This document shows, one piece after another, positions 1-64,000 of a stretch of DNA of 64,000 nucleotides. The DNA comes from Nitrospira sp. (GTDB lineage Bacteria > Nitrospirota > Nitrospiria > Nitrospirales > Nitrospiraceae). The notes beneath the pieces are model-generated. The model had not been told where the DNA came from, searched no databases, and saw nothing but the letters and a program-made list of their open reading frames with translations. Numbering within the stretch: the stretch's first letter is position 1; every line of letters begins with the position of its first letter. A program made the translations under genes and the position numbers. The stretch is taken from positions 3,431,501 through 3,495,500 of the forward strand of contig BQWY01000001.1 in the NCBI GenBank assembly GCA_036984305.1. The letters run 5' to 3'.

Positions 1-1212
1 CGCGCGCGTAAGGTCGGCATGGAGCATGTGTGCACCGCTCAGGTCGGCCGACACGAAATTCGCCGATTCCAGCTTGGCCTCGTTGAATCGGGCACCCGTC
101 AGCACGGCATGGGGTGCATGGATCTCCGTCAGATCGGCCTTGCTGAAATTTGCCCCCGAGCCACGTGCGAGGATCATGACCGCGCGCGTCAACCGCGCTC
201 CGCGAAGGTCTGCCTGCGTCAGCACGGTACGATAGAGCACGGACATAGCCAGATTCGCACCTGGGAGCATGGCTTTTACCATGCGAGCCCGTTCGAGGTT
301 CGCGGCTTCGAGATCCGCCTCCCCCAGATCGACCCGGTCCAGTCGGCTGTATCGAAGATCGGCGCCGCGGAGGATTGCATCCTGCAGCCTAGCGTCCGAC
401 ACGTCAGCCCCGTCCAGAAACGCCCCTTCGAGATCGACCTGAATCAGACGTGCGTGAACCAGACGTGCGCCGTCCAGAAGGGCGCCCTCCAATGTAGCAT
501 GATGAAGAGACGCACCCGTGAGATTGGCGCGTCGCAGGTCCGCCCCCATGAGATCCGCTCCAGTCAGGACGGCCTTCTCGAGGTTGGCTCCATAGAAGGA
601 GGCATCCGACAGATCCGCCTCGCTCCAATCGCTCCCCTGCAGATCGGCACCGTCGAAATGGGCATCTTCGAAGATCGATTCGCGGAACCTCCCGCCTGCC
701 AGCACGGCATTGAACAGTGCCGCTTCGTTCCCGATGGCGCGGTCGGCCCTGACGCGCGCGAGTCGGGCGTAACGCGCATCCACACCGGACAGATTCGTTT
801 CGGTCAACGTGGCTCCGCTGAGCTCGGCTCCCGCCAAGCTCGCTTGAATCAAATTTGCCTGGCTCAGATCGGTCTGAGTCAGAATGGCACCCTCCAAATT
901 CACGCGTTCGAGGGTCGCTCCCGAGAGCGGGCGCTTTTTTAGGTCCGCGTGACACAAATTGGCCGCCCTCGCGTTCTGATGCGCTTCCTCATCCAACCAC
1001 AACGCATGTGCAGTGAGGGCGGCGCGCAGAGCCTTGGCCGAGGGCGACTTCTTCTTGAATGGCCCATTGCAGGGCAGGAAAGATTGACGCGCCTTGGAGC
1101 CTCCGGCCGCACCGGCCGAGAGGACCCATGTGGGTTCCATGACGAGGACGAGTCCCAGAACGATGACCAGAGAGAAGAACAGTCGGGCGCGGTGCGTCAA
1201 CGGGTTTAGCAT
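1..1212 (-). CDS. Pentapeptide-repeat protein, 3' end outside window
   Basis: Reading the minus strand from an ATG at 1212, the frame stays open to base 1, so 404 codons are visible and the C-terminus is missing. An AAGGAGTG Shine-Dalgarno lies just upstream. Residues 11-25 are hydrophobic (FFSLVIVLGLVLVM), fitting a signal peptide or anchor. From about residue 83 on, almost everything is tandem A(D/N)LXX pentads, for example GADLMGADLRRANLTGASL. Such repeats form a right-handed quadrilateral beta-helix. Known members range from DNA-gyrase mimics to secreted proteins of unknown role; nothing here fixes the function. The N-terminal segment suggests export. It lies 77 bp downstream of the acyltransferase/cNMP gene on the same strand. 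Confidence 0.88.
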   Translation of the reverse strand, partial: MLNPLTHRARLFFSLVIVLGLVLVMEPTWVLSAGAAGGSKARQSFLPCNGPFKKKSPSAKALRAALTAHALWLDEEAHQNARAANLCHADLKKRPLSGATLERVNLEGAILTQTDLSQANLIQASLAGAELSGATLTETNLSGVDARYARLARVRADRAIGNEAALFNAVLAGGRFRESIFEDAHFDGADLQGSDWSEADLSDASFYGANLEKAVLTGADLMGADLRRANLTGASLHHATLEGALLDGARLVHARLIQVDLEGAFLDGADVSDARLQDAILRGADLRYSRLDRVDLGEADLEAANLERARMVKAMLPGANLAMSVLYRTVLTQADLRGARLTRAVMILARGSGANFSKADLTEIHAPHAVLTGARFNEAKLESANFVSADLSGAHMLHADLTRA

Positions 1213-1289
1213 GTCACTCCTTAGGCGATCCGATAGGCTTGAAGGGGTCTGCTTCTGCACGGCCTTCGTTCGGAGCGCGACCGTCCGGT

Positions 1290-2915
1290 TCACAAATGGA
1301 AAAACTCCGTCTCGATCAATTCCGGATCACGACGGGCCTTGCCGGTCCGCACCAGCTTCTCGCCGAGCCCCACAGCAAGATTGCGATAAATGATCACTCC
1401 GATATCGGGACGGCGGCGTATGAGCTCAGCCAGCTCGGCACGGAGTAATTCCGCAACTTCAACGTCCACCTCGGCGGTGGCCGTCGCCGAATGCGGACGC
1501 GCGGAAAGGAGTGAGATTTCCCCGCAGGTTTCGCCGGTACGGACCGTGCCGAGCGGGACCGGTGGCGACCCGACACTGATCGCCACGTGGCCCTTCAGCA
1601 CGATATGCAGCCGATCGGCCGGATCGTGCTCTGCAAAGAGCCGCTCGCCCTTGCGACAGTCCCGAATCGTAGACACCCCGGCCAGGCGAGTCGCCTGTTC
1701 GGCCGTCATTCCCTGGAACAATGGAATGTCTTGAATGGCCTCCGCCATGCGCGGAGCCATCACGCAGGTCGCGAAGCCACGCATCACGACATCGGCCAGT
1801 GCCTGCACCGGCTCGATCAAGCTGAGCGGTCCCAGGTCTTCCAGCTTGATCAGACGGACCATCTTGACGATGTCGAGCCGCTCCACCTCATGGAAGACCA
1901 TGGCGGGTACATAGGCCACCGGAAGAAAGTTCAACTCCAGCAGCGTCCGCTGCATGCGGGGCGCGTACGCGCTGACATCGATCTCGACGTATTCGATACC
2001 CATCTCTTGGCGGCACATGTGTTCCAGTTCCATCAGCAGGAAGCGCACGACGTCGTCGGCCAGGGCGATCAGTTCGAACACGCGGACCGTGTGCTCGACG
2101 GGATCCATCGTAAACCCAACGGCGCCGACGATATGCCCTTCGGAGCGCGCGAGAAAATAGCTAGTCTGCCTCGCCTGCAATTTGAAGAAGCCGTAGTCCA
2201 GCCGCATAGGGCCGAAAATCTCCCGGTTGCGTACGCGCCCCCGCTCGATGCGGAGCAGCGCCGGGTAGCCTTCGGCTTGCATCTGCTCGAGTGTATAGCG
2301 ACCGCCAGCCGGATAGGGCGCGGAATCTTCGTCCACGATGAAATCCGGTGCGAAAGGCGGGCGGCTCATGACCAGATTGGCTAGAGGATAGGCCTCGGGA
2401 ATGATCCTGGGATGATTCCGCCGCAGGGCCAGCCCATCGCCAAAATAGCGCGCGAACAGCGCAAAGCTCTCTCGGCGGTGGAAGCAATGCTTCAAGGGGA
2501 GAAACCCGACAGGGAGGAACCCCTCGGCCAGGCTGATTCGTTGCGCGTAGGGGTGCACGGTCCTCGCCACCACCAGGCCGACGTGGAGCCGGTTGTGGAT
2601 CGCCTCCAGCCGTCGCTCCATGAGGAGCTTGCCGACCTGTTGACGTCGATACTCGGGATGCACGGCCAGACGACCGAATTCACCGACGAGATCGGAGTGG
2701 GCGCCGAAATCGAAGAGCACCGAGGCCGTACCGATCACGCGGCCGGTGTCGGTGTCTTCCGCCACGAGAATCAACGCATCGTCCGTGAAGACCGATCGCT
2801 TCAGCCACAGTTCGTCGTACAGTTCGCGATGCGGATAATCGCGCCCGTACACGGCGAGAAAGATCTCCCGAATCTCGCCGACGTCTTCTTCGCGGGCTTC
2901 ACGAACTCGAATCAT
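1290..2915 (-). CDS. GNAT acyltransferase fused to a cyclic-nucleotide-binding-like domain
   Basis: 541 residues in three parts. Residues 1-150 are a GNAT acetyltransferase domain with an acetyl-CoA loop region (GRLAVHPEYRRQQVGKLL). Residues about 225-370 look like a second, diverged GNAT fold. Residues about 400-515 are a Crp/cNMP-type beta-barrel (FAEHDPADRLHIVLKGHVAI, then CGEISLLSARPHSATATA). In the phosphate-binding cassette the usual Arg of PRxAT is replaced by His (RPHSAT), so cAMP binding is doubtful. The ATG overlaps the end of the upstream M20 gene by 17 bp, suggesting translational coupling. The substrate is unknown; allosteric control of protein or metabolite acylation is the natural inference from the architecture. 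Confidence 0.82.
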   Translation of the reverse strand: MIRVREAREEDVGEIREIFLAVYGRDYPHRELYDELWLKRSVFTDDALILVAEDTDTGRVIGTASVLFDFGAHSDLVGEFGRLAVHPEYRRQQVGKLLMERRLEAIHNRLHVGLVVARTVHPYAQRISLAEGFLPVGFLPLKHCFHRRESFALFARYFGDGLALRRNHPRIIPEAYPLANLVMSRPPFAPDFIVDEDSAPYPAGGRYTLEQMQAEGYPALLRIERGRVRNREIFGPMRLDYGFFKLQARQTSYFLARSEGHIVGAVGFTMDPVEHTVRVFELIALADDVVRFLLMELEHMCRQEMGIEYVEIDVSAYAPRMQRTLLELNFLPVAYVPAMVFHEVERLDIVKMVRLIKLEDLGPLSLIEPVQALADVVMRGFATCVMAPRMAEAIQDIPLFQGMTAEQATRLAGVSTIRDCRKGERLFAEHDPADRLHIVLKGHVAISVGSPPVPLGTVRTGETCGEISLLSARPHSATATAEVDVEVAELLRAELAELIRRRPDIGVIIYRNLAVGLGEKLVRTGKARRDPELIETEFFHL

Positions 2916-4113
2916 GGCCGGAGACCGAAGTGGAGATTCGGCCCATCATCTGCTTCAAGCGCCGCCCGGCAACCTGCGCGATCGCGTGAAAATAGGCGGC
3001 ACCGACGGCAAGCGCCTCCTCGTCGAAATCGTACTTGCTGGAATGGGCCGGATAGCCTTCCTTGCCCGGTACTTGGCTGCCGAACCGGACGTACGCACCG
3101 GGGACTTTGGCCATATAGTAGCTGAAGTCTTCTCCGCCCATGTTCGCGGTCTTGAGCGGCAGGACGTTCGACTCACCCACCGCCGCGATCGCCGCCTGAC
3201 GGGCGAGGCTCGCCATGTCAGCCGTATTGATGAGGGGAGGCGTCCCTTCCTTGATCGTGACCTGAATTTTTGCGCCGTGCAGCTGCGCGATCGACTCCGC
3301 AATCCGGCGAACCGAACTCAGTAACTGCTGGCGCACGACCGGATCCTGCGCGCGCACGGTGCCGCTTAGGCGCGCCTGTCCGGCAATCACGTTCGGAGCC
3401 GAACCGGCGTGAAACTGCCCGACGGAGACCACGGACGGACGGGCGGGATCGACCTCCCGCGAGACGATCGTCTGCAGCGCCATGATCATCAGACTTCCGA
3501 CCACCACCGCGTCGATACTCTCGTGCGGACGCGCGCCATGCGCGCCCTGGCCGACGATGCCGATCGTGAAACTGTCGGAGGAGGCGTTGACCGGTCCTTC
3601 GGTCACGACGATCGCACCGGGATGATAGTGCCGGTCGAGGTGTCCACCGAAGATCATGCCGGCCCCGTCCAAGACCCCGGCCTCGATCATCGCCAGCGCA
3701 CCCGTACCGCATTCTTCCGCCGGCTGAAACACCAACCGCACGGGCGCCGGCAACTCCTTGTCGTCGCTCAGCAGGGCGGCGGCTCCCAGCAGCATCGTGG
3801 TATGCCCGTCGTGGCCGCAGGCATGCATGACCCCATCGCACACGGAGGCGAACGGCAGTCCGGTCTCTTCCTGAATCGGCAAAGCATCCGTATCGGCCCG
3901 CAGGACGACGCAGGGCACGCCGGGCGGCCCCGGAATGTCTGCCACGACCCCATGCCCGCCGACCTGCGCGCGGTAGGTGATGGCGATTCCGTCAAGAAAT
4001 TTGCAGATGACCTCCGCGGTCTTGGCTTCCTGTCCGCTCAACTCTGGATATTCGTGGAGCACGCGTCGGAGTAGCACGAGACGGTGCATCAAGGGCTCAG
4101 GAATCAATGACAT
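2899..4113 (-). CDS. M20-family amidohydrolase (amino-acid N-acyl hydrolase type)
   Basis: Zinc-dependent M20D peptidase/amidohydrolase of the HipO/IAA-amino-acid hydrolase group, which cleaves N-acyl amino acids. Metal and catalytic motifs are present: RADTDALP, MHACGHDGHTTM and PAEECGTGA, followed by the dimerisation domain and the C-terminal MGGEDFSYY stretch that carries a late metal ligand. The ORF could extend eight codons upstream to a GTG at 4137, but ATG 4113 has a GAGGAT Shine-Dalgarno at good spacing and is chosen. Length (404 residues) is normal for the family. No signal peptide, so probably cytoplasmic. First gene of a run with the acyltransferase fusion and perhaps the pentapeptide gene. 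The natural substrate cannot be read from the sequence. Confidence 0.85.
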   Translation of the reverse strand: MSLIPEPLMHRLVLLRRVLHEYPELSGQEAKTAEVICKFLDGIAITYRAQVGGHGVVADIPGPPGVPCVVLRADTDALPIQEETGLPFASVCDGVMHACGHDGHTTMLLGAAALLSDDKELPAPVRLVFQPAEECGTGALAMIEAGVLDGAGMIFGGHLDRHYHPGAIVVTEGPVNASSDSFTIGIVGQGAHGARPHESIDAVVVGSLMIMALQTIVSREVDPARPSVVSVGQFHAGSAPNVIAGQARLSGTVRAQDPVVRQQLLSSVRRIAESIAQLHGAKIQVTIKEGTPPLINTADMASLARQAAIAAVGESNVLPLKTANMGGEDFSYYMAKVPGAYVRFGSQVPGKEGYPAHSSKYDFDEEALAVGAAYFHAIAQVAGRRLKQMMGRISTSVSGHDSSS

Positions 4114-4310
4114 GGCGATATCCTCGACGAAACGCACACGATAGCCTGCGGGTGATCGAGTCGCCGGGTCCGGCCAGACCGGTGATGTGAACGCTCCGCG
4201 CTTATGTTAGCACGAGGGCCCCACCCGATGCGCTAGTCCTGTGCGGTCGGCATCCAAGCGGAAGACCGATCATGGTCTGAAGCACAATCCGACAAGGCAT
4301 TCTCCTCAGT

Positions 4311-5837
4311 TCAAGCCGACTCGAGCTCAGGCGCGCGCGCCGCGCGCGCACGACTCCCGAACGCGAGCGTGAGCGCGACGGCGACCAGCGCCGTCGCGAC
4401 CGCAAACGTGACCCGCATCCCGGTCGCAGCAGCGGCGGGTGCCGCCGTGGAGATATCGGGCGTCGCCGACGCGAACGCAAACACGGCGCCCATCACCGAG
4501 GCGCCGGTGATGAGCCCGAGGTTCCGCGAGAGGTTGAGCATACCGGACACGACACCCCGTTGGCCCTGGCTGGACTCCGTCATCACGGCGGTGTTGTTGG
4601 CGGTCTGGAAGAAGGCATAGCCGGCCGTCATGACGACGAGTGGGGCAATGTAGCCGGCGAGGCCAACGGCCACCGGCATCAGGGACAGCATCATCGAACC
4701 GATCGCGATTCCAATCAGTCCCACGATTGTCATGCGGGGCGGGCCGAATCGGTCGGCCAGACGCCCAGCCGGCACGGCGGTGATCGCGGCGACAAGCGGG
4801 CCCACGGATAAGACGAGTCCAACGAGCGCCACGTCAAGCCCGAACGCGCGCGAGAGGTAAAACGGCCCCACGACCAGCGTCGTCATCATCACTGTCGCAA
4901 CAAGCGCGCTCATGGCGAGACCGGCGCTCAGCTCTCGGTTGCGGAAAATCTCCACCTGAATCAACGGCGAGACCGTCCGTCCCTCCACTCTCGTGAAGAG
5001 GACGACTCCCAATGCGGCCGCCACCAGGAGGGCCATGTTGAGCGCGCCGAAACTACCGCGGCCAATCGTCACGGCAAGCGTGTAGGACGCGAGCGTCAGG
5101 GCAAGTAACAGCATCCCCGCCGGGTCGAAGCCCGCCGGACCGGCCTTCGGCCGCGGGGCATCGTCCGGCAAACAACGATGTGCCAGCAGAAGCGTCAAGG
5201 CACCCATCGGGACGTTGACGAGGAAGATGGCCCGCCAACCGAGTCCGGAGATCAGCACACCCCCGAGCGAAGGCGCGAGCGCCGTGCCGAGAGCCGACAT
5301 GGTCCCGAGCATTCCAATAGCACTACCGGCCTTGGACTTTGGAACCGACTCGGTGACGAGCGCCACGGTCAGGGCCATCATAATGGCCGCCCCGACGCCC
5401 TGCGCCGTCCGAGCGGCGATCAACAGCCCGAACGTCGGCGCGACACCGCACAGACCGGAGGCGACCGTGAACAGGACGATGCCAGCCAGTAACAATCGCC
5501 GGCGCCCGGTGATGTCGCCGAGGCGTCCGACGGTGACGATGAGAGTGGTGACGGCAAGGAGATAGGCGAGGACGATCCACTGGACTTCCTGGACGGAGGC
5601 CGTGAAGGCTTGCGCAAACGTCGGCAAACCGACATTGGCGATGCTGGCGCCGAGGGAGGACAACACCGTGGAGAGCGACAGGGTGGCGAGCACCCACCGA
5701 AGCGATGACGCCCGTCTCTCGTTGACAGATGGGTTTCCATCCCGCGCACTCATGGGCTCGACCTCGCTCCCTGTGTGGTCGGAGGAGCTGTTCCATTGCG
5801 TCGTCTGATCGTCGTTCCTTCCACGCGTGACATCCAT
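4311..5837 (-). CDS. MFS drug-efflux transporter, DHA2-like (about 14 TM)
   Basis: Long hydrophobic protein with the DHA pattern: TM1 motif SLGASIANVGLPTFAQAF, motif A-like GRLGDITGRRRLLLAG, and a second half with GRLADRFGPPRMTIVG. About 14 membrane segments are expected, typical of the DHA2 (EmrB/QacA) group of proton-driven exporters. The ORF opens at 5882, but that position sits inside the promoter described below. GAGGAG precedes the ATG at 5837, which is used here; an ATG at 5753 with GGGAGCGAGG is an alternative. Divergent from a MerR-family regulator, which most likely controls it. The exported substrate is unknown. Confidence 0.85.
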   Translation of the reverse strand: MDVTRGRNDDQTTQWNSSSDHTGSEVEPMSARDGNPSVNERRASSLRWVLATLSLSTVLSSLGASIANVGLPTFAQAFTASVQEVQWIVLAYLLAVTTLIVTVGRLGDITGRRRLLLAGIVLFTVASGLCGVAPTFGLLIAARTAQGVGAAIMMALTVALVTESVPKSKAGSAIGMLGTMSALGTALAPSLGGVLISGLGWRAIFLVNVPMGALTLLLAHRCLPDDAPRPKAGPAGFDPAGMLLLALTLASYTLAVTIGRGSFGALNMALLVAAALGVVLFTRVEGRTVSPLIQVEIFRNRELSAGLAMSALVATVMMTTLVVGPFYLSRAFGLDVALVGLVLSVGPLVAAITAVPAGRLADRFGPPRMTIVGLIGIAIGSMMLSLMPVAVGLAGYIAPLVVMTAGYAFFQTANNTAVMTESSQGQRGVVSGMLNLSRNLGLITGASVMGAVFAFASATPDISTAAPAAAATGMRVTFAVATALVAVALTLAFGSRARAARAPELESA

Positions 5838-5877
5838 GGTCATCTCCTCGCCGTTGCGTTCACACTCCTCGCGTGGC

Positions 5878-5908
5878 ACCATACAACTTCAAGTCGACTT
5901 GAGGTCAA
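5878..5908 (-). promoter_or_regulatory. MerR-type promoter with SoxR-box-like operator for the MFS gene
   Basis: Read on the minus strand: -35 TTGACC (5908-5903), then a 19-bp spacer, then -10 TATGGT (5883-5878). The overlong 19-bp spacer is the hallmark of MerR-activated promoters. The spacer holds a perfect 14-bp palindrome TCAAGTCGACTTGA (5889-5902), extended to 5886-5905 with one mismatch, closely resembling the SoxR box CCTCAAGTTAACTTGAGG. The divergent regulator starts only 5 bp beyond the -35. Autoregulation is possible. Confidence 0.7.
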
Positions 5909-5912
5909 GAGG

Positions 5913-6452
5913 GTGAGAGACCTGGATATCACAGAGGTCGCGCAGCGCTCCGGCGTCCCCGCCTCAACGCTGCGATTCTATGAGGAAAAGGGGCTGATCA
6001 CCGCAGTCGGCCGACGCGGCCTGCGCCGTCTGTTCGCCGCGGGTGTGCTGAAACGGCTGGCACTCATCGCGCTGGGGCGCGCCGCCGGCTTCTCGCTCGA
6101 TGACATCGCGCTCGTGTTCGCGCCGGATGGAACGCCTCGCATCGACCGACAGATGCTCACGACCAAAGCGAAGGAACTCGACGGGATGATCCGCAAATTG
6201 ACCGCCTTGCGCGAGGGTCTGCAACACGCCGCCGCCTGCCCCGCACCAAGTCACTTGGAATGCCCCACCTTCCGTCGCCTTCTGCAGGGCGCTGCGTCGG
6301 GAGCTATTGGACCGCGAAGGGAGAAGACCGCAAGGAATGGGACCGGGTCACCGCGTCTTTCATCTTTTGCACGCCCCGGTCTCGTTCGACCGCGCGCATC
6401 AAGCTCCGCCCCAGCAGATCTTCAGCCACCGCCTCGTCGCAGATACCAGTAA
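5913..6452 (+). CDS. MerR-family regulator, SoxR-like but lacking the full Fe-S cysteine set
   Basis: Starts at GTG 5913, just downstream of the operator; the upstream in-frame ATG at 5775 would lie inside the divergent MFS gene. Residues 1-70 are a MerR winged helix (DITEVAQRSGVPASTLRFYEEKGL), followed by the dimerisation helix. Aligning CPAPSHLECP with the SoxR cluster loop keeps only two of the four cysteines, so a [2Fe-2S] cluster is unlikely and another signal is inferred. After about residue 140 (RRLLQGAA) the tail is Arg/Ser/Pro-rich and unlike the family, so the true C-terminus may have been altered by a frameshift. Probable activator of the divergent MFS exporter. Confidence 0.8.
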   Translation: MRDLDITEVAQRSGVPASTLRFYEEKGLITAVGRRGLRRLFAAGVLKRLALIALGRAAGFSLDDIALVFAPDGTPRIDRQMLTTKAKELDGMIRKLTALREGLQHAAACPAPSHLECPTFRRLLQGAASGAIGPRREKTARNGTGSPRLSSFARPGLVRPRASSSAPADLQPPPRRRYQ

Positions 6453-6463
6453 AGAGAAGCATC

Positions 6464-7477
6464 CTATTTGTATCCGATCACCATCCCATCGGGACCACCC
6501 AGCCGTTCGACCTGCGTACGCCGGAATCCAACTTCCTTCATCCATTTCCGACAGTCGGCCCCGGTGAAGTCGAACCCACCGTGCGTTTCAATGAGCATGT
6601 TCAAGCTCATGAGCAGGCCGAAGGCGTTCTTATTCCGCGCATCGTCGATTAAATTTTCATGGACGATCACTGCGCCGTTGGCGGGGACTGCCTGGTAGGC
6701 CTTGCGCAAAAGCAGCATTTTCTCCTCGAGATTCCAGTCGTGCAGAATGTGTCCCATCACGATCACGTCGCAGGACGGCATGGGGTCTTCGAAGAAATTC
6801 CCCGGATGAAACGCGAGGCGCTTCGCCACCCCTCGCTGCTGCGCATAGGCTTCGAAAATAGGCCGTACGACCGGTAGATCCATCCCCTGTCCGGTCAGGT
6901 GCTTGTGCGCGAGCGCGACCTCCACCGTTACGCCGCCCTGGGCACAGCCCACGTCGGTTAACGTCCGGTATTTCTTCCATGGAAACTTTTTTGCAATGGC
7001 GCGCCCGGCTGCCGCGCTAAGACCGGTCATCGCCTTCAGGAATTGCTCCAAGCGCTGCGGATCGCTGTACAGCGTGCCGAAAAACTCGCCTCCCGTCTTC
7101 ACTTCATTCTGCGGCTTACCGGTTCGGAGCCCTTCGGCCAGATTGCTCCAAAAACCGTACAGCCGCGCATTCTGCGCTTCGAGGTTGCCACCAATATAGG
7201 ATGGCTTATTCCGATCCAGAAACCAGTTCGTCTCCGGCGTATTCGCATAACGGCTCCCGGTGCGCTTGAGCATGCCCAAGGCGACCAGTGCATCGAAGAA
7301 ATCCCGTGCGCTCCGTTCATGCAGACCCAGTCGTGTGCGGAGGGTCTCACCGTCGAGCGGTCCCTTGGCCAACTCCGTAAACAGGCCGAACTCCACAGCG
7401 ACGAGGAGGGTCTTCGACGCCCAAAATCCTATGCCGAGCTGCATGATGCGATCCGGCTTAAGCTTGCGTGTTGCCAT
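6464..7477 (-). CDS. SAM-dependent O-methyltransferase-type protein, tandem copy 2
   Basis: 337 residues from ATG 7477, preceded by GGAGAGGAG. The ORF extends upstream to 7561, but the homologous start and ribosome site favour 7477. The N-terminal third is a winged-helix dimerisation domain ([20 protein letters not shown]); the rest is a Rossmann methyltransferase of the Methyltransf_2/hydroxyneurosporene-BchU type, with motif I-like [16 protein letters not shown] and [15 protein letters not shown]. It has the same length as the gene upstream and the two share most residues, including the whole C-terminus ([15 protein letters not shown] region), so they arose by tandem duplication. Substrate unknown. 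Confidence 0.85.
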
Positions 7478-7585
7478 CGGGGCTCCTCTCCTTACCGGTA
7501 GATTGAGAGAGACGGTCCTACAGCTGTACGAACTTGGCGCGGTGGTCGACACGGCGGGCACGAACGCCCGTTACGTCTCCCGACG

Positions 7586-8599
7586 CTACTTGTACCCAAT
7601 CACCATCCCATCGGGACCACCCAGCCGTTCGACCTGCGTGCGCCGGAATCCGACTTCCTTCATCCACTTCCGGCAGTCGGCCCCCGTGAAGTCGAATCCG
7701 CCGTGCGTTTCAATGAGCATGTTCAGACTCATGAGCAGGCCGAAGACATTCTGTTTCCGTTCATCGTCGATCAGCGCCTCATGGACGATCACCGCTCCGT
7801 TGGCAGGAACGGCCTCATAGGCCTTCCGCAGGAGCATCAGTTTCTCGTCGAGATTCCAGTCGTGCAGAATGTGCCCCATCACGATCACGTCGCTGGGTGG
7901 CATGGGGTCTTCGAAGAAATTGCCGGGATAAAAGGTGAGGCGTTTCGCCACCCCTCGCTGCTGCGCATAGGCCTCGAAAATAGGCCGTACGACCGGTAGA
8001 TCCATCCCCTGTCCGGTCAGGTGCGTGAACGCAAGGGCGATCTCGACCGCCACCCCACCCTGCGCACAACCCACGTCGGTAAACGTGCGATACTTCTTCC
8101 ATGGAAATTTTTTCGCAATGGCGCGGCCGGCTGCCGCGCTGAGTCCGGTCATCGCCTTGAGAAAGCCCTTGAGCCCCTCGGGATCGTTGTATAACGTGCC
8201 GAAAAAGTCGCCCCCCGTTTTCACCTCGTTCTGAGGCTTCCCGGTTCGCAGACCTTCGGCGAGCGAGTCCCAGAACCCGTACAACCGTGAGTTGGCCATT
8301 TCGAGTATTCCGCCCAAATACGAGGGCTTATTACGATCCAGGAACGCGGCGGTCTCCGGCGTATTCGCATAGCGGCTCCCGGTGCGCTTGAGCATGCCCA
8401 AGGCGACCAGTGCATCGAAGAAATCCCGTGCGCTCCGTTCATGCAGACCCAGCCGTGTGCGGAGGGTCTCACCGTCGAGCGGCCCTTTGGCCAGCTCCGT
8501 AAACAGGCCGAACTCCACAGCGACGAGGAGGGTCTTCGACGCCCAAAACCCAATGCCGAGGTGCATGATGCGATCCGGTTTGGGCGAACGACGTGCCAT
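7586..8599 (-). CDS. SAM-dependent O-methyltransferase-type protein, tandem copy 1
   Basis: 337 residues, ATG at 8599 preceded by AAGGAGG. Domain layout is as in its paralogue 108 bp downstream: dimerisation domain to about residue 100, then a methyltransferase core with [16 protein letters not shown] and [15 protein letters not shown]. Differences cluster in residues 100-160 ([22 protein letters not shown] against NWFLDRNK... in the other copy) and in scattered surface sites, hinting at altered substrate contacts rather than decay. First of the two in transcription order and about 70 bp downstream of the helicase gene. The small-molecule substrate is not predictable. Confidence 0.85.
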
Positions 8600-8669
8600 A
8601 ACACGACCTCCTTATCTTATTCAGCACTCACTCTTGAGACTGGGACCAGACCTCTGACTATACCCCGTG

Positions 8670-10220
8670 CTAGGATCGACCGTCGAATCCGGCTTCGCGC
8701 CACCGTTCCAGCAAGCTGATGCGCCGTTCCAATTGATGCACGGTCGCCTGCTCGACGCGGCCGCCGGTTCGCTTGATCAACTCGGCATTGAGCCGCCGAT
8801 GATCGACTCCCGTCTTGCGAGCCACGGACGCAACGAGTAGCCGGTGGGCATCCCGTAGTTCCCGCTTGCGGTCGTGCAAGGCCTGCTGCGGCCCCCCACC
8901 CACCGGCTCCTCCGACGGGTCAGGTTCGTCGGCTCCGATCAGCGTTCCGATGCGGGCCACGGCGCGCAGCGGAACGTACTCCTTGAGCATGGATTCGGCC
9001 GTGCCGAACAGGGTGCGCTGCATCGAGGGCAGCACGTCTTCCAGGACGTGGTCGCGTTCGACTTTGATCTGCTTCGCATAATGGACTAGCGTGGCGTCTT
9101 TCGGCAGGTAGAGCCAGGCGCGCTGCGGCCGGGGCGGACCCGACTGCATGCGTACGAATCGTCCCACGACTTGGCGGAAGTACATTTCGGTGAGCACATT
9201 GGTGGCATAGACGCCGACACGTAGCCGCGGTATGTCCACCCCTTCGCTGACCATGTTGACGGCGACCAGCCACTGATACGACTTGTGTCCGGTAAAGGTT
9301 TGAATGGTTTTCGACGCGGCAGGCTCGTCGGAGACCGCGATTTGAGCACGCCGGCCGGTCACGCGCCCCACCAAGTCGGCAACCTGCCGGGCGTGATCCT
9401 GATTCATGGCTACGATGAGACCGGCAGCGTCCGCCTGCTCCTGGCCACGGATGCGCTGCAGTTCTGTATGGGCATCGGCAATGACCCGTCCCAGCCAGCT
9501 TTCCTGCAGCAGGGCCGTTTTCAGACGCTCACGTTGCCGCTCGAACGTCAGCCCATCCTCGAAGGTCGCCCGGTGCTCGCGTCCATCGGAGAGCCAATTC
9601 AGCTCGCCCTCATAGCTGGGGAACACGATGGGACGGCACACACCTTCGCGGATCGCCTGTCCATAGCCATAGCTGAAATCGGCCTGACTCCCGCCGCCTT
9701 CGTACTGCACGAACGGAATCGGCTGATTGTCGGATCGAAAGGGCGTACCGGACAATGCTAGCCGAAACACGGCGCTGCCGAAGGCCTGACGGAGCGACTG
9801 CCCCCAATCCTTCCCGTCGCCCGCATGATGCAGCTCGTCGAAGATCACCATGGTGGGACGGCTGCGACAGGCCCGCCGAAACACCTCCGGCGCCAGGCAC
9901 ACTTGCTGATAGGTGACCACCGCTCCGTGGTAATCAGGCGCCTCCATCGATCGCTCGTTGGTCAGTGCCGGATCGAGTTGAATGCCGACCTCCCCCGCCG
10001 CGGACGACCATTGCGTGCGGAGATGATTCGTGGGGCAGATGACGACGATACGTCGGGCGCGCCCTTCGGTCAAATAGCGATGCGCGATGCACAAGGCAAA
10101 GCGCGTTTTGCCCGCGGCCGGCGTGGCCGTCGCCAGAAAATCCTGGCGCGGATGCGCGAGTACGGCGGACACAGCGCGAGCTTGCCACTCGCGGAGCGAG
10201 GCGGTCCAGGGAGCGTGCAT
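8670..10220 (-). CDS. DExH-box superfamily 2 helicase
   Basis: Two RecA-like domains. Motif I is TATPAAGKTRFAL (Walker A, residues about 31-43 from the chosen ATG), motif II is FDELHH (a DExH variant), motif III-like LSGTPFRSD, and motif VI is QVVGRFVRMQ. The C-terminal 130 residues are charged and partly helical (HDRKRELRDAHRLL) and may bind nucleic acid. The ORF opens at 10307, inside the pyrophosphatase gene; ATG 10220 (MHAPWTASLREWQ) starts right before the helicase Q-motif-like region and leaves 19 bp to the upstream stop. No nuclease or methyltransferase partner of a restriction or defence system is adjacent, so it is called a general helicase. Exact process unknown. Confidence 0.8.
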   Translation of the reverse strand: MHAPWTASLREWQARAVSAVLAHPRQDFLATATPAAGKTRFALCIAHRYLTEGRARRIVVICPTNHLRTQWSSAAGEVGIQLDPALTNERSMEAPDYHGAVVTYQQVCLAPEVFRRACRSRPTMVIFDELHHAGDGKDWGQSLRQAFGSAVFRLALSGTPFRSDNQPIPFVQYEGGGSQADFSYGYGQAIREGVCRPIVFPSYEGELNWLSDGREHRATFEDGLTFERQRERLKTALLQESWLGRVIADAHTELQRIRGQEQADAAGLIVAMNQDHARQVADLVGRVTGRRAQIAVSDEPAASKTIQTFTGHKSYQWLVAVNMVSEGVDIPRLRVGVYATNVLTEMYFRQVVGRFVRMQSGPPRPQRAWLYLPKDATLVHYAKQIKVERDHVLEDVLPSMQRTLFGTAESMLKEYVPLRAVARIGTLIGADEPDPSEEPVGGGPQQALHDRKRELRDAHRLLVASVARKTGVDHRRLNAELIKRTGGRVEQATVHQLERRISLLERWREAGFDGRS

Positions 10221-10239
10221 CACGTCAGCAAGGGAAGAG

Positions 10240-10917
10240 CTACAGTCCTTTGGGCCAGAGCGAACGTAATTCGGGGAACTTGCCGCGGTAGTCGGCATGG
10301 CTCGCACGGATCACTTTGAGCGCCTCCTCGCGACCGTAGACGCTGGTGATCTCCACCTTGTGATGGATCGTGCCCGGCGCGCTCTTGTACGTCAGGAAAT
10401 AATGCTGGAGCCGGTCGAGCAACGACAGGGGAACCTGCCGGATGTCGGTCATCCCTCCATACACGGCATCCTCCTTCATCACGGCGATGATTTTGTCGTC
10501 CGCTTCTCCGCCGTCGGCCATGCTCAATCCGCCGATCGGCATGGCGGTCAAGAGAATATCGCTGTGCGGAATGCTCTTCTCGGACAGCACGCAGATGTCC
10601 AGCGGATCGCCGTCCCCGATCATGCCTTTGCGACGGGCTCGTTTGCCGAACAGAGCGGCGACCTTTTCGCCGCAGAACGTCTGTGGAATCAGCCCGTAAT
10701 AGACGGGGCAGAAATTCGAGAATCGTTGCGGACGGTCAATCTTGAGAAAGCCGCTGGCCTTGTCCACCTCGTACTTCACCGTATCGGTCGGAACGATCTC
10801 GATGTAGGCGGTGACGACGTCCGGAGCCTTCTCTCCAATGGAGACTCCGTGCCAGGGATGGGCCTTGAACATCAGCCCCAGCAACCGTTGTATAGGATCG
10901 CTCGTCGTGCCGCTCAT
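10240..10917 (-). CDS. ppa: Inorganic pyrophosphatase, family I
   Basis: Hydrolyses pyrophosphate to phosphate in the cytoplasm, pulling biosynthetic reactions forward. The family I signature GDGDPLDICVLSE, with the metal-binding Asp residues 102, 104 and 107, is intact, as are the substrate-binding KYEVDKASG and FCPVYYGLIPQT segments. At 225 residues it is longer than the roughly 175-residue E. coli enzyme and has an inserted stretch around CGEKVAALFGKRARRKG, seen in some larger family I members. Transcribed between the YjdF-type membrane genes and the helicase. Confidence 0.9.
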   Translation of the reverse strand: MSGTTSDPIQRLLGLMFKAHPWHGVSIGEKAPDVVTAYIEIVPTDTVKYEVDKASGFLKIDRPQRFSNFCPVYYGLIPQTFCGEKVAALFGKRARRKGMIGDGDPLDICVLSEKSIPHSDILLTAMPIGGLSMADGGEADDKIIAVMKEDAVYGGMTDIRQVPLSLLDRLQHYFLTYKSAPGTIHHKVEITSVYGREEALKVIRASHADYRGKFPELRSLWPKGL

Positions 10918-10964
10918 TTCATGCTCCTTCGTCCTCTCTCATGGCTCGGTGCCGCCGCCGACAT

Positions 10965-12005
10965 TCACTCTTTTCGATCCGGTTCGTTGGCCGCAGACCC
11001 ACGAAACAGCAAGTAGAGCGCCACACCCGCGGCAACGGCGATTGCGACTCCGGACAGCAGCCGGGCTTCGAGGGACATCGGCCCAGCCACCAGTTCGTAC
11101 ACACGCGGCAGCACCACGGTCGCGAGGATCGCCACGCTCACCGCCAACACATGTTTGCGGAGATAGATCGGCTCGCCGGGCTTGCGCATGGAGTCCGCGA
11201 TGGTAATCCAGCGCACGACACGACTCAAGAGGGGGAATGCGTCGGCGCCAGGCCGACATACGTGCGGCGGCTTCACCCGTTGCAGGCCGACGGCAGACGC
11301 CTCAATTGGAGAGGCCCGCCTCAGGTGTTGTGGTCCCCTAACTGGAGCATGCGGCCCCACGGCGGCGCGCCGGGCCTTCGGATACCATGCCGTCCAGAAC
11401 GTTGCCAGCGTCGTCACGACCGCGCCCATGAAGGCGGCGATCATATCATTTTGCGCGTCCCATTCGTCTCCCTGGGTGCCGAGATAGGCCGCCCCCAACT
11501 CGGGGCTCACCACCTGTGCGACGATCGCCTCCGCGACTTCAAAAAGCCCGCTCTGCGCCAGCATGCCGCTCAATGGAAGGTAGAAGGCCCAAAACCCCTG
11601 CACGCCAGCCAATCGCACCAGCAGTTCGCGCAGCGGATGGACGAGCAAGAGGCCATAGGAGAAGTGCACGATTCGATCGAAGGGATTGCGGCTCAATGCC
11701 AAAAGATCTTGCAACCAGAAGCCGACGGGAACCTTGGCGTAGGTGTAGTGCGCCCCAACCGCATGCAAGGCGAGAAAGGCCGCGATCAGAACATACGCCA
11801 GATTGGAAAATCTGAACCTCGGGTACAGGACGGCAAGGGCGATGACAAAGCTGACGGCAAGCAGATTTTCGAGGAACCAATCTTGTCGATCAACCGGCGC
11901 GATGGCCAGCCAGATCCACAGCACGGCATAGCCGGCCAGCAAGTATCCGGGCAGAGACATCGCCGGCTGCGGCGTGCCCTGCGGCGATGCGGTCGCGCGG
12001 GCCAT
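10965..12005 (-). CDS. YjdF/DUF2238-type membrane protein with C-terminal extension
   Basis: Polytopic inner-membrane protein of the YjdF (DUF2238) family, recognised by APVDRQDWFLENL, HAVGAHYTYAKVPVGFW, NPFDRIVHFSYGLLL and LGTQGDEWDAQNDMIAAFMGA. ATG 12005 is chosen because it follows the upstream stop by one base; an in-frame opening at 12164 lies inside that gene. After the family domain (about residue 220) comes a hydrophilic linker, then two further hydrophobic segments (VLAVSVAILATVVLPRVYEL and LLSGVAIAVAAGVALYLLF) not expected in YjdF. This fusion distinguishes it from its neighbour. Function of the family is unknown. Confidence 0.8.
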   Translation of the reverse strand: MARATASPQGTPQPAMSLPGYLLAGYAVLWIWLAIAPVDRQDWFLENLLAVSFVIALAVLYPRFRFSNLAYVLIAAFLALHAVGAHYTYAKVPVGFWLQDLLALSRNPFDRIVHFSYGLLLVHPLRELLVRLAGVQGFWAFYLPLSGMLAQSGLFEVAEAIVAQVVSPELGAAYLGTQGDEWDAQNDMIAAFMGAVVTTLATFWTAWYPKARRAAVGPHAPVRGPQHLRRASPIEASAVGLQRVKPPHVCRPGADAFPLLSRVVRWITIADSMRKPGEPIYLRKHVLAVSVAILATVVLPRVYELVAGPMSLEARLLSGVAIAVAAGVALYLLFRGSAANEPDRKE

Positions 12006-12006
12006 A

Positions 12007-12669
12007 CTACGGTCGGTGGGAATACGAGTGAGACGAGGCCGAATCGAAGGCGTCCGACGGCGGAAGTGTCGAACGGCGCACGATACGGACCGCCAGCAAG
12101 AGACCCATGCACAGCAAGGCCCCATACATGGCGGCGGCCATATCCTTCTGAGCATCCCACACATCCCCCTGCGAGCCCAGGTAGGCAGGACCCATCTCGG
12201 GATGGACCAGATCGGTCACCCAGGCCTCGACGATTTCCCACACGGCGCTCAGTCCCAGCACCGTGATGGCCGGCAGGTAATACAGGACCCAGCCGCGTGC
12301 ATGGCCCAGCAACCGAAACGCTTCCTCCAGCGGGTACGCGAAGAGAAATCCGAAGCTGAAGTGCACGATCCGGTCGAAATGGTTGCGCCCCAGGTGGAGT
12401 GCATTGTCGAGCCATGCACCCATCGGTACCTGGGCGTAGGTATAGTGCACGCCAATGGTATGGAGGGTGAGAAAGACCGTTATCAGCAGGTAGGACAAGA
12501 GTGAAAGCGCCAGGTATCGATAGGAGACGATGAGTCCCATGACCAGCAGTGCCGGGAGGATATTGGCCATGGCCCAAAACTGACGATCCACGGGAGCATA
12601 CGCGAGCCACGCGGACAGGGACACATACCAGCCGAGCAGGCCCAGCAGCAGTAGCTTGATTCGATCCAT
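12007..12669 (-). CDS. YjdF/DUF2238-type membrane protein
   Basis: About 220 residues from ATG 12669 (MDRIKLLLLGLLGWYVSL). It carries the same family landmarks as the gene that follows it: AYAPVDRQFW, HTIGVHYTYAQVPMGAW, NHFDRIVHFSFGF and LGSQGDVWDAQKDMAAAMYGA. About six to seven membrane segments. The His/Asp/Tyr residues conserved in both copies (HYTYA, DRIVHF, GDxWDAQ) are the likely functional site. The pair is separated by a single base, so co-translation is likely. A longer ORF to 12747 lacks a better ribosome site. Confidence 0.8.
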   Translation of the reverse strand: MDRIKLLLLGLLGWYVSLSAWLAYAPVDRQFWAMANILPALLVMGLIVSYRYLALSLLSYLLITVFLTLHTIGVHYTYAQVPMGAWLDNALHLGRNHFDRIVHFSFGFLFAYPLEEAFRLLGHARGWVLYYLPAITVLGLSAVWEIVEAWVTDLVHPEMGPAYLGSQGDVWDAQKDMAAAMYGALLCMGLLLAVRIVRRSTLPPSDAFDSASSHSYSHRP

Positions 12670-12830
12670 CGATCTTATGTGTCCAAGTAGCAGGACGTCA
12701 GGTCGAAGGGGTGGATGTAACCGGTGGAATCCTCCTGTACTGTACAAGTTGCCCGACTGCCGTTCAAGGTTGGGATACAGATTCCAGAGGGATGGCGCAG
12801 GACTGAGTGGCTGACACTCCTGCCGCAGGG

Positions 12831-12875
12831 CGGGACAATCTCCTTCGGCATTTTAGCCTTCGGGAGATCGTCCCG
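12831..12875. repeat. Intergenic 13-bp inverted repeat (hairpin)
   Basis: CGGGACAATCTCC (12831-12843) pairs with GGAGATCGTCCCG (12863-12875), with a single mismatch, around a 19-base loop that contains a further GGC/GCC pairing. It sits 22 bp past the stop of the minus-strand lipoprotein gene at 12897, so termination or mRNA 3'-end stabilisation is plausible, but no T-tract follows on either strand. Confidence 0.5.
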
Positions 12876-12896
12876 TTGTGGGTCGATGGGGAGGCG

Positions 12897-13814
12897 CTAG
12901 CGGGCGCCGGGGGGAACAGCCACATCCGTCACTTTTTGCTCATCGTCCAGAAACAACACTACCTCCGAGCCCTTCGACAAGCCTTTCAATTTGTCACGCA
13001 TCAAAGGACGGACCTCGTAGCTCGCTTCTTTACCATCCTCGCCTCTGAGCCCAATCCGGTTGTCTTCTAACGGGGAAGAAATGACACCCTGGCTCCGAGC
13101 GTAAGCGTTTTTGGCGGAAGACATACCGGACCTGGAATTCTCAGCGGCCGCATAACTGACATCTGCGATTTGAGAGGATTCATCGATCAAGAACACTGCG
13201 TCTGTTCCTACGGGCACTGCCGCGACTTTCGCGCGGACCAGAGGGCGAATTGCATACGATGCTTCCGAGCCGTCATCGAGTTTGAGGACGGCCTTCTCAT
13301 GTCCTGTGGTGAGAGACTGAGCTAGTTTGCCCTCCAGGATTTTGTGTGCGGTCTCTTCACCCTTGAGGTGCGCGTCCACGATTTCGTTTTGTTCATTGAC
13401 CCAGACCATGACGCGATCTCCCACCTCGAACGACGGGAGACCTTTCTCCTCTCTCATTTTGACCGTCACGTAGCGAGGCTGAGGATCGCCGGTGTTGATC
13501 TCGACCTGTTCGCCGCGAATCGATTCCACTGTCCCGAGCACCGTGCGCGTTCCCGGAAAGGTGTGGCCCTGAGACTTCGGGTGCTCGCCCATGGCAGATT
13601 TGGACTGCATGGGTACAGATTTCGACTGCATTCCTCTGGTCGAGGCACTCTTCCTTGCCGGCTCCTGCTCTGCACAGGAGACAAAGGTAAACGCGGCGAC
13701 GGCCGCGAGTGCACCGCACCGAACGGCCGAACCCGAAGCCCACCGCCCCAGAGGAGACCCCCTTAGGAAACCTAAAACGCGTCCATGCCGGACCGTGACG
13801 TTGTGTTCTACCAT
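12897..13814 (-). CDS. Lipoprotein with three related beta-rich repeats, function unknown
   Basis: 305 residues from ATG 13814, which has a strong GGAGGAAG ribosome site; the longer ORF to 14006 is unlikely. A hydrophobic segment ending in FTFVSC fits a lipobox. The mature part begins with a Ser/Lys/Met-rich linker, then three similar modules of about 60-75 residues: one with GTVESIRGEQVEI...DRVMVWVNEQNEIVDAHL, a second with KAVLKLDDGSEASYAIRPL...VFLIDESSQIADVSY, and a third with NRIGLRGEDGKEASYEVRPL...VVLFLDDEQKVTDVAV. They suggest small beta-barrels (OB or SH3-like). Not recognised as a named family. Confidence 0.7.
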   Translation of the reverse strand: MVEHNVTVRHGRVLGFLRGSPLGRWASGSAVRCGALAAVAAFTFVSCAEQEPARKSASTRGMQSKSVPMQSKSAMGEHPKSQGHTFPGTRTVLGTVESIRGEQVEINTGDPQPRYVTVKMREEKGLPSFEVGDRVMVWVNEQNEIVDAHLKGEETAHKILEGKLAQSLTTGHEKAVLKLDDGSEASYAIRPLVRAKVAAVPVGTDAVFLIDESSQIADVSYAAAENSRSGMSSAKNAYARSQGVISSPLEDNRIGLRGEDGKEASYEVRPLMRDKLKGLSKGSEVVLFLDDEQKVTDVAVPPGAR

Positions 13815-14158
13815 GTCTTCCTCCTCTCGTTGTCCTTCCACCGATGAGGAGTTGTCGTCCTCTCCGGGAAAGATGCAACCGCCTCCTGCAGCTGCTCTAG
13901 GAGCATCACCCACACCCACCGTTGTCACACCTGGGTCTCTCCCTAGCTCCATGCGAAACGGACCCTCGCGAGCACGATCAAAGACACGATGCCGCGACTT
14001 GCCCAACGTTCATGGTGCATCGGCCAACACAGAGAGTGTTGACGATTGGCGAGGCCGTGCTGCGCATATCTACTGGGACAGCCGCTCTTGACCCCGTGTG
14101 TCAGCCGCCGTATGCTGCCGTCCGCGTTTTTTGTGCCATTCGGAATATGGAGCTAGCC
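13815..14158. other. Divergent intergenic region between two lipoprotein genes
   Basis: 344 bp holding the upstream regions of both genes. Apart from the promoter-like pair at 14088-14116 I see no conserved element; open frames across it are biased but start-poor. Confidence 0.5.
14088..14116 (+). promoter_or_regulatory. Sigma-70-like promoter upstream of the lipoprotein gene
   Basis: TTGACC (14088-14093), a 17-bp spacer, then TATGCT (14111-14116). A start about 7 bases later would give a short leader before the ATG at 14159, which is preceded by GGAG. Confidence 0.5.
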
Positions 14159-14698
14159 ATGCTGACCGGCGCAACCCAACCTCGTTTCGGCCTGCTCGCA
14201 CGCCGGTGCGCAGGAGCCACTCGGGCTGGACGCCGGAAAACCGATTCCGGGATCAGCGGAAGCACGTTGGTCTCGATCGCGGTCTTAGTGGGAATGCTCG
14301 GGGGGTGCGCGTACGAGACGGTCAGTTCATTTCAGACGGAGGAGGATATTCGCAAATCCGAATACCGGGTTGAACACGTATCATCGCTTCAGCTAAATGA
14401 CGTCACAACCTGCATGGCTCGGGCGCTACGGGGCCACACGACGGCTGCGAACGAGCACCCGTACGCCGCAATCAAAGTGGAGAGGTCGGAGTTGATCGAT
14501 ACGATCGCGCTGCAGATTCCGGGGCCGCTTATCGATGGGCGCTATCGCCGGGAAGGAACGCTGCTGTACCTTGTCGAAAACCGGGCGAATGTCACCACGG
14601 GCACCACGTACCACCTATGGGTGAACCCCCTCATCGAGTCTCCTGGACCGCAGCCGGTGCTGACCGAGGTGGACGCCCTGGTCAAACCTTGTCTCTAA
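14159..14698 (+). CDS. Small lipoprotein, function unknown
   Basis: About 180 residues. ATG 14159 has GGAG eight bases upstream; ATG 14147 in the same frame is an alternative, and the ORF continues without good starts to 13922. A hydrophobic stretch (TLVSIAVLVGMLGGC) ends in a canonical LGGC lipobox. The mature protein is globular and contains a Cys pair (TTCMARAL and the C-terminal KPCL) that could form a disulfide in the periplasm. No family recognised. Convergent with the next lipoprotein gene, 60 bp away. Confidence 0.65.
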   Translation: MLTGATQPRFGLLARRCAGATRAGRRKTDSGISGSTLVSIAVLVGMLGGCAYETVSSFQTEEDIRKSEYRVEHVSSLQLNDVTTCMARALRGHTTAANEHPYAAIKVERSELIDTIALQIPGPLIDGRYRREGTLLYLVENRANVTTGTTYHLWVNPLIESPGPQPVLTEVDALVKPCL

Positions 14699-14758
14699 CC
14701 GGCCCGAAGTGGTCGGTGCACCTCGTGCCGCGGCATTCTCGCCGACCGTGCCTCCCCA

Positions 14759-15607
14759 TCACAACCCCAATTGGATATCGTCGATCTCGTAAATGCCGAC
14801 GTTATCGCTCGCGCGGATTTTCACTTCGGTCGTAAAATTCGTCCAGGCGGACAAGTCCCAGTTGCCGGTCGACAGCGAACTCCAGCAGAACCAGATGCCC
14901 GGCTCGGTCGTGCCGTCCGGCTGACTCGTTTCCCATGGCCCGGACGTGTCCTGCCAGGGCTTGTAACAGAGCCGGATCGGCACGCTGCCTTCCACACGAA
15001 TGGAATCGAGCCGAAACGGCTGTTTTCGGCTGCCATCCCATACATAGATGTGTGTGGTTCTCTGTCCCAGATGCGGGTAGAGACTGCGCGGCTCCTGGGT
15101 GGGATCGATAGCCGTGCACGTGCCGTCGCCGCCCAGGATACCGTAATCGAAGACGCCTGGGGTGACTTCACACACGGTGACATGCGGGTTTTCATACCCT
15201 AAGTGATAGTGATCCTCCCCGATCGGACGCACCACCGCGTGCAACAACCCATTGCATGCCTGGAACCACCAGGGCACCGAAGCGAACGTCGTTTTGGCCG
15301 CATCCGGCAACAAGGCGAGGGCGTCGTGATCGCTGAAGTCGACGACGCAATTTGACGAGGCAGTCGGTCGCTCGGGGGCCTTCAAGACCGAAGCGGGCGG
15401 AACATATGGGCGCTCCGATTCCAACCGAATCGCCGCAACCGGATTGGGCGGAGCGGAAAGCGCGGGCGTGGCCAGGATGGTGCCGGCTTGGTCGACCGGT
15501 CGAATGCTCCGATCGGGCCCGGCCATCAAGGTCATCGACTTCGGGTGCTCCACCGAGGCACACCCCGATAGCATCACGGCCAGGACGAGAAGCGTTGGTC
15601 GCAGCAT
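14759..15607 (-). CDS. Lipoprotein with C-terminal beta-sandwich-like region
   Basis: 282 residues with a textbook lipoprotein signal (MLRPTLLVLAVMLSGCAS). After a Pro-rich linker to about residue 85 the protein is rich in Trp, Tyr and Cys (FASVPWWFQACNGLL, HYHLGYENPHVTVCEV, PGIWFCWSSLSTGNWDLS). The C-terminus (RASDNVGIYEIDDIQL) has the look of a carbohydrate-binding-module-type jelly roll, where a final strand carries an EIDDIxL motif. No catalytic motif is visible, so binding or structural activity at the outer membrane is the cautious inference. Confidence 0.65.
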   Translation of the reverse strand: MLRPTLLVLAVMLSGCASVEHPKSMTLMAGPDRSIRPVDQAGTILATPALSAPPNPVAAIRLESERPYVPPASVLKAPERPTASSNCVVDFSDHDALALLPDAAKTTFASVPWWFQACNGLLHAVVRPIGEDHYHLGYENPHVTVCEVTPGVFDYGILGGDGTCTAIDPTQEPRSLYPHLGQRTTHIYVWDGSRKQPFRLDSIRVEGSVPIRLCYKPWQDTSGPWETSQPDGTTEPGIWFCWSSLSTGNWDLSAWTNFTTEVKIRASDNVGIYEIDDIQLGL

Positions 15608-15805
15608 GGCAGCCTCCAGTGATATGGATTCATGAGAGCCTGTAGGGACAGATTCTTAGCATACTTCCATGGCTCGCTCCACATAGCGGCATAACGGTCA
15701 CAAACCGGCGGAATCGAGGTAGGCGCTTGCCTCGGAAACACGGCGGTGGTACAGATGTGGCCGCTCTAAATCGATGAAACGAGACCGATTGGAGGAGGAG
15801 ACGCC

Positions 15806-16273
15806 ATGAATTTGGAAGGGAAGAAAGCGCCGCCGTTCACGTTGGAAGGCAACGACGGCCAGGAACACTCTCTGGCCGACTACAAGGGCAAGACCGTGGT
15901 GATGTATTTCTATCCGAAGGACAACACACCCGGCTGCACGAAGGAAGCGTGCGGATTTCGCGACTTGAACGCCAAGATGAAAAAGAGCGACGTCGTCGTG
16001 CTCGGCGTGAGCAAGGACAGCATCTCATCACACAATGGCTTCGCTGAAAAATACAAGCTGCCCTTCGTGCTTCTCTCCGACCCTGACGCCGCGATGATGA
16101 AAAAGTATGGCGCCTTCGGCAAGAAGGTCATGTACGGGAAGGAGGTCCAGGGTACGATCCGCTCGACCGTCATCATCGGCCCCAAAGGCGACGTGCTCAA
16201 GCAGTGGCGAACCGTGAAAAAAGCCGAACTGCATCCCGAAGAGGTCTGGGAATTTCTGAAGAGCAACATCTGA
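15806..16273 (+). CDS. bcp: Thioredoxin-dependent peroxiredoxin, BCP/PrxQ type
   Basis: 155 residues, the normal PrxQ length, with a GGAGGAGGAG ribosome site. Peroxidatic Cys44 and resolving Cys49 sit in TPGCTKEACGF, the five-residue spacing that defines atypical 2-Cys PrxQ enzymes. The thioredoxin fold (VVMYFYPKDN) and the conserved Arg (GTIRSTVIIGPKG) are intact. It reduces hydrogen peroxide and alkyl hydroperoxides in the cytoplasm using thioredoxin. It stands alone on the plus strand. Confidence 0.92.
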   Translation: MNLEGKKAPPFTLEGNDGQEHSLADYKGKTVVMYFYPKDNTPGCTKEACGFRDLNAKMKKSDVVVLGVSKDSISSHNGFAEKYKLPFVLLSDPDAAMMKKYGAFGKKVMYGKEVQGTIRSTVIIGPKGDVLKQWRTVKKAELHPEEVWEFLKSNI

Positions 16274-16576
16274 GGGAGGTTAGTTCATGCTCGCAAGAAA
16301 TGCCGACCGTCCCGTGTCCACTAAAGGGCCTGTCCTACCCCGCAGACCTCGGTCCTGAAGAGCGGCCTCGGCAGCGCGCCCTGCGCACAGCGGCGGCTGT
16401 TCTCTTTTAGGCAGCCTGAATGCAATTTGCGACAGGGGCTCACACTTGCGCATGCGTCCGAATCGTGGGCGCTACGCCTAGCACCGCCGTGTGAGCGAAC
16501 TGGCGAGGTTGCGCCCGTAACGAATCGACCCATCGTCCATCATATCCGCGCCAGCAATCAAATCTTTGCCGTCCAC
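16274..16576. other. Intergenic region without recognised gene
   Basis: 303 bp between the convergent bcp and DUF1272 genes. Only very short open frames; no clear terminator stem with a T-run was found. Confidence 0.4.
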
Positions 16577-16885
16577 TTAACGCTTCTCAGAGGGTATAAG
16601 CCTGATCTTGGCCGAAAACCTGTTGTGTTCAGCCGGATCGACCGGACGATGCTTTATTGAGGTGCTCGCCGGATCTTGCCCAAGGTAATTATCATTCTTC
16701 CAGTTCCTCGACGGCCGAATGGGCCTCGGAGTAAAGCCGCCTCCACAATTGGGGCAGACATTGCCGATCACCTGCTCCACGCAGGAGGCGCAAAACGTAC
16801 ACTCATAGGAACAGATGCGCGCCTCGAGCGAATCGGGGGGCAGAGGCTTGTTGCACTGCTCGCAAGTGGGTCGGAGTTCAAGCAT
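16577..16885 (-). CDS. DUF1272 zinc-ribbon-like protein
   Basis: About 102 residues starting at MLELRPTCEQCNKPLPP, the invariant DUF1272 N-terminus; AAGAGGAAG precedes ATG 16885. The core has paired cysteines (CEQC, CSYECTFCASC, CPNC) that likely bind two metal ions, and ends with GGFTPRPIRP. The remaining 45 residues are a charged tail longer than usual for the family. The family has no established function; nucleic-acid or redox roles are guesses. Confidence 0.8.
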   Translation of the reverse strand: MLELRPTCEQCNKPLPPDSLEARICSYECTFCASCVEQVIGNVCPNCGGGFTPRPIRPSRNWKNDNYLGQDPASTSIKHRPVDPAEHNRFSAKIRLIPSEKR

Positions 16886-17547
16886 GGGCTTCCTCTTGGC
16901 CGGGGCCTTCTGGGTCGTTAGCAACTGCAAGGCCTTTCGATCGGCTCAGCATAGTGCTCGGAGGAACCTGCTGTCATCCATCATGCTTGTCACCTGCTCA
17001 TCCAGCTCCCGAACTTGCTCACACTCTCGAGCTGGAAGGCTGCCCTCGGCCAGATGAGACGGATGTGCGCGGGGCACGAGTTCTTTCAGTCTATTCTTGA
17101 ATGCCTATTCTCAGAATGCACCAACGCGGCATGATGGAAGCCGCATTGGTGTCTCCTCGTCGACACGGTCAGGGAGCGGTCCCCAAATGGCCAAGTCATG
17201 AGAGGCAGACTCGTCACCGCACTAACGGCTATGGGGGTTCGCTTCTTCCGCGTGTACTCACCCGTGGCGAGGTGTCTTCATAGAATGCCCCCCGTGCGCT
17301 CGCACAATTTCTTACGCCTGTGATGAAAGGCACAATTGTGTGACGATTGCGCCGGCCGTCGCATCCATCAGACGGTGAGAACCGGCCTTGCTGTGCGTCA
17401 CTATCACTGACAGAAGCGAATTTATTCCTGCCGAATTGTAAGAAATAGCGACGATACGCGACTCATTCATATAGGTGTGCACTCCGTCAGTATCAGGTGT
17501 GTCTTTGTGTTCTTACCTGGTACGACCATTCACGCAGTGCGACGGTG

Positions 17548-17694
17548 ATGCATGGTTCATCGACCATCCTTCCCCGTCTGCTTGGCGCGTTGCTCGTAGG
17601 CACGCTCGCTCTTCCGTCAGCCCTGGTTGCTGCGTTTGCCGTGGTCGAATACCACGTCCTCGGACGCCTGCACAATCACGAGATGGCGCGATGA
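17548..17694 (+). CDS. Possible small membrane protein (48 aa)
   Basis: ATG 17548 opens 48 codons with one strongly hydrophobic stretch (LLGALLVGTLALPSALVAAF) able to span a membrane. No good Shine-Dalgarno is seen. Its TGA overlaps the ATG of the next small frame as ATGA. Could be chance; not recognised. Confidence 0.25.
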   Translation: MHGSSTILPRLLGALLVGTLALPSALVAAFAVVEYHVLGRLHNHEMAR

Positions 17695-17855
17695 CGATAT
17701 TGGCGCAACTGCTCACCGCGAGGGTATCTCCCTATGCAAGCGGGAAAACGCTGGAGTACAGCGGAAGTCCGCTTGGAGGACGATTGTACATTACCCAGCC
17801 ATTCATTCGTGAGGGATTGAATTGGGAGGCACTTCGGCGCTCATATAACCCATAG
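17691..17855 (+). CDS. Possible small protein (54 aa) overlapping the previous frame
   Basis: Opens at the ATGA overlap with the preceding frame and runs 54 codons (MTILAQLLTARVSPYASGK at the start). It ends 54 bp before the NTF2-like gene. No recognised domain and no clear ribosome site of its own; if real, it would depend on translational coupling. Confidence 0.2.
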   Translation: MTILAQLLTARVSPYASGKTLEYSGSPLGGRLYITQPFIREGLNWEALRRSYNP

Positions 17856-17909
17856 GTGTCGTGTAACGACGAGTTGTGTTTTTCCTATCAACGAACGCAG
17901 GAGGGACGT

Positions 17910-18278
17910 ATGAGCGTGATGGACATTGGCAAAGAATTGGTGGCACTGTGCCGGCAGGGCAAGAACCAGGAGGCGATCGATCGCCTCTACGATCCCCATA
18001 TTGAAAGCGTCGAACCGATGGCCATGCCGGGCATGGATCAAGTGCAGAAGGGCATCGCCGCGATCAAGGGCAAGAACACATGGTGGACGGACAATCATAC
18101 CATTCACGGCAACACCGTCGAGGGACCGTACGCCAACGGTGACCGTTTCACCGTTCGGTTTAGCTATGACGTCACCCCCAAACAGACGGGGAAGCGGATG
18201 ACCATGGAGGAAATCGGCCTCTACACGGTGAAGAACGGCAAGGTCGTCAAGGAAGAGTTCTTCTACTCGATGGGCTGA
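17910..18278 (+). CDS. NTF2-like/SnoaL-type protein
   Basis: 122 residues from ATG 17910, preceded by GGAGGGACG; the ORF opens 18 codons earlier without a ribosome site. The cone-shaped NTF2-like fold is suggested by the helical start (GKELVALCRQGKNQEAIDRLYDPHIESVEP), a central GIAAIKGKNTWWTDN segment and C-terminal strands (FTVRFSYDVTPK, EEIGLYTVKNGKVVKEEFFY). Members range from ketosteroid isomerases to ligand-binding stress proteins; no catalytic residue can be assigned. Probably cytoplasmic. Confidence 0.8.
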   Translation: MSVMDIGKELVALCRQGKNQEAIDRLYDPHIESVEPMAMPGMDQVQKGIAAIKGKNTWWTDNHTIHGNTVEGPYANGDRFTVRFSYDVTPKQTGKRMTMEEIGLYTVKNGKVVKEEFFYSMG

Positions 18279-18457
18279 TCCGGCCACAGTGGAAGACACA
18301 CGGCCCCTACGAGAACCAGCACGCGCTGCTCCCATTACAATACCGTGCGCGCTTGTGGAGCGTTCCCGGGGCGACACGCCAAAGTGACACCGTGTGCGCG
18401 AAGGGCCCAGGAGAGTCGTCTCTGGCAACGCCCCACACCCGTAGAAAGGATCCGTCC

Positions 18458-19066
18458 ATGGCCTCGAAATTCATGAAGGTACTCCTGACTGAACCGGTCC
18501 GCCGGGCGCAGCAGGACACATACGGACGATGTTTGGCAATTGGGAACGCGCCAGCCTCGGATGTCCTTACGGAGGACGAGGTCCAATTCATCGCCGCAAG
18601 AGACAGCTTGTATCTCGCCACGGTCAACGAGGATGGCTGGCCCTATATCCAACATCGGGGCGGACCTCCTGGATTTGTTCAGGCGCTCGACGCCCGCACG
18701 TTGGCCTTCGCCGATTATCGTGGCAATCGGCAGCTCCTGACAGCGGGACATCTTCGCGCCAACGACAAGGTCGCGCTCTTTCTGATGGACTACCCGAATC
18801 AGACGCGCCTCAAGGTCATTGGGTACGCACACAGCGAAACCGCAGCCTCTCACGAATCCCTGCTGACGTATCTCCCTGCGGCCGAACGTCGTCTCGTTGA
18901 ACGTGTGATCGTTATTACGGTCGTGGGGTTTGATTGGAATTGTCCGCAGCACATCACGCCCCGCTACACGGCCGAGCAAGTCGAAAATTATATTGCGCCT
19001 CCTCACGCACGGATTGCCGAACTGGAGCGGCAGCTCCCAGCGACCGTGCTCAACCCAGGGCCCTGA
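18458..19066 (+). CDS. Pyridoxamine 5'-phosphate oxidase-family flavoprotein
   Basis: About 202 residues from ATG 18458 (AAAGGA upstream). The split-barrel flavin fold is indicated by FIAARDSLYLATVNEDGWPYIQHRGG, by LAFADYRGNRQLLTAGHLRANDKVALFLMDYP, and by a C-terminal PQHITPRYTAEQVE. This is the general PNPOx-like group (F420/FMN-binding, NAD(P)H-dependent reductases), not the PdxH enzyme itself. It probably binds FMN and acts on an unknown substrate. Confidence 0.8.
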   Translation: MASKFMKVLLTEPVRRAQQDTYGRCLAIGNAPASDVLTEDEVQFIAARDSLYLATVNEDGWPYIQHRGGPPGFVQALDARTLAFADYRGNRQLLTAGHLRANDKVALFLMDYPNQTRLKVIGYAHSETAASHESLLTYLPAAERRLVERVIVITVVGFDWNCPQHITPRYTAEQVENYIAPPHARIAELERQLPATVLNPGP

Positions 19067-19633
19067 CCACCAGGTCGGGATAGCCGGTCACCGCGCCAGC
19101 GAGCGGTGGCGGAATCGTCGCGCTCCCCGACCTAGAGGAGTCTCCACCACCGCACGCCATGACCGCAGATTGGCCAGACGCCCATCAGAGGAGACCCAGG
19201 ACAGCCCACGATGTGCCGGCTGCGTCCCTGGGGGAGACGGATCCGGTTCCGGCCAGTACCTGGTCGTTGCCTCCTCTCTTGCACGGTGGGGGTCTGCACT
19301 GCCGACACCTGTTCGCCAGGCCCGGCGGCTCGGTCAGACGCCCCTTGTGTGAGGTCAGTGAGAGCAAAAGGCATGCTCAACGGCATTGTGCCGATGCACT
19401 CGACACTTAGACGGTACGCACCCATACTCGGTTGTTCGACAAGTTCCTGATACTCACTCCGCCGGCCTACAGTCTCGCGCAAACTTGTACCCTAACAGGC
19501 TCAGGTTGTGGACCGACGCAAGCGCCAGAGGGCACCCGGTGGGCGTTTCAGCGTCCCTCTCGACCTTGACTCCAACGGGGGATCGGCTCACGATTATCGA
19601 CGATCCATCGCCAGTCGCTTGGGGGGTCCTGCC
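19067..19633. other. Intergenic region, 567 bp, no confident gene
   Basis: Short GC-biased frames on both strands only, none with a ribosome site plus recognisable protein. No obvious promoter was found for the secreted-protein gene that follows. Confidence 0.4.
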
Positions 19634-20137
19634 ATGGCACGATTGTTGGGCGGAGCCGCCGTGATCCTTTCGCTGCTCACAGTCCAGGCGGTTTCTGCTG
19701 ATACTCGCCCAACTCCCCCGCCTCACCCGCTCAGCGCCCTGCTGGGCACGTGGGATGGGAACAGCGAGGACGGTCGATTTCTTCGCATCACGTACCAATT
19801 CACGGCCAACGGGACGGCTCTAGTCGAAATCATTTCACCCGAGAACGAGCCGAATATGACCTCGCTCTATTATGTCGATGGCCACCATCTGATGTTGACT
19901 CATTACTGCTCGCTTGGAAACCAGCCGCGCATGGTGGCCGATCTCCCACGTGGGACCGTTACCCGAGTGGTCTTCGCGTTTCTGGATGCCACGAATTTGG
20001 CGTCACCAACCGACCCTCACATGCACAAGCTGATACTGACCACGCAGGATATGGATCATATGACGCAGATATGGACGCTGAGTGAGGACGGTCGAGAGAC
20101 GACCCACATCTTTACGCTGGTTCGCCAACCATCATAG
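19634..20137 (+). CDS. Exported lipocalin-like small protein, unknown function
   Basis: 167 residues from ATG 19634, directly after a GGGGGG stretch. A signal peptide (MARLLGGAAVILSLLTVQAVSA) with an AxA-like cleavage site is clear. The mature domain starts HPLSALLGTWDGNSEDGRFL and alternates beta strands (LRITYQFTANGTALVEII, TSLYYVDGHHLMLTHYC, TQIWTLSEDGRETTHIFTL), typical of small lipocalin-like or DUF1579-like barrels found after LxGxW motifs. The ligand is unknown. Confidence 0.65.
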   Translation: MARLLGGAAVILSLLTVQAVSADTRPTPPPHPLSALLGTWDGNSEDGRFLRITYQFTANGTALVEIISPENEPNMTSLYYVDGHHLMLTHYCSLGNQPRMVADLPRGTVTRVVFAFLDATNLASPTDPHMHKLILTTQDMDHMTQIWTLSEDGRETTHIFTLVRQPS

Positions 20138-20221
20138 AAGCAAACGCGTTCCCTGCCTCCGGAATGTCCGGGAACGGCCGCCCACCGCCGTGGGATTCAG
20201 GAAGAGGATTGACGTGTCACC

Positions 20222-21181
20222 ATGCCTGAATTGCCGGATCTCACGATGTATGTCGAGCAACTCGCCCGCCGCATCGTCGGTCGACCGCTTGTACGGGTTC
20301 GATTAACCAGTCCGTTCCTGCTGCGCAGTGTGGAGCCGTCGCTCGAGATTGTCCACGGACACAGCGTCACTGCGGTATCTCGGTTGGGCAAGGGGATCGT
20401 TCTGGCACTCGACGGTGATCTGTTCCTGGTCCTTCATCTCATGATCGCCGGCTAGTTACACTGGAAACCGGCCGGCGCCATCCCGCCTCGAAAGTTCGGC
20501 CTCGCCGCCTTCGATTTTCCGGACGGCTCGGTCATCCTGACGGAATCGGCTTCCCAACGGCGCGCCTCGTTGCACCTCGTGAATCGACGGGATGCCCTCC
20601 GGCCATTTGAGGCAGGAGGGGTCGAACCGCTCGAGGTCAATGCAGACTCGTTTCGAGCAGCGCTGTGCCGCGAAAATCACACGCTCAAGCGCGCCCTCAC
20701 CGATCCGTCCATCGTCAGCGGCATCGGCAACGCCTATTCGGACGAAATCCTTCATCGTGCACGCCTGTCCCCTACGGTGAAGACAGGCCGACTCACGGAC
20801 GAGCAGCACGCGCATCTGTTCGAGGCCACGCACACCGTCCTTACCGAGTGGATCGAGCGATTACGGGCCGAGACCGGCCAGGAGTTCCCGGAAAAGGTCA
20901 CGGCCTTCCGTGACGGCATGGCCGTACACGGCCGCTACCGGCAGCCTTGCCCCGTCTGCGGCTGCCCCGTGCAGCGAATCGTGTTTGGCGAGCACGAGAC
21001 GAACTACTGTCCCTCGTGCCAAACGGGCGGCACGGTGTTGGCCGACCGAGCCTTGTCTCGTTTGCTGCGCGAGGACTGGCCCAGGCGGATCGAGGATTTG
21101 GAGCGTATTCACATGCAGTCCCGCAAGGACCGGCCGGTCCCCCGCAACTCTCGTTCCGCCTCGGCACGCAGACAGATCTGA
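20222..21181 (+). pseudogene. Fpg/Nei-family DNA glycosylase interrupted by an in-frame TAG
   Basis: One continuous frame from ATG 20222 to 21181 reads as a full formamidopyrimidine-DNA glycosylase except for a TAG at 20453-20455 (codon 78). Before it: catalytic N-terminus MPELPD and the beta-sandwich segment up to FLVLHLMIAG. After it: LHWKPAGAIPPRKFGLAAFDF, the helix-two-turn-helix region (DPSIVSGIGNAYSDEILHRA) and a C-terminal zinc finger (CPVC with CPSC 16 residues later). The total of about 319 codons is normal for the family. The downstream part cannot act alone, because the catalytic Pro and Glu lie upstream of the stop. Either a recent nonsense mutation, a sequencing error or suppression. 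Confidence 0.82.
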
Positions 21182-21206
21182 AGCTCGTACTCACTCGCTC
21201 CCGGGC

Positions 21207-21235
21207 TCGACAAGATCACCCGCTTCACCTATGCT
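21207..21235 (+). promoter_or_regulatory. Sigma-70-like promoter for the methyltransferase gene
   Basis: TCGACA (21207-21212), 17-bp spacer, TATGCT (21230-21235). The predicted start near 21242 supports initiation of translation at ATG 21274 rather than ATG 21241, which would be leaderless. Confidence 0.45.
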
Positions 21236-21273
21236 GAGGCATGATTTCTCACACGCACACGGGGGGTCCTGGC

Positions 21274-22131
21274 ATGTCCGCACAGACCGAACAGCACGTG
21301 ATCGACTCACAGCGTCGCGATTGGAACCGCGTCGCCGGTGGATGGGAAAAATGGGACCCGTTCTTCGAGCGTCAAATGCCCTTTCTCAATCATCGTTTGG
21401 TGGGGGACGCGCGGGTGTGTCCGGGGCAGCGTGTGTTGGATCTCGGATCCGGCACGGGATACCCAGCGCTCCTGGCCGCGCAAATCGTTGGCGTCGACGG
21501 GCAGGTGACTGGGATGGACCTTGCCGAAGAGATGCTGGCGGTGGCGGAAAAGAAGGCTCTGCATCTTGGACTCTCGAATGTCCGCTTTCGAACCGGTGAC
21601 GTGAGTGCCCTGCCGTTCGGCGATCGATCGTTTGACGCCGTGATCAGCAGGTTTTGCCTGATGTTCCTCCCGGACGTTCCGCGGGCCGCCACGGAAATCG
21701 CGCGTGTCCTCAAGCCGGGTGGTTGGCTGGCCACAGCAGTCTGGGCGGCGCCGGAAAAGAACCCTTCCATCAGCGGATCGATGGCCGCGATCAAGCAGGT
21801 CGTGGATCTCCCTCAGCCGGAGCCCAACGCGCCCGGCATCTTTCGGTTGGCCAAGGCGGGGGATCTGGCCGGCATGCTGGCACGCGCGGGCTTCGTTGAT
21901 CTCACAGACGAGGAATTTCCGGCTGAATGGTCCTATGCTTCCCCGGAGGAATATTATTTGTCCCTTATGGAACTCGCAGCCCCCATTCAGAACCTGATGG
22001 CGACGCTGTCACCCGCGCAAGTCGGCGAGGTCAAGAGGCGTCTACTCGAGGCAGGTGCAACGGCGATGCGGGACGGACGCGTCGTATTTCCCATCACGAT
22101 TCGCATTGTTGCAGCACGGAAACCCGGGTAG
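21274..22131 (+). CDS. Class I SAM-dependent methyltransferase, UbiE-like
   Basis: About 285 residues. ATG 21274 follows a GGGGGG stretch and a matching promoter. Motif I VLDLGSGTGYPALLAA, motif II-like acidic GMDLAEEM, and LKPGGWLATAVW place it in the UbiE/Methyltransf_11 group. The C-terminal third (ASPEEYYLSLMELAAPIQ) is the variable substrate cap. The motif set does not decide between quinone, lipid or small-molecule substrates. It follows the interrupted glycosylase gene and is only 10 bp from the TfoX-like remnant. Confidence 0.85.
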   Translation: MSAQTEQHVIDSQRRDWNRVAGGWEKWDPFFERQMPFLNHRLVGDARVCPGQRVLDLGSGTGYPALLAAQIVGVDGQVTGMDLAEEMLAVAEKKALHLGLSNVRFRTGDVSALPFGDRSFDAVISRFCLMFLPDVPRAATEIARVLKPGGWLATAVWAAPEKNPSISGSMAAIKQVVDLPQPEPNAPGIFRLAKAGDLAGMLARAGFVDLTDEEFPAEWSYASPEEYYLSLMELAAPIQNLMATLSPAQVGEVKRRLLEAGATAMRDGRVVFPITIRIVAARKPG

Positions 22132-22141
22132 CCTGCTTCAC

Positions 22142-22554
22142 GTGGCCCAGCATCGTCTCGGCTTTCACGAATTTGCTTGGATCAATTGGGTGGACTACGC
22201 GGCCTTCGCAGTAAGGCCATGTTCGGCGGGTTCGGGTTATATTGCGGTGAGGTTTTTTTTGGCATTGTCTCGAATACAAGCCTCTTTTTCAAAGTTTCGG
22301 CTGACACGCGCGCCGACTATGAGACACGGGGCATGAAGCCGTTCAGTCCAAACGCAAAACAAACCTTGTTCTCTTTCTACGAGGTGCCGATCGAAATCCT
22401 GGAGGAGGCTGACCAACTCGCTCGGTGGGCACGAATGTCGATTGCGGCGGCGCGGTCGGTTTTAGGGGAGCGATCACGCGCTCCCGTGGGGTCTCGCGTG
22501 CAACGCACGCGGTCGCCCCGGCGGACGTCGGCTCGCCCCAGCGCCCGCCAGTAA
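22142..22554 (+). pseudogene. TfoX N-terminal-domain gene with probable single-base frameshift
   Basis: From TTG 22177 the frame encodes a TfoX-N domain (LDQLGGLRGLRSKAMFGGFGLY, then FFGIVSNTSLFFKVS and ARWARMSIAAAR). The missing N-terminal helix is found in the next frame just upstream: GTG 22142 opens AQHRLGFHEFA, which joins LDQLGGL if one base is restored near 22175-22178. So either a one-base deletion has broken the gene, or translation starts at TTG 22177 with a shortened helix. The C-terminal 25 residues are Arg/Ser-rich and unlike the family. TfoX-N proteins are often linked to competence or toxin-antitoxin loci, but no partner is seen. Confidence 0.6.
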
Positions 22555-22563
22555 GCGGAAGGA

Positions 22564-22938
22564 TTACGCCTCTTCGAACCGATGATCCCGAATGTATTGC
22601 CTGATGCGGTCCTGCACGGCGGGACGGATTTGAAAGAACTCCAAGCCAAACCGTGTACCCGATACCCAGCGAATGACGGCCCCGTCGACCCGTACGGGCC
22701 ACTGATGATCGCCCAGGAACATCGACAGTCGCAGTTCCATTCCCACGGTCAACGGAACGGAGCATTCCGCGCTACAGCCTCCGGCGGACAGATCGTGGCT
22801 ACGGGCCTCGACCTCGAAATCATCTTCTCCGAACAAAAAGAGTCGGCACTCCGTCCGCACCCGTCGTCCACGACGGTCTTTGTGCGAGGAGGGGTTGTTG
22901 TCCCGTTGATTTCGGTTACTGAAGTTGGGCGCATTCAT
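22564..22938 (-). CDS. PilZ-domain protein
   Basis: 124 residues from ATG 22938 (MNAPNFSNRN); an upstream ATG at 22986 is possible. The single PilZ beta-barrel has the c-di-GMP-binding RRGRRVR (RxxxR) and DLSAGGC (DxSxxG) motifs, and ends with GLEFFQIRPAVQDRIRQYI. Intact motifs suggest real c-di-GMP binding. Stand-alone PilZ proteins act as adaptors in motility, exopolysaccharide or secretion control; the partner is not visible here. Confidence 0.85.
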   Translation of the reverse strand: MNAPNFSNRNQRDNNPSSHKDRRGRRVRTECRLFLFGEDDFEVEARSHDLSAGGCSAECSVPLTVGMELRLSMFLGDHQWPVRVDGAVIRWVSGTRFGLEFFQIRPAVQDRIRQYIRDHRFEEA

Positions 22939-23018
22939 GTACGTATGGTCAGCTAGTCGTTCATGGTACGCTGAATTACTAGTCATGCAACAGAATTCCG
23001 AATGCGTGACGGAGAGTC

Positions 23019-23381
23019 ATGTCCAACCTTTTCCTCGCTGATGCCATCGTTGTGCTTCATGTCGCGTTTGTGGCCTTTGTGATCGCGGGAGGGTTTCTGG
23101 CCTGGTGGTGGCCGTGGGTGCGCTGGATTCACCTGCCCGCCGCGCTCTGGGGCGCCGTGGTCGAACCCTTCGGGTTCGTGTGCCCGCTGACCCCGCTGGA
23201 GCAGTGGCTGCGCCAGGGGGACGGAGGCGACCTGCCGGCCGGCGACTTCGTGAGCCGCTACCTCTTTCCCGTCCTCTACCCCGAAGGGCTCACGCGAACC
23301 ATGCAGGTGATCTTGGGCGTTCTTGTCTTGCTCATCAATGCGTATGCCTATGGCCGGCTCTGGAGGCAGGCGGCCGGCTAG
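23019..23381 (+). CDS. DUF2784 membrane protein
   Basis: 120 residues with three to four membrane segments (ADAIVVLHVAFVAFVIAGGF, WIHLPAALWGAVVEPFGFVCPLTPLE, MQVILGVLVLLINAYAYG). HVAFVAFVIAGG, WGAVVEPFGFVCPLTPLE and SRYLFPVLYPEGLTR match the DUF2784 family, whose function is unknown. ATG 23019 is preceded by GGAGAG. It is divergent from the PilZ gene, with which it shares an 80-bp upstream region. Confidence 0.8.
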   Translation: MSNLFLADAIVVLHVAFVAFVIAGGFLAWWWPWVRWIHLPAALWGAVVEPFGFVCPLTPLEQWLRQGDGGDLPAGDFVSRYLFPVLYPEGLTRTMQVILGVLVLLINAYAYGRLWRQAAG

Positions 23382-23441
23382 GTCTCGCTGTGTCCAGTGT
23401 TCCACAAGCGTGAGAGGACGACCGTTTGAGCCTCCGCGCTT

Positions 23442-23463
23442 GTCGGGTTATCCTACCCGACAG
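23442..23463. promoter_or_regulatory. Perfect 8-bp inverted repeat upstream of soxC
   Basis: TGTCGGGT (23442-23449) and ACCCGACA (23456-23463) are separated by six bases. The symmetry and the position about 57 bp before the soxC start suggest an operator. A terminator for the upstream gene is less likely, since no T-run follows. Confidence 0.4.
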
Positions 23464-23519
23464 CGAACCGTCGCGCACCGGTTTTCCTCTCCGGGCGATC
23501 GAACAGAGGAGGCTCCCCC

Positions 23520-24797
23520 ATGCACACATCTCGGGCACACGATGATCCGGATCGTTCGAAGTCCGAAGGGGATCACGACCCAACAGCGGATCGGCATCTC
23601 GCGCGACGGACGCTCCTCGTCGGTACGGCCTCATGGCTCGGGCTCTCAACTCTCGAAGCATTTTCGGCAAGCTCGAGCCGTACACCCGAGACCGTTCCTG
23701 ACGATCCAACAAAAGTCCCCGGCGGGCCGACCTCGTCGTACGGCAGTCGGTCTCGGTTCGAGACCGCGGCGAGGCTCGCTAAAGAAACGCGCTCGCTGAC
23801 GCCCCATCAGGACTTACACGGGATTATTACCCCGTCGGCTTTGCACTTCGAGCGTCACCACAATGGGGTGCCGACCATCGATCCAGCTCGCCATCGCGTA
23901 TTGGTACACGGCCTTGTCGATGCGCCCCGCATCTTCACGATGGACGATCTGCGGCGCTTCCCATCCGTCTCCCGCCTCGTCTGTATCGAGTGCTCGGGCA
24001 ATACTGCGGGCGAGTGGACACAGTCGAAGGGGGCCACGGTGCAGGAGACGCACGGATTGATGAGCACGAGCGAATGGACCGGAGTCCCGCTCAGAACGGT
24101 GCTCCAGGAAGTCGGGATGCGGCCGCAGGCCACGTGGATGTTGGCCGAAGGCAGTGATGCGGCGACGCTGACGCGGAGCCTGCCGATTGCAAACGTGTTG
24201 GATACGGCGCTCTTGTGCTACGCCCAAAACGGCGAAGCGATCCGCCCGGAACAGGGCTACCCGATTCGACTCGTGATCCCCGGATGGGAGGGCAATACAC
24301 ACATCAAATGGCTCCGACGTCTGAAATTGGGCGCGGCACCGTTCATGACCCGTGAAGAAACTTCGCGCTATACGGATTTGATGCCGGACGGGTCGGCCAG
24401 GCAGTTCACGTTTGCAATGGAAGCCAAATCCGTCATTACGGCTCCATCGGGCGGATCTCATCTGCAACCTGGGTATGTCGACATCCGGGGACTGGCCTGG
24501 AGCGGCCGTGGACGTATCGTAAGGGTCGACGTCAGCACGGACGGTGGACACACATGGCAAGAAACCGACCTGCAGGCTCCCATTCTTCCACAATGTCACA
24601 CGCGTTTTCGGCTCGGATGGCACTGGCCTGGTCACGAAACCGTTTTACAAAGTCGATGCATGGATGAAACTGGGTACGTGCAACCGACAAAGACCGCGCT
24701 GGTCGCAAGGAGAGGCCTGCATTCGACCTATCACAACAATGCGATTCACAGCTGGAAGGTCACGAGCCATGGACGCGTGGTCCCAGCGGGCGCCTAA
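23520..24797 (+). CDS. soxC: SoxC/sulfite oxidase-family molybdopterin dehydrogenase
   Basis: 425 residues. A twin-arginine signal (LARRTLLVG, residues 28-36) points to Tat export of a folded molybdoenzyme to the periplasm. The Mo-pterin domain follows, with the cofactor-ligand Cys in CIECSGN (Cys158 by alignment to the sulfite oxidase CAGN motif) and YPIRLVIPGWEGNTHIKWLRRL. A C-terminal Mo-co dimerisation domain (DIRGLAWSGRGRIVRVDVSTDGG) ends the protein. SoxC oxidises sulfane sulfur or sulfite and passes electrons to SoxD; the next gene overlaps it and encodes such a cytochrome. No other sox gene (XAYZB) is in the window, so a free-standing sulfite dehydrogenase is the likely role. Confidence 0.85.
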   Translation: MHTSRAHDDPDRSKSEGDHDPTADRHLARRTLLVGTASWLGLSTLEAFSASSSRTPETVPDDPTKVPGGPTSSYGSRSRFETAARLAKETRSLTPHQDLHGIITPSALHFERHHNGVPTIDPARHRVLVHGLVDAPRIFTMDDLRRFPSVSRLVCIECSGNTAGEWTQSKGATVQETHGLMSTSEWTGVPLRTVLQEVGMRPQATWMLAEGSDAATLTRSLPIANVLDTALLCYAQNGEAIRPEQGYPIRLVIPGWEGNTHIKWLRRLKLGAAPFMTREETSRYTDLMPDGSARQFTFAMEAKSVITAPSGGSHLQPGYVDIRGLAWSGRGRIVRVDVSTDGGHTWQETDLQAPILPQCHTRFRLGWHWPGHETVLQSRCMDETGYVQPTKTALVARRGLHSTYHNNAIHSWKVTSHGRVVPAGA

Positions 24798-25338
24798 GTC
24801 GACGCCCTTGAGGTTTGTCGCGATCCTGGTCACGATCGCGCTGACCGGCATCGACATGGGTGTGGCTGACGACCGATTCCACATCGGCCGCCCTGCAACG
24901 GAAGACGAAATCCGAGCCTGGGATCTCGACATCTCTCCAGAGGGCAGGAACCTCCCTCCCGGCGTCGGCACGGTCGCAAAGGGAGCGGAGATCTTTGCCT
25001 CCAAGTGTGCCGCTTGCCATGGGCCCACGGGTATCGAGGGGCCAGCGGATCAACTGATCGGCGGACAGGGAACCTTGGCGTCAGCCAAGCCGGTCAAGAC
25101 CGTGGGCAGCTATTGGCCTTATGCCACGACCCTCTTCGACTATATTCGGCGAGCGATGCCTCTCACCGCCCCACAATCCCTCACAGCAGAAGAGGTTTAT
25201 AGTGTGGTCGCCTGGTTACTTCATCAAAACGGTATCGTGGCCAAAGACATTCGCCTGGACGCCGCCATCTTACCGACCATCCGCATGCCCAACCGGGACG
25301 GGTTTGGGCCCGACCCACGACCGGACGTGACTCCCTAA
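24769..25338 (+). CDS. soxD: SoxD-like c-type cytochrome
   Basis: 189 residues from ATG 24769 (GGAAGG upstream), overlapping soxC by 29 bp. Signal segment LRFVAILVTIALTG, then FHIGRPATEDEIRAWDLDIS followed by LPPGVGTVAKGAEIF, the typical SoxD lead-in, and one heme site CAACH (Cys80, Cys83, His84). MPL in the RRAMPLTAP stretch could supply the axial Met. It is shorter than Paracoccus SoxD, which has two heme domains, so this resembles the single-heme version. Electron acceptor for SoxC in the periplasm, feeding the cytochrome c pool. Confidence 0.8.
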   Translation: MDAWSQRAPKSTPLRFVAILVTIALTGIDMGVADDRFHIGRPATEDEIRAWDLDISPEGRNLPPGVGTVAKGAEIFASKCAACHGPTGIEGPADQLIGGQGTLASAKPVKTVGSYWPYATTLFDYIRRAMPLTAPQSLTAEEVYSVVAWLLHQNGIVAKDIRLDAAILPTIRMPNRDGFGPDPRPDVTP

Positions 25339-25535
25339 GTTCCTCACACGTGGAATAGCAGCGGAATTTCTCCACGCCATCCATGTAAGATCTAGCTGCC
25401 TGCGACGACGAAGCGTGGGAGATAGGCTCCCCCCAGTACGCCTTCACGAGCTGCTCACCGGCATCGGATTGACGAAGTATGCTGGACTTGGTACATGAGC
25501 CTACTTTGTCTGTTTCTCAAGACGGTGAGGATCTC

Positions 25536-26723
25536 ATGCCGATAGACGAAATCACCCAGAAAGTCAGCGACCGCTATGCTCGGGCGGCCTCCACCGGAGA
25601 GCAGCTATGCTGCCCCACGGGATATAATTTCGACGAACTCCGCTCGTTTATTCCCGATGAAGTGTTGAAGATTTCCTACGGGTGCGGGACGCCGGCGGGC
25701 CTGGACACCGTCCACAACGGCGAAACCGTCTTGGATATCGGCTCCGGCGGCGGCATCGACTGCTTTGAAGCTTCTCGCCGTGTGGGCCAAGCGGGGCACG
25801 TTATTGGAATCGACATGACCGACACCATGCTCGAAATCGCGCGGAGGAACGCGCCGATCGTCGCCAAGAACTTGGGCTTTGCCGCCAGCAACGTGGAGTT
25901 CCGCAAGGGTATGGCCGACGCGATGCCCGTGGACGATGCCACGATCGATCTGATCATTTCCAACTGCGTGATTAATTTGGCGCCCGACAAACGGCGCGTC
26001 TTCCGCGAGATGTCTCGCGTGATCAGACCAGGTGGCCGGTTTACGATCTCGGATATCGTCTCTGACCACATCGTTCCCCAGTATCTGGTACACGATACAG
26101 AAAAGTGGGGAAACTGCCTATCCGGCGCGTTGCCCGTTTCCGAGTATGTGGGTGGGTTGATCGAATCGGGATTCGTGGGCGTCCACCAGTTGAAATACTA
26201 CGTTTGGCAAGTCATCGACGGCATCCACTTCCTTTCTCTCACGTTGACCGGATACAAACAACCCGTTTCGCAGAATATCGAGGCCGCGCGGTTTGCGACG
26301 TTGCGCGGGCCGTTCAGCCGCATCATCGACGAAGCCGGCATCGAGTATCACCGCGGGATCCCCCTCCCCATCGGTCCCATACAGGCGGCCTGTCTCCGCA
26401 CACCGGCATTGGCTCCACACTTCTTGCTGACCTCCGAACCGCGCTTGATTGACGCATGCGATCCCGAACACGTCGCCGTGCTGCCCGAAGATAAGCCCTG
26501 CGTCTGGCAGGGCCACTATGCCATTCTCATCGGCCCGTTCCGAGAAGCGGCAGACGATGATCACCACGTGTATCGGCGAGGAGAGCCTCTGGAAATCTGC
26601 TCGAAAACACGGCTTGTTCTTGAGTCACCAGGCTATGCAGGGCATTTTTCGATTTACAGCCGTGCGTCCGGCGACGTGTCCGGCTCGACCGTTGCCTGCA
26701 GCCCATCGGGAGGGTGTTGCTGA
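25536..26723 (+). CDS. arsM: Arsenite S-adenosylmethionine methyltransferase, arsenosugar type
   Basis: 395 residues from ATG 25536 (GTGAGG upstream; the ORF opens at 25479). The SAM core (VLDIGSGGGIDCFEASR) has the arsenic-binding cysteines expected of ArsM: Cys50 in SYGCGTP, Cys144 in SNCVINLAPDKRR and Cys194 in WGNCLSGALP, plus a Cys pair at 25-26. A 150-residue C-terminal extension contains YRRGEPLEICSKT and ends in a Cys-rich tail (CSPSGGCC). Such extended ArsM proteins accompany ArsS, the gene 98 bp downstream. Role: stepwise methylation of arsenite to dimethylarsenite in the cytoplasm. Confidence 0.82.
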   Translation: MPIDEITQKVSDRYARAASTGEQLCCPTGYNFDELRSFIPDEVLKISYGCGTPAGLDTVHNGETVLDIGSGGGIDCFEASRRVGQAGHVIGIDMTDTMLEIARRNAPIVAKNLGFAASNVEFRKGMADAMPVDDATIDLIISNCVINLAPDKRRVFREMSRVIRPGGRFTISDIVSDHIVPQYLVHDTEKWGNCLSGALPVSEYVGGLIESGFVGVHQLKYYVWQVIDGIHFLSLTLTGYKQPVSQNIEAARFATLRGPFSRIIDEAGIEYHRGIPLPIGPIQAACLRTPALAPHFLLTSEPRLIDACDPEHVAVLPEDKPCVWQGHYAILIGPFREAADDDHHVYRRGEPLEICSKTRLVLESPGYAGHFSIYSRASGDVSGSTVACSPSGGCC

Positions 26724-26821
26724 TCGCTATCTAGACTCCCACTGCGCGGCACGTTCAATGAACCATTCCTGCACAGAAGGGCGATGCATTATGTTGAGCC
26801 GCTCGCCCCAGTGAACCCACG

Positions 26822-27862
26822 ATGGCCTTGACCCTACTCGGACGACATAGTCCGCTTGCGTCACCGGGAACACAGCTGAAGCTGCTGAGCGAGGTCGACT
26901 CCTGCCCTCCGTTCGAGTCGCAATTGGCTCGCACCGGTCTCTTCCCACTCTGTGCCACGGGGATCACAGTCTTTCAGATTAACGTGGGGAGACTCTGCAA
27001 CCAAACCTGCCGGCATTGCCACGTCGATGCGGGGCCGGACCGAACCGAGTCCATGACTCGCGAAACGGCAGAGGCCTGCATCGAGGCCCTGGCTCGGACC
27101 GATATTCCCACCGTGGATATTACCGGCGGGGCCCCGGAGTTGAACCCTCAATTCCGCTGGCTCGTGCAACAGGCTCGCAGGCTCGGGCGGCACGTGATGG
27201 AGCGATGCAATCTGTCAGTGTTGCTGTTGCCATCGCAAGCCGATCTCGGCGGATTCCTTGCCACCCACCGGGTGGAAGTCGTGGCGTCGCTTCCCTCGTA
27301 CCGGGCCGGTCAAACCGACGCGCAGCGCGGAGAAGGCGTGTTTCAAAAGTCCATCGATGCGCTCAGACTGCTGAATCGCCTTGGGTATGGGAAGCCGGAC
27401 ACGGGGCTTCCGCTCAATCTGGTGTTCAATCCGGTGGGCGCGTTTCTTCCCCCCAAGCAAGAAGCCATCGAGGCCCAGTTTCGGAAAGAATTACGACACA
27501 AGCACGGTGTGGAGTTTACCCATCTGTACACCATTACCAATATGCCGATCAGCCGGTATCTCGAGTTCCTGGTGGACAGCGGCAACTATGAGGGTTACAT
27601 GGAGCGTCTGGCGAATGCCTTTAACCCGGCGGCCGCCGCGGGCGTCATGTGCCGATATACCCTGTCGGTTGGATGGGATGGCATGCTCTACGATTGCGAC
27701 TTTAATCAAATGCTCGATCTGCCGATCGGGTATGACGCGCCGGCCCACATTCGTGACTTCGATCCCGCCCGCCTGCATCATCGTCGTATCGTCACGCGTA
27801 ACCACTGTTATGGCTGCACGGCGGGATCTGGGTCATCGTGTGGGGGAGCGGTCACCGAATAG
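26822..27862 (+). CDS. arsS: Arsenosugar-biosynthesis radical SAM protein ArsS
   Basis: 346 residues. The radical-SAM cluster motif CNQTCRHCHVDAGP (Cys59, Cys63, Cys66) is followed by VDITGGAPELNPQFRWLV. The C-terminal DUF3641 domain ends with the Cys-rich CYGCTAGSGSSCGG. In known ArsS the enzyme adds the 5'-deoxyadenosyl group of SAM to dimethylarsenite, giving dimethylarsinoyl-adenosine, the arsenosugar precursor. Some family members carry selenocysteine; here all positions are Cys and no in-frame TGA interrupts. Translation starts at ATG 26822 without a clear Shine-Dalgarno. Confidence 0.85.
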   Translation: MALTLLGRHSPLASPGTQLKLLSEVDSCPPFESQLARTGLFPLCATGITVFQINVGRLCNQTCRHCHVDAGPDRTESMTRETAEACIEALARTDIPTVDITGGAPELNPQFRWLVQQARRLGRHVMERCNLSVLLLPSQADLGGFLATHRVEVVASLPSYRAGQTDAQRGEGVFQKSIDALRLLNRLGYGKPDTGLPLNLVFNPVGAFLPPKQEAIEAQFRKELRHKHGVEFTHLYTITNMPISRYLEFLVDSGNYEGYMERLANAFNPAAAAGVMCRYTLSVGWDGMLYDCDFNQMLDLPIGYDAPAHIRDFDPARLHHRRIVTRNHCYGCTAGSGSSCGGAVTE

Positions 27863-27955
27863 TGGCCTGGCCAGTCGACATCAGCGCGACTGGCATCCTC
27901 GCTATGATCTGCTTCGGCTGGCGCCCACATCGTCTCACGTGACCGTTCCACTGCG

Positions 27956-29077
27956 ATGGACTTTCTCGTCTTCTTCCTCGTGATCCTCCTCGCCTTTGCC
28001 AACGGAGCCAACGATGTCTCGAAATCGATCGCCACGCTTGTCGGAAGTGGCGTCACCAACTATCGAACCGCGCTCGCCTGGGGAACGGTCTGGACGGTAC
28101 TCGGCGCCGGAGCGTCCGCGCTCGTCGCCGGAGCCTTGGTGCGGACATTCAGTCAGGATTTGATCCACGCCGGCGAAGAGCTTCCATACGCCATGGCCCC
28201 AGCCGTGCTGCTGGCCGCGGTTGCCTGGGTGCTGTTTGCATCGCGGACGGGGCTCCCCGTCTCCACGACCCATGCGCTGACCGGCGGTCTCGTGGGTGTC
28301 GGATGGATGGCGTACGGCGCAGGAGGCCTCATGTGGCACACGCTTGCAGCAAAGGTTGCGCTCCCACTGCTATTGAGCCCCTTGTGCGCATTCATGACCA
28401 CCATAGTGCTGCATCCGTGCATTCGCATGCTTACGACGCAGTGGGACGGCGCCTGCCTTTGTGTCATGCCGGCTTCGCGCGCCCTCGTCGCCGTCGACGC
28501 GACGGGAGCGACTCGCACCCTGTTTCAAGCAAGTGGCGTGGGATACCCCGTGGTGAACGTCCCCACTCATTGTGATCGCGCCGGGCTGCGCGGCGTCGTG
28601 ATCGGCCTCGATTCGTTGCATTGGATCTCGAGTGGACTGGCATCATTCGCGCGAGGGACGAACGACGCCCCAAAGATTCTGGCCATGCTGGTCCTCGGCG
28701 GCATCACGATCTGGTGGCCCGGAGGTCAGACAGTCGCGTACATCGCCGTCGCCGTCGCGATGGGTCTTGGCAGCTATGCCGGCGGTCGTCGCGTCACCGA
28801 AATGCTGGCCGAACGCGTCACTCGACTCAGCCATGCCGAAGGCTTGTCGGCGAACCTGACGACCTCTTCCTTGGTGCTTCTGTCCGGCATGTTGGGGTGG
28901 CCGGTGTCGACCACCCACGTCAGTAGTTCTTCCATTATCGGGATCGGACTCGTCAAGGGCACCGCCTCGGTCCGGTGGGGGTCTGTCCGCGACATGGCGC
29001 TGGCCTGGATCGCCACCCTACCGTTCACAGCAGTGCTGAGCGCAGTGGCGTATCGAGGGCTGAGTCTGTTGCGGTAA
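27956..29077 (+). CDS. PiT-family inorganic phosphate (possibly arsenate) permease
   Basis: 373 residues, about ten membrane segments, with the duplicated PiT signatures: FANGANDVSKSIATLVG near the N-terminus and FARGTNDAPKILAMLVLGG in the second half. TGLPVSTTHALTGGLVG and GWPVSTTHVSSSSIIGIG are the matching internal repeats. PiT proteins import phosphate, usually as a metal-phosphate complex with H+ or Na+, and admit arsenate. Its place 93 bp after arsS suggests a link to arsenic detoxification (arsenate entry or phosphate supply), but this is inference; it could be an ordinary phosphate importer. Confidence 0.82.
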   Translation: MDFLVFFLVILLAFANGANDVSKSIATLVGSGVTNYRTALAWGTVWTVLGAGASALVAGALVRTFSQDLIHAGEELPYAMAPAVLLAAVAWVLFASRTGLPVSTTHALTGGLVGVGWMAYGAGGLMWHTLAAKVALPLLLSPLCAFMTTIVLHPCIRMLTTQWDGACLCVMPASRALVAVDATGATRTLFQASGVGYPVVNVPTHCDRAGLRGVVIGLDSLHWISSGLASFARGTNDAPKILAMLVLGGITIWWPGGQTVAYIAVAVAMGLGSYAGGRRVTEMLAERVTRLSHAEGLSANLTTSSLVLLSGMLGWPVSTTHVSSSSIIGIGLVKGTASVRWGSVRDMALAWIATLPFTAVLSAVAYRGLSLLR

Positions 29078-29243
29078 GCTGCATGCGCTCCAACGGCGAT
29101 GGAGGCATGGTGTCCTGGATCGCCCCTCGGTGTTCTTCTGTACCCTGGGGAAATCCGCAGCCGCCTTGTGCTGCCGTCGTGAACCTGCTAGGCTGGCGCC
29201 TGCTACCGACGTCACGCTCGCTTTTGATTACCCATCATCCAAC

Positions 29244-30290
29244 ATGGCCTGGAACCCGAAAGACCCTTGGGGGAACAAGGACGACAACGTCGACGAGGCG
29301 CTGCGCCGTGCCACCGCTCAGTTGCAGGAACTAATACCTAAGCGAGGCTTCAGCACGTTCGCCCTGCTCGCGCTCGCCGTCGTGTTGATTTTGCAAAGCG
29401 CCTTCATCGTCGCGCCTGATGAAGAGGGCGTGGTTCGCCGGTTCGGAAGCGTCGTGCGAACAGTCGGTCCGGGTCCTCATCTCAAGCTTCCCTTCATCGA
29501 AAACGTGCTGCGTCCGAAAGTCGCGAAGCTGCATCGGCTGGAGGTTGGATTTCGAAAGGATATTCGGGGGCAATCCGTCATGGTACCGAGGGAAGCCCTG
29601 ATGCTCACGGGCGACGAGAACATCCTCGCAATCGAGTTTATCGTGCAGTACAAGATCAACGATTCCAGCAAATACCTCTTTCAAGTTGACGACGTGGACG
29701 ATACCGTTGCGGAAGCGGCTGAGGCGGCCATGCGCGAGGTCATCGGGAAAACTAAAATCGACGATGCGCTCACCACCGGGAAAGCCCTGATCCAACAGAA
29801 TACACAGGATCTGCTGCAAGGCATCCTGGATCGGTACAATGCCGGGGTTCACATCGCGGCAATTCAGTTGCAGGACGTCGACCCACCGGAAGCCGTAGTG
29901 GGAGCCTTCAAAGATGTTGCGAGCGCAAAAGAAGATCGAGAGCGCCTGATCAATCAAGCCCAAGGCTATCGCAACGATATTATTCCGCGAGCGAAAGGCC
30001 AAGCGGCCGAGATTATCAACCAGGCCAAGGGACAAGCGCAGGCGCGCATTGCCCGTGCTGAAGGTGAAGCGTCCCGATTCCTGAAGACGCTCAAAGAGTA
30101 CGACCTTGCCAAAGACGTCATCTCCAAGCGCATCTACATTGAAACGATGGAAGAAGTGCTCGGCAGCACCGACAAAATCATCCTCGACAGCAAGGTCGGA
30201 GACCGGGTATTGCCCTATTTGCCCATGGATAAGTTCTCTCGCCCCCGCGGCGCAGGCGCCAGCACACCGAGTGAGGGCTCGACCCAATGA
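29244..30290 (+). CDS. hflK: HflK, band-7 subunit of the FtsH-regulating complex
   Basis: About 348 residues from ATG 29244 (MAWNPKDPWGNKDDN, the usual Gly/Asp/Asn-rich HflK start); the ORF opens further upstream. One membrane segment (FALLALAVVLILQSAFIVA) then an SPFH/band-7 domain (EEGVVRRFGSVVRTVGPGPHLKLPF, AIEFIVQYKIND) and a long helical region (RAKGQAAEIINQAKGQAQARIARAEGEA). HflK and HflC form a membrane-anchored, periplasm-facing assembly around the FtsH protease. The TGA overlaps the hflC ATG. Confidence 0.92.
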   Translation: MAWNPKDPWGNKDDNVDEALRRATAQLQELIPKRGFSTFALLALAVVLILQSAFIVAPDEEGVVRRFGSVVRTVGPGPHLKLPFIENVLRPKVAKLHRLEVGFRKDIRGQSVMVPREALMLTGDENILAIEFIVQYKINDSSKYLFQVDDVDDTVAEAAEAAMREVIGKTKIDDALTTGKALIQQNTQDLLQGILDRYNAGVHIAAIQLQDVDPPEAVVGAFKDVASAKEDRERLINQAQGYRNDIIPRAKGQAAEIINQAKGQAQARIARAEGEASRFLKTLKEYDLAKDVISKRIYIETMEEVLGSTDKIILDSKVGDRVLPYLPMDKFSRPRGAGASTPSEGSTQ

Positions 30291-31147
30291 CCTTCAAGGG
30301 TGCCGTCACAGCGATACTGATCGTCGTGGTGCTGCTGTTTCTATTCGGCGCTTCGCCGCTCTACGTAGTCGACATCACACAAAGTGCAATCGTCGTCGAG
30401 TTGGGAAAACCGGTCCGCACGATCGTAGAACCAGGCCTGTACTTCAAGACACCCTTTATTCAGGAAGTGACCTACTTCGATAAGCGGCTGCTCGACTACG
30501 ATTCGGCGCCCCAGGATGTCATTACGCAAGACAAGAAAACGCTCGTCATCGACAATTTCGCAAAATGGCGGATTACCGATCCGTTGAAAGTCTATCAAGC
30601 CTTTCAATCCCAGGATGGCGCGCTTCGGCGGCTCGACGATATTATTTACTCCGAGCTTCGTGTGGAGCTTGGCCGGCACGTCCTCTCTGAAATCGTCTCT
30701 CAAACCCGCACCGAAATCATGCACCTCGTGACCGAACGCGCCAATGAGAAAGCGTCATCCTACGGAATCAACATACAGGACGTTCGGATCAAGCGCGCGG
30801 ATCTCCCGGAACAAAACGAAAAGAACGTGTTCGGGCGCATGCAGGCCGAGCGGGAGCGGCAAGCCAAGCAGTACCGCGCCGAAGGAGCGGAAGAAGCGCA
30901 AAAGATCAAGTCAGAGGCCGAGCGGGACCGTGAAATTCTCCTGGCAGATGCCTACAAGACGGCTGAGCAGCTGCGCGGGGAGGGAGACGCCGCGGCATTC
31001 AAAATCTATGCGAAAGCATATACGCAAAATCCAAAGTTTTTCGAGCTAGCCCGCACGATGGAAGCCTACCGGAAAAGCCTTACAAAGGATACCACGCTGG
31101 TACTGACACCGGATTCGGAGTTTCTTCGTTACCTCAAGCAACGCTAA
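30287..31147 (+). CDS. hflC: HflC, band-7 partner of HflK
   Basis: 286 residues, starting in an ATGA overlap with hflK. A membrane segment (AVTAILIVVVLLFLFGASPL) precedes the SPFH domain (VELGKPVRTIVEPGLYFKTPF, VIDNFAKWRITDPLKVYQAF) and a charged coiled coil (RMQAERERQAKQYRAEGAEE). Ends RTMEAYRKSLTKDTTLVLTPDSEFLRYL, the canonical HflC tail. Acts with HflK to control FtsH proteolysis of membrane proteins. Confidence 0.93.
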   Translation: MTFKGAVTAILIVVVLLFLFGASPLYVVDITQSAIVVELGKPVRTIVEPGLYFKTPFIQEVTYFDKRLLDYDSAPQDVITQDKKTLVIDNFAKWRITDPLKVYQAFQSQDGALRRLDDIIYSELRVELGRHVLSEIVSQTRTEIMHLVTERANEKASSYGINIQDVRIKRADLPEQNEKNVFGRMQAERERQAKQYRAEGAEEAQKIKSEAERDREILLADAYKTAEQLRGEGDAAAFKIYAKAYTQNPKFFELARTMEAYRKSLTKDTTLVLTPDSEFLRYLKQR

Positions 31148-31205
31148 GCATCGCCCTGGGCCGGTGACACGAAGGAGCCTCCAACGCCGTCGTGCGCGCC
31201 GCGGA

Positions 31206-32873
31206 TTAAAAGAGCCCGTGGATCTCCCCCGTCTGAGGATCGACCCCAATCCGTTCGCCTGCCGGCCGCTTGGGTAAGCCAGGCATCAACTGCATGCCTG
31301 AACATACCGCAGTGAGAAAGCCTGCTCCGGCCAGGATACGCAATTCCTTGATCGGCACGGTAAAACCACGTGGACGCCCTAAGAGAGACGCATCGTGAGA
31401 CAATGACAAGGGCGTCTTCGCCATACAAATCGGCAGCGAGCCGAATCCCAACGCTGTCGCCGTTTCAATCTGGCGTTCCGCCTCCGCTTCGTACCGCACC
31501 GCCTCGGCCCCGTAAATCCGAGTCGCGATCAGTTCAATCTTCTGCTTGATCGAGTCGGTATCTCGATATAATGCGGTGAATGAAGACGGCTGCTCGCAGG
31601 CCTCCACCACCACTTTCGCCAGCGTCTCGGCCCCACGTCCTCCGTCCATAAAGTGTGTCGCCACAGCCGCCGCACAGGCCCCCCCGGCAAGCGCTTTGGT
31701 CCGGACCCACTCAAGTTCATCCGGCGGATCGTCGCGAAACGCGTTGATCGCCGCCACCACCGGTATCCCATGCGCCCGCACGTTAGCGAGGTGCTGCTGC
31801 ATGTTTTCCATACCTCGCTCCAGCGCTTCTGGATTCGGCCCTACGAGGCCGGCTGGTAACGGGTGTCCGCTCTTCACCGTCCCGCCGCCGCCGTGCAGTT
31901 TGAGAGCTCGAAGTGTGACCACAAGCACCGCCACCCTCGGTACCAGTCCAGATACACGACATTTAATGTTGAAGAACTTCTCCGCTCCGAGATCACTCCC
32001 AAAACCGGCTTCCGTCACGACGTAGTCCGCATAGCGCAGCGCCATGGCATCGGCCAGGATCGAACAGTTGCCGTGAGCAATATTGCCAAACGGGCCGGCA
32101 TGGACGAGAGCCGGCGTACCCTCGCTGGTCTGCACCAGATTGGGCATCAGCGCCTCTTGAAGGAGGGCGGCCATTGCTCCCGCGCACCGAAGATCGGCCG
32201 CGGATACCGGTTTTCGGTCGCCGCCCAAACCGATCATGATGCGCTCGAGACGGCGCTGAAGGTCATTCCCATCCTTTGCCAGCGCCAGAATGGCCATGAC
32301 CTCCGAGGCTTCCGTAATCACGAATTCTCCGGAGCGTCCGAGCGGGGCGCGATCCATCGCGATTTGAACGTGCCGGAGCGCGCGATCGCTGACCGCCATG
32401 GCTCGCGGCCAGGTAATCGAGTCGGCCACTATTCCCAGATCGTTTCCGTGAAAGATGTGATTGTCGACAAATGCGGCGAGCAGATTGTGGGCGGCCGCGA
32501 CAGCATGTGCATCTCCGGTCAGATGCAGATTGACATCAGACATGGGAAAGAGTTGCGCCCGCCCACCCCCAGCCCCACCCCCTTTGATCCCAAACACCGG
32601 CCCAATAGACGGCTGTCGTAGAGTCGGCACCGCACGATGTCCGAGCCGGCAGAGTCCCATGGCCAACCCGATCGACGTCGTCGTTTTTCCTTCGCCCAGG
32701 GGAGTCGGATTGATCGCCGTGACCAGCACATACCGGGCAGACGGTCGAGGACGCACATGTTCGAGAACATCCAAGCGGAGTTTGGCACGACCCAATCCAT
32801 ACGGGATCCAATCTTGTTGATCGAGCCCTAGAAAACCCGCCACCTCATGCATAGACTTGTGCTGATCGGACAT
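31206..32873 (-). CDS. fhs: Formate--tetrahydrofolate ligase
   Basis: 555 residues from ATG 32873, with a strong AAGGAGAGG ribosome site; the in-frame opening at 32909 is not needed. The ATP-binding loop is TPLGEGKTTTSIGL; GGGAGGGRAQLFPMSDVNLHLTGD and ITWPRAMAVSDRALRHVQIA are family hallmarks. It catalyses formate + THF + ATP to 10-formyl-THF. In autotrophic Nitrospira this feeds C1 units to purine and Met synthesis and permits formate use. Expressed as a single gene, convergent with hflC. Confidence 0.93.
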   Translation of the reverse strand: MSDQHKSMHEVAGFLGLDQQDWIPYGLGRAKLRLDVLEHVRPRPSARYVLVTAINPTPLGEGKTTTSIGLAMGLCRLGHRAVPTLRQPSIGPVFGIKGGGAGGGRAQLFPMSDVNLHLTGDAHAVAAAHNLLAAFVDNHIFHGNDLGIVADSITWPRAMAVSDRALRHVQIAMDRAPLGRSGEFVITEASEVMAILALAKDGNDLQRRLERIMIGLGGDRKPVSAADLRCAGAMAALLQEALMPNLVQTSEGTPALVHAGPFGNIAHGNCSILADAMALRYADYVVTEAGFGSDLGAEKFFNIKCRVSGLVPRVAVLVVTLRALKLHGGGGTVKSGHPLPAGLVGPNPEALERGMENMQQHLANVRAHGIPVVAAINAFRDDPPDELEWVRTKALAGGACAAAVATHFMDGGRGAETLAKVVVEACEQPSSFTALYRDTDSIKQKIELIATRIYGAEAVRYEAEAERQIETATALGFGSLPICMAKTPLSLSHDASLLGRPRGFTVPIKELRILAGAGFLTAVCSGMQLMPGLPKRPAGERIGVDPQTGEIHGLF

Positions 32874-33046
32874 TATCTTCCTCTCCTTGTCACGCTTGAC
32901 AGGCAACACCCGTGCGACCTCGCTTGCCGGAGCGCGAGACAGGGGAGCCTACTTGATATGAGCTGACAATGGAAGAAGAAGTGAATGGACCTTACCCCAT
33001 GGGCACGTGGGGGGCATACGGCAGAAGGATGCTGATCAGAGAGCGG

Positions 33047-34087
33047 TTATTCGAGGATGTACTTGTGCGGATCGATCGCCTGACCGCGGACCTTGACCAT
33101 GTAATGGAGGTGTGGACCCGTCGAGAGACCCGTGCTGCCTACCAAAGCGATCACGTCCCCCCGCTTGATACGCTGCCCCTCCTTGACCAATGCCTTGGCC
33201 AGGTGCCCATAGACGGTCTCTACGCTGTACCCATGGTCGACTCGAACCATGTTGCCCATCTTCGAGTCGTAACTCACCAGGGTCACACGGCCACTGGCGG
33301 GAGCTTGTACTGGCGCATTAGGAGCCGCGCCGATATCCAATCCATCGTGCCAAGCCGGCTTCTCAGTGAAGGGGGACACACGCGGCCCAAAACCTGAGGT
33401 CACCCACCCACGCACCGGCCAGATGGAAGGAGTTGAAGCCCATCGGCTCGATCTCTGCTCTGCGGCCTGAGAAAGTTCTTCGAGGGTCTTTTCCTGTACC
33501 TGAGCTTCTGCGGTCAACCACGCGATCTCCTGCTTAACACGGATTACCAACTGCTGATGGGCCGAATCGTCTCTGACAGCCGCGGGAAGAGCTGGCTCCG
33601 GGCCCCAGGCGGAGCTAGAAACGCTAGGATCATTGGAGGCCTGTCGCCCGTCTTCGCCTATCGTCACTTCGTCAGCGCCCGACTCCGATACCTCACCCTG
33701 AGGATCCGCGTCGCCACCCTGCCCATTTGATAGGTCGCCCGGCTTCACTTCTTCGATCCCCAACATCACCCGCAATCGCTGGTTGACCTCCTTCATGGCC
33801 ATGAGACGACGCTTCAAATCGTCCACGGCTGAAGAAAAGGCAGCCGTTTGCGTCCGCGCCGTCAGTGCTTCAGAGCGGAAGGCCGACAACTCAGATACTT
33901 CGCTCGTCCGGATCACATAGTGAGACACGATGACCAAGTCGACGACCAGAAAACACAAGCCGACGATCAGCGCCTTCTGAATGAACTTCCTGGGAAAATT
34001 AAATCGCAGTGGCTTGGCCGTGGATCCACGGAAGATCACGACTGTGTAATTGTCACCCTGGTCTTGAGTCGAATTCATGGTTGGCAT
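33047..34087 (-). CDS. M23 (LytM-type) peptidoglycan endopeptidase, membrane-anchored
   Basis: 346 residues. Short cytoplasmic N-terminus, a membrane segment at about 37-58 (IQKALIVGLCFLVVDLVIVSHYV), a coiled-coil region to about 110, an acidic/Ser-rich linker, a second coiled coil (RVKQEIAWLTAEAQVQEKTLEEL), and the M23 domain from about 225. Catalytic Zn ligands are present: HDGLDIG and GPHLHYMV. With an intact site it should cleave peptide crosslinks, unlike the degenerate EnvC/NlpD activators. The layout resembles MepM-type or sporulation-like endopeptidases. Confidence 0.87.
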   Translation of the reverse strand: MPTMNSTQDQGDNYTVVIFRGSTAKPLRFNFPRKFIQKALIVGLCFLVVDLVIVSHYVIRTSEVSELSAFRSEALTARTQTAAFSSAVDDLKRRLMAMKEVNQRLRVMLGIEEVKPGDLSNGQGGDADPQGEVSESGADEVTIGEDGRQASNDPSVSSSAWGPEPALPAAVRDDSAHQQLVIRVKQEIAWLTAEAQVQEKTLEELSQAAEQRSSRWASTPSIWPVRGWVTSGFGPRVSPFTEKPAWHDGLDIGAAPNAPVQAPASGRVTLVSYDSKMGNMVRVDHGYSVETVYGHLAKALVKEGQRIKRGDVIALVGSTGLSTGPHLHYMVKVRGQAIDPHKYILE

Positions 34088-34253
34088 CTATCTACCTACT
34101 CGATAACTGTGGGCCGAACAATCGACTCGGTTTTCGCGACCCGGTTTTCGGCATCACTTTTCGATTAATTTTTCGATTTATTTGCTGAGTCTATCCAAGC
34201 CGGATACCGTGGTCAATTGAAAACTATCGTGCTGAATACACCATAAAAAACAA

Positions 34254-34598
34254 TCACTTGCTTGTCTCGGACTGAATCCACGAAAGGTAATCGGAAGAAC
34301 CACGTTCAATCGGCACTGCGATGATCTCAGGAACATCGTAACTATGCATCTCCCGTACTTGCCGTTCCACTGCCAAATACCGTTCCGACGTCGTTTTCAT
34401 CATGAGCATAGACTCTTTACTCCGTTCGATCTTCCCCTGCCACCGGTATATGGATTCCACTACACCGACTACAGTGGCACAGGCGACGAGTCGCTGTCTC
34501 ACCAGTCGCGTGGCGATGGCATTCGCCTCTTTTCTCGAACTCGCTGTAACAAAAACAACGAGTTCGTGTCCACCCCTCCTCATGTTGCTTCGCTTCAT
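34254..34598 (-). CDS. cutA: CutA-type divalent-cation tolerance protein
   Basis: About 114 residues with the CutA1 landmarks VVFVTASSRKEANAIATRLV, LVACATVVGVVESIYRWQGKIE, MMMKTTSERY-like MLMMKTTSERY and HSYDVPEIIAVPI. Forms a trimeric ferredoxin-like barrel and is associated with copper and other divalent-metal tolerance, though its actual role is debated. Start is uncertain: ATG 34598 and ATG 34583 are both in frame, and neither has a good Shine-Dalgarno; the ORF extends to 34664. Confidence 0.85.
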   Translation of the reverse strand: MKRSNMRRGGHELVVFVTASSRKEANAIATRLVRQRLVACATVVGVVESIYRWQGKIERSKESMLMMKTTSERYLAVERQVREMHSYDVPEIIAVPIERGSSDYLSWIQSETSK

Positions 34599-34972
34599 AA
34601 TCTGAAAGGAGTCGTACAGCCCCTCATATGTCAGCAAGCTCCATGCCTGCCTCAGTAAAGGCAACTCATCATGAAACTATAATTTATCAATGACTTATGA
34701 GATTATTTTTGACAGCACTCGCGGCCAGTGTGCGCTGGCATGTTCGAACAGTGCAGATGTAACAAAAATTCTCCTCAATGGGCAAGAAATGACCGTTCCT
34801 GGTTCTTTCCCCGGCATGCCCATTCGCGCCATTTTCACACGAGTCGCTGCGACCGATGACCGAACACGGACCCTCCAATCACACGACCGTCCTGCGCCGA
34901 GTTGACAGCACCCGGACCATGCACTTACTCTAACGTCTTACATTGTGTGGTCGTGCTAGGGAGGGCCTCATC
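34599..34972. other. Divergent intergenic region cutA/rhodanese
   Basis: 374 bp, clearly AT-richer in 34650-34800 than the coding neighbours. It holds two copies of TTGACAGCAC (34709 and 34902); the second is part of the promoter listed next. A 71-codon frame at 34690-34905 has no family signature and is not called. Confidence 0.5.
34902..34931 (+). promoter_or_regulatory. Sigma-70-like promoter for the rhodanese gene
   Basis: Consensus TTGACA (34902-34907), 18-bp spacer, TACTCT (34926-34931). Transcription would start about 35 bases before the ATG at 34973. Confidence 0.55.
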
Positions 34973-35293
34973 ATGGGATTCAGCATTTCTGTCAAGGAAT
35001 TAAAAACCGAACTCGATAGCGGGAAGAAACCCGTGCTCTTGGATGTTCGTGAGCCATGGGAGTTTGCCATCGCAAAGATCGATGGTTCCGTTCTGATTCC
35101 CTTGGCCACATTGCCACAGTCGCTGGGAAACCTTGATCGCTCCGCGGAGATTGTCGCGATCTGCCATCATGGGATGCGCAGCGCAGACGCAACCACTTTC
35201 CTGCTGCAGCAGGGATTTGCGAATGTAAGAAATCTGGTCGGTGGGATCGACGCGTGGAGCGTCCAGGTCGATTCGGGGGTCGCCCGGTATTGA
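34973..35293 (+). CDS. Single-domain rhodanese
   Basis: 106 residues from ATG 34973 (GGGAGG upstream). Rhodanese fold with LLDVREPWEFAIAKIDGSVLIPL and the active-site loop CHHGMRS carrying the persulfide Cys. Single-domain rhodaneses of this GlpE/PspE class carry sulfane sulfur between donors and acceptors; no partner gene is linked. No signal peptide, so cytoplasmic. The ORF opens 10 codons earlier without a ribosome site. Confidence 0.87.
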   Translation: MGFSISVKELKTELDSGKKPVLLDVREPWEFAIAKIDGSVLIPLATLPQSLGNLDRSAEIVAICHHGMRSADATTFLLQQGFANVRNLVGGIDAWSVQVDSGVARY

Positions 35294-35321
35294 CGCCCCC
35301 AGCGGGAGTTGCGCGCCCGGC

Positions 35322-36245
35322 CTATTTCATCCGCTCGCGGAAATACTCAACTGTTCGTCTGAGTCCGTCGGCGAGGCTCACTCTCGACTCCCATCCCAGT
35401 TGCTGCCGTAGCTTCGTGGCATCGACGGAACTCCTGAGCTGCTCACCCTTCTTCGCCGGTCCGTGCACTTCCTTGCACTCGGACTTCGTAAACTCTTTCA
35501 GGTATCCAAACACTTCGTTGATAGGCGTTTCGACCGACGTCCCTACATTGAAAATACCGTCGATTCCTTGCCCCATGACCGATAGGTTGGCCTCGACGAC
35601 GTCGTCGACGAACACGAAATCCCTTGTCTGCCGTCCATTCCCATTCACGACTGGCTGTTCGCCGCTTAGCATTTTCTGAATAAAGATCGCGATTACACCC
35701 GCCTCTCCGTCAGGATCCTGGCGTGGCCCGTACACGTTGGCAAAACGTAACGCGACCGTCTGGATGCCGCAGACACGCTGATAATAGGCCAAGTAATGTT
35801 CTCCGCCCAACTTGCTAATCCCGTAAGGAGACAAGGGGCGTGTCGGGTGCGACTCCGGCGCCGGATAGATGTCTTGCTCACCGTAGATCGCGCCGCCAGA
35901 CGACGCGAACACCACCTTGCGGGCTCCGTGCTGAACCGCTTGTTCGACCACATTGAGCGTACCCAGAATGTTGACGCTCGCATCGAACATCGGCTCCTCC
36001 ACCGATCGCCGAACGTTCATTTGGGCCGCCAGATGCATCACGACGGACGGACGCTCGTTTCGAAAGATGCGCGCCATTCTGGCATGTTGGATATCGCACT
36101 TATAAAACGTGGCCGACCGATTCACGTTTCGCCGCTTCCCTGTCGACAGATTATCGACAACCACGACTTCGTGTCCTTCCTGCACCAATCGATCCACTAG
36201 ATGCGACCCGATAAAGCCTGCCCCGCCGGTCACCAGGACTTTCAT
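35322..36245 (-). CDS. NAD-dependent nucleotide-sugar epimerase/dehydratase (GalE-like)
   Basis: About 307 residues from ATG 36245. NAD-binding TGGAGFIGSHLVDRL, the catalytic Ser/Tyr/Lys set (FASSGGAIYG, then YGISK) and the late RFANVYGPRQDP identify an extended short-chain dehydrogenase of the UDP-glucose 4-epimerase group. The product probably enters LPS or exopolysaccharide synthesis. Same strand as tlyA, 37 bp downstream; exact sugar not predictable. Confidence 0.85.
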   Translation of the reverse strand: MKVLVTGGAGFIGSHLVDRLVQEGHEVVVVDNLSTGKRRNVNRSATFYKCDIQHARMARIFRNERPSVVMHLAAQMNVRRSVEEPMFDASVNILGTLNVVEQAVQHGARKVVFASSGGAIYGEQDIYPAPESHPTRPLSPYGISKLGGEHYLAYYQRVCGIQTVALRFANVYGPRQDPDGEAGVIAIFIQKMLSGEQPVVNGNGRQTRDFVFVDDVVEANLSVMGQGIDGIFNVGTSVETPINEVFGYLKEFTKSECKEVHGPAKKGEQLRSSVDATKLRQQLGWESRVSLADGLRRTVEYFRERMK

Positions 36246-36281
36246 GCCCACCTCATGCGCGCGAGACCACCCGTTCAAACA

Positions 36282-37055
36282 TCATACGCCTACAGGTTCA
36301 GCGTCACCCCATCGCCAGCCGACTAATACCTCACGATTGCCTTTTTGTCCGGCGACAGGAGACTCCAACATCCCTATGGGTTTTAGACCACACTCCCTGG
36401 AAAATGTCACGATTTTTTCCACAACCTCCCGACGCTGTTGATTGTCACGCACGATGCCGCCACGCCCAACCTGTCCTTTCCCAACCTCGAATTGCGGCTT
36501 GACCAGCGCCACCACCCAAGCTCCCGGTGCCAGCAGACGCACCACCGGCGGCAAGACCAAGGTGAGCGAGATGAACGAGACATCGATAACGGCAAGATTG
36601 AGAGTTTCGGGTATGAGATCGGGCGGGAGATAGCGGATATTCTGACGTTCGATGAGAACGACCCGCGAATCTTGCCGGAGACGCCAGGCCATCTGCCCGT
36701 AACCGACGTCGACCGCGTAGACGCGTGCTGCTCCACGCTGAAGCAGACAATCGGTGAATCCGCCGGTCGAGGCACCCACATCCAGGGCGACCCGACCTTC
36801 GACCTCCACCTCGAACGCGTCGAGGGCCGGCGCCAACTTATCTCCGCCACGGCTGACGTATGCGGAGACTGGGCGATCGAGATCGATCACCGCATCCACG
36901 GCAACCATCATCGCCTGCTTATCGGCCCGCACCCCACCGACTTTGATCGACCCGGCGAGAATCATGCGACTGGCCTGTTCGCGCGACTCAGCCAAACCAC
37001 GCGACACAAGCAGCCGATCCAGGCGATCGCGTCGGGGAGTGGATCGAGCCGTCAT
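36282..37055 (-). CDS. tlyA: TlyA-family rRNA 2'-O-methyltransferase
   Basis: 257 residues: an N-terminal S4 RNA-binding domain ([22 protein letters not shown]), then an FtsJ-like methyltransferase with [18 protein letters not shown] and the Lys/Asp pattern of 2'-O-methyltransferases ([32 protein letters not shown]). TlyA methylates cytidines in 16S and 23S rRNA in some bacteria; whether both targets apply here is unknown. It follows xseB by 55 bp, an arrangement also seen elsewhere. Confidence 0.9.
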
Positions 37056-37110
37056 GGGCGTGGATGGAGTTCAGCGGTCGAAAAGCAGGGAGCACCTGAA
37101 GCGGACGATT

Positions 37111-37359
37111 CTAGTCGGTGTCGTCGGGTTCGATGTCTCCCGCGAGAGTATGAGCTTGGAGACTCTTCTTTCCGTTCTTGTCTTGTACCAGGATCTCGAC
37201 CTTCTTCTCTGCTTCGTTCAGTATTTTCAGGCACGACTTGGAAAGACGGATGCCCTCCTCGAAAATCCGCAGTGATTCGTCGAGCGGTAACTCACCGCGT
37301 TCCAATTCGGCGACGATCGTCTCCAATCGAGCCATGGCCTGTTCAAACTTTACGGCCAC
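37111..37359 (-). CDS. xseB: Exodeoxyribonuclease VII small subunit
   Basis: 82 residues, the usual size. FEQAMARLETIVAELERGELPLDESLRIFEEG is the family signature helix pair, continuing LSKSCLKILNEAEKKVE. Several copies wrap the XseA large subunit in the ExoVII holoenzyme. GGAG precedes the ATG. Located 63 bp after xseA on the same strand. Confidence 0.93.
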   Translation of the reverse strand: MAVKFEQAMARLETIVAELERGELPLDESLRIFEEGIRLSKSCLKILNEAEKKVEILVQDKNGKKSLQAHTLAGDIEPDDTD

Positions 37360-37422
37360 TGCGGACTCCTTCTCCTCAAGCCATCCTTGTGCTCAGTCAT
37401 TACACCCCGCATTGCGTCCGGG

Positions 37423-38817
37423 TCAAGCCGAGCGGTCGTCCACTGATCGCTGCTCCACGCGCGCCCACAGCTGCCCGGAGGACACCGTCGCTTTGACGAC
37501 CTGCCCGACCCCCACATCCTGGGCCCGTCGAACGACACGACCTCCGGGCTCGGTCTGTAAAATACTATAGCCTCGATCCAGTGTCGCCAACGGACTCAAC
37601 GCATCGAGACTACCCATGACTCCCGCCACTCGGCGCCGTCGGTCCGCCACCATGCCTCCGATACGTTCCCGGAGTCGGATCTGACGCTGGATCACCGACA
37701 CGACCGCTTCACCGACCATTTCTCGCGGGCTGTGCACGATCAATTCCTTGGCAAGCAACTGTACTCGGTGTTGGGTCGACACCAGTCGCTCTTCGACCGT
37801 TCCGGTCAATCGGCTCCACAGCTCGTCCAATCGCTGAGCCTGCCGATAGATGGGAAAACTTTGTTGCTGCAGGCGCGTGTGCGCTAGGAAACAGGCTCGG
37901 CGCCAGCTCTCACAATATTTCCGAATCCCGCCTGAGGCCCGAGCGGCCAATTCATGTATCCGACCAAGTAATTCGGTGCGAACCGGCACCACTGCTTCCG
38001 CGGCAGCCGACGGCGTCGGTGCGCGAACGTCCGCCGCGAAATCCGACAAGGTCACGTCGACTTCGTGCCCAATCGCCGAGACGACGGGCACCGGACAGGC
38101 AGCAATGGCGCGTACGACCACTTCCTCGTTGAAACACCAGAGATCTTCTATCGATCCGCCCCCGCGTCCCACGATCAAGACATCGATCAACCCCGTGTCA
38201 CCAAGTTGGCGAATGGCCTCGGCGATCAACGGTGCGGCTCCGTCGCCTTGCATGGGTGCAGGCGCGATGACCACTCTGGTAGAGGGGGATCGCCGGTCGA
38301 GCACCGCGAGGATGTCTCGGATCGCGGCTCCAGTCAGTGACGTGACCACGCCAATGCACTGCGGCAAGAACGGCAGCGGGCGTTTGCGCTCCGAGTCGAA
38401 CAGGCCTTCCTTAGCCAGGCGCTCTTTCAGCTGTTCGAAGGCCACCTGCAGGGCACCGATCCCCTTCGGCTCGGTCCGCTGCACAATAATCTGGTATTCG
38501 CCGCGCGGCTCGTACACGGATACACGACCGCGTACGATGACGTGCATACCTTCCCTGAGAGCAAAGCGCGACTTCTGCGCGACGGTGCGGAAAGACACCG
38601 CACGAATTTGGCTTGTCCCGTCCTTGAGGGTAAAGTACACGTGTCCCGAGGCCGGAACTCGAAGGTTCGACACTTCCCCTTCCACCCACAGCTCGTCGAA
38701 GGTTTGCTCCAGAGCGAGGCGAATGTGCGCGCTCAGATCCGAAACGGTCCACACACGAGGAGGCGGCACCGACACCGCAGACGAGGAAGATGTAAAAAGG
38801 CCCGCTTGGCGGCTCAT
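37423..38817 (-). CDS. xseA: Exodeoxyribonuclease VII large subunit
   Basis: 464 residues. N-terminal OB-fold (VWTVSDLSAHIRLALEQTFDELWVEGEVSNL, HVYFTLKDGTSQIRAVSF), catalytic core with GVVTSLTGAAIRDIL, VLIVGRGGGSIEDLWCFNEE and SAIGHEVDVTLSDFAADVRAPTPSAAAE, then the long coiled coil that binds XseB. Degrades single-stranded DNA from both ends in mismatch and recombination repair. Its ATG overlaps the ymdB stop by 4 bp. Confidence 0.93.
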   Translation of the reverse strand: MSRQAGLFTSSSSAVSVPPPRVWTVSDLSAHIRLALEQTFDELWVEGEVSNLRVPASGHVYFTLKDGTSQIRAVSFRTVAQKSRFALREGMHVIVRGRVSVYEPRGEYQIIVQRTEPKGIGALQVAFEQLKERLAKEGLFDSERKRPLPFLPQCIGVVTSLTGAAIRDILAVLDRRSPSTRVVIAPAPMQGDGAAPLIAEAIRQLGDTGLIDVLIVGRGGGSIEDLWCFNEEVVVRAIAACPVPVVSAIGHEVDVTLSDFAADVRAPTPSAAAEAVVPVRTELLGRIHELAARASGGIRKYCESWRRACFLAHTRLQQQSFPIYRQAQRLDELWSRLTGTVEERLVSTQHRVQLLAKELIVHSPREMVGEAVVSVIQRQIRLRERIGGMVADRRRRVAGVMGSLDALSPLATLDRGYSILQTEPGGRVVRRAQDVGVGQVVKATVSSGQLWARVEQRSVDDRSA

Positions 38818-39593
38818 TCGCCGAGACGAATCCGTTCAATATGGACGGCTTTTCCGAGGGTGGCGTCCAATTCGATCAAGGCCGCGCAAAACACCGCCGG
38901 CCCTGAGGCGACTTCGAACCGACGCGGCATGCCGGTCAAAAACTTTTCAATTGCCAACTCTTTCTTGATCCCGATGACTGAGTGTATAGGTCCCGTCATC
39001 CCCACGTCGGTGAGATAGGCCGTGCCTTTGGGCAGCATTTGCTCGTCCGCGGTCTGCACATGCGTGTGTGTTCCGACCACCGCGGTGACCTGTCCATCCA
39101 GAAAGTGCCCCATGGCCATTTTTTCCGACGTCGCTTCGGCATGCATGTCGACCACGATCGCGAGCGTGTCCTCTTTCAGCCGAACGATTTCCCGTTGAGC
39201 GGTCCGAAATGGACAGTCGATCGTGGGAAGGAACGCTCTGCCCATCAGGTGCAAGATGGCGACTTTTTCTCCTGATGCAGCTTCGACCACCACCGATCCG
39301 TGCCCGGGGACCCCCGGCGGGTAGTTGGCCGGACGAAGCAGACGAGGCTCGCGTTTGAAATACTCGAGAATCTCTTTCTTATCCCATGCATGATTGCCGG
39401 TCGTGATGACAGCGGCGCCGAGTTCGAATAGTTCCTCGGCTAGATCCGGCGTAATCCCGAACCCCCCGGCGACATTCTCGCCGTTGGCCACGACGACATC
39501 GATACCGTGCTGGCCGACCAGGCGAGGAACCCAGCGAGACACGACGCGCCGGCCAGGTTCGCCCATAATATCCCCGATCATCAGTACCTTCAT
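38814..39593 (-). CDS. ymdB: YmdB-type metallophosphoesterase (TIGR00282 family)
   Basis: 259 residues with the calcineurin-like sites MIGDIMGEPGRR, VANGENVAGGFG, TTGNHAWDKKEI, VVDMHAEATSEKMAMG and GTHTHVQTADEQ, all metal-ligand motifs. Bacillus YmdB hydrolyses 2',3'-cyclic nucleotides and affects biofilm versus motility decisions; it is regularly encoded next to RNase Y, as here. Cytoplasmic. Confidence 0.9.
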   Translation of the reverse strand: MKVLMIGDIMGEPGRRVVSRWVPRLVGQHGIDVVVANGENVAGGFGITPDLAEELFELGAAVITTGNHAWDKKEILEYFKREPRLLRPANYPPGVPGHGSVVVEAASGEKVAILHLMGRAFLPTIDCPFRTAQREIVRLKEDTLAIVVDMHAEATSEKMAMGHFLDGQVTAVVGTHTHVQTADEQMLPKGTAYLTDVGMTGPIHSVIGIKKELAIEKFLTGMPRRFEVASGPAVFCAALIELDATLGKAVHIERIRLGE

Positions 39594-39646
39594 GACAGAC
39601 TTGCACCCTTCATCGATAGCTGGCGCCTACCTTCGATCGAGGCTCC

Positions 39647-41212
39647 TCATTTGGCATATTCCACATACCGGCTCTCGCGAATGACCGTCACTTTGATCTG
39701 CCCGGGATAGGTCAGCTCCTGCTCGATCCTCTTCGCCAGCTCACGCGAAAGCTGAAACGATTCGCTGTCGGTCAGATCCTCCTGCTTGACGATGACGCGA
39801 ATCTCTCGTCCCGCTTGAATCGCATACGCCTTTTGAACCCCCTTTTGGGTTGTCGCGAGCGATTCCAGCTTCTCCAACCGCTTGACGTACGATTCCAGCG
39901 CCTCCCGCCGTGCGCCCGGGCGCGCCGCCGAAAGGGCCTCGGCCGATGCCACCAAGACGGTCTCCGGACAGATGGGCTCCACCTGTTCGTGGTGCGCGGC
40001 GATCGCATTGACGATTTTTTCGCTTTCCCCGTATTTCTTGGCAATCTCGGCGCCCAGCATCGCGTGGGGCCCCTCCTCCTCGTGACTGACGGCCTTCCCG
40101 ATGTCATGCAACAGGGCACCGCGCTTGGCGAGGCGTACATCGAGCCCGAGCTCCGACGCCATAATCCCGCAGATATACGCGGCCTCACGCGCATGGTACA
40201 GGTTGTTCTGACCATAGCTCGTTCGATACTTCAGGCGACCAAGAATCTTCACGATCTCAGGGTGAAAATCAGAAAGCCCCACCTCAAAAATGACCTTTTC
40301 GGCCTCCTCGATCATCAGTTTTTCAACGTCGACTTTGACCTTTTCGACGACTTCTTCGATCCGTGTCGGGTGAATGCGCCCGTCGTGCATGAGCCGTTCA
40401 AGTGAAATCTTGGCAATCTCACGGCGCATCGGATCGAAGCCGGAAATGATCACCGCCTCGGGTGTCTCATCAATGATCAAATCGATTCCCGTGGCCGCCT
40501 CGATCGCCCGGATATTGCGGCCCTCCCGACCGATAATTCGTCCTTTCATGGCATCGTTAGGAATCGGCACCACCGAAATCGTGGCCTCCGAGACGTAGTC
40601 CCGCGTCACTCGCTGGATCGATCGTGCGATGATTTCGCGAGCCTCGCGCTCCGCGTTCTCCTTGGCTTCCTCGATCGTCCGCTTGGCCAAACTCGCCGAT
40701 TCCACCCGTACCTGGCTCTCGTACTCGGCGAGAAGCTGGCGTTTGGCCTCCTCCGCGGTAATTCCGGCCACCCGCTCTAAGGCCTCGCGCCGCTCCTTCA
40801 AAACCCGAGCGGACTCTCCTTCTCTTACTCGAAGTTCCACGTCCCGCTGTTCGAGGCCCTGCTCGCGCTTCTGCAACTCCTGATCTTTCTTATCCATCCC
40901 CGCTGCGCGCCGGTCCAAGCTTTCATCCCGCAGAGAGAGCCGGCGTTCCTGTTCCAGCAGTCCCGACGATCTTTCCTTTTGCTCTCGTTCGAACTCGGCC
41001 TTGGCCTGCATCTGGAGATCTTTGGCCTCGAGCCTGGCTTCCCTGAGGATATTCTCCGATTGACGCTCGGCATTCACCAGGGCCTGGCGCGCTTCTTCCT
41101 GGAGTCGGTCACGCCCCGCGGCCTGCGACTGTCGCCTGAAGAATTCGTATCCCGCAACGCCCAGTACCGCACTGACGATCGCAATGGCGATGTAGGTTAG
41201 CACCGTAGACAA
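39647..41212 (-). CDS. rny: Ribonuclease Y
   Basis: 521 residues. N-terminal membrane anchor (LTYIAIAIVSAVLGVAGYEF), coiled coil to about residue 195, KH domain (MKGRIIGREGRNIRAIEAATG), then an HD hydrolase domain with LLHDIGKAVSHEEEGPHAMLG. Endonuclease that initiates mRNA turnover at the membrane. Starts after a GGGGTG-rich leader. The 545 bp upstream of it, before zapA, is non-coding. Confidence 0.94.
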   Translation of the reverse strand: MSTVLTYIAIAIVSAVLGVAGYEFFRRQSQAAGRDRLQEEARQALVNAERQSENILREARLEAKDLQMQAKAEFEREQKERSSGLLEQERRLSLRDESLDRRAAGMDKKDQELQKREQGLEQRDVELRVREGESARVLKERREALERVAGITAEEAKRQLLAEYESQVRVESASLAKRTIEEAKENAEREAREIIARSIQRVTRDYVSEATISVVPIPNDAMKGRIIGREGRNIRAIEAATGIDLIIDETPEAVIISGFDPMRREIAKISLERLMHDGRIHPTRIEEVVEKVKVDVEKLMIEEAEKVIFEVGLSDFHPEIVKILGRLKYRTSYGQNNLYHAREAAYICGIMASELGLDVRLAKRGALLHDIGKAVSHEEEGPHAMLGAEIAKKYGESEKIVNAIAAHHEQVEPICPETVLVASAEALSAARPGARREALESYVKRLEKLESLATTQKGVQKAYAIQAGREIRVIVKQEDLTDSESFQLSRELAKRIEQELTYPGQIKVTVIRESRYVEYAK

Positions 41213-41757
41213 GGCACCCCCCTTTCGGAATGATCACAAGTCGTCGCCGGCATGTGCAGCCGACACCAAACCGGCGAAACCGCGCATGGGAAGGGGTAAC
41301 AAACGGAGGAAATGTGGAACGGCAGGAACGAGGACGGAGTCTGATCCGTGCGTGTGCCGCTAAGATCACCAGCGACGAAAGCGGGGACGGCCCCGACTTC
41401 TTCGCCACCCAAGCAACCCTCGCGTACTCGTCGACACGGTGTAGACGGGAGCCGCGCGATTCCACACGAGCTCTTGTGCCACACACCAGTCGACCGATGG
41501 CACAACCGCACTCACAGTCTGGAACCAGCGTTCCAGCATGCTTCGACATTGGACAAGGAGTGTTCGACTCCATCGTCTCAAGACAATCGAGATCAGAAAA
41601 ACCATGCTCAAGTTCAAACGTCCTCGTTCAGGTGTCATCCCCCCGTGGACCGGGTCGATGTTCCTCTCGTTGACGATAGTCCCTTCTATGAACGATTCCG
41701 CGGTATTCGACGGCCCTAGGGTATCAAACGCGCGGGCGCGATGCAAGAATTGCTTAC
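41213..41757. other. Non-coding gap between zapA and rny, candidate small-RNA locus
   Basis: 545 bp with no confident protein gene. On the minus strand it has a promoter-like pair at its zapA end and several strong stems: GGAGT/ACTCC (41555-41570 area), TTGTGCCA/TGGCACAA (41474-41504) and GGGG/CCCC around 41382-41396. The gene neighbourhood (just downstream of zapA) is where 6S RNA lies in many bacteria. I could not fit the 6S secondary structure by eye, so this remains a candidate. Confidence 0.4.
41718..41746 (-). promoter_or_regulatory. Promoter-like pair driving the zapA-rny gap
   Basis: On the minus strand TTGCAT (41746-41741), a 17-bp spacer, then TACCCT (41723-41718). It lies 11 bp past the zapA stop, too far from rny (about 500 bp) to be a usual promoter for that gene, so a transcript within the gap is suggested. 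Confidence 0.4.
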
Positions 41758-42054
41758 TTAACGGGGGAGGGTGGACGGCATCTGCTCCTCGATGGATTGC
41801 ATGAGGGACATCATCCGGCGCTCGACATCCGCCTCGTTCTCGACGCGCAGCTGTTCCGCCTGGAAGAGTTCATGGGCAATATTCACGGCTGCCAGCACGG
41901 CCAACTTGGAGGGGGTAGCGGTTTTCAGGCCGTTGGCGACCGCTTTCATTTGTTCATCCACGTACTTGGCAAGCCGGCGGACATACTGATCGTCGGCATC
42001 GCCAAGCAGGGTATACCGCTGTCCATAGATTTCAACATCGACGGTTTTCGCCAA
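41758..42054 (-). CDS. zapA: Cell division protein ZapA
   Basis: 98 residues from a TTG at 42054, chosen because AAGGAGGTG sits six bases upstream and the conserved protein begins there (KTVDVEIYGQRYTLLGDADDQYVRRLA). The longer ATG frame to 42168 lies inside the neighbouring gene. Helix KLAVLAAVNIAHELFQAEQ leads to a C-terminal coiled coil. ZapA tetramers crosslink FtsZ filaments at midcell. Overlaps the ZapB-like gene by 23 bp. Confidence 0.88.
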   Translation of the reverse strand: MAKTVDVEIYGQRYTLLGDADDQYVRRLAKYVDEQMKAVANGLKTATPSKLAVLAAVNIAHELFQAEQLRVENEADVERRMMSLMQSIEEQMPSTLPR

Positions 42055-42352
42055 GGGGCACCTCCTTGGATTCTTCCCAAGCTTCCAGGATTTCGATCTC
42101 GCCCAAGACCTTTTCGACGCGAGCTCGGATTTGAGAGCGCTCACGCTCCCAGCGCCTGTTAACCTCATCTTGGGCTAGTAAACGTGCACGAGCAGCCCGG
42201 AGTTCTTGCTCGAGTTGATGATTCTTGTGGCGCAAATCTTGCGTGACCTTGACCAGGTCCTTGATTCGACCTTCTAGAGCGACGAGTTTTTCCAGCGCCA
42301 CGTTGAGGCTATCACTCCGCGCCGCAGGCGAGGCAGGACGAATAGGCTGCAC
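42032..42352 (-). CDS. ZapB-like coiled-coil protein
   Basis: 106 residues, mostly one predicted coiled coil (LEKLVALEGRIKDLVKVTQDLRHKNHQLEQELRAARARL in 23-60). Size, heptad pattern and position directly before zapA resemble ZapB/DUF904-type division factors, which link ZapA to the chromosome terminus machinery. No enzymatic motif. Assignment rests mainly on context and coiled-coil content. Confidence 0.65.
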   Translation of the reverse strand: MQPIRPASPAARSDSLNVALEKLVALEGRIKDLVKVTQDLRHKNHQLEQELRAARARLLAQDEVNRRWERERSQIRARVEKVLGEIEILEAWEESKEVPLGENRRC

Positions 42353-42386
42353 TATAGAAGGCGAGGCGGGGACCTGTCAAGAAACG

Positions 42387-44660
42387 CTACGTGCCACCGG
42401 CTCCGTTGCGAAGCCTGAGGTACTCCCGGTAGCTCCGGAGGACGCGCTTCACGTATAAACGCGTTTCCTGATAGGGGATCAATTCGACGAATTCGTCAGC
42501 GTCTCGGTGACCGTTCCTGGCCACCCAGGACGTCACGGCCCGTGGCCCCGCGTTGTAGGAAGCGACCGCGTAGATTTCATTCCCTTGAAACTGGTCCAAT
42601 AGCTGCTCGAGATACCGAACCCCGATGCGAACGTTGGTTCCTTCATCAAACAGATCGTCTCGTGTGACCTCCGTCAACCCGATACGCTTGGCCACGGTCG
42701 CAGCGGTCGCCGGCATCACTTGCATTAATCCGATGGCTCCAACCCGGGACACAGCCTGGCCGTCGTATTGACTCTCTTCACGAATAACGGCGGCCACAAG
42801 GTAGGGATCGACCCCCTTGGCGCCTTGCGCCCGTGCCGTCGGCACGAATACCGTTGGATAGGCGACCGTCCACAGTGCGGGAGAAGCCAGCGTCCCGCGT
42901 CGCTCCAAGTCGTCCCTAAAATGCAGCCGAGCCAATCGGAGGGCGGGGCCATAGGCACCGGTTTCGTTCAAGAGTCTGGACAGCGCCAGAACAACGGCAG
43001 GATCGCGGTCGTAACGCCGTGTCAGCGCGGTGAGTTCTCGAGCGGCCTCGGTGTCCATGCCCAGAATACGGAGTTCGACTGCTCGGCGATAATCAGCATC
43101 CCGAGTGATCTCTTCTCGTCGATCCATGGAGAGCGGGTCTGACCCAGGCGCCAACGTCTCCGTTGAAACCGTGACCGGCACCGACGGAAGCTGAGGCCGA
43201 CGGTCCCGAGCCAATTGACAGTAGTACGTGACGGGGTACGACTGGCAGACCTTCTCATACAGCGCCGCTGTTTCCGGATCGCGAAGTCGCTCGGAGGTTC
43301 GTGCCATCCAGTAGAGGGCCTGCGGCACCAAGGAGTCGCTCTCCTTGTCGTCGGCGAGACGCTGGAACGCAGCCATGGCCTCTTTCCACTGCCCTGCCCG
43401 ATACCAGGCCCATCCGATTTTCCAGAGCGCCTCGCTGCGATGGTGACTCTCCGAGCCCAACTCGCTCGCTTGGCGGTAGGCCGTCACAGCGGCCTCAACC
43501 TGCTCTTGATCCTCCAACCACACGCCCCGGAGAATGTGGAGCATGGCCCGTTGTTCCTTGGTCAAGGCCACCTTGGGGGGATTCTTCGTCAAGCTCAGCA
43601 GGGCGTCTCCCTCCGACTGCCGAAGATAGACGCGCGCCAGCCACACCACCGCCTCGCTGGCTTGTCCCTGATGGTTGCTCAGAACGTCCTGAAAGACCTT
43701 CCGAGCACGGTCGTATTGTTTGAGCCTCGCCAGGGAGAGCCCCATCCGAAACTTTGCCTCCCCGATGCGAGCATCCCCGTTAGCCGTGGCCAGAAAATAC
43801 CGAAACTCGTCCACCGCTTCTGCGTGCAGCGCCATTCCCTGCAGCACCCTCGCTCGCTCGTAACGCTCGTCGGCAGAGGGCGTCCAACCTTCGGACGTAC
43901 CGCCCGCGAGACGGGCATCGGCCTCTTGGGCTTCGGGGGTGTTCGGGTACTTCACCCAGAGCCGACGCAACGTCGCCTGCGCACCAACTCTATCGTTCAT
44001 GTGTGTCTGGCACTCGGCCTGGTGCAGATAGCCAAGAGGAAGCACCGACTCTTTATCTTCGCTGCGCAGGGCCATCGAGAACTGCTCGACAGCCCGATCG
44101 CATTGCCCCGCCCGATACCAACTTTCAGCCGCATCGTATGTTGCACGTGACGCCATCACACTGTCCGGCACGACTTCAGCAATTGACTGCAAGAGCGCCG
44201 CTGCTTCGGCGGTATCTCCGCTGTTCATCAGCGCCTGACCCGTCCAGAGCCGCACATAATCCTCCAGCACCGGGAAATCCTTCATCGCGGAGCGGAAATA
44301 CAGTACAGCTCGTGCGGAATCGCGCTCTTTCAAAATGACACCGGACACCAAGCCGGCTCGCTTGGCCCACAGGGAGCCGGGATGCTTTTCCATCACGACA
44401 CGGAGGTGTTCAAGCTTGGCGGCGACCGCTTCGTCCGTCATGATCTCGGCGCCCTGTCTCGGCACGCCCAAGGCCTCACGGAAACAACGTTCGGCGATCT
44501 CACAGTTGAGCGTGAACACCGCAGGGGGAGAAGATGCAGCGCTGGAGGTGGACACGTTTCCGTCGGCCAACACTGCCGACGACGAGATGCTTGCTCCGGT
44601 CAGGAGCGCCGCCAGAAGCCAGGATCGGCAAGAACGGTTGTGTGCGGGTAAATCGGTCAT
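42387..44660 (-). CDS. slt: Soluble lytic murein transglycosylase (Slt-type) with TPR-like repeats
   Basis: 757 residues. Signal peptide (CRSWLLAALLTGASISSSAVLA), then a long superhelical region of TPR-like pairs (for example WYRAGQCDRAVEQFSMAL and WYRAGQWKEAMAAFQRLA), and a C-terminal SLT domain: VAAVIREESQYDGQAVSR with the catalytic Glu, AIGLMQVMPATA and AVASYNAGPRAVTSW. It cleaves the MurNAc-GlcNAc bond of peptidoglycan with 1,6-anhydro formation. Longer than E. coli Slt70 because of additional repeats. Upstream of zapB/zapA on the same strand. Confidence 0.9.
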   Translation of the reverse strand: MTDLPAHNRSCRSWLLAALLTGASISSSAVLADGNVSTSSAASSPPAVFTLNCEIAERCFREALGVPRQGAEIMTDEAVAAKLEHLRVVMEKHPGSLWAKRAGLVSGVILKERDSARAVLYFRSAMKDFPVLEDYVRLWTGQALMNSGDTAEAAALLQSIAEVVPDSVMASRATYDAAESWYRAGQCDRAVEQFSMALRSEDKESVLPLGYLHQAECQTHMNDRVGAQATLRRLWVKYPNTPEAQEADARLAGGTSEGWTPSADERYERARVLQGMALHAEAVDEFRYFLATANGDARIGEAKFRMGLSLARLKQYDRARKVFQDVLSNHQGQASEAVVWLARVYLRQSEGDALLSLTKNPPKVALTKEQRAMLHILRGVWLEDQEQVEAAVTAYRQASELGSESHHRSEALWKIGWAWYRAGQWKEAMAAFQRLADDKESDSLVPQALYWMARTSERLRDPETAALYEKVCQSYPVTYYCQLARDRRPQLPSVPVTVSTETLAPGSDPLSMDRREEITRDADYRRAVELRILGMDTEAARELTALTRRYDRDPAVVLALSRLLNETGAYGPALRLARLHFRDDLERRGTLASPALWTVAYPTVFVPTARAQGAKGVDPYLVAAVIREESQYDGQAVSRVGAIGLMQVMPATAATVAKRIGLTEVTRDDLFDEGTNVRIGVRYLEQLLDQFQGNEIYAVASYNAGPRAVTSWVARNGHRDADEFVELIPYQETRLYVKRVLRSYREYLRLRNGAGGT

Positions 44661-44820
44661 GGTGCTGACCTGAGATGGGAATGCGAATCTCGAAAATTAT
44701 ACCAGAATCCCCTCGCCTTACGCAGCGAAAGTCCCGAAGCCGCAACCTGACGGAACGGTTTCCGGCCAAACGGACACGTGCCAGGTTCGGCGTTTGCTCC
44801 GAACTGGACACGGGGGTTCC

Positions 44821-44850
44821 TTGTGGGCCACTTTTGGCCTGTGCTAGGCT
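44821..44850 (+). promoter_or_regulatory. Promoter-like pair immediately before rlmN
   Basis: TTGTGG (44821-44826), 18-bp spacer, TAGGCT (44845-44850), with the rlmN ATG six bases after the -10. If real, the mRNA would be leaderless. Confidence 0.35.
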
Positions 44851-44856
44851 TCATGC

Positions 44857-45981
44857 ATGTCGGCCTCGCACACGCTGATTCATCCCTTTCATCCCGCGAA
44901 CCAACCCAATTTGCTGGCATACGATGAAGGTGCACTGACGCGGTTGGTCGAGGAATCCGGACGCCCACGATATCGCGCGACACAAATCCTACGCTGGCTC
45001 TATGCCAAACGCGCCCGCTCCATCGATTCGATGACGGACCTATCCCTGTCCGATCGCGCATGGCTCGCCGCTCACGCGGCAGTGTCAGGATTGCAGACTC
45101 GGCTCATTCGGACGGCCGAGGACGGCACGAAGAAGTTCCTTCTCGGGCTCGACGACGGCCTGGTAGCCGAATCGGTCCTGATTCCAGACGGGAGGCGCCT
45201 GACGCTCTGCGTCTCTTCGCAGGTCGGATGCACCTTCGACTGCACGTTCTGTTTGACGGGGACATTGGGCCTGTCGCGAAATCTGAAGCCGCATGAGATC
45301 GTCGGGCAGGTGCTCGCCGTTCAGGATCAACTGGATCCCAATTCCCGCCTGTCCAACCTGGTGTTCATGGGCATGGGTGAGCCGTTGGCGAATTTTGAGG
45401 CCGTGGCGGAGTCGATCACGCGGTTGACCAACACGGAGTGGGGGGTCGGATTCGCGCCGCGTCGCATTACCGTCTCGACCGCCGGCCTGGCCTCCCGGAT
45501 CGCGGACGTCGCGCCGCTCGGCGTCAACCTTGCCATTTCGCTGAACGCCACCACCGATGCTCAGCGGGCGATACTGATGCCAGCCGTCAATCGGAGCTAT
45601 TCGCTTGCGGCCTTGATGCAGGCGTGCCGGACGTTTCCGTTGAAAGCGCGCAATCGGCTCACCTTCGAATATGTCATGTTGGCCGGGCGAAACGACTCGC
45701 GCGCGGACGCCGAGCGCCTTGTCACCTTGCTCCGCGGTTTTCGTTGCAAGGTCAATCTTATTCCGTTCAACGAGTTCCCGAACAACTCGCACCGCCGCCC
45801 GAGCGATGGCTCCGTGTCGGCATTCCAATCCGTCCTCCGTCGCGCCGACCTCGACGTATTCGTTCGGAAAAGTAAGGGGCCGGAGGTGCTCGGGGCCTGC
45901 GGGCAGTTGGGCTTCGCCGCACAAACGGCGGGCGCCGGCCCGCAGCCGGCCGGCTTGACTCGCCACAAAAGCGATTGTTAG
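44857..45981 (+). CDS. rlmN: Dual-specificity rRNA/tRNA adenine C2-methyltransferase RlmN
   Basis: 374 residues with the radical-SAM motif CTFDCTFC (Cys125, Cys129, Cys132; CX3CX2C) and the second catalytic Cys in the C-terminal GACGQLG. LGLDDGLVAESVLIPDG, VFMGMGEPLANFEAV and RITVSTAGLASRI are standard RlmN blocks. It methylates A2503 of 23S rRNA and A37 of some tRNAs via a methyl-Cys intermediate. No Shine-Dalgarno is seen. A 20-residue tail beyond the usual end is present. Confidence 0.94.
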   Translation: MSASHTLIHPFHPANQPNLLAYDEGALTRLVEESGRPRYRATQILRWLYAKRARSIDSMTDLSLSDRAWLAAHAAVSGLQTRLIRTAEDGTKKFLLGLDDGLVAESVLIPDGRRLTLCVSSQVGCTFDCTFCLTGTLGLSRNLKPHEIVGQVLAVQDQLDPNSRLSNLVFMGMGEPLANFEAVAESITRLTNTEWGVGFAPRRITVSTAGLASRIADVAPLGVNLAISLNATTDAQRAILMPAVNRSYSLAALMQACRTFPLKARNRLTFEYVMLAGRNDSRADAERLVTLLRGFRCKVNLIPFNEFPNNSHRRPSDGSVSAFQSVLRRADLDVFVRKSKGPEVLGACGQLGFAAQTAGAGPQPAGLTRHKSDC

Positions 45982-45982
45982 C

Positions 45983-47401
45983 ATGCGGAGCCGGTATGAT
46001 TCGCTCGCCCGCATGATGCCTCGTCGTACGATTCCTTCCATCCCGCTTCTGATTGCCTGTCTTTTCATCTGCGGTCGTGCCGCGTTCTGGTCCGCCCCAC
46101 TCTTTGCCGCGGAACCCAAGGAAGTCGTCCTCAGTAACGGGATGAAGGTGTTGCTGGTCGAGGTGCCGAAAGCGCCGGTGGTGACCGTTCAGGTTTGGTA
46201 TAAAGTCGGCTCGCGGAACGAAGTCATGGGACGGGCCGGACTATCGCACATGCTCGAACATATGATGTTTAACGGAACCACGAGGTATCCCAAGGGCATG
46301 TTCTCGCGGCTCGTCAAGAAGAACGGCGGGATGGACAACGCCTTCACCAGTCAGGACTTTACAGCGTATTTCGAAAATCTCTCCGCCGACCGTGTGCAGC
46401 TCGCCCTGGAACTCGAGTCGGATCGAATGCAAGGGCTGGTCCTCGATCGCGAGGAATTCCAGCGCGAGCGGGAGGTCGTCAAAGAAGAGCGGCGTCTGCG
46501 CATCGAGGACGATCCACAGGCCTACCTCGTTGAGACATTGTTCGCGCAAATGTTCATGACCCATCCCTATCACTGGCCGATCATCGGCTGGTTCGGGGAT
46601 CTCGATGCCATGACGCTCGACGATCTACAACGGCACTACGACACGTACTACTCGCCTAACAATGCAACCTTGGTGATCGTCGGCGATATCAAGGCCGATC
46701 AGCTTCTGTCGACGGTTCAAAAGTTGTTCGAACCCATTCCTCGGGGTCCCACGCCTGCACCCCCCACCACGAAGGAGCCGGAGCAACGCGGCGAGCGCCG
46801 CTTTCTGTTGAAGCGTGATGCGCAGCTGCCGTTCGTGATGATGGGATACCGGACGCCGAATTTTGCCAGCGACGACGCCTATGCGTTATCGGTGCTTGAG
46901 TCGGTTCTCTCGCACGGAAGGAGCGGACGTTTGTATCGCAGTCTCGTCCACGACCACCAACTTGCGTTGGCCGTGGGGGCCGAATACACGCTGATGCAGG
47001 CCGACCCCGGACTGTTTTACTTCTATGCCGTGCTCAGGCCTGGCCAGACGGTCGAAGCGGCCGAAACGGCGCTACAGCAGGAAATCGCTCGTATCCAATC
47101 GAGTCCGCCCACCGATCTGGAGGTTCAACGAGCGAAGAACAACGTCGAAGCCGATTATGTGTTTCAACAGGATTCCAATTTCAGGCATGCCATGCTCTTG
47201 GGCGAGGCCGAAACGGTTGGTGCCGGATGGCGCCATGTCGGTCACTACGTGGAAAAAATCCGCGGCGTCACGGCCAAAGACGTGCAGCGGGTCGCACAGA
47301 AGTACCTCATCGACGACGCCCGAACGGTCGGCATTTTGATACCAACTCCTCCGCAATCGGATCGGCATCAGGGAGCGGCTCAACCGGCCTCGAAACCATG
47401 A
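45983..47401 (+). CDS. M16 zinc metalloprotease, exported
   Basis: 472 residues, starting one base after rlmN; ATGs at 46013 and 46016 are in frame and give a tidier signal peptide (PLLIACLFICGRAAF...FAA). The inverted zinc motif HMLEH (His89, Glu92, His93) and the distal Glu in EVVKEERR are intact, so it should be proteolytic. It forms a pair with the next, inactive M16 protein, like the processing-peptidase beta/alpha arrangement. Likely periplasmic peptide turnover. Confidence 0.9.
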   Translation: MRSRYDSLARMMPRRTIPSIPLLIACLFICGRAAFWSAPLFAAEPKEVVLSNGMKVLLVEVPKAPVVTVQVWYKVGSRNEVMGRAGLSHMLEHMMFNGTTRYPKGMFSRLVKKNGGMDNAFTSQDFTAYFENLSADRVQLALELESDRMQGLVLDREEFQREREVVKEERRLRIEDDPQAYLVETLFAQMFMTHPYHWPIIGWFGDLDAMTLDDLQRHYDTYYSPNNATLVIVGDIKADQLLSTVQKLFEPIPRGPTPAPPTTKEPEQRGERRFLLKRDAQLPFVMMGYRTPNFASDDAYALSVLESVLSHGRSGRLYRSLVHDHQLALAVGAEYTLMQADPGLFYFYAVLRPGQTVEAAETALQQEIARIQSSPPTDLEVQRAKNNVEADYVFQQDSNFRHAMLLGEAETVGAGWRHVGHYVEKIRGVTAKDVQRVAQKYLIDDARTVGILIPTPPQSDRHQGAAQPASKP

Positions 47402-48777
47402 TTCCCCGCGCATGGTTCTTCGCCGCCATCCACTGTCGCACGTGGGTGTATGGCACGATACTTGGTCTGTGGTCGCTCACTGCGGCAAACGTGGTCGGCG
47501 CGGCGGACTTGCAACCGATCCGCTTCGTGCTTCCCAACGGTCTGACGGTGTTATTCCTTGAGCAGCATGCCCTTCCCATGATCGAAGCCCATGCGCTCGT
47601 CAAAGTCGGATCCGCTCAGGATCCTCCTGAAAAGGCCGGGTTGGCCAATCTCGTGGTCAGCCTGCTCGATGAGGGAACCACGACACGTACCAGCGCCGAG
47701 CTCGCCGAACAGATCGAATTTGTCGGCGGATCTCTGCGAGCCAGCAGCTCCGAAGATTACACCGGTGCAACGGCCAGGGTGCTGAAGAAAGACGCCGATC
47801 TCGGTCTTGCGCTGCTGTCCGACGTGCTGCAGAACCCTGTGTTCCCCAAGCACGAGTTCGAGCGCGTCCGCTCCGAAATCATCGGACAGTTGATCAGCGA
47901 AAAAGACGACCCCGGGACTGTGGCCATGCGGGCCTTCAATCAGCTGATCTTCGCGGGCCACTCCTATCGCTGGCCGGTCGCCGGGACCGAGGAAACGATC
48001 CCTCAGATTACGCAACAGGATGTCCGGACGTTCCACGATAACTATTACCTTCCAAATCAGACCATCTTGAGCGTTGTGGGGGATCTCACGCAGGAGGAGG
48101 TCACCGCATTCGTGACCAAGTACTTCGGGGGCTGGAAGCAGGTCCCCGCACCGACGCCCAAGACTGCGAGTTCGCAGAAACTGACCAAGCCTACCCTCAA
48201 ACTCATCAACAAAGAGTTGACGCAGTCCAGCATCATCCTTGGCCACCTCGGTGTCAAACGGTCGAACCCCGATTACTATGCCATTTCGGTGCTGAATCAA
48301 ATACTCGGAGCAGGAGGCTTCGGTTCTCGACTTATGGATAACATCAGGGACAAACAGGGGCTGGCGTATGGCGTGATGAGCCTTTTTGAAGGACGGGTGG
48401 CACAAGGCCCTTTCTATATTAGCCTTCAAACGAGGACCGAGGCGACGAATCAGGCGATCGCCGGCGTCCTCCATGAGCTGAAAGCCATCCGTGAGGCCCC
48501 CGTCACGGATCAGGAACTTGCCGACGCCAAAGCCTATCTGATGGGCAGTTTTGCTCTGCGATTGGACACGACCAGCAAGCTGGCCCAGACCCTCGCGCTC
48601 GTGGAACTCCACAACCTTGGATTGGAATATTTTACGCAGTATCCCCGCTGGATCGAACGGGTCACTAAAGAGGATGTGCTGCGTGTGGCCAAACGTTACC
48701 TGGATCCCTACCACTATGCCCTGGTGGTGGTCGGAGACCAAGCGAAGGCCAAGGTCAAGGTCGAGCCGACCCCATGA
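47398..48777 (+). CDS. M16 protease-like protein without zinc motif (regulatory partner)
   Basis: 459 residues from ATG 47398 in an ATGA overlap with the active M16 gene; the frame opens further upstream inside that gene. Signal peptide ending VVGAAD. Where HxxEH should be, the sequence is GLANLVVSLLDEG, so the site is lost. R/Y-rich C-terminal GFGSRLMDNIRDKQGLAYGV, needed for substrate capture in M16 proteins, is kept. Expected to heterodimerise with the upstream protease. Confidence 0.9.
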   Translation: MIPRAWFFAAIHCRTWVYGTILGLWSLTAANVVGAADLQPIRFVLPNGLTVLFLEQHALPMIEAHALVKVGSAQDPPEKAGLANLVVSLLDEGTTTRTSAELAEQIEFVGGSLRASSSEDYTGATARVLKKDADLGLALLSDVLQNPVFPKHEFERVRSEIIGQLISEKDDPGTVAMRAFNQLIFAGHSYRWPVAGTEETIPQITQQDVRTFHDNYYLPNQTILSVVGDLTQEEVTAFVTKYFGGWKQVPAPTPKTASSQKLTKPTLKLINKELTQSSIILGHLGVKRSNPDYYAISVLNQILGAGGFGSRLMDNIRDKQGLAYGVMSLFEGRVAQGPFYISLQTRTEATNQAIAGVLHELKAIREAPVTDQELADAKAYLMGSFALRLDTTSKLAQTLALVELHNLGLEYFTQYPRWIERVTKEDVLRVAKRYLDPYHYALVVVGDQAKAKVKVEPTP

Positions 48778-49604
48778 GTCTCACCACCCACATCACTCAA
48801 AAGCTCGCGGCCCTCGGGACGATGGTGGACCGGATGCAGTCCGTCCTGGTCGCATTTTCCGGCGGCATCGACAGCACGCTGGTGTTGCACGTTGCACATG
48901 ATCGATTGGGACCCGACGCGGTCGCCGTCACCAGCGTTTCGGCCACGCTTCCCGAACGCGAACGCCTCGATTGCGAGCGGTTGGCCCGCCGCATCGGTGC
49001 CCGACATTTGTGGCAGACGACGGATCAACTTGCACTCCCCGCATTCGCCCTGAACGATGCAACCCGCTGCTATCACTGCAAGACGGACTTGTATTCTGCG
49101 CTGAACCGGATTCGTCTCGAATTGGGTCTCTGCCAGATTGTCAACGGAGTGCAACAGGACGATTTTGACGACGATCGCCCCGGATTGCTCGCAGCCCGCG
49201 AATGGTCCGTGAGGAGTCCGCTGGTGGAAGCAGGATTTAAGAAGGCGGACGTACGAACCGCGGCGAGACACCTTGGGCTCCCCAATTGGGATAAGCCGGC
49301 GGCGGCATGCCTCTCCTCGCGCATTCCAAGAGGCCTCCCAATTACATACGAAAGCCTCGCACGAGTCGAAGCTGCAGAATCGTTGTTGCTCGAGGAAGGA
49401 TTTCGGCAGGTCCGGGTGCGAGATTTTGGCGGCGTCGCCCGTCTCGAAGTGGGTGCCGAGGAAGTGAGAGAACTACTCACGATCCTTCCCAGCCGTGATA
49501 TCGAGAGAAGAATCTGCGCACTCGGCTTTGAATCGGTGGAAGTCGACCGAGAAGGCTATCGACCTGGAAAGGCCAACGAGAGATCACTGATTAGTCTTCG
49601 TTAG
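48774..49604 (+). CDS. larE: LarE-type ATP-dependent sacrificial sulfur transferase
   Basis: 276 residues, opening in an ATGA overlap with the second M16 gene. PP-loop VAFSGGIDSTLVLHVA binds ATP; CYHCKTDLYSAL and PAAACLSSRIPRG (the latter holding the sulfur-donating Cys of LarE) match the family. In Lactobacillus LarE builds the nickel-pincer cofactor with LarB and LarC. No larA, larB or larC is in the window, so it may serve another sulfur insertion or an unlinked Lar pathway. Confidence 0.85.
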   Translation: MSLTTHITQKLAALGTMVDRMQSVLVAFSGGIDSTLVLHVAHDRLGPDAVAVTSVSATLPERERLDCERLARRIGARHLWQTTDQLALPAFALNDATRCYHCKTDLYSALNRIRLELGLCQIVNGVQQDDFDDDRPGLLAAREWSVRSPLVEAGFKKADVRTAARHLGLPNWDKPAAACLSSRIPRGLPITYESLARVEAAESLLLEEGFRQVRVRDFGGVARLEVGAEEVRELLTILPSRDIERRICALGFESVEVDREGYRPGKANERSLISLR

Positions 49605-49650
49605 CTCGCCATCCCCGGTGAGACGCTAACGCCTGGCGATACAGCATCGA

Positions 49651-50157
49651 CTATGCGCCGTGAGCCCGTGTCACCGCCTCCAGGGCTTCGTCGGCAAACC
49701 GCTTATGATCCGCGTCGCTGAGGCTTCTCTCGACCACCTTTTCAGCCACGAGTAACGCTAATTCCGTCGTCTGCTTGCGGATATCCTGAACGGCGGAGCG
49801 ACGGGCTTGCTCGATTTCTCGGGTGGATTCCCCTTTAATCCGTTCTGCCTCAGCGGTCAAACGCTGTTCGTTTTCATCCAACAGGCGTTGCGCGCGCTCC
49901 TTGGCCGCAGCGAGGATCTGCTCGGCTTCCTTTGAGACCTGAGTGAGCTTCTCCTGATACTCCTTCAACGTCCGCTCGGCGTTCGCGCGCTGTCGGTCGG
50001 CTTGCTCCAGTGAATCCTTGATCTTGCGCTCCCGCGCCTCCAGCGTCTCGAGAATGGAGGGAAAGGCAAATTTGTAGAGCACCCAGAACAGGATCGCGAA
50101 CGAGACGACTTCCCAAAAAATCAGCGACGTAAAGAAGTGGCTTTCAAACTGTGGCAT
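49651..50157 (-). CDS. atpF: ATP synthase Fo subunit b
   Basis: 168 residues: a membrane segment (FWEVVSFAILFWVLYKFAFPSIL) and then a nearly continuous polar helix (DSLEQADRQRANAERTLKEY to RSAVQDIRKQTTELALLVAEK), the normal peripheral stalk. It is the last Fo gene here; atpH, A, G, D and C do not follow, since larE on the other strand ends 46 bp away. Confidence 0.92.
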   Translation of the reverse strand: MPQFESHFFTSLIFWEVVSFAILFWVLYKFAFPSILETLEARERKIKDSLEQADRQRANAERTLKEYQEKLTQVSKEAEQILAAAKERAQRLLDENEQRLTAEAERIKGESTREIEQARRSAVQDIRKQTTELALLVAEKVVERSLSDADHKRFADEALEAVTRAHGA

Positions 50158-50253
50158 GGTCCTAACCCAGGTTTAAGTTGAGGTTGAGGCTTAGGTTGTA
50201 AGGTAATCTCGGCGTCTCGGCCGATCCTGAGCTGCACCTTAGACCTGCTCGGT

Positions 50254-50484
50254 CTACTTTCGGAGCCCCATGATGATGAAGGCAATGACCAACCCGTATA
50301 ACGCGATCGCCTCGACCAGCGCGAAGCCGATCCACATGTATTTTCCGACCCGGCCCTCCGCCTCAGGCTGACGAGCGACCGCTTCGATCATCTTACCGAA
50401 GATATAGCCGATTCCCACACCGGCGCCGGCAAACCCGGCCGCGGCCAGACCCATACCCAACAACGCTGCAGCGGCTGAATCCAT
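50254..50484 (-). CDS. atpE: ATP synthase Fo subunit c
   Basis: 76 residues, two hydrophobic helices with the polar loop ARQPEAEGR. The ion-carrying carboxylate is Glu58 in GFALVEAIALYG. The Ser/Thr after Glu that marks Na+-type rings is absent, so proton coupling is expected. GGAGGAGAAG precedes the ATG. Confidence 0.93.
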   Translation of the reverse strand: MDSAAAALLGMGLAAAGFAGAGVGIGYIFGKMIEAVARQPEAEGRVGKYMWIGFALVEAIALYGLVIAFIIMGLRK

Positions 50485-50522
50485 GACGTCTTCTCCTCCT
50501 TCTGGACTAGTCCATCGAGTGC

Positions 50523-51275
50523 CTAGTGGGCATGCTCGTCGCCATGCCCATGCAAGGTAATGGCATCACCCATATAGACACAGGTGAGCACGGTAAATAT
50601 GTAGGCCTGAATAAAAGCAATACCCAGTTCCAGGCCATTCATCGCAATCGTAAACGCAAATGGAAGCCAGCCGATCAGCAGTCCTCCGCTCACCGCGAGA
50701 CCGAACAAGACCCCCAGGATGACATGGCCGGCGGTCATATTGGCAAACAGTCGGACAGCCAACGAAACGGGCCGCGCGAGCTGACTGACCAATTCGATCG
50801 GGATCATGAGCGGTAAGAGCCAACCCGGTGTTCCGGGCGGCACGAGAATGCCCAAGAACTTTCCTCCATGCAGCACAAACCCCAACACCACGCTGAGCGC
50901 ATAGACCACGAGGGCGAAGACCGCGGTCACAATGAGTTGACTCGTGACGGTATAGGAACCAGGAATCAACCCCAACAAATTACTGAAGAGAATGAAGATA
51001 AAGAGCGTGGCAATGAAGGGGAAAAACCGCATCCCCTTCTCGCCCATCGTGTCGAGAATAATGCCACGAATAAAATCCACCATCAGTTCGGCCAGGCTTT
51101 GGAGCTTACCCGGGATTAAGCTCTTCGACTGCGCGGCACGAATGAGCAGGAAGGCCGCCAAGCCGACCACGATCCACATCCAAATCACGGCCTTATTTAT
51201 TGAGATATCAAAACCGAACAACGAAATCGGCACGATCTCGTGCAACTCGAATGGGTGTAATGGGCTCTCTTCCAC
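50523..51275 (-). CDS. atpB: ATP synthase Fo subunit a
   Basis: 250 residues, five to six membrane segments. The essential Arg is Arg175 in RPVSLAVRLFANMTAGH; FSNLLGLIPGSYTVT and the C-terminal GLELGIAFIQAYIFTVLTCVY are conserved. Forms the proton half-channels beside the c-ring. His-rich C-terminal tail (HGHGDEHAH) is unusual but seen in some relatives. Confidence 0.93.
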   Translation of the reverse strand: MEESPLHPFELHEIVPISLFGFDISINKAVIWMWIVVGLAAFLLIRAAQSKSLIPGKLQSLAELMVDFIRGIILDTMGEKGMRFFPFIATLFIFILFSNLLGLIPGSYTVTSQLIVTAVFALVVYALSVVLGFVLHGGKFLGILVPPGTPGWLLPLMIPIELVSQLARPVSLAVRLFANMTAGHVILGVLFGLAVSGGLLIGWLPFAFTIAMNGLELGIAFIQAYIFTVLTCVYMGDAITLHGHGDEHAH

Positions 51276-51308
51276 TGCTGCACCAACCTTTTCGTAAACC
51301 CGTGCGTC

Positions 51309-51527
51309 TTAGGATGACCAGCGCTGCGCGGCGCGGTAGGCGCTGCGCACCCCCGCCGCGAGACCGAGCACCAAGCCTGCCACCATGCCCCAGGGGGTTG
51401 AATTGAACAGGTAAGTATCGGCCGCCCACCCGAGCCCGCCGCCGACAATCAATGCGGCGAGCACCTCCGTTCCCACACGAAGGGCCTGACCCAGACCCGC
51501 ATAGAGAGGATCCGTCGAGGGAGGCAT
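51309..51527 (-). CDS. AtpZ/AtpI-like small Fo-associated protein
   Basis: 72 residues with two membrane segments (LAALIVGGGLGWAADTYLF and GMVAGLVLGLAAGVRSAYRA), matching the ATPase_gene1 (AtpZ) family in length and in the GGGLGWAAD motif. These proteins assist assembly of the c-ring or Mg2+ supply. First gene of the Fo cluster; AAGGGCAG precedes its ATG. Confidence 0.78.
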   Translation of the reverse strand: MPPSTDPLYAGLGQALRVGTEVLAALIVGGGLGWAADTYLFNSTPWGMVAGLVLGLAAGVRSAYRAAQRWSS

Positions 51528-51909
51528 TTGTCTGCCCTTATCGCACTCGACACACCCATAGGGCGGGTCAAGCTACAACAAAAGCGCGCCATTCAAACAA
51601 GAATCGCCCTTCAATGTCAAGGAGTTTGTCGCGTCTGGCTTGACACCATGCAATTCTTCCAATTCCTAGCCGTAGATCGCCCGAGGCCTCACCGGCATCC
51701 CCCAGCCAAAAGTAGTCCTGACTAAGGAAGCCTCCACCTCACCTCACGTGTGGCAAACCTAGCATGGATGAATATTGACGATGTGTTTCTTCAGCGGGTA
51801 GCCTGCTGACACCATCGGAACACCCTCAACTATGTACCCGGTACCGGTGTCCGCTAACCGCTGCTGCGCAGGCTGGTTGATGGTATAGATTTCTGGTGTA
51901 GGATTCGAG
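51528..51909. other. Divergent intergenic region, Fo cluster / protease gene
   Basis: 382 bp. Contains the promoter-like pair for the Fo operon (next entry). On the plus side I see no convincing promoter for the protease gene, apart from AGGATT before its ATG as a weak ribosome site. Confidence 0.45.
51591..51620 (-). promoter_or_regulatory. Promoter-like pair for atpZ-B-E-F
   Basis: Minus strand: consensus TTGACA (51620-51615), 18-bp spacer, TTGAAT (51596-51591). Gives a leader of roughly 57 bases before atpZ. Confidence 0.4.
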
Positions 51910-53154
51910 ATGACACGATGTCGTCGTGGCATGGTGCTCGCTCACGGGGTGGTCCTCACTGTCACCCTCTTGGTTGGGTGTAGTTCGGGTGATTCCTCGG
52001 CGCCTCCCCCGGCTCCCCTACCACCCCCGACGTCGCAGGGCGACATACAAGACCTTGGGACGTTCTCGATCCCGGCAGGTGCCTTGCTCGCCAGTCCGCT
52101 CTCGGTGGACGCCATTGGAGCCTCATCGTTGTTGCTGGTTGCAATTCCCTCTACGGGCAACGCCACCGCAGTCATGACCAATATCATGAATCCTAGCGGA
52201 CAAACGCTGGTGACGCTGGACCCCAATGATCTGGACCCAATCGGGAAGAATCTGTTCCAACAAATTGGGTACGCCGTGACGGCGGGTATCCTGCCGCACA
52301 GCACCACCTACACATTTGAAAACGGCCGTTACCAATTTCAAATCGGAAATCCGAACGGCTCGCCCGTTTCAACACAGGTTCTGGCGGTGCTCAACAGGCG
52401 CCTCAATCCGACCGCAGGTGCATTGGACCTCAATCTGGTATTCTGCGGTATTCAAGACCTCGACAGCCAATCGGCCCTCACCAATCAGGACTTCTTGTTG
52501 CTCTTCAATGAATTCCAAAGGATTCTCGCTCAGGTCAACATTCAAGTCGGAACGGTGCACACATTCGATTGTCCTGCAAGCCTGGTTGGGCAATTGGCGG
52601 TGGTTAACGGTACCGACGAGCAGGCGCTGCTCTTCTCGCTCAACCCACCGGCGGGGAACGAAGCCCTCAACGTCTTTTTTGTCCAGGATATCCAACTTCA
52701 GGGTATTGCCGGCGTACTGGGCGTATCCGGCGGCATACCCGGTCCGGCCCGTATTCAAGGGACCGGCGCTTCAGGGGTTGGGATTTCGCTCGTGGCTTCG
52801 CGGATTGGAGACCTCACGGCTTCCGATCTGCTGCGCCGAGGACGCACCATGGCCCACGAGGTGGGTCACTACGTCGGGCTCTTTCACACAACGGAACGCA
52901 CCGGCTCGACTCCGAACTCGCCGACTAACTTTATCAACGTCGATCCCATTCCAGACACGCCGGAATGCCTTCTCACCGTCGACCAGCCACCGACCGGCGA
53001 TGGGGATCAATCGGTGGATCCGACCGAGTGCGGGGTGGGGGGTGGCGCTCGAAACTTGATGTTTTGGACGCAGGGACCGGATGCACTGGGCGCGCGCGAT
53101 CAAATTTCACCGGACCAAGCCTTTGTCATGCTGCGGAATCCGCTCGTGCGTTGA
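51910..53154 (+). CDS. M43 (pappalysin)-like metzincin lipoprotein protease
   Basis: 414 residues. Signal peptide with lipobox (VLTVTLLVGC) and a Pro-rich linker. The C-terminal third has the metzincin zinc motif HEVGHYVGLFH (His316, His320 and His326, catalytic Glu317), followed by DPIPDTPECL, a pappalysin-type calcium/disulfide region, and a Met-turn in ARNLMFWT. The N-terminal 250 residues (GALLASPLSVDAIGASSLLLV...) form a beta-rich prodomain or PPC-like domain. Surface-attached protease of unknown substrate. A HEAT-repeat protein gene follows after 32 bp. Confidence 0.78.
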   Translation: MTRCRRGMVLAHGVVLTVTLLVGCSSGDSSAPPPAPLPPPTSQGDIQDLGTFSIPAGALLASPLSVDAIGASSLLLVAIPSTGNATAVMTNIMNPSGQTLVTLDPNDLDPIGKNLFQQIGYAVTAGILPHSTTYTFENGRYQFQIGNPNGSPVSTQVLAVLNRRLNPTAGALDLNLVFCGIQDLDSQSALTNQDFLLLFNEFQRILAQVNIQVGTVHTFDCPASLVGQLAVVNGTDEQALLFSLNPPAGNEALNVFFVQDIQLQGIAGVLGVSGGIPGPARIQGTGASGVGISLVASRIGDLTASDLLRRGRTMAHEVGHYVGLFHTTERTGSTPNSPTNFINVDPIPDTPECLLTVDQPPTGDGDQSVDPTECGVGGGARNLMFWTQGPDALGARDQISPDQAFVMLRNPLVR

Positions 53155-53186
53155 CGCAAAAGTGCGATACGGCCAAGGAGAACGAC

Positions 53187-53816
53187 ATGAAATCCCTATC
53201 CATAGCGATCACCGTCGTATTGATCCTGGCGGCGTGGGGGTGCGTCGCATCCAATGCCTCAGCTGAGGCAGCCCGAACCACGCAACTTCACACCATCATG
53301 AGCCTCTTGGCCGCCGAAGAACATGTCGCAACGGCGGAGGACTTGGCCCGCATAGGACCGGACGTTCCAGAGTTACTCACCACGCTGGCGCAGGACCATC
53401 AACTGGATATTGCCTATCGGGCTCGCGCCACCTCCTACTTAGGGTACTATCAGGGTAATTCCAGCGTCGGCCGGTTCCTCTCCTCGCTTGTATCAACCCC
53501 TAACCCGCCCGCGCCACTCCTTCGGCGCGGGCTGACCGCGTTGGCGCACGTGTCCAAGGGAAAGGCTATTCCAGCTATCGCTCCGCATCTCAAATCTTCC
53601 GATGTCCTCGTGCGCGAAGCCGCCGCTCGGGCGATGGTCGACACAGGAGATCCCGCAGCGCTGAAAGCGCTGAAGGAAGCCGCCGCTACCGAGCGGGAAC
53701 CGTTTCTACAAAAGAAAATGCATGACATGGCGGGAACAGCGGTCGACCACGCTAGGGACCAGAGTCCCGCCGTCCAACGGGAAAGCAACTCGGAAGTTCA
53801 GTCGACCCATTACTAG
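53187..53816 (+). CDS. Exported HEAT-repeat protein
   Basis: 209 residues from ATG 53187 (AAGGAG upstream). Signal segment LSIAITVVLILAAWGCVASNASA contains a Cys that could act as a lipobox (LAAWGC) or a standard cleavage at ASA. The rest is paired helices: DLARIGPDVPELLTTLAQD, LLRRGLTALAHVSKGKAIP and DVLVREAAARAMVDTGDPAA, the last being a clear HEAT/PBS-lyase repeat. Likely a scaffold or inhibitor acting with the upstream protease; only co-location supports this. Confidence 0.7.
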   Translation: MKSLSIAITVVLILAAWGCVASNASAEAARTTQLHTIMSLLAAEEHVATAEDLARIGPDVPELLTTLAQDHQLDIAYRARATSYLGYYQGNSSVGRFLSSLVSTPNPPAPLLRRGLTALAHVSKGKAIPAIAPHLKSSDVLVREAAARAMVDTGDPAALKALKEAAATEREPFLQKKMHDMAGTAVDHARDQSPAVQRESNSEVQSTHY

Positions 53817-53937
53817 ACCACCGCCATCGCCAGACCATGTCGTGATTCCCTCACGGCGACCCGGCTCTCTCGCCTGCTACGTGCGGGCGAGGAATAGTGG
53901 AACCTGCCCCGACCCTGCTATATGATGGCTCCCACCT

Positions 53938-55425
53938 ATGTTGGAGCCGTCCAGAGAATCCTATTTGCTCGACTCGCCTCAGCCATTGACCCTGTCGTTT
54001 CCACTCGCCTCACTGGACCCCTTTCACTTTCATACGCAACTCGATGACGCTGTGGAACCGACATTCCTATTGGAATCCGGTCGGCCGCAACTTGGGCAGC
54101 CCTGCTACTCCTTCTTCGGCGAACGACCTTACGCAACCTTATCGCACCAGGATGGCCGGACGTGCTTGACCACCGGATCCCATACCGCAGTATTAATCGA
54201 CGATCCGCTCGACGTCCTCATGGAGCATGCGATTGTGCCGGACATGGCAGCACGCAAAGAAAGACCGCCATTTGTCGGAGGAGCGGTTGGATTCCTGAGC
54301 TACGATTACGTCCGTAGGCTCGAAACGCTTCCCTCCGTCGCTGCCGCTGACATCCCTGTACCGGATATCCAGATGGCCCTGTACGATTTGATCGGAGCGA
54401 TCGACCACGTTCAGGGCACAGTCGACTTGATGTTCAGCCCGTCTGCGGTCCGATTCGCAAGGGAAAATCGGGCCTCGCTCTATGAAGAAGGTCGAGACCG
54501 CTTGCACCGATTGTACGACCGATTGACGCAGCCACGAACATCTCATCGGCAGAGCTACAATTGGCAGGCGCTCGTTCCAACGGCCGGTCAGTCCCGATCG
54601 GAATACATGGCTCGCGTGGAGCGAAGCCAGGAATACATTCGGGCCGGGGATATCTATCAAGCCAACCTCTCTCATCGCTTCACGTTCGACTTGTCGGCAG
54701 TGGGTCGACATGAAACCAGTCCCCACCGGAGGGTCGGCACGGCATTGTATGAACGGCTTCGGTCTGTGAATCCGTCTCCCTTTGGGGCCATCATGAGCTT
54801 CGACGACCTGACGCTCGTCAGCTGCTCCCCGGAGCGACTCGTTCGCAAGCTGGGACGGGCCGTCGAAACCCGACCGATCGCGGGTACTCGACCCCGTGGC
54901 GCCGGTGCCTGGGAGGACGACCGTTTAAAGCACGAGCTCCTGGCGAACGCCAAGGAGCGTGCCGAACATCTGATGCTGGTCGATTTAGAGCGCAGCGACC
55001 TTGGCCGTGTCTGCGCCTACGGCACCGTTGCCGTCGACGAGTTCATGACCGTCGAACAATACTCGCACGTCAGCCACCTAGTTTCGAATATTCGGGGCAC
55101 TCTTCGACCCGAGATGACCGGAGCCGACGTCCTTCGCGCGGTCTTTCCAGGCGGTACGATCACGGGGGTGCCCAAAGTACGTTGTATGCAAATCATCGAC
55201 GAATTGGAGCCGGTCCGGCGTGGAATCTACACAGGGTCGTTGGGCTACATCAGCCGCACGGGGGATATGGATTGGAACATTCTGATCCGTACCATGCTGT
55301 TGAGAGGCCACCATGGATACCTGCAAATGGGCGCCGGGATCGTCGCGGACTCCGACGCTCAACGCGAATATGAAGAGACCCTGCATAAGGGGCAAGCGTT
55401 CTTTTCGGCACTACGGGCAGGCTAG
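53938..55425 (+). CDS. pabB: Chorismate-binding synthase component I (PabB favoured, TrpE possible)
   Basis: 495 residues. N-terminal domain with a TrpE-like FLLES (residues 43-47), then the chorismate-binding core: AGDIYQANLSHRF, SPERLVRKLGRAVETRPIAGTRPRG, FPGGTITGVPKVRCMQIIDELEP and YTGSLGYISRTGDMDWNILIRT. The downstream aminotransferase-IV gene (one base away) argues for aminodeoxychorismate synthase in folate synthesis. However, residue 315 is Ala (PIAG), as in anthranilate synthase, where classical PabB has Lys. The glutamine amidotransferase partner is not in the window. Confidence 0.8.
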   Translation: MLEPSRESYLLDSPQPLTLSFPLASLDPFHFHTQLDDAVEPTFLLESGRPQLGQPCYSFFGERPYATLSHQDGRTCLTTGSHTAVLIDDPLDVLMEHAIVPDMAARKERPPFVGGAVGFLSYDYVRRLETLPSVAAADIPVPDIQMALYDLIGAIDHVQGTVDLMFSPSAVRFARENRASLYEEGRDRLHRLYDRLTQPRTSHRQSYNWQALVPTAGQSRSEYMARVERSQEYIRAGDIYQANLSHRFTFDLSAVGRHETSPHRRVGTALYERLRSVNPSPFGAIMSFDDLTLVSCSPERLVRKLGRAVETRPIAGTRPRGAGAWEDDRLKHELLANAKERAEHLMLVDLERSDLGRVCAYGTVAVDEFMTVEQYSHVSHLVSNIRGTLRPEMTGADVLRAVFPGGTITGVPKVRCMQIIDELEPVRRGIYTGSLGYISRTGDMDWNILIRTMLLRGHHGYLQMGAGIVADSDAQREYEETLHKGQAFFSALRAG

Positions 55426-55426
55426 G

Positions 55427-56308
55427 ATGTGGATTTATCTCAATGATCGCTTCCTCCCCAAGGAAGAGGCGGTGGTCTCAGTTTTCGATCATGGATTTTT
55501 GTATGGAGACGGCGTGTACGAAACGCTTCGCTCCTATGGACCGACGATTTTCTTACTCACCGAGCATCTGGCCCGATTGCGGCGTTCCGCAGATCTGATC
55601 CATCTTCGTATTCCAATCGAAGACTCGGCATGGTTCGGCATTTTGACGGAAGCCATGGCGCGCAACTCGGTGGGGACGCCAGACTGTGACGCATATATCC
55701 GAATCACCATTTCTCGCGGCCCGGGTGAGATCGGCCTCGATCCCGTGCTCTGTCCGACACCCACGCTCGTGATCATCACGAAGCCCCTCGCTCGTCCAGC
55801 GGACACGCTGTATCGAAATGGCATCCGTCTGATCACGGCCCACACCCGCCGCAATCAGGCGGAGTCCCTTAATCCCCAGATCAAGTCACTCAATTTTCTG
55901 AACAACATCCTGGCCAAACAGGAGGCCCTCGCGGCCGGCGCCTACGACGCCGTCATGCTCAATACCCAAGGCGAAGTGGCTGAATGCACGATCAGCAACA
56001 TATTTTTCGTGATTCAGGGGCGTCTCTGCACACCCGCCATCGAATGCGGACTGCTGGACGGCCTGACTAGAAACATGGTGCTGACGCTAGCCCGACGGGC
56101 CGGCATTCCCACAGAAGAGGGCCGCTTCCGAGCCCCGGCTCTCCAGGAAGCGTCCGAGTGTTTCGTGACCAATACCAGTTCCGAGGTCCTTCCGGCGGTC
56201 TCACTCGATGGGAAACCCTTCGGAAGCGGGCATCCCGGACCCATAACACAGGAGCTTGGTCGTCTTTTTCGCGAGCATGTCCACAGCCTGTTAAGGTCGG
56301 CCACTTAG
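55427..56308 (+). CDS. pabC: Class IV aminotransferase, PabC-like
   Basis: 293 residues from ATG 55427, one base after the previous stop. PLP Lys153 lies in NPQIKSLNFLNNILAKQEA; SVFDHGFLYGDGVYETLR and EVAECTISNIFFV are the class IV motifs. Placement after pabB suggests aminodeoxychorismate lyase (p-aminobenzoate formation). The family also includes branched-chain and D-amino-acid aminotransferases, which cannot be excluded from sequence. Confidence 0.82.
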   Translation: MWIYLNDRFLPKEEAVVSVFDHGFLYGDGVYETLRSYGPTIFLLTEHLARLRRSADLIHLRIPIEDSAWFGILTEAMARNSVGTPDCDAYIRITISRGPGEIGLDPVLCPTPTLVIITKPLARPADTLYRNGIRLITAHTRRNQAESLNPQIKSLNFLNNILAKQEALAAGAYDAVMLNTQGEVAECTISNIFFVIQGRLCTPAIECGLLDGLTRNMVLTLARRAGIPTEEGRFRAPALQEASECFVTNTSSEVLPAVSLDGKPFGSGHPGPITQELGRLFREHVHSLLRSAT

Positions 56309-56357
56309 TGGCATCAGCTTCCCGAAACTCATATAATATCATTATTTTTCACATACT

Positions 56358-56386
56358 TTGACAGCAGACCTAGCCGCTGCTAGCCT
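56358..56386 (+). promoter_or_regulatory. Sigma-70-like promoter, likely leaderless
   Basis: Perfect TTGACA (56358-56363), 17-bp spacer, TAGCCT (56381-56386). The next gene's ATG is only eight bases after the -10, so transcription would start at or next to the initiation codon. The region just upstream (56320-56350) is markedly AT-rich. Confidence 0.55.
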
Positions 56387-56393
56387 TTGAAGT

Positions 56394-57110
56394 ATGGCTA
56401 TCCGCGCCGATACGCGCCGACCTCGTCCTGAGCGAAGGTTGATCCAACTCGCGTTGGCAACATTCACCGGCATGGTGTTAGAGGGGAGCATACTGCTTGG
56501 TTTGACGCCGACGTCGAGCGAGGCTGAGGTCTATCTCTACGTGGATAAGCAGGGTGTCGTATCATTGACCAATGTCCCCACCGATCCGAACTATAAGAAG
56601 ATCGACTTGTATGCGACTGCTCCGCACACCCCCATGGCCCCTCGAGAGTTGGAGGCGGCCATTGCGCGAGCCGCTCATCAGGCGCGATTGCATCCGGCAT
56701 TGGTACTGGCGGTAATCAAGGCGGAGTCGGACTACGATCCGATGGCCGTTTCCCGTGCCGGCGCACTGGGGTTGATGCAACTGATGCCGCAGACCGCTCA
56801 GCGGCACAATGTGCAGGATGTCTTCGATCCTGAGCAGAATATATCAGGCGGGACCAAGCATTTGCGCTATCTGCTCGACCGATTTGAGGGCAATTTGCCG
56901 CTCGCGCTCGCCGCCTACAATGCGGGAGAAAACGCGGTCGATCGCTATCGCACGTTGCCCCCTTTCAATGAGACGCGTCGCTACGTCCAGAAAGTCCTAC
57001 ACTACTATCGGCACTTCCTTTTGAGCCGCCGATCCAGTGCGGCCGGCCACGTCACGAACGGCGGAGCGCAATCACCGGTGCTGGGTGTCTCCGTCGAGGA
57101 ACCCCGCTGA
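56394..57110 (+). CDS. Lytic transglycosylase (SLT domain) with DUF4124-like N-terminus
   Basis: 238 residues. Arg-rich n-region and hydrophobic LIQLALATFTGMVLEGSILL form a signal peptide. Residues 45-63 (EVYLYVDKQGVVSLTNVP) resemble DUF4124. The SLT domain follows: LVLAVIKAESDYDPMAVSRA with catalytic Glu, ALGLMQLMPQTAQRHNV and LALAAYNAGENAVDRY. The last 59 bp overlap the 3' end of nadB on the opposite strand. Periplasmic peptidoglycan remodelling enzyme of the MltE/EmtA-like size class. Confidence 0.87.
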   Translation: MAIRADTRRPRPERRLIQLALATFTGMVLEGSILLGLTPTSSEAEVYLYVDKQGVVSLTNVPTDPNYKKIDLYATAPHTPMAPRELEAAIARAAHQARLHPALVLAVIKAESDYDPMAVSRAGALGLMQLMPQTAQRHNVQDVFDPEQNISGGTKHLRYLLDRFEGNLPLALAAYNAGENAVDRYRTLPPFNETRRYVQKVLHYYRHFLLSRRSSAAGHVTNGGAQSPVLGVSVEEPR

Positions 57111-58695
57111 ATTCCCGATCCATACTGACATGGCTGTGCTGACGCCGGCCGCCTCGTTGCGGCTGCGGGTAGTCGGCTCGATAATGCGCCCCCAGACTGT
57201 TTTGCCGCCACAGCGCCGCTTCCGTGATACAGAGGGCGGTTTGCACCATGTTCTTCACTTCAAGTTCCGTCCTTGTTGCGAGCGGGTAGGCCACTGTCTT
57301 CGCCCAGCGGGTCAATTGGGCGGCGGCTCTGGCCAGCGCGTCTCCCGTGCGGACGATACCCACGCGGCCCCACATCAGTCGTCGGAGAGAACTGCGCATC
57401 TTTTCCGCGTCTTCCAGGCGGGCCGGACGTTCCAGTCCCAGGTCCCGTAGGGAAAGCACATGGCCCCTGGGGGAAAGTTTCTCCGCATAATCCGCCGCCG
57501 CGCGTGCGGCCCGAACCCCAAACACCAGTCCCTCGAGCAGCGAATTGCTCGCGAGCCGGTTAGCCCCGTGGACGCCACTGCAGGCTACCTCACCCGCTGC
57601 GTAGAGGCCGGCCACATTGGTCGCGCCCTCGCTCGTTGTCCGCACACCTCCCATCATATAGTGGGCGCCGGGCGACACAGGAATCCATTCTTCAGTGATG
57701 TCGATATCGTAACGGAGACAGGTGGCATAGATCGTCGGAAACCGCTGCCGGACAAATCCAGGACTCAAATGCGTGACATCGAGATAGACGTGGCGGGACC
57801 GTGTGGCGGCCATTTCAGCCCAGATTGCCCGGGCGACGATGTCGCGCGGCGCAAGTGCGCCGTCCCCATGATACCGATGCATGAACAACTCGCCCTTGAC
57901 GTTGCGCAATTGCCCACCCTCGCCGCGGATGGCTTCCGACAGGAGAAACGGCGGGCTGGACGGCAGATAGAGTGCGGTGGGATGGAATTGAATGAACTCC
58001 ATATCTTCCAATACAGCTCCGGCACGAAAGGCCATCGCGACCCCGTCTCCGGTCGCGCTCGACGGATTCGTCGTCCGCGCATAGACTTGGCCGACCCCTC
58101 CCGTGGCGAGGACCACGGCCTTGGCTGGAATCACGGACCGCTCCCCCGTCAGTTCGTCCAAGACCACCACTCCCTGGCACCTCCCGTCCTGCGTGACGAG
58201 GTCAACCGTAAAGGAGTGGTCTAACGCTCGTATGCGCTCGTGTTGATAGGCCTGGGCCATCAGAACGCGAACGATTTCATTTCCGGTCGCATCGCCTCGG
58301 GCACGAAGAATCCGGCTCCGGCTGTGCGCCGCTTCCCGCGCAAAAGCGAATGCATTGCCGATCTTGTCAAACTGAGCCCCCCAGCGGATGAGCTCGTGAA
58401 TGCGCCGGGGTCCCTCTTCCACGAGCACGCGCACGGCTTCTCTGCGACACAGGCCATGCCCCGCCTTGAGCGTATCGCGCAGGTGCACGGCCACATCGTC
58501 TTCCTCGCTCAGTGCGACCGCCACGCCGCCCTGAGCATAAATCGAACTGCTCTCGAACGGTTGCCCCTTCGTGAGCATCAGAACCCATCCGCAGCGGGCC
58601 AATTCCAAGGCCGCGCGGAGACCGGCCACCCCACTGCCGATTACGATGAAGTCGGTCTCCGACCGCGCTCGCGCTGACGATTGCTTGCGTGGCAT
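57052..58695 (-). CDS. nadB: L-aspartate oxidase
   Basis: 547 residues. FAD-binding VIGSGVAGLRAALELA, SSSIYAQGGVAVAL, HSRSRILRARGDATG, EFIQFHPTALYLP, ISPGAHYMMGGV-like VSPGAHYMMGGVRTT and GEVACSGVHGANRLASNSLLEG identify NadB rather than SdhA/FrdA. Oxidises aspartate to iminoaspartate, the first step of NAD synthesis. Expressed in a two-gene minus-strand unit after the lipoprotein gene. Confidence 0.92.
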   Translation of the reverse strand: MPRKQSSARARSETDFIVIGSGVAGLRAALELARCGWVLMLTKGQPFESSSIYAQGGVAVALSEEDDVAVHLRDTLKAGHGLCRREAVRVLVEEGPRRIHELIRWGAQFDKIGNAFAFAREAAHSRSRILRARGDATGNEIVRVLMAQAYQHERIRALDHSFTVDLVTQDGRCQGVVVLDELTGERSVIPAKAVVLATGGVGQVYARTTNPSSATGDGVAMAFRAGAVLEDMEFIQFHPTALYLPSSPPFLLSEAIRGEGGQLRNVKGELFMHRYHGDGALAPRDIVARAIWAEMAATRSRHVYLDVTHLSPGFVRQRFPTIYATCLRYDIDITEEWIPVSPGAHYMMGGVRTTSEGATNVAGLYAAGEVACSGVHGANRLASNSLLEGLVFGVRAARAAADYAEKLSPRGHVLSLRDLGLERPARLEDAEKMRSSLRRLMWGRVGIVRTGDALARAAAQLTRWAKTVAYPLATRTELEVKNMVQTALCITEAALWRQNSLGAHYRADYPQPQRGGRRQHSHVSMDREFSGVPRRRHPAPVIALRRS

Positions 58696-58697
58696 CG

Positions 58698-59234
58698 TCA
58701 GATTCCTCCCTCCCCCGACTGATGAGTCGAGGCGGGAACGGAGCGCCCGCTCATTCCGAAGGGCAACGCTCCTTCCACTGATTCGAGGAGTACGGATTGA
58801 GTGCCGAGAAATTGCAACCGGCCGTGCCCACGATCTCTCAGCGGTGCGTCCGCCGGATCATGTCTCCACTGTCCACTCCAGTGGATGTAGACCTCGACCA
58901 GGTCCTGATCGATCATGATGCGTTCGACCGACCAATCCAAGGTAATCTGCTTAAATGTCTGCAGATCCAGCGCGACATCGCGCTCGAGCCGCTCGACTTT
59001 CTCGGAAGGCAGCAAGTGATCTCGAAACCCTTGTAGGTCATGCTCGACGTAGGCGCGACGCAAGCCCTCAATCGCCCCGTCGATGCGCATATACCGTTGA
59101 TGGTCTTCAGGATAGGCGGGGCCCTTGCTCCCGCAACCACACAGCGCCAGTAAGCACACAGCAAGGAGGCAACATCGGTTCCTGCTGGGAACAAGACGGT
59201 GGAGGGAGCCTAATCCACGTGTGAATGCGCTCAT
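58698..59234 (-). CDS. Lipoprotein, NTF2-like fold possible
   Basis: 178 residues with signal and lipobox (CLLAVCLLALCGCGS). The mature domain begins with two helices (IDGAIEGLRRAYVEHDLQGFRDHLLPSEK) and ends in strands (IMIDQDLVEVYIHWSGQWRH, GRLQFLGTQSVLLESV), a DUF4440/NTF2-like order. Its stop is 2 bp from the nadB ATG, implying co-translation, though no metabolic link is evident. Confidence 0.68.
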   Translation of the reverse strand: MSAFTRGLGSLHRLVPSRNRCCLLAVCLLALCGCGSKGPAYPEDHQRYMRIDGAIEGLRRAYVEHDLQGFRDHLLPSEKVERLERDVALDLQTFKQITLDWSVERIMIDQDLVEVYIHWSGQWRHDPADAPLRDRGHGRLQFLGTQSVLLESVEGALPFGMSGRSVPASTHQSGEGGI

Positions 59235-59427
59235 TACGAGGCACTATATGAGGGGGACTAGCGAGGGTCAAGTCGGACGAGGACGACCGATCCTTTCTTG
59301 ACAGCGTGCCATCACTATGATACCTCTCGGCCACCTTTCTGGTCCGGCCACACCCATTGCAAAGACTCGTAAAATCATTGCTTTTGAAGGTGAAAGCCGC
59401 TAGCGTAATCTCTTGCAGGAGTTTCGT

Positions 59428-59523
59428 ATGTCCAGTGTGTTAAAGAAACGTCGGAAGAAAATGCGGAAGCACAAGTACAAGAAGCTCCGCAAGAAGCAAA
59501 AATTCCTCCGCCGGAGGAGTTAG
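59428..59523 (+). CDS. Small ribosomal subunit protein bS22 (AURKAIP1/COX24-domain)
   Basis: A 31-codon gene missed by length filters. ATG 59428 has AGGAG seven bases upstream. The product starts SSVLKKRRKKMRKHKYKKL and is almost entirely Lys/Arg, matching the AURKAIP1/COX24 (mS38) motif and the mycobacterial bS22 protein, which lies in the 30S subunit near the decoding-site rRNA. Calculated charge is extreme, as expected for an rRNA-embedded peptide. Confidence 0.82.
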   Translation: MSSVLKKRRKKMRKHKYKKLRKKQKFLRRRS

Positions 59524-59724
59524 GGTCCCGGATACGCTTCAGCAGGTTAACGTGCAGACCCTTGCGGGTGGGTCGGGTCGGTATTGAGAACGGTCGTCCC
59601 GCGACGGCATTTCGTTGTCGGCTTGGCAGCAGGTCGGTCATGCTGGCAGTCTGAGGCGCGTCACGCCTGCAGTGGCGTCTCGGTCGCCTCACGCAATTTC
59701 GACACCCATACCCGACGGAGGAGG

Positions 59725-59949
59725 ATGTCTGTGGCTGAAGGCAAGAAGGTTCGAATCCGAGTCAAAACGGTCAATTGCACCTACGTCGGCGATTTCCTGA
59801 TCCCGCCGATGCGAAACCGCGTTTCGGATGCGATCAACGAAGAGCAACGGTTGTTCATTAGTCTCACGGACGTCATGATCAATGACCGCGAGAAAGCCGA
59901 CTTCGTCGCAATCAATAAGAATCTCATCGAGTCCATCGCCCAGATTTAA
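59725..59949 (+). CDS. Conserved-looking small protein, function unknown
   Basis: 74 residues (or 72 from GTG 59731, which has the better distance to GGAGGAGG). Beta-rich with KKVRIRVKTVNCTYVGDFLI, a conserved-looking RNRVSDAINEEQRLFISLTDVMI, and a final helix (VAINKNLIESIAQI). Not recognised, although the RVSD..N.....FI.LTDV pattern resembles small uncharacterised barrels. It follows the bS22 gene by 200 bp. No membrane or signal segment. Confidence 0.7.
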   Translation: MSVAEGKKVRIRVKTVNCTYVGDFLIPPMRNRVSDAINEEQRLFISLTDVMINDREKADFVAINKNLIESIAQI

Positions 59950-60064
59950 TCGCGTCCGTACAGACCGTCCACACACCCCCCACCCAGCGCGTCCTCTTCA
60001 TTGCAGTCCCTCTGCTCCCACCGTATGATGGGCCCGTAATGTCTCGTTCGATTTCCTCCTTGCT

Positions 60065-61807
60065 ATGAACTACTACCGTCGCTTCGTTCCGTTTCTCCGC
60101 CCGTACTTTCCTCGAATGGCCGCAGCAACAGCGTGCGTGGCCCTGGTAGCCATTCTGAACCTGGTCCTCCTGCGTGTCGTCGGACGGCTATGGGACGTCA
60201 TCACCGTCGATCACGACAAAGCCGGCATGATGCAATTGCTTGTGGTCTTCCTTGCCATCGTGGTGGCACAGGGCGTGGCGTCCGTGGGACACGGGTACCT
60301 ACTTGCCTGGGTCTCCCAGCACATCACAGCCGACTTCCGTCGGCACGTCTTTCGTCATGTACAGAGTCTGTCACTGAGCTTTTTCTCGAAGCGCCGGACG
60401 GGTGAATTACTCTCCAGGCTCATGAACGATATCGGAACCATTCAACATGCGGTTACCGACACACCGATCGACATGGCCAAACAGGCTGTGACGTTCGTCG
60501 GTGGAGTCGGGTTTCTCTTGTTCATGAATTGGCGCCTTTGCCTGCTCATTCTGTTGCTGCTTCCACTCTTAGTCTTGGTCGCAAAAATATTCGGGCGACG
60601 GCTGAAGAAGCTTTCCACGGCCATACAGGACGAAACAGCCACGCTGTCCACGATTGTCGAGGAGGTCCTGGCCGGCATCCGCATTGTCAAATCCTTCGTT
60701 CAAACCAAGCGGGAGGAAATGCGATTCGTCGCAACTATGACACGCTCGGTCAACATGGCCTTGAAGCGGGCCACCGTGTTGTCGATCTTCGTGCCGACCA
60801 TTACCTTGCTCACCTTTGCCGCAGGGGCCGCCGTGCTCTGGTATGGGGGCACACAGGTGATCGAGGGACAAGTCAGCCCGGGGGACCTCTTCGCCTTCGT
60901 GTTATTCGCTGGCATCCTGATAGGTCCCTTTGGCGCCGCGGCTCGAGTATTCGCGCAAGTCAAAGAAGCCCAGGGAGCCATGGAGCGAGTATTCGAGATC
61001 CTAGACACAATGCCCGAGGTTCAGGAGCAGTCCCTTGGCACCGAGGTGCGGGCCATCAATGGGCACGTGCAGGCCCAACGCGTCTCGTTCGAGTACGATC
61101 AGCGCCAGCCCATCCTCAAGGACATCAGTTTCGAGGCCCGCCCCGGAGAGGTCATTGCACTCGTCGGCCCGACCGGCGCCGGAAAGACCACGGTCATCAA
61201 CCTCCTGCACCGGTTTTACGATCCCACGAGCGGTGTCATCACGATCGATGGATATGACCTTCGAGCCTTTCGATTGGACGATTTGTATGGACAGATTGCA
61301 CTCGTTCCTCAAGAAACCGTCCTCTTCGGCGGCACTATTCTGGATAACATCCGGTACGGTCGGGACACGGCTTCGCACGAAGAGGTCTTGATGGCCAGCC
61401 GAGCCGCACGTGCGGACGAGTTTATCGTACAGTTGCCCGACGCATACGACACGATGGTTGGAGAAAAAGGCGTGAATTTATCCGGCGGTCAGCGGCAGCG
61501 GCTCGCCATCGCGCGGGCAATCCTTAAGAACCCCCGTATCCTGCTCCTCGATGAGGCCACGTCGGCACTGGATTCGGAATCGGAGCGCCTGGTTCAACAA
61601 GCGCTCGACCGCCTGATGACCGGACGTACGACATTTGTCGTCGCCCATCGACTCACCACTGTCCAGCGTGCCGATAAGATCCTGGTCTTCGACAAGGGCA
61701 GAATCGTCGAACAGGGCACGCATACCGAACTACTGGCGTGTAGCGGCCTCTACCATTACTTGTACACCTTGCGCGAGTCGCAAGCCCCTCAGAGTACCAA
61801 TGCATAA
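60065..61807 (+). CDS. ABC exporter half-transporter, MsbA-like
   Basis: 580 residues. Six membrane segments (FRRHVFRHVQSLSLSFFSKRRTGELLSRL connects TM2-3), then the ATPase: Walker A VGPTGAGKTTVINLL, Q-loop QIALVPQETVLFGG, signature LSGGQRQRLAIARA, Walker B RILLLDEATSALD and H-loop VVAHRLTTV. The fusion order and length match homodimeric MsbA/multidrug-type exporters for lipid A-core or lipophilic compounds. No LPS gene is adjacent, so substrate remains open. Confidence 0.9.
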   Translation: MNYYRRFVPFLRPYFPRMAAATACVALVAILNLVLLRVVGRLWDVITVDHDKAGMMQLLVVFLAIVVAQGVASVGHGYLLAWVSQHITADFRRHVFRHVQSLSLSFFSKRRTGELLSRLMNDIGTIQHAVTDTPIDMAKQAVTFVGGVGFLLFMNWRLCLLILLLLPLLVLVAKIFGRRLKKLSTAIQDETATLSTIVEEVLAGIRIVKSFVQTKREEMRFVATMTRSVNMALKRATVLSIFVPTITLLTFAAGAAVLWYGGTQVIEGQVSPGDLFAFVLFAGILIGPFGAAARVFAQVKEAQGAMERVFEILDTMPEVQEQSLGTEVRAINGHVQAQRVSFEYDQRQPILKDISFEARPGEVIALVGPTGAGKTTVINLLHRFYDPTSGVITIDGYDLRAFRLDDLYGQIALVPQETVLFGGTILDNIRYGRDTASHEEVLMASRAARADEFIVQLPDAYDTMVGEKGVNLSGGQRQRLAIARAILKNPRILLLDEATSALDSESERLVQQALDRLMTGRTTFVVAHRLTTVQRADKILVFDKGRIVEQGTHTELLACSGLYHYLYTLRESQAPQSTNA

Positions 61808-62410
61808 GCCACACGCCCCAAAGGTCTCGACGTATCGCCCGGGCGGTATGGCATCATGCCAGCCGTCTCGGATGCAGCCAAGTCATCTCCAGCCAATTCA
61901 CACAAGCACGCACGGCCCAGGGCACCGCTTCTTTGAGAGGAGCCATGACATGACATCATGGAGCAGCCCCCACTCATGCTTGCAGTCAGACGCGTGACGA
62001 TTGAGGCATTCGTTCTCGCATTCGTGGCTCCCGTCGCACCACAATACGCACTACTTGCGCGCATACGCGGCCGCTCTCAGCTCAGCCCCCGCAAAACAAC
62101 GGGACGTGGCCTGCCAGTCGACAGAGTATACACAGCTCCGCGCCATCCATCATCCTGCTCGCACGTTCTTCGCAGAGGCCCCCTCGTGGAGCCAGTCCGC
62201 CGCCTAACATCCGAGCGTAGCGGACAAATCGCGCCATGTAGCAGAAGGATGAAACACTGACACAGTCAGGGGAGCAACATTGGCAAGCCTGAGATAGGAC
62301 GTGGAATCAAAACCATTGCCGCTGCCATCGGGCCTGGAATGCCACTCACTCGACGGAGAGCAGGGTCCAGGTACATCATCGACCTCTCGCTCATCCCCAA
62401 GCGATACAAG
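61808..62410. other. Intergenic region without recognised gene
   Basis: 603 bp between the ABC exporter and the nxrB terminator. Several short frames on each strand; one at 61950-62207 has a ribosome-site-like GAGAGGAG but an early stop at 61995-61997. No RNA gene motif was found. Confidence 0.45.
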
Positions 62411-62461
62411 CGGAAGAAACAGAATGGGCCGGAAGCCCTTTCCCGGACTCCCGGCCCATTC
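62411..62461 (-). terminator. Terminator-like hairpin downstream of nxrB
   Basis: Perfect 11-bp stem: GAATGGGCCGG (62422-62432) with CCGGCCCATTC (62451-62461). Read on the minus strand it is followed by TGTTTCTTCC, a T-rich though not pure tail. It lies about 77 bp after the nxrB stop. Confidence 0.7.
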
Positions 62462-62538
62462 CTACCGTCTGCACGCGAAGCGGGACGTGCCGGGGAGTCC
62501 CTGTGGCACCCCCCGACCCGATCGCCCACGACGCCGGC

Positions 62539-63828
62539 TTACAACCAGGTGACCCGCTCGGCGGGCCGGATGTAAATCGGCTCTTCGACCTGAATGCGGG
62601 CCACTTCCTTGCCCGACTTGTTGAAGCCCAGCACGGTGTCGTTGTACATCTCGAACCGCTTGCCGTGAATCTGGGTCTCGAACACCTTCGGCCCCGGAAT
62701 CACGTCGTAGCGGAAGATGATCTGCTGGCTGGCTCTCCAGAGTTGGAGGACCGCCAACAGCTCCCGGCTCGGCACCAGGTACTTCTCAATGGCATTGTCC
62801 ACCCCCGGCCCGAACATCTGCCGGTTGTAGCCGCGCGGCGCATGCCGCGGCGGAATGTAGTAGCCATTGGGCTCCGTGCCCCACTGCGGATACAGCGGCA
62901 GGGCCACCTGCTCCACGCGAATCGCGTAGTACAAGGGGTGCCACCGATCCTCGGCCCACAAGCCGTCCTCGCCGATGCGCACCAGGCTCTGCATGCGGAT
63001 CTTGCCCACGCAGGCCGCCATACAGCGCGTCTCCATCGGCTCGCCGCCCGTCAAGGGGTCCTTCCCCTCGATACGCGGATAGCACGCAATGCACTTCTCC
63101 GACACCCGGGTCGTCCCCCGGTACATCGGCTTCTTGTACGGACACTGCTCCACGCACTTCTTGTACCCCCGGCAGCGGTTCTGGTCGATCAACACGATGC
63201 CGTCTTCCGGCCGCTTGTAGATCGCCTTGCGCGGACAGGCCGCCAAGCAGCCCGGGTACGTGCAGTGGTTACAGATCCGCTGCAGGTAGAAGAAGAACGT
63301 CTCATGCTCGGGGAGCGAGCTGCCCGTCATCTTCCACGGTTCATCCCGCGAGAACCCCGTCTTGTCGATGCCCTCCACGATGGCGCGCATCGAGGTCGCC
63401 GTGTCCTCGTAGATGTTGACGAACCGCCACTCCTGGTCCGTCGGGATGTAGCCGATCGCCGCCTGGCCCACCTTGGCCCCCGCGTCGAAAATCGTCATCC
63501 CTTCGAACACCCCATAGGGCGCATGGTGCTTGCGGCCCACCCGCACGTTCCACACCTGCCCCCCGGGGTTCACCTGCTCGACCAACTGCGTGATCTTCAC
63601 GTCGTAGAACTGCGGGTACCCGCCGTAGGGCTTGGTCTCCACGTTGTTCCACCACATGTACTCCTGGCCCTTCGAGAACAGCCAGGTCGACTTGTCCGCC
63701 ATCGAACAGGTCTGACACGCCAAACACCGATTGATGTTGAACACAAAGGCAAACTGCCACTTCGGATGCCGCTCCTCGTACGGGTACAGCATCTTCCGTC
63801 CCAGATGCCAGTTATACACTTCAGGCAT
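62539..63828 (-). CDS. nxrB: Nitrite oxidoreductase, beta (iron-sulfur) subunit
   Basis: 429 residues, the length of Nitrospira NxrB. Fe-S ligands are in the groups CLACQTC (Cys35, Cys38, Cys41), CNHCTYPGCLAACP, CRGYKKCVEQCP and CIACYP with CMAAC; the set carries electrons from the molybdenum subunit NxrA through four clusters. A strong AAGGAGGAG ribosome site precedes ATG 63828. No signal peptide is visible; in Nitrospira the beta subunit is thought to be co-exported with NxrA to the periplasmic face. Key enzyme of nitrite oxidation and of energy conservation in this organism. Confidence 0.95.
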   Translation of the reverse strand: MPEVYNWHLGRKMLYPYEERHPKWQFAFVFNINRCLACQTCSMADKSTWLFSKGQEYMWWNNVETKPYGGYPQFYDVKITQLVEQVNPGGQVWNVRVGRKHHAPYGVFEGMTIFDAGAKVGQAAIGYIPTDQEWRFVNIYEDTATSMRAIVEGIDKTGFSRDEPWKMTGSSLPEHETFFFYLQRICNHCTYPGCLAACPRKAIYKRPEDGIVLIDQNRCRGYKKCVEQCPYKKPMYRGTTRVSEKCIACYPRIEGKDPLTGGEPMETRCMAACVGKIRMQSLVRIGEDGLWAEDRWHPLYYAIRVEQVALPLYPQWGTEPNGYYIPPRHAPRGYNRQMFGPGVDNAIEKYLVPSRELLAVLQLWRASQQIIFRYDVIPGPKVFETQIHGKRFEMYNDTVLGFNKSGKEVARIQVEEPIYIRPAERVTWL

Positions 63829-63903
63829 TGGATCTCCTCCTTCTCATGATCAAATGGTGGATAGGTCGTCTCATCGGCGGTGGCGACATCGCGCTCGCCG
63901 TCC

Positions 63904-64000
63904 TTAGACTTTGATCTTGATGTGCTCGCCTTTGAGCCACTTGATCATGAACTCGTTCTCCTGGCCCGGCGTAAAGCCCGTCCGGACCGGCTCCCACGGC
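63904..64000 (-). CDS. nxrA: Nitrite oxidoreductase, alpha subunit, C-terminal end only
   Basis: The last 32 codons of a minus-strand gene that enters from the right edge. Its C-terminus reads PWEPVRTGFTPGQENEFMIK followed by a Lys-rich IKIKV end and a TAA at 63904-63906. The spacing to nxrB is 75 bp, as in Nitrospira nxrAB operons. Assignment rests on operon position and recognition of the C-terminal segment. Confidence 0.78.
   Translation of the reverse strand, partial: PWEPVRTGFTPGQENEFMIKWLKGEHIKIKV

Follow-up and report, generated by a model that had tools for sequence, protein, structure and literature searches.

The bacterial proteases described so far that stand closest to the one considered here are leptolysin of Leptospira and the pappalysins ulilysin and mirolysin. 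Ulilysin and mirolysin silence themselves by means of pro-domains that are removed by autolysis, whereas native leptolysin forms one unprocessed band of about 50 kDa and, in the account given of it, appears not to process itself (PMC9445424). Made alone in E. coli, leptolysin ends up in inclusion bodies and requires high-pressure refolding, and the refolded enzyme is active without any partner (PMC9445424). That paper treats the enzyme alone, and the words HEAT, operon and adjacent are absent from its main text (PMC9445424).

The idea of a partner gene adjacent to that of a secreted enzyme is likewise already known. In Tannerella forsythia, genes for small lipoprotein inhibitors, the potempins, precede those of the KLIKK proteases, an arrangement for which the source refers to forthcoming data (PMC7296668). 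Potempins are reported there as inhibitors (PMC7296668), whereas for the HEAT-repeat proteins described below such an activity is putative. The likeness to the present locus lies in a secreted protease encoded beside a small exported protein, the potempin being a dedicated partner, and the difference in gene order, the HEAT genes following the protease instead of preceding it. Mirolysin is one of the KLIKK proteases, and the potempin fold is not known to be a HEAT fold. A second parallel is that of lipase and its foldase Lif, in which the gene of a secreted hydrolase is followed by that of an all-helical periplasmic chaperone; here the enzyme is a lipase and not a protease, and the likeness is one of gene arrangement, a chaperone action of the HEAT protein being putative.

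We met no published account of a HEAT partner for this type of protease: a literature search that took in few subscription papers yielded no paper pairing a pappalysin with a HEAT repeat, and broader searches of the literature returned nothing on a protease-HEAT pairing. We describe such a partner beside pappalysin relatives in Nitrospirota, Nitrospinota, Myxococcota and a saprophytic Leptospira.

The protease and its exported neighbour

The window, a stretch of 64,000 nucleotides from a Nitrospira genome, contains the following features of the pair.

51910..53154, plus strand: leptolysin-related M43/pappalysin-type metzincin, predicted lipoprotein of 414 residues (open reading frame, translation, NCBIfam, predicted model)
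51910..51981, plus strand: signal peptide with lipobox, residues 1-24, ending TLLVGC (sequence)
52042..52404, plus strand: N-terminal beta-rich domain, residues about 45-165 (predicted strands)
52855..52887, plus strand: zinc site HEVGHYVGLFH, residues 316-326 (sequence)
53053..53067, plus strand: Met-turn NLMFW, residues 382-386 (sequence)
53175..53180, plus strand: ribosome-binding site of the HEAT gene, AAGGAG, 6 nt before its ATG
53187..53816, plus strand: predicted exported HEAT-repeat protein of 209 residues, ATG at 53187, stop codon ending at 53816 (translation, Pfam)
53424..53426, plus strand: codon of Arg80 of the HEAT gene, invariant in 38/38 aligned partners

The first-pass annotation had assigned the protease to the pappalysins from its zinc motif, the sequence DTPEC (residues 349-353) and its Met-turn, and all three are indeed found in the lipoprotein encoded at 51910-53154, whose signal peptide ends in the lipobox LLVGC; the combination of HEXXHXXGXXH with a downstream Met-turn is that of M43. 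In an alignment of 48 sequences, comprising the window protease and 47 hand-chosen members of the other 82 in the tree described below, H316, E317, H320, G323, L324 and H326 of the zinc site and M384 of the Met-turn are invariant (48/48). The lipobox Cys24 is invariant as well (48/48), a count favoured by the selection, which dropped most rows with doubtful starts. The relatives are by prediction lipoproteins: 70 of 83 show a lipobox by pattern, the misses being due in part to uncertain starts.

At the profile level the best NCBIfam model is Leptolysin M43 (NF047970; E 8.1e-15, residues 241-413), at 54.5 bits against an equivalog cut-off of 950, and the Pfam M43 model (PF05572) yields 12.6 bits against a gathering cut-off of 23; within the 48 selected rows, the leptolysin model is matched at E 0.001 or better by 41 and PF05572 at E 0.01 or better by 31. 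An AlphaFold model (pLDDT 86.4) shows a metzincin domain preceded by an N-terminal domain rich in beta strands, and the five top Foldseek matches are all ulilysin entries (best E 1.6e-7). In structure comparisons, which barely cover the fold of the N-terminal domain, the model aligns with ulilysin (3lun) at Z 15.8 over 203 residues with an rmsd of 3.4, with mirolysin (6r7w) at Z 14.7 and with PAPP-A2 at Z 14.0; the metzincin fold is thus closest to the pappalysins, though snake-venom metzincins tie with ulilysin in the Z list. The window protease accordingly shares zinc motif, Met-turn and predicted fold with ulilysin, mirolysin and PAPP-A, and where ulilysin and mirolysin carry pro-domains it has a putative exported second protein encoded alongside. 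The pappalysin label therefore stands by fold (ulilysin) and by best NCBIfam model and falls short at the PF05572 and leptolysin cut-offs. Because the PF05572 score is below its cut-off, we word the assignment as M43/pappalysin-type and related: on profile scores and predicted structure we call the protein a leptolysin-related, pappalysin-type metzincin and, by PF05572, not a formal member of M43.

The second gene begins after a gap of 32 nt (53155-53186) with its own ribosome site AAGGAG and encodes, as proposed in the first pass, what appears to be an exported HEAT-repeat protein. Pfam HEAT_2 matches residues 110-174 with 43.4 bits, above its cut-off of 27.7, and the predicted model is all-helical (pLDDT 92.8), a solenoid of helical pairs, so that profile and fold both place the protein among HEAT-repeat proteins. 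By fold or sequence it comes closest to alphaRep proteins, which are designed binders, and to the lyase subunits CpcE/CpcF, although in the Z list these matches lie near unrelated solenoids. The N-terminus is hydrophobic, with a poor lipobox (AWGC) and a possible signal-peptidase-I site (ASA); in the relative from another genus (G012, below), the aligned cysteine belongs to a clear lipobox.

Across the 39 HEAT partners assembled below, all (39/39) have a hydrophobic N-terminus, a count to be read with our choice of starts, which favoured such N-termini. A lipobox by pattern occurs in six of the 39, and the other 33 look soluble and exported. The independent Pfam model HEAT_2 is matched at E 0.01 or better by 32 of 38 partners, and Arg80 is the sole residue besides the start methionine that is invariant in all 38 aligned. 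Our own HEAT profile picks up generic HEAT proteins in the phylum too, so that its E-values alone define no family.

Linkage of the two genes within and beyond the phylum

The protease had been described in the first pass as rare in nitrifiers. What holds is that the window type is rare within the family, G012 being its one strong relative across the 175 genomes of the family; regarding nitrification, a search for amo gave no match, and the control query likewise matched nowhere. G447 offers a merely weak N-terminal match to the window protease, and the match of L028 is also confined to the N-terminal region. L003, again matching at the N-terminus only, falls in a frame resembling an RND-type adaptor and was rejected as a relative. 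Of 395 genomes of the phylum, 14 have a PF05572 match at E 0.001 or better, 10 of these above cut-off, and around 16 M43 loci of the phylum found with PF05572 there were no HEAT matches (0/16, flanks up to 1.5 kb).

A different metzincin followed by a HEAT protein was encountered in G411 (L026:1399-3226), constituting a second metzincin-HEAT neighbourhood in the phylum. It was rejected as an ortholog, Reprolysin_3 scoring above cut-off. Its zinc motif reads HEIGHHLGLSH, the two genes overlap by 11 nt if the ATG at 2156 is the HEAT start, and the metzincin is apparently unexported, no export signal being seen by inspection in either protein.

The conserved linkage to which the first-pass annotation had looked as a check is borne out by G012, by a Leptospira plasmid and by a wider scan. 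G012 belongs to another genus of the same family and carries both genes, with 48% (protease) and 38% (HEAT) identity to those of the window and a gap of 26 nt, judged by a start that lies behind a ribosome site. Phage records gave no match; plasmid matches in PLSDB are limited to two records, both from one strain of Leptospira biflexa. The one of these examined, p74, encodes an M43 protease that is 40.7% identical to residues 252-413 of the window protease; with a gap of 0 nt comes next a gene annotated 'HEAT repeat domain-containing protein', whose product aligns to the G012 partner at E 6e-4 and weakly to that of the window (E 0.064). Leptolysin, itself exported, is the best curated match of the p74 protease as of the catalytic part of the window protease; with 163 bits for p74, 61.5 for G012 and 54.5 for the window, all are far under 950, and by this score the p74 protease is a relative of leptolysin and not the leptolysin equivalog itself. 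The leptolysin data consequently serve as analogy only.

A scan of GTDB genomes with a broad alignment returned 113 relatives of the protease. Most of the best 80 belong to records that bear Myxococcota, Myxococcales or Deltaproteobacteria in their titles, and Nitrospinota and others are also represented. (One such record, L107, is titled Klebsiella pneumoniae; it carries the protease family, groups with a Myxococcales sequence and is probably a mislabelled MAG.) HEAT genes were called with a profile built up iteratively from the three partners just named, and a script set their starts. A clear HEAT open reading frame lies directly downstream in 36 of the best 80 loci; under a looser label the same 80 of 113 divide into 37 with HEAT downstream (adding L123, where HEAT matches are present and not assigned to a gene), 41 without and two cut by contig ends, the 41 including L108, whose HEAT gene stands directly upstream, and L124, in which the HEAT matches are more than 1 kb away. 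To judge by the record names, several pairs of loci come from one genome each (L056/L064, L049/L112, L061/L063, L094/L102, L101/L117, L092/L118), and L048/L052 are close relatives. The potempin-like adjacency of a protease and a small, putatively exported protein is accordingly found in these 36 of 80 as well as in the window, G012 and p74, and these 39 make up the partner set, to which L108, L123, L124 and L026 do not belong; L082, a truncated protein, was left out of the partner alignment and of the Mantel test below. The gap between the genes ranges from -17 to 92 nt with a median of 10, is at most 30 nt in 30 of the 39, and includes several stop-start overlaps. As a control, the 583,488 bases of the best 80 loci contain HEAT matches outside the counted slot only in L108, L123 and L124. 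The cases in L. biflexa, Myxococcota and Nitrospinota led us to reject the view that the pair is an oddity of one phylum.

In a quick tree of 83 proteases, in which the L. biflexa sequence is a long branch of unsure placement, the 'HEAT downstream' label is spread across well-separated branches and changes 10 times, compared with about 27 times when shuffled (none of 500 shuffles as low). Protease and HEAT distances are correlated over 38 pairs (Mantel r 0.616; maximum of 2000 permutations 0.219), a correlation that still contains shared species history and ancestry, and the nearest neighbour is the same in both sets for 24 of the 38.

The surroundings of the pair in the window are as follows.

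50523-51275, minus strand: atpB, an ATP-synthase gene, next to the gene of the small membrane protein
51309..51572, minus strand: small membrane protein flanking the pair (open reading frame), which we take to be AtpI-like
53938..55425, plus strand: gene flanking the pair on its other side, which we take to be pabB/trpE-like, matched in 61/61 genomes, own included

In 26 of 29 loci from relatives, atpB lies within 1.5 kb of the pabB-like gene and divergent from it, too close to accommodate the pair. The distance is 0.5 kb in G012 (L157), compared with 2.66 kb in the window; the junction in G012 is empty and its pair sits elsewhere. The window pair thus appears to have been inserted between the AtpI-like and pabB-like genes (51572-53938) and, because these flanking genes adjoin without it in 26 of 29 loci, the two genes have probably moved as one unit. 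Direct repeats of at least 14 nt, as insertion scars, are absent from 51280-54100, and a scan for promoters and terminators gave nothing exceeding shuffled sequences.

Candidate roles of the HEAT-repeat protein

The recurrence of the pairing across distant phyla points to a HEAT protein that works on behalf of the protease, and the role of inhibitor or scaffold proposed for it in the first pass is compatible with the conserved pairing. Both genes, their order and spacing, the predicted export signals, the conservation across phyla and the parallel divergence can be read directly from the sequences. The reading that we tentatively prefer, with a probability of roughly 0.38, is that of a conserved, apparently mobile unit composed of a surface protease and a dedicated exported HEAT protein, the latter acting as chaperone and/or inhibitor in the periplasm. 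The short HEAT solenoid would bind the protease in the periplasm and would hold it in a folded, silent state until the lipoprotein has arrived at the cell surface, acting in trans much as the autolytically removed pro-domain of ulilysin or mirolysin does in cis. The choice of chaperone or inhibitor is made because leptolysin is unprocessed, and insoluble when made alone, because Tannerella has its inhibitor genes, and because HEAT solenoids are typical binding surfaces; inclusion bodies, for their part, are common in E. coli. A conserved HEAT partner is a concrete candidate for the folding, silencing or delivery of such proteases, and if the reading is correct, HEAT solenoids would join the types of protein already known to act as dedicated partners of secreted proteases.

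The same binding surface, together with best matches to alphaRep binders and CpcE/CpcF, would also suit an adaptor at the surface or in the periplasm that presents substrates or docks the protease without inhibiting it. With their lipobox pattern, six of the 39 partners could share a membrane with the protease; the remaining 33, however, look like soluble exported proteins beside a lipid-anchored enzyme, and no shared substrate is known, so we regard an adaptor as unlikely, albeit the least unlikely of the alternatives. Lower again we place a protein that aids the transit of the protease across the outer membrane, or its release, and not its activity. Culture supernatants contain leptolysin, a related enzyme (PMC9445424), the proteases are predicted lipoproteins and a helper gene next to its cargo would fit the gene order, but the unit contains no secretion machinery and 41 of the best 80 of 113 relatives do without a HEAT gene directly downstream. 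That the two proteins are expressed together while the HEAT protein functions separately, for instance as a substrate of the protease or as part of the same stress response, would agree with the presence of HEAT relatives beside other genes, which indicates that the module is used outside the pair; parallel divergence, tight spacing and linkage in several phyla nevertheless exceed the usual needs of a shared response, and this reading is more doubtful still. A pairing that arose by chance, or that simply follows from gene order, is highly improbable and was rejected on the downstream counts and the nearly empty within-locus control: HEAT proteins are abundant, with 3-28 profile matches per genome in 28 genomes, yet about 14 matches per roughly 5,000 genes would lead one to expect well under one adjacent case in 78, and 36 were observed.

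The preferred reading of a periplasmic chaperone and/or inhibitor can be drawn more sharply. The HEAT solenoid would wrap the leptolysin-related protease as a chaperone-inhibitor, Arg80 would lie as a pseudo-substrate in an arginine-preferring cleft, and the two genes would form a cross-phylum cassette. The role given to Arg80 is speculation, and we consider the whole improbable, ranking it beneath every alternative above except chance; if true, it would represent a new class of trans-acting protease control.

Occurrence of either family outside the pair

The HEAT profile was also used in the reverse direction, on 28 genomes (five of them positive controls) in which 30 loci were read. A protease of the family is present in the flanks examined of 12 of the 30 and absent from those of the other 18; five of the proteases met in this way (L136, L142, L143, L145, L155) lie outside the 80 loci of the scan. 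HEAT relatives stand without the protease in several genomes, and the view that the partner is exclusive to this protease was therefore rejected. Thirteen protease-less HEAT loci were read further, and in five of them (L131, L133, L134, L146, L147) an exported-type HEAT relative has as its neighbour what looks by eye like an alpha/beta hydrolase gene, encoded in all five cases on the opposite strand; possibly the same HEAT module stands there beside another hydrolase.

The protease, conversely, does not need a HEAT partner everywhere, as follows from the 41 of the best 80 of 113 relatives that have none directly downstream. Six HEAT-less proteases from Nitrospinota/Nitrospirae (L047, L054, L055, L068, L071, L080) have, by eye, an LpxK-like kinase gene close downstream, and the genomes of the first three hold another protease with a HEAT neighbour (L142, L143 and L145). 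In ten further loci (L057, L062, L070, L073, L083, L089, L090, L101, L104, L115) a gene resembling, again by eye, a short-chain dehydrogenase replaces the HEAT gene; these ten belong to a single protease clade of 11 rows.
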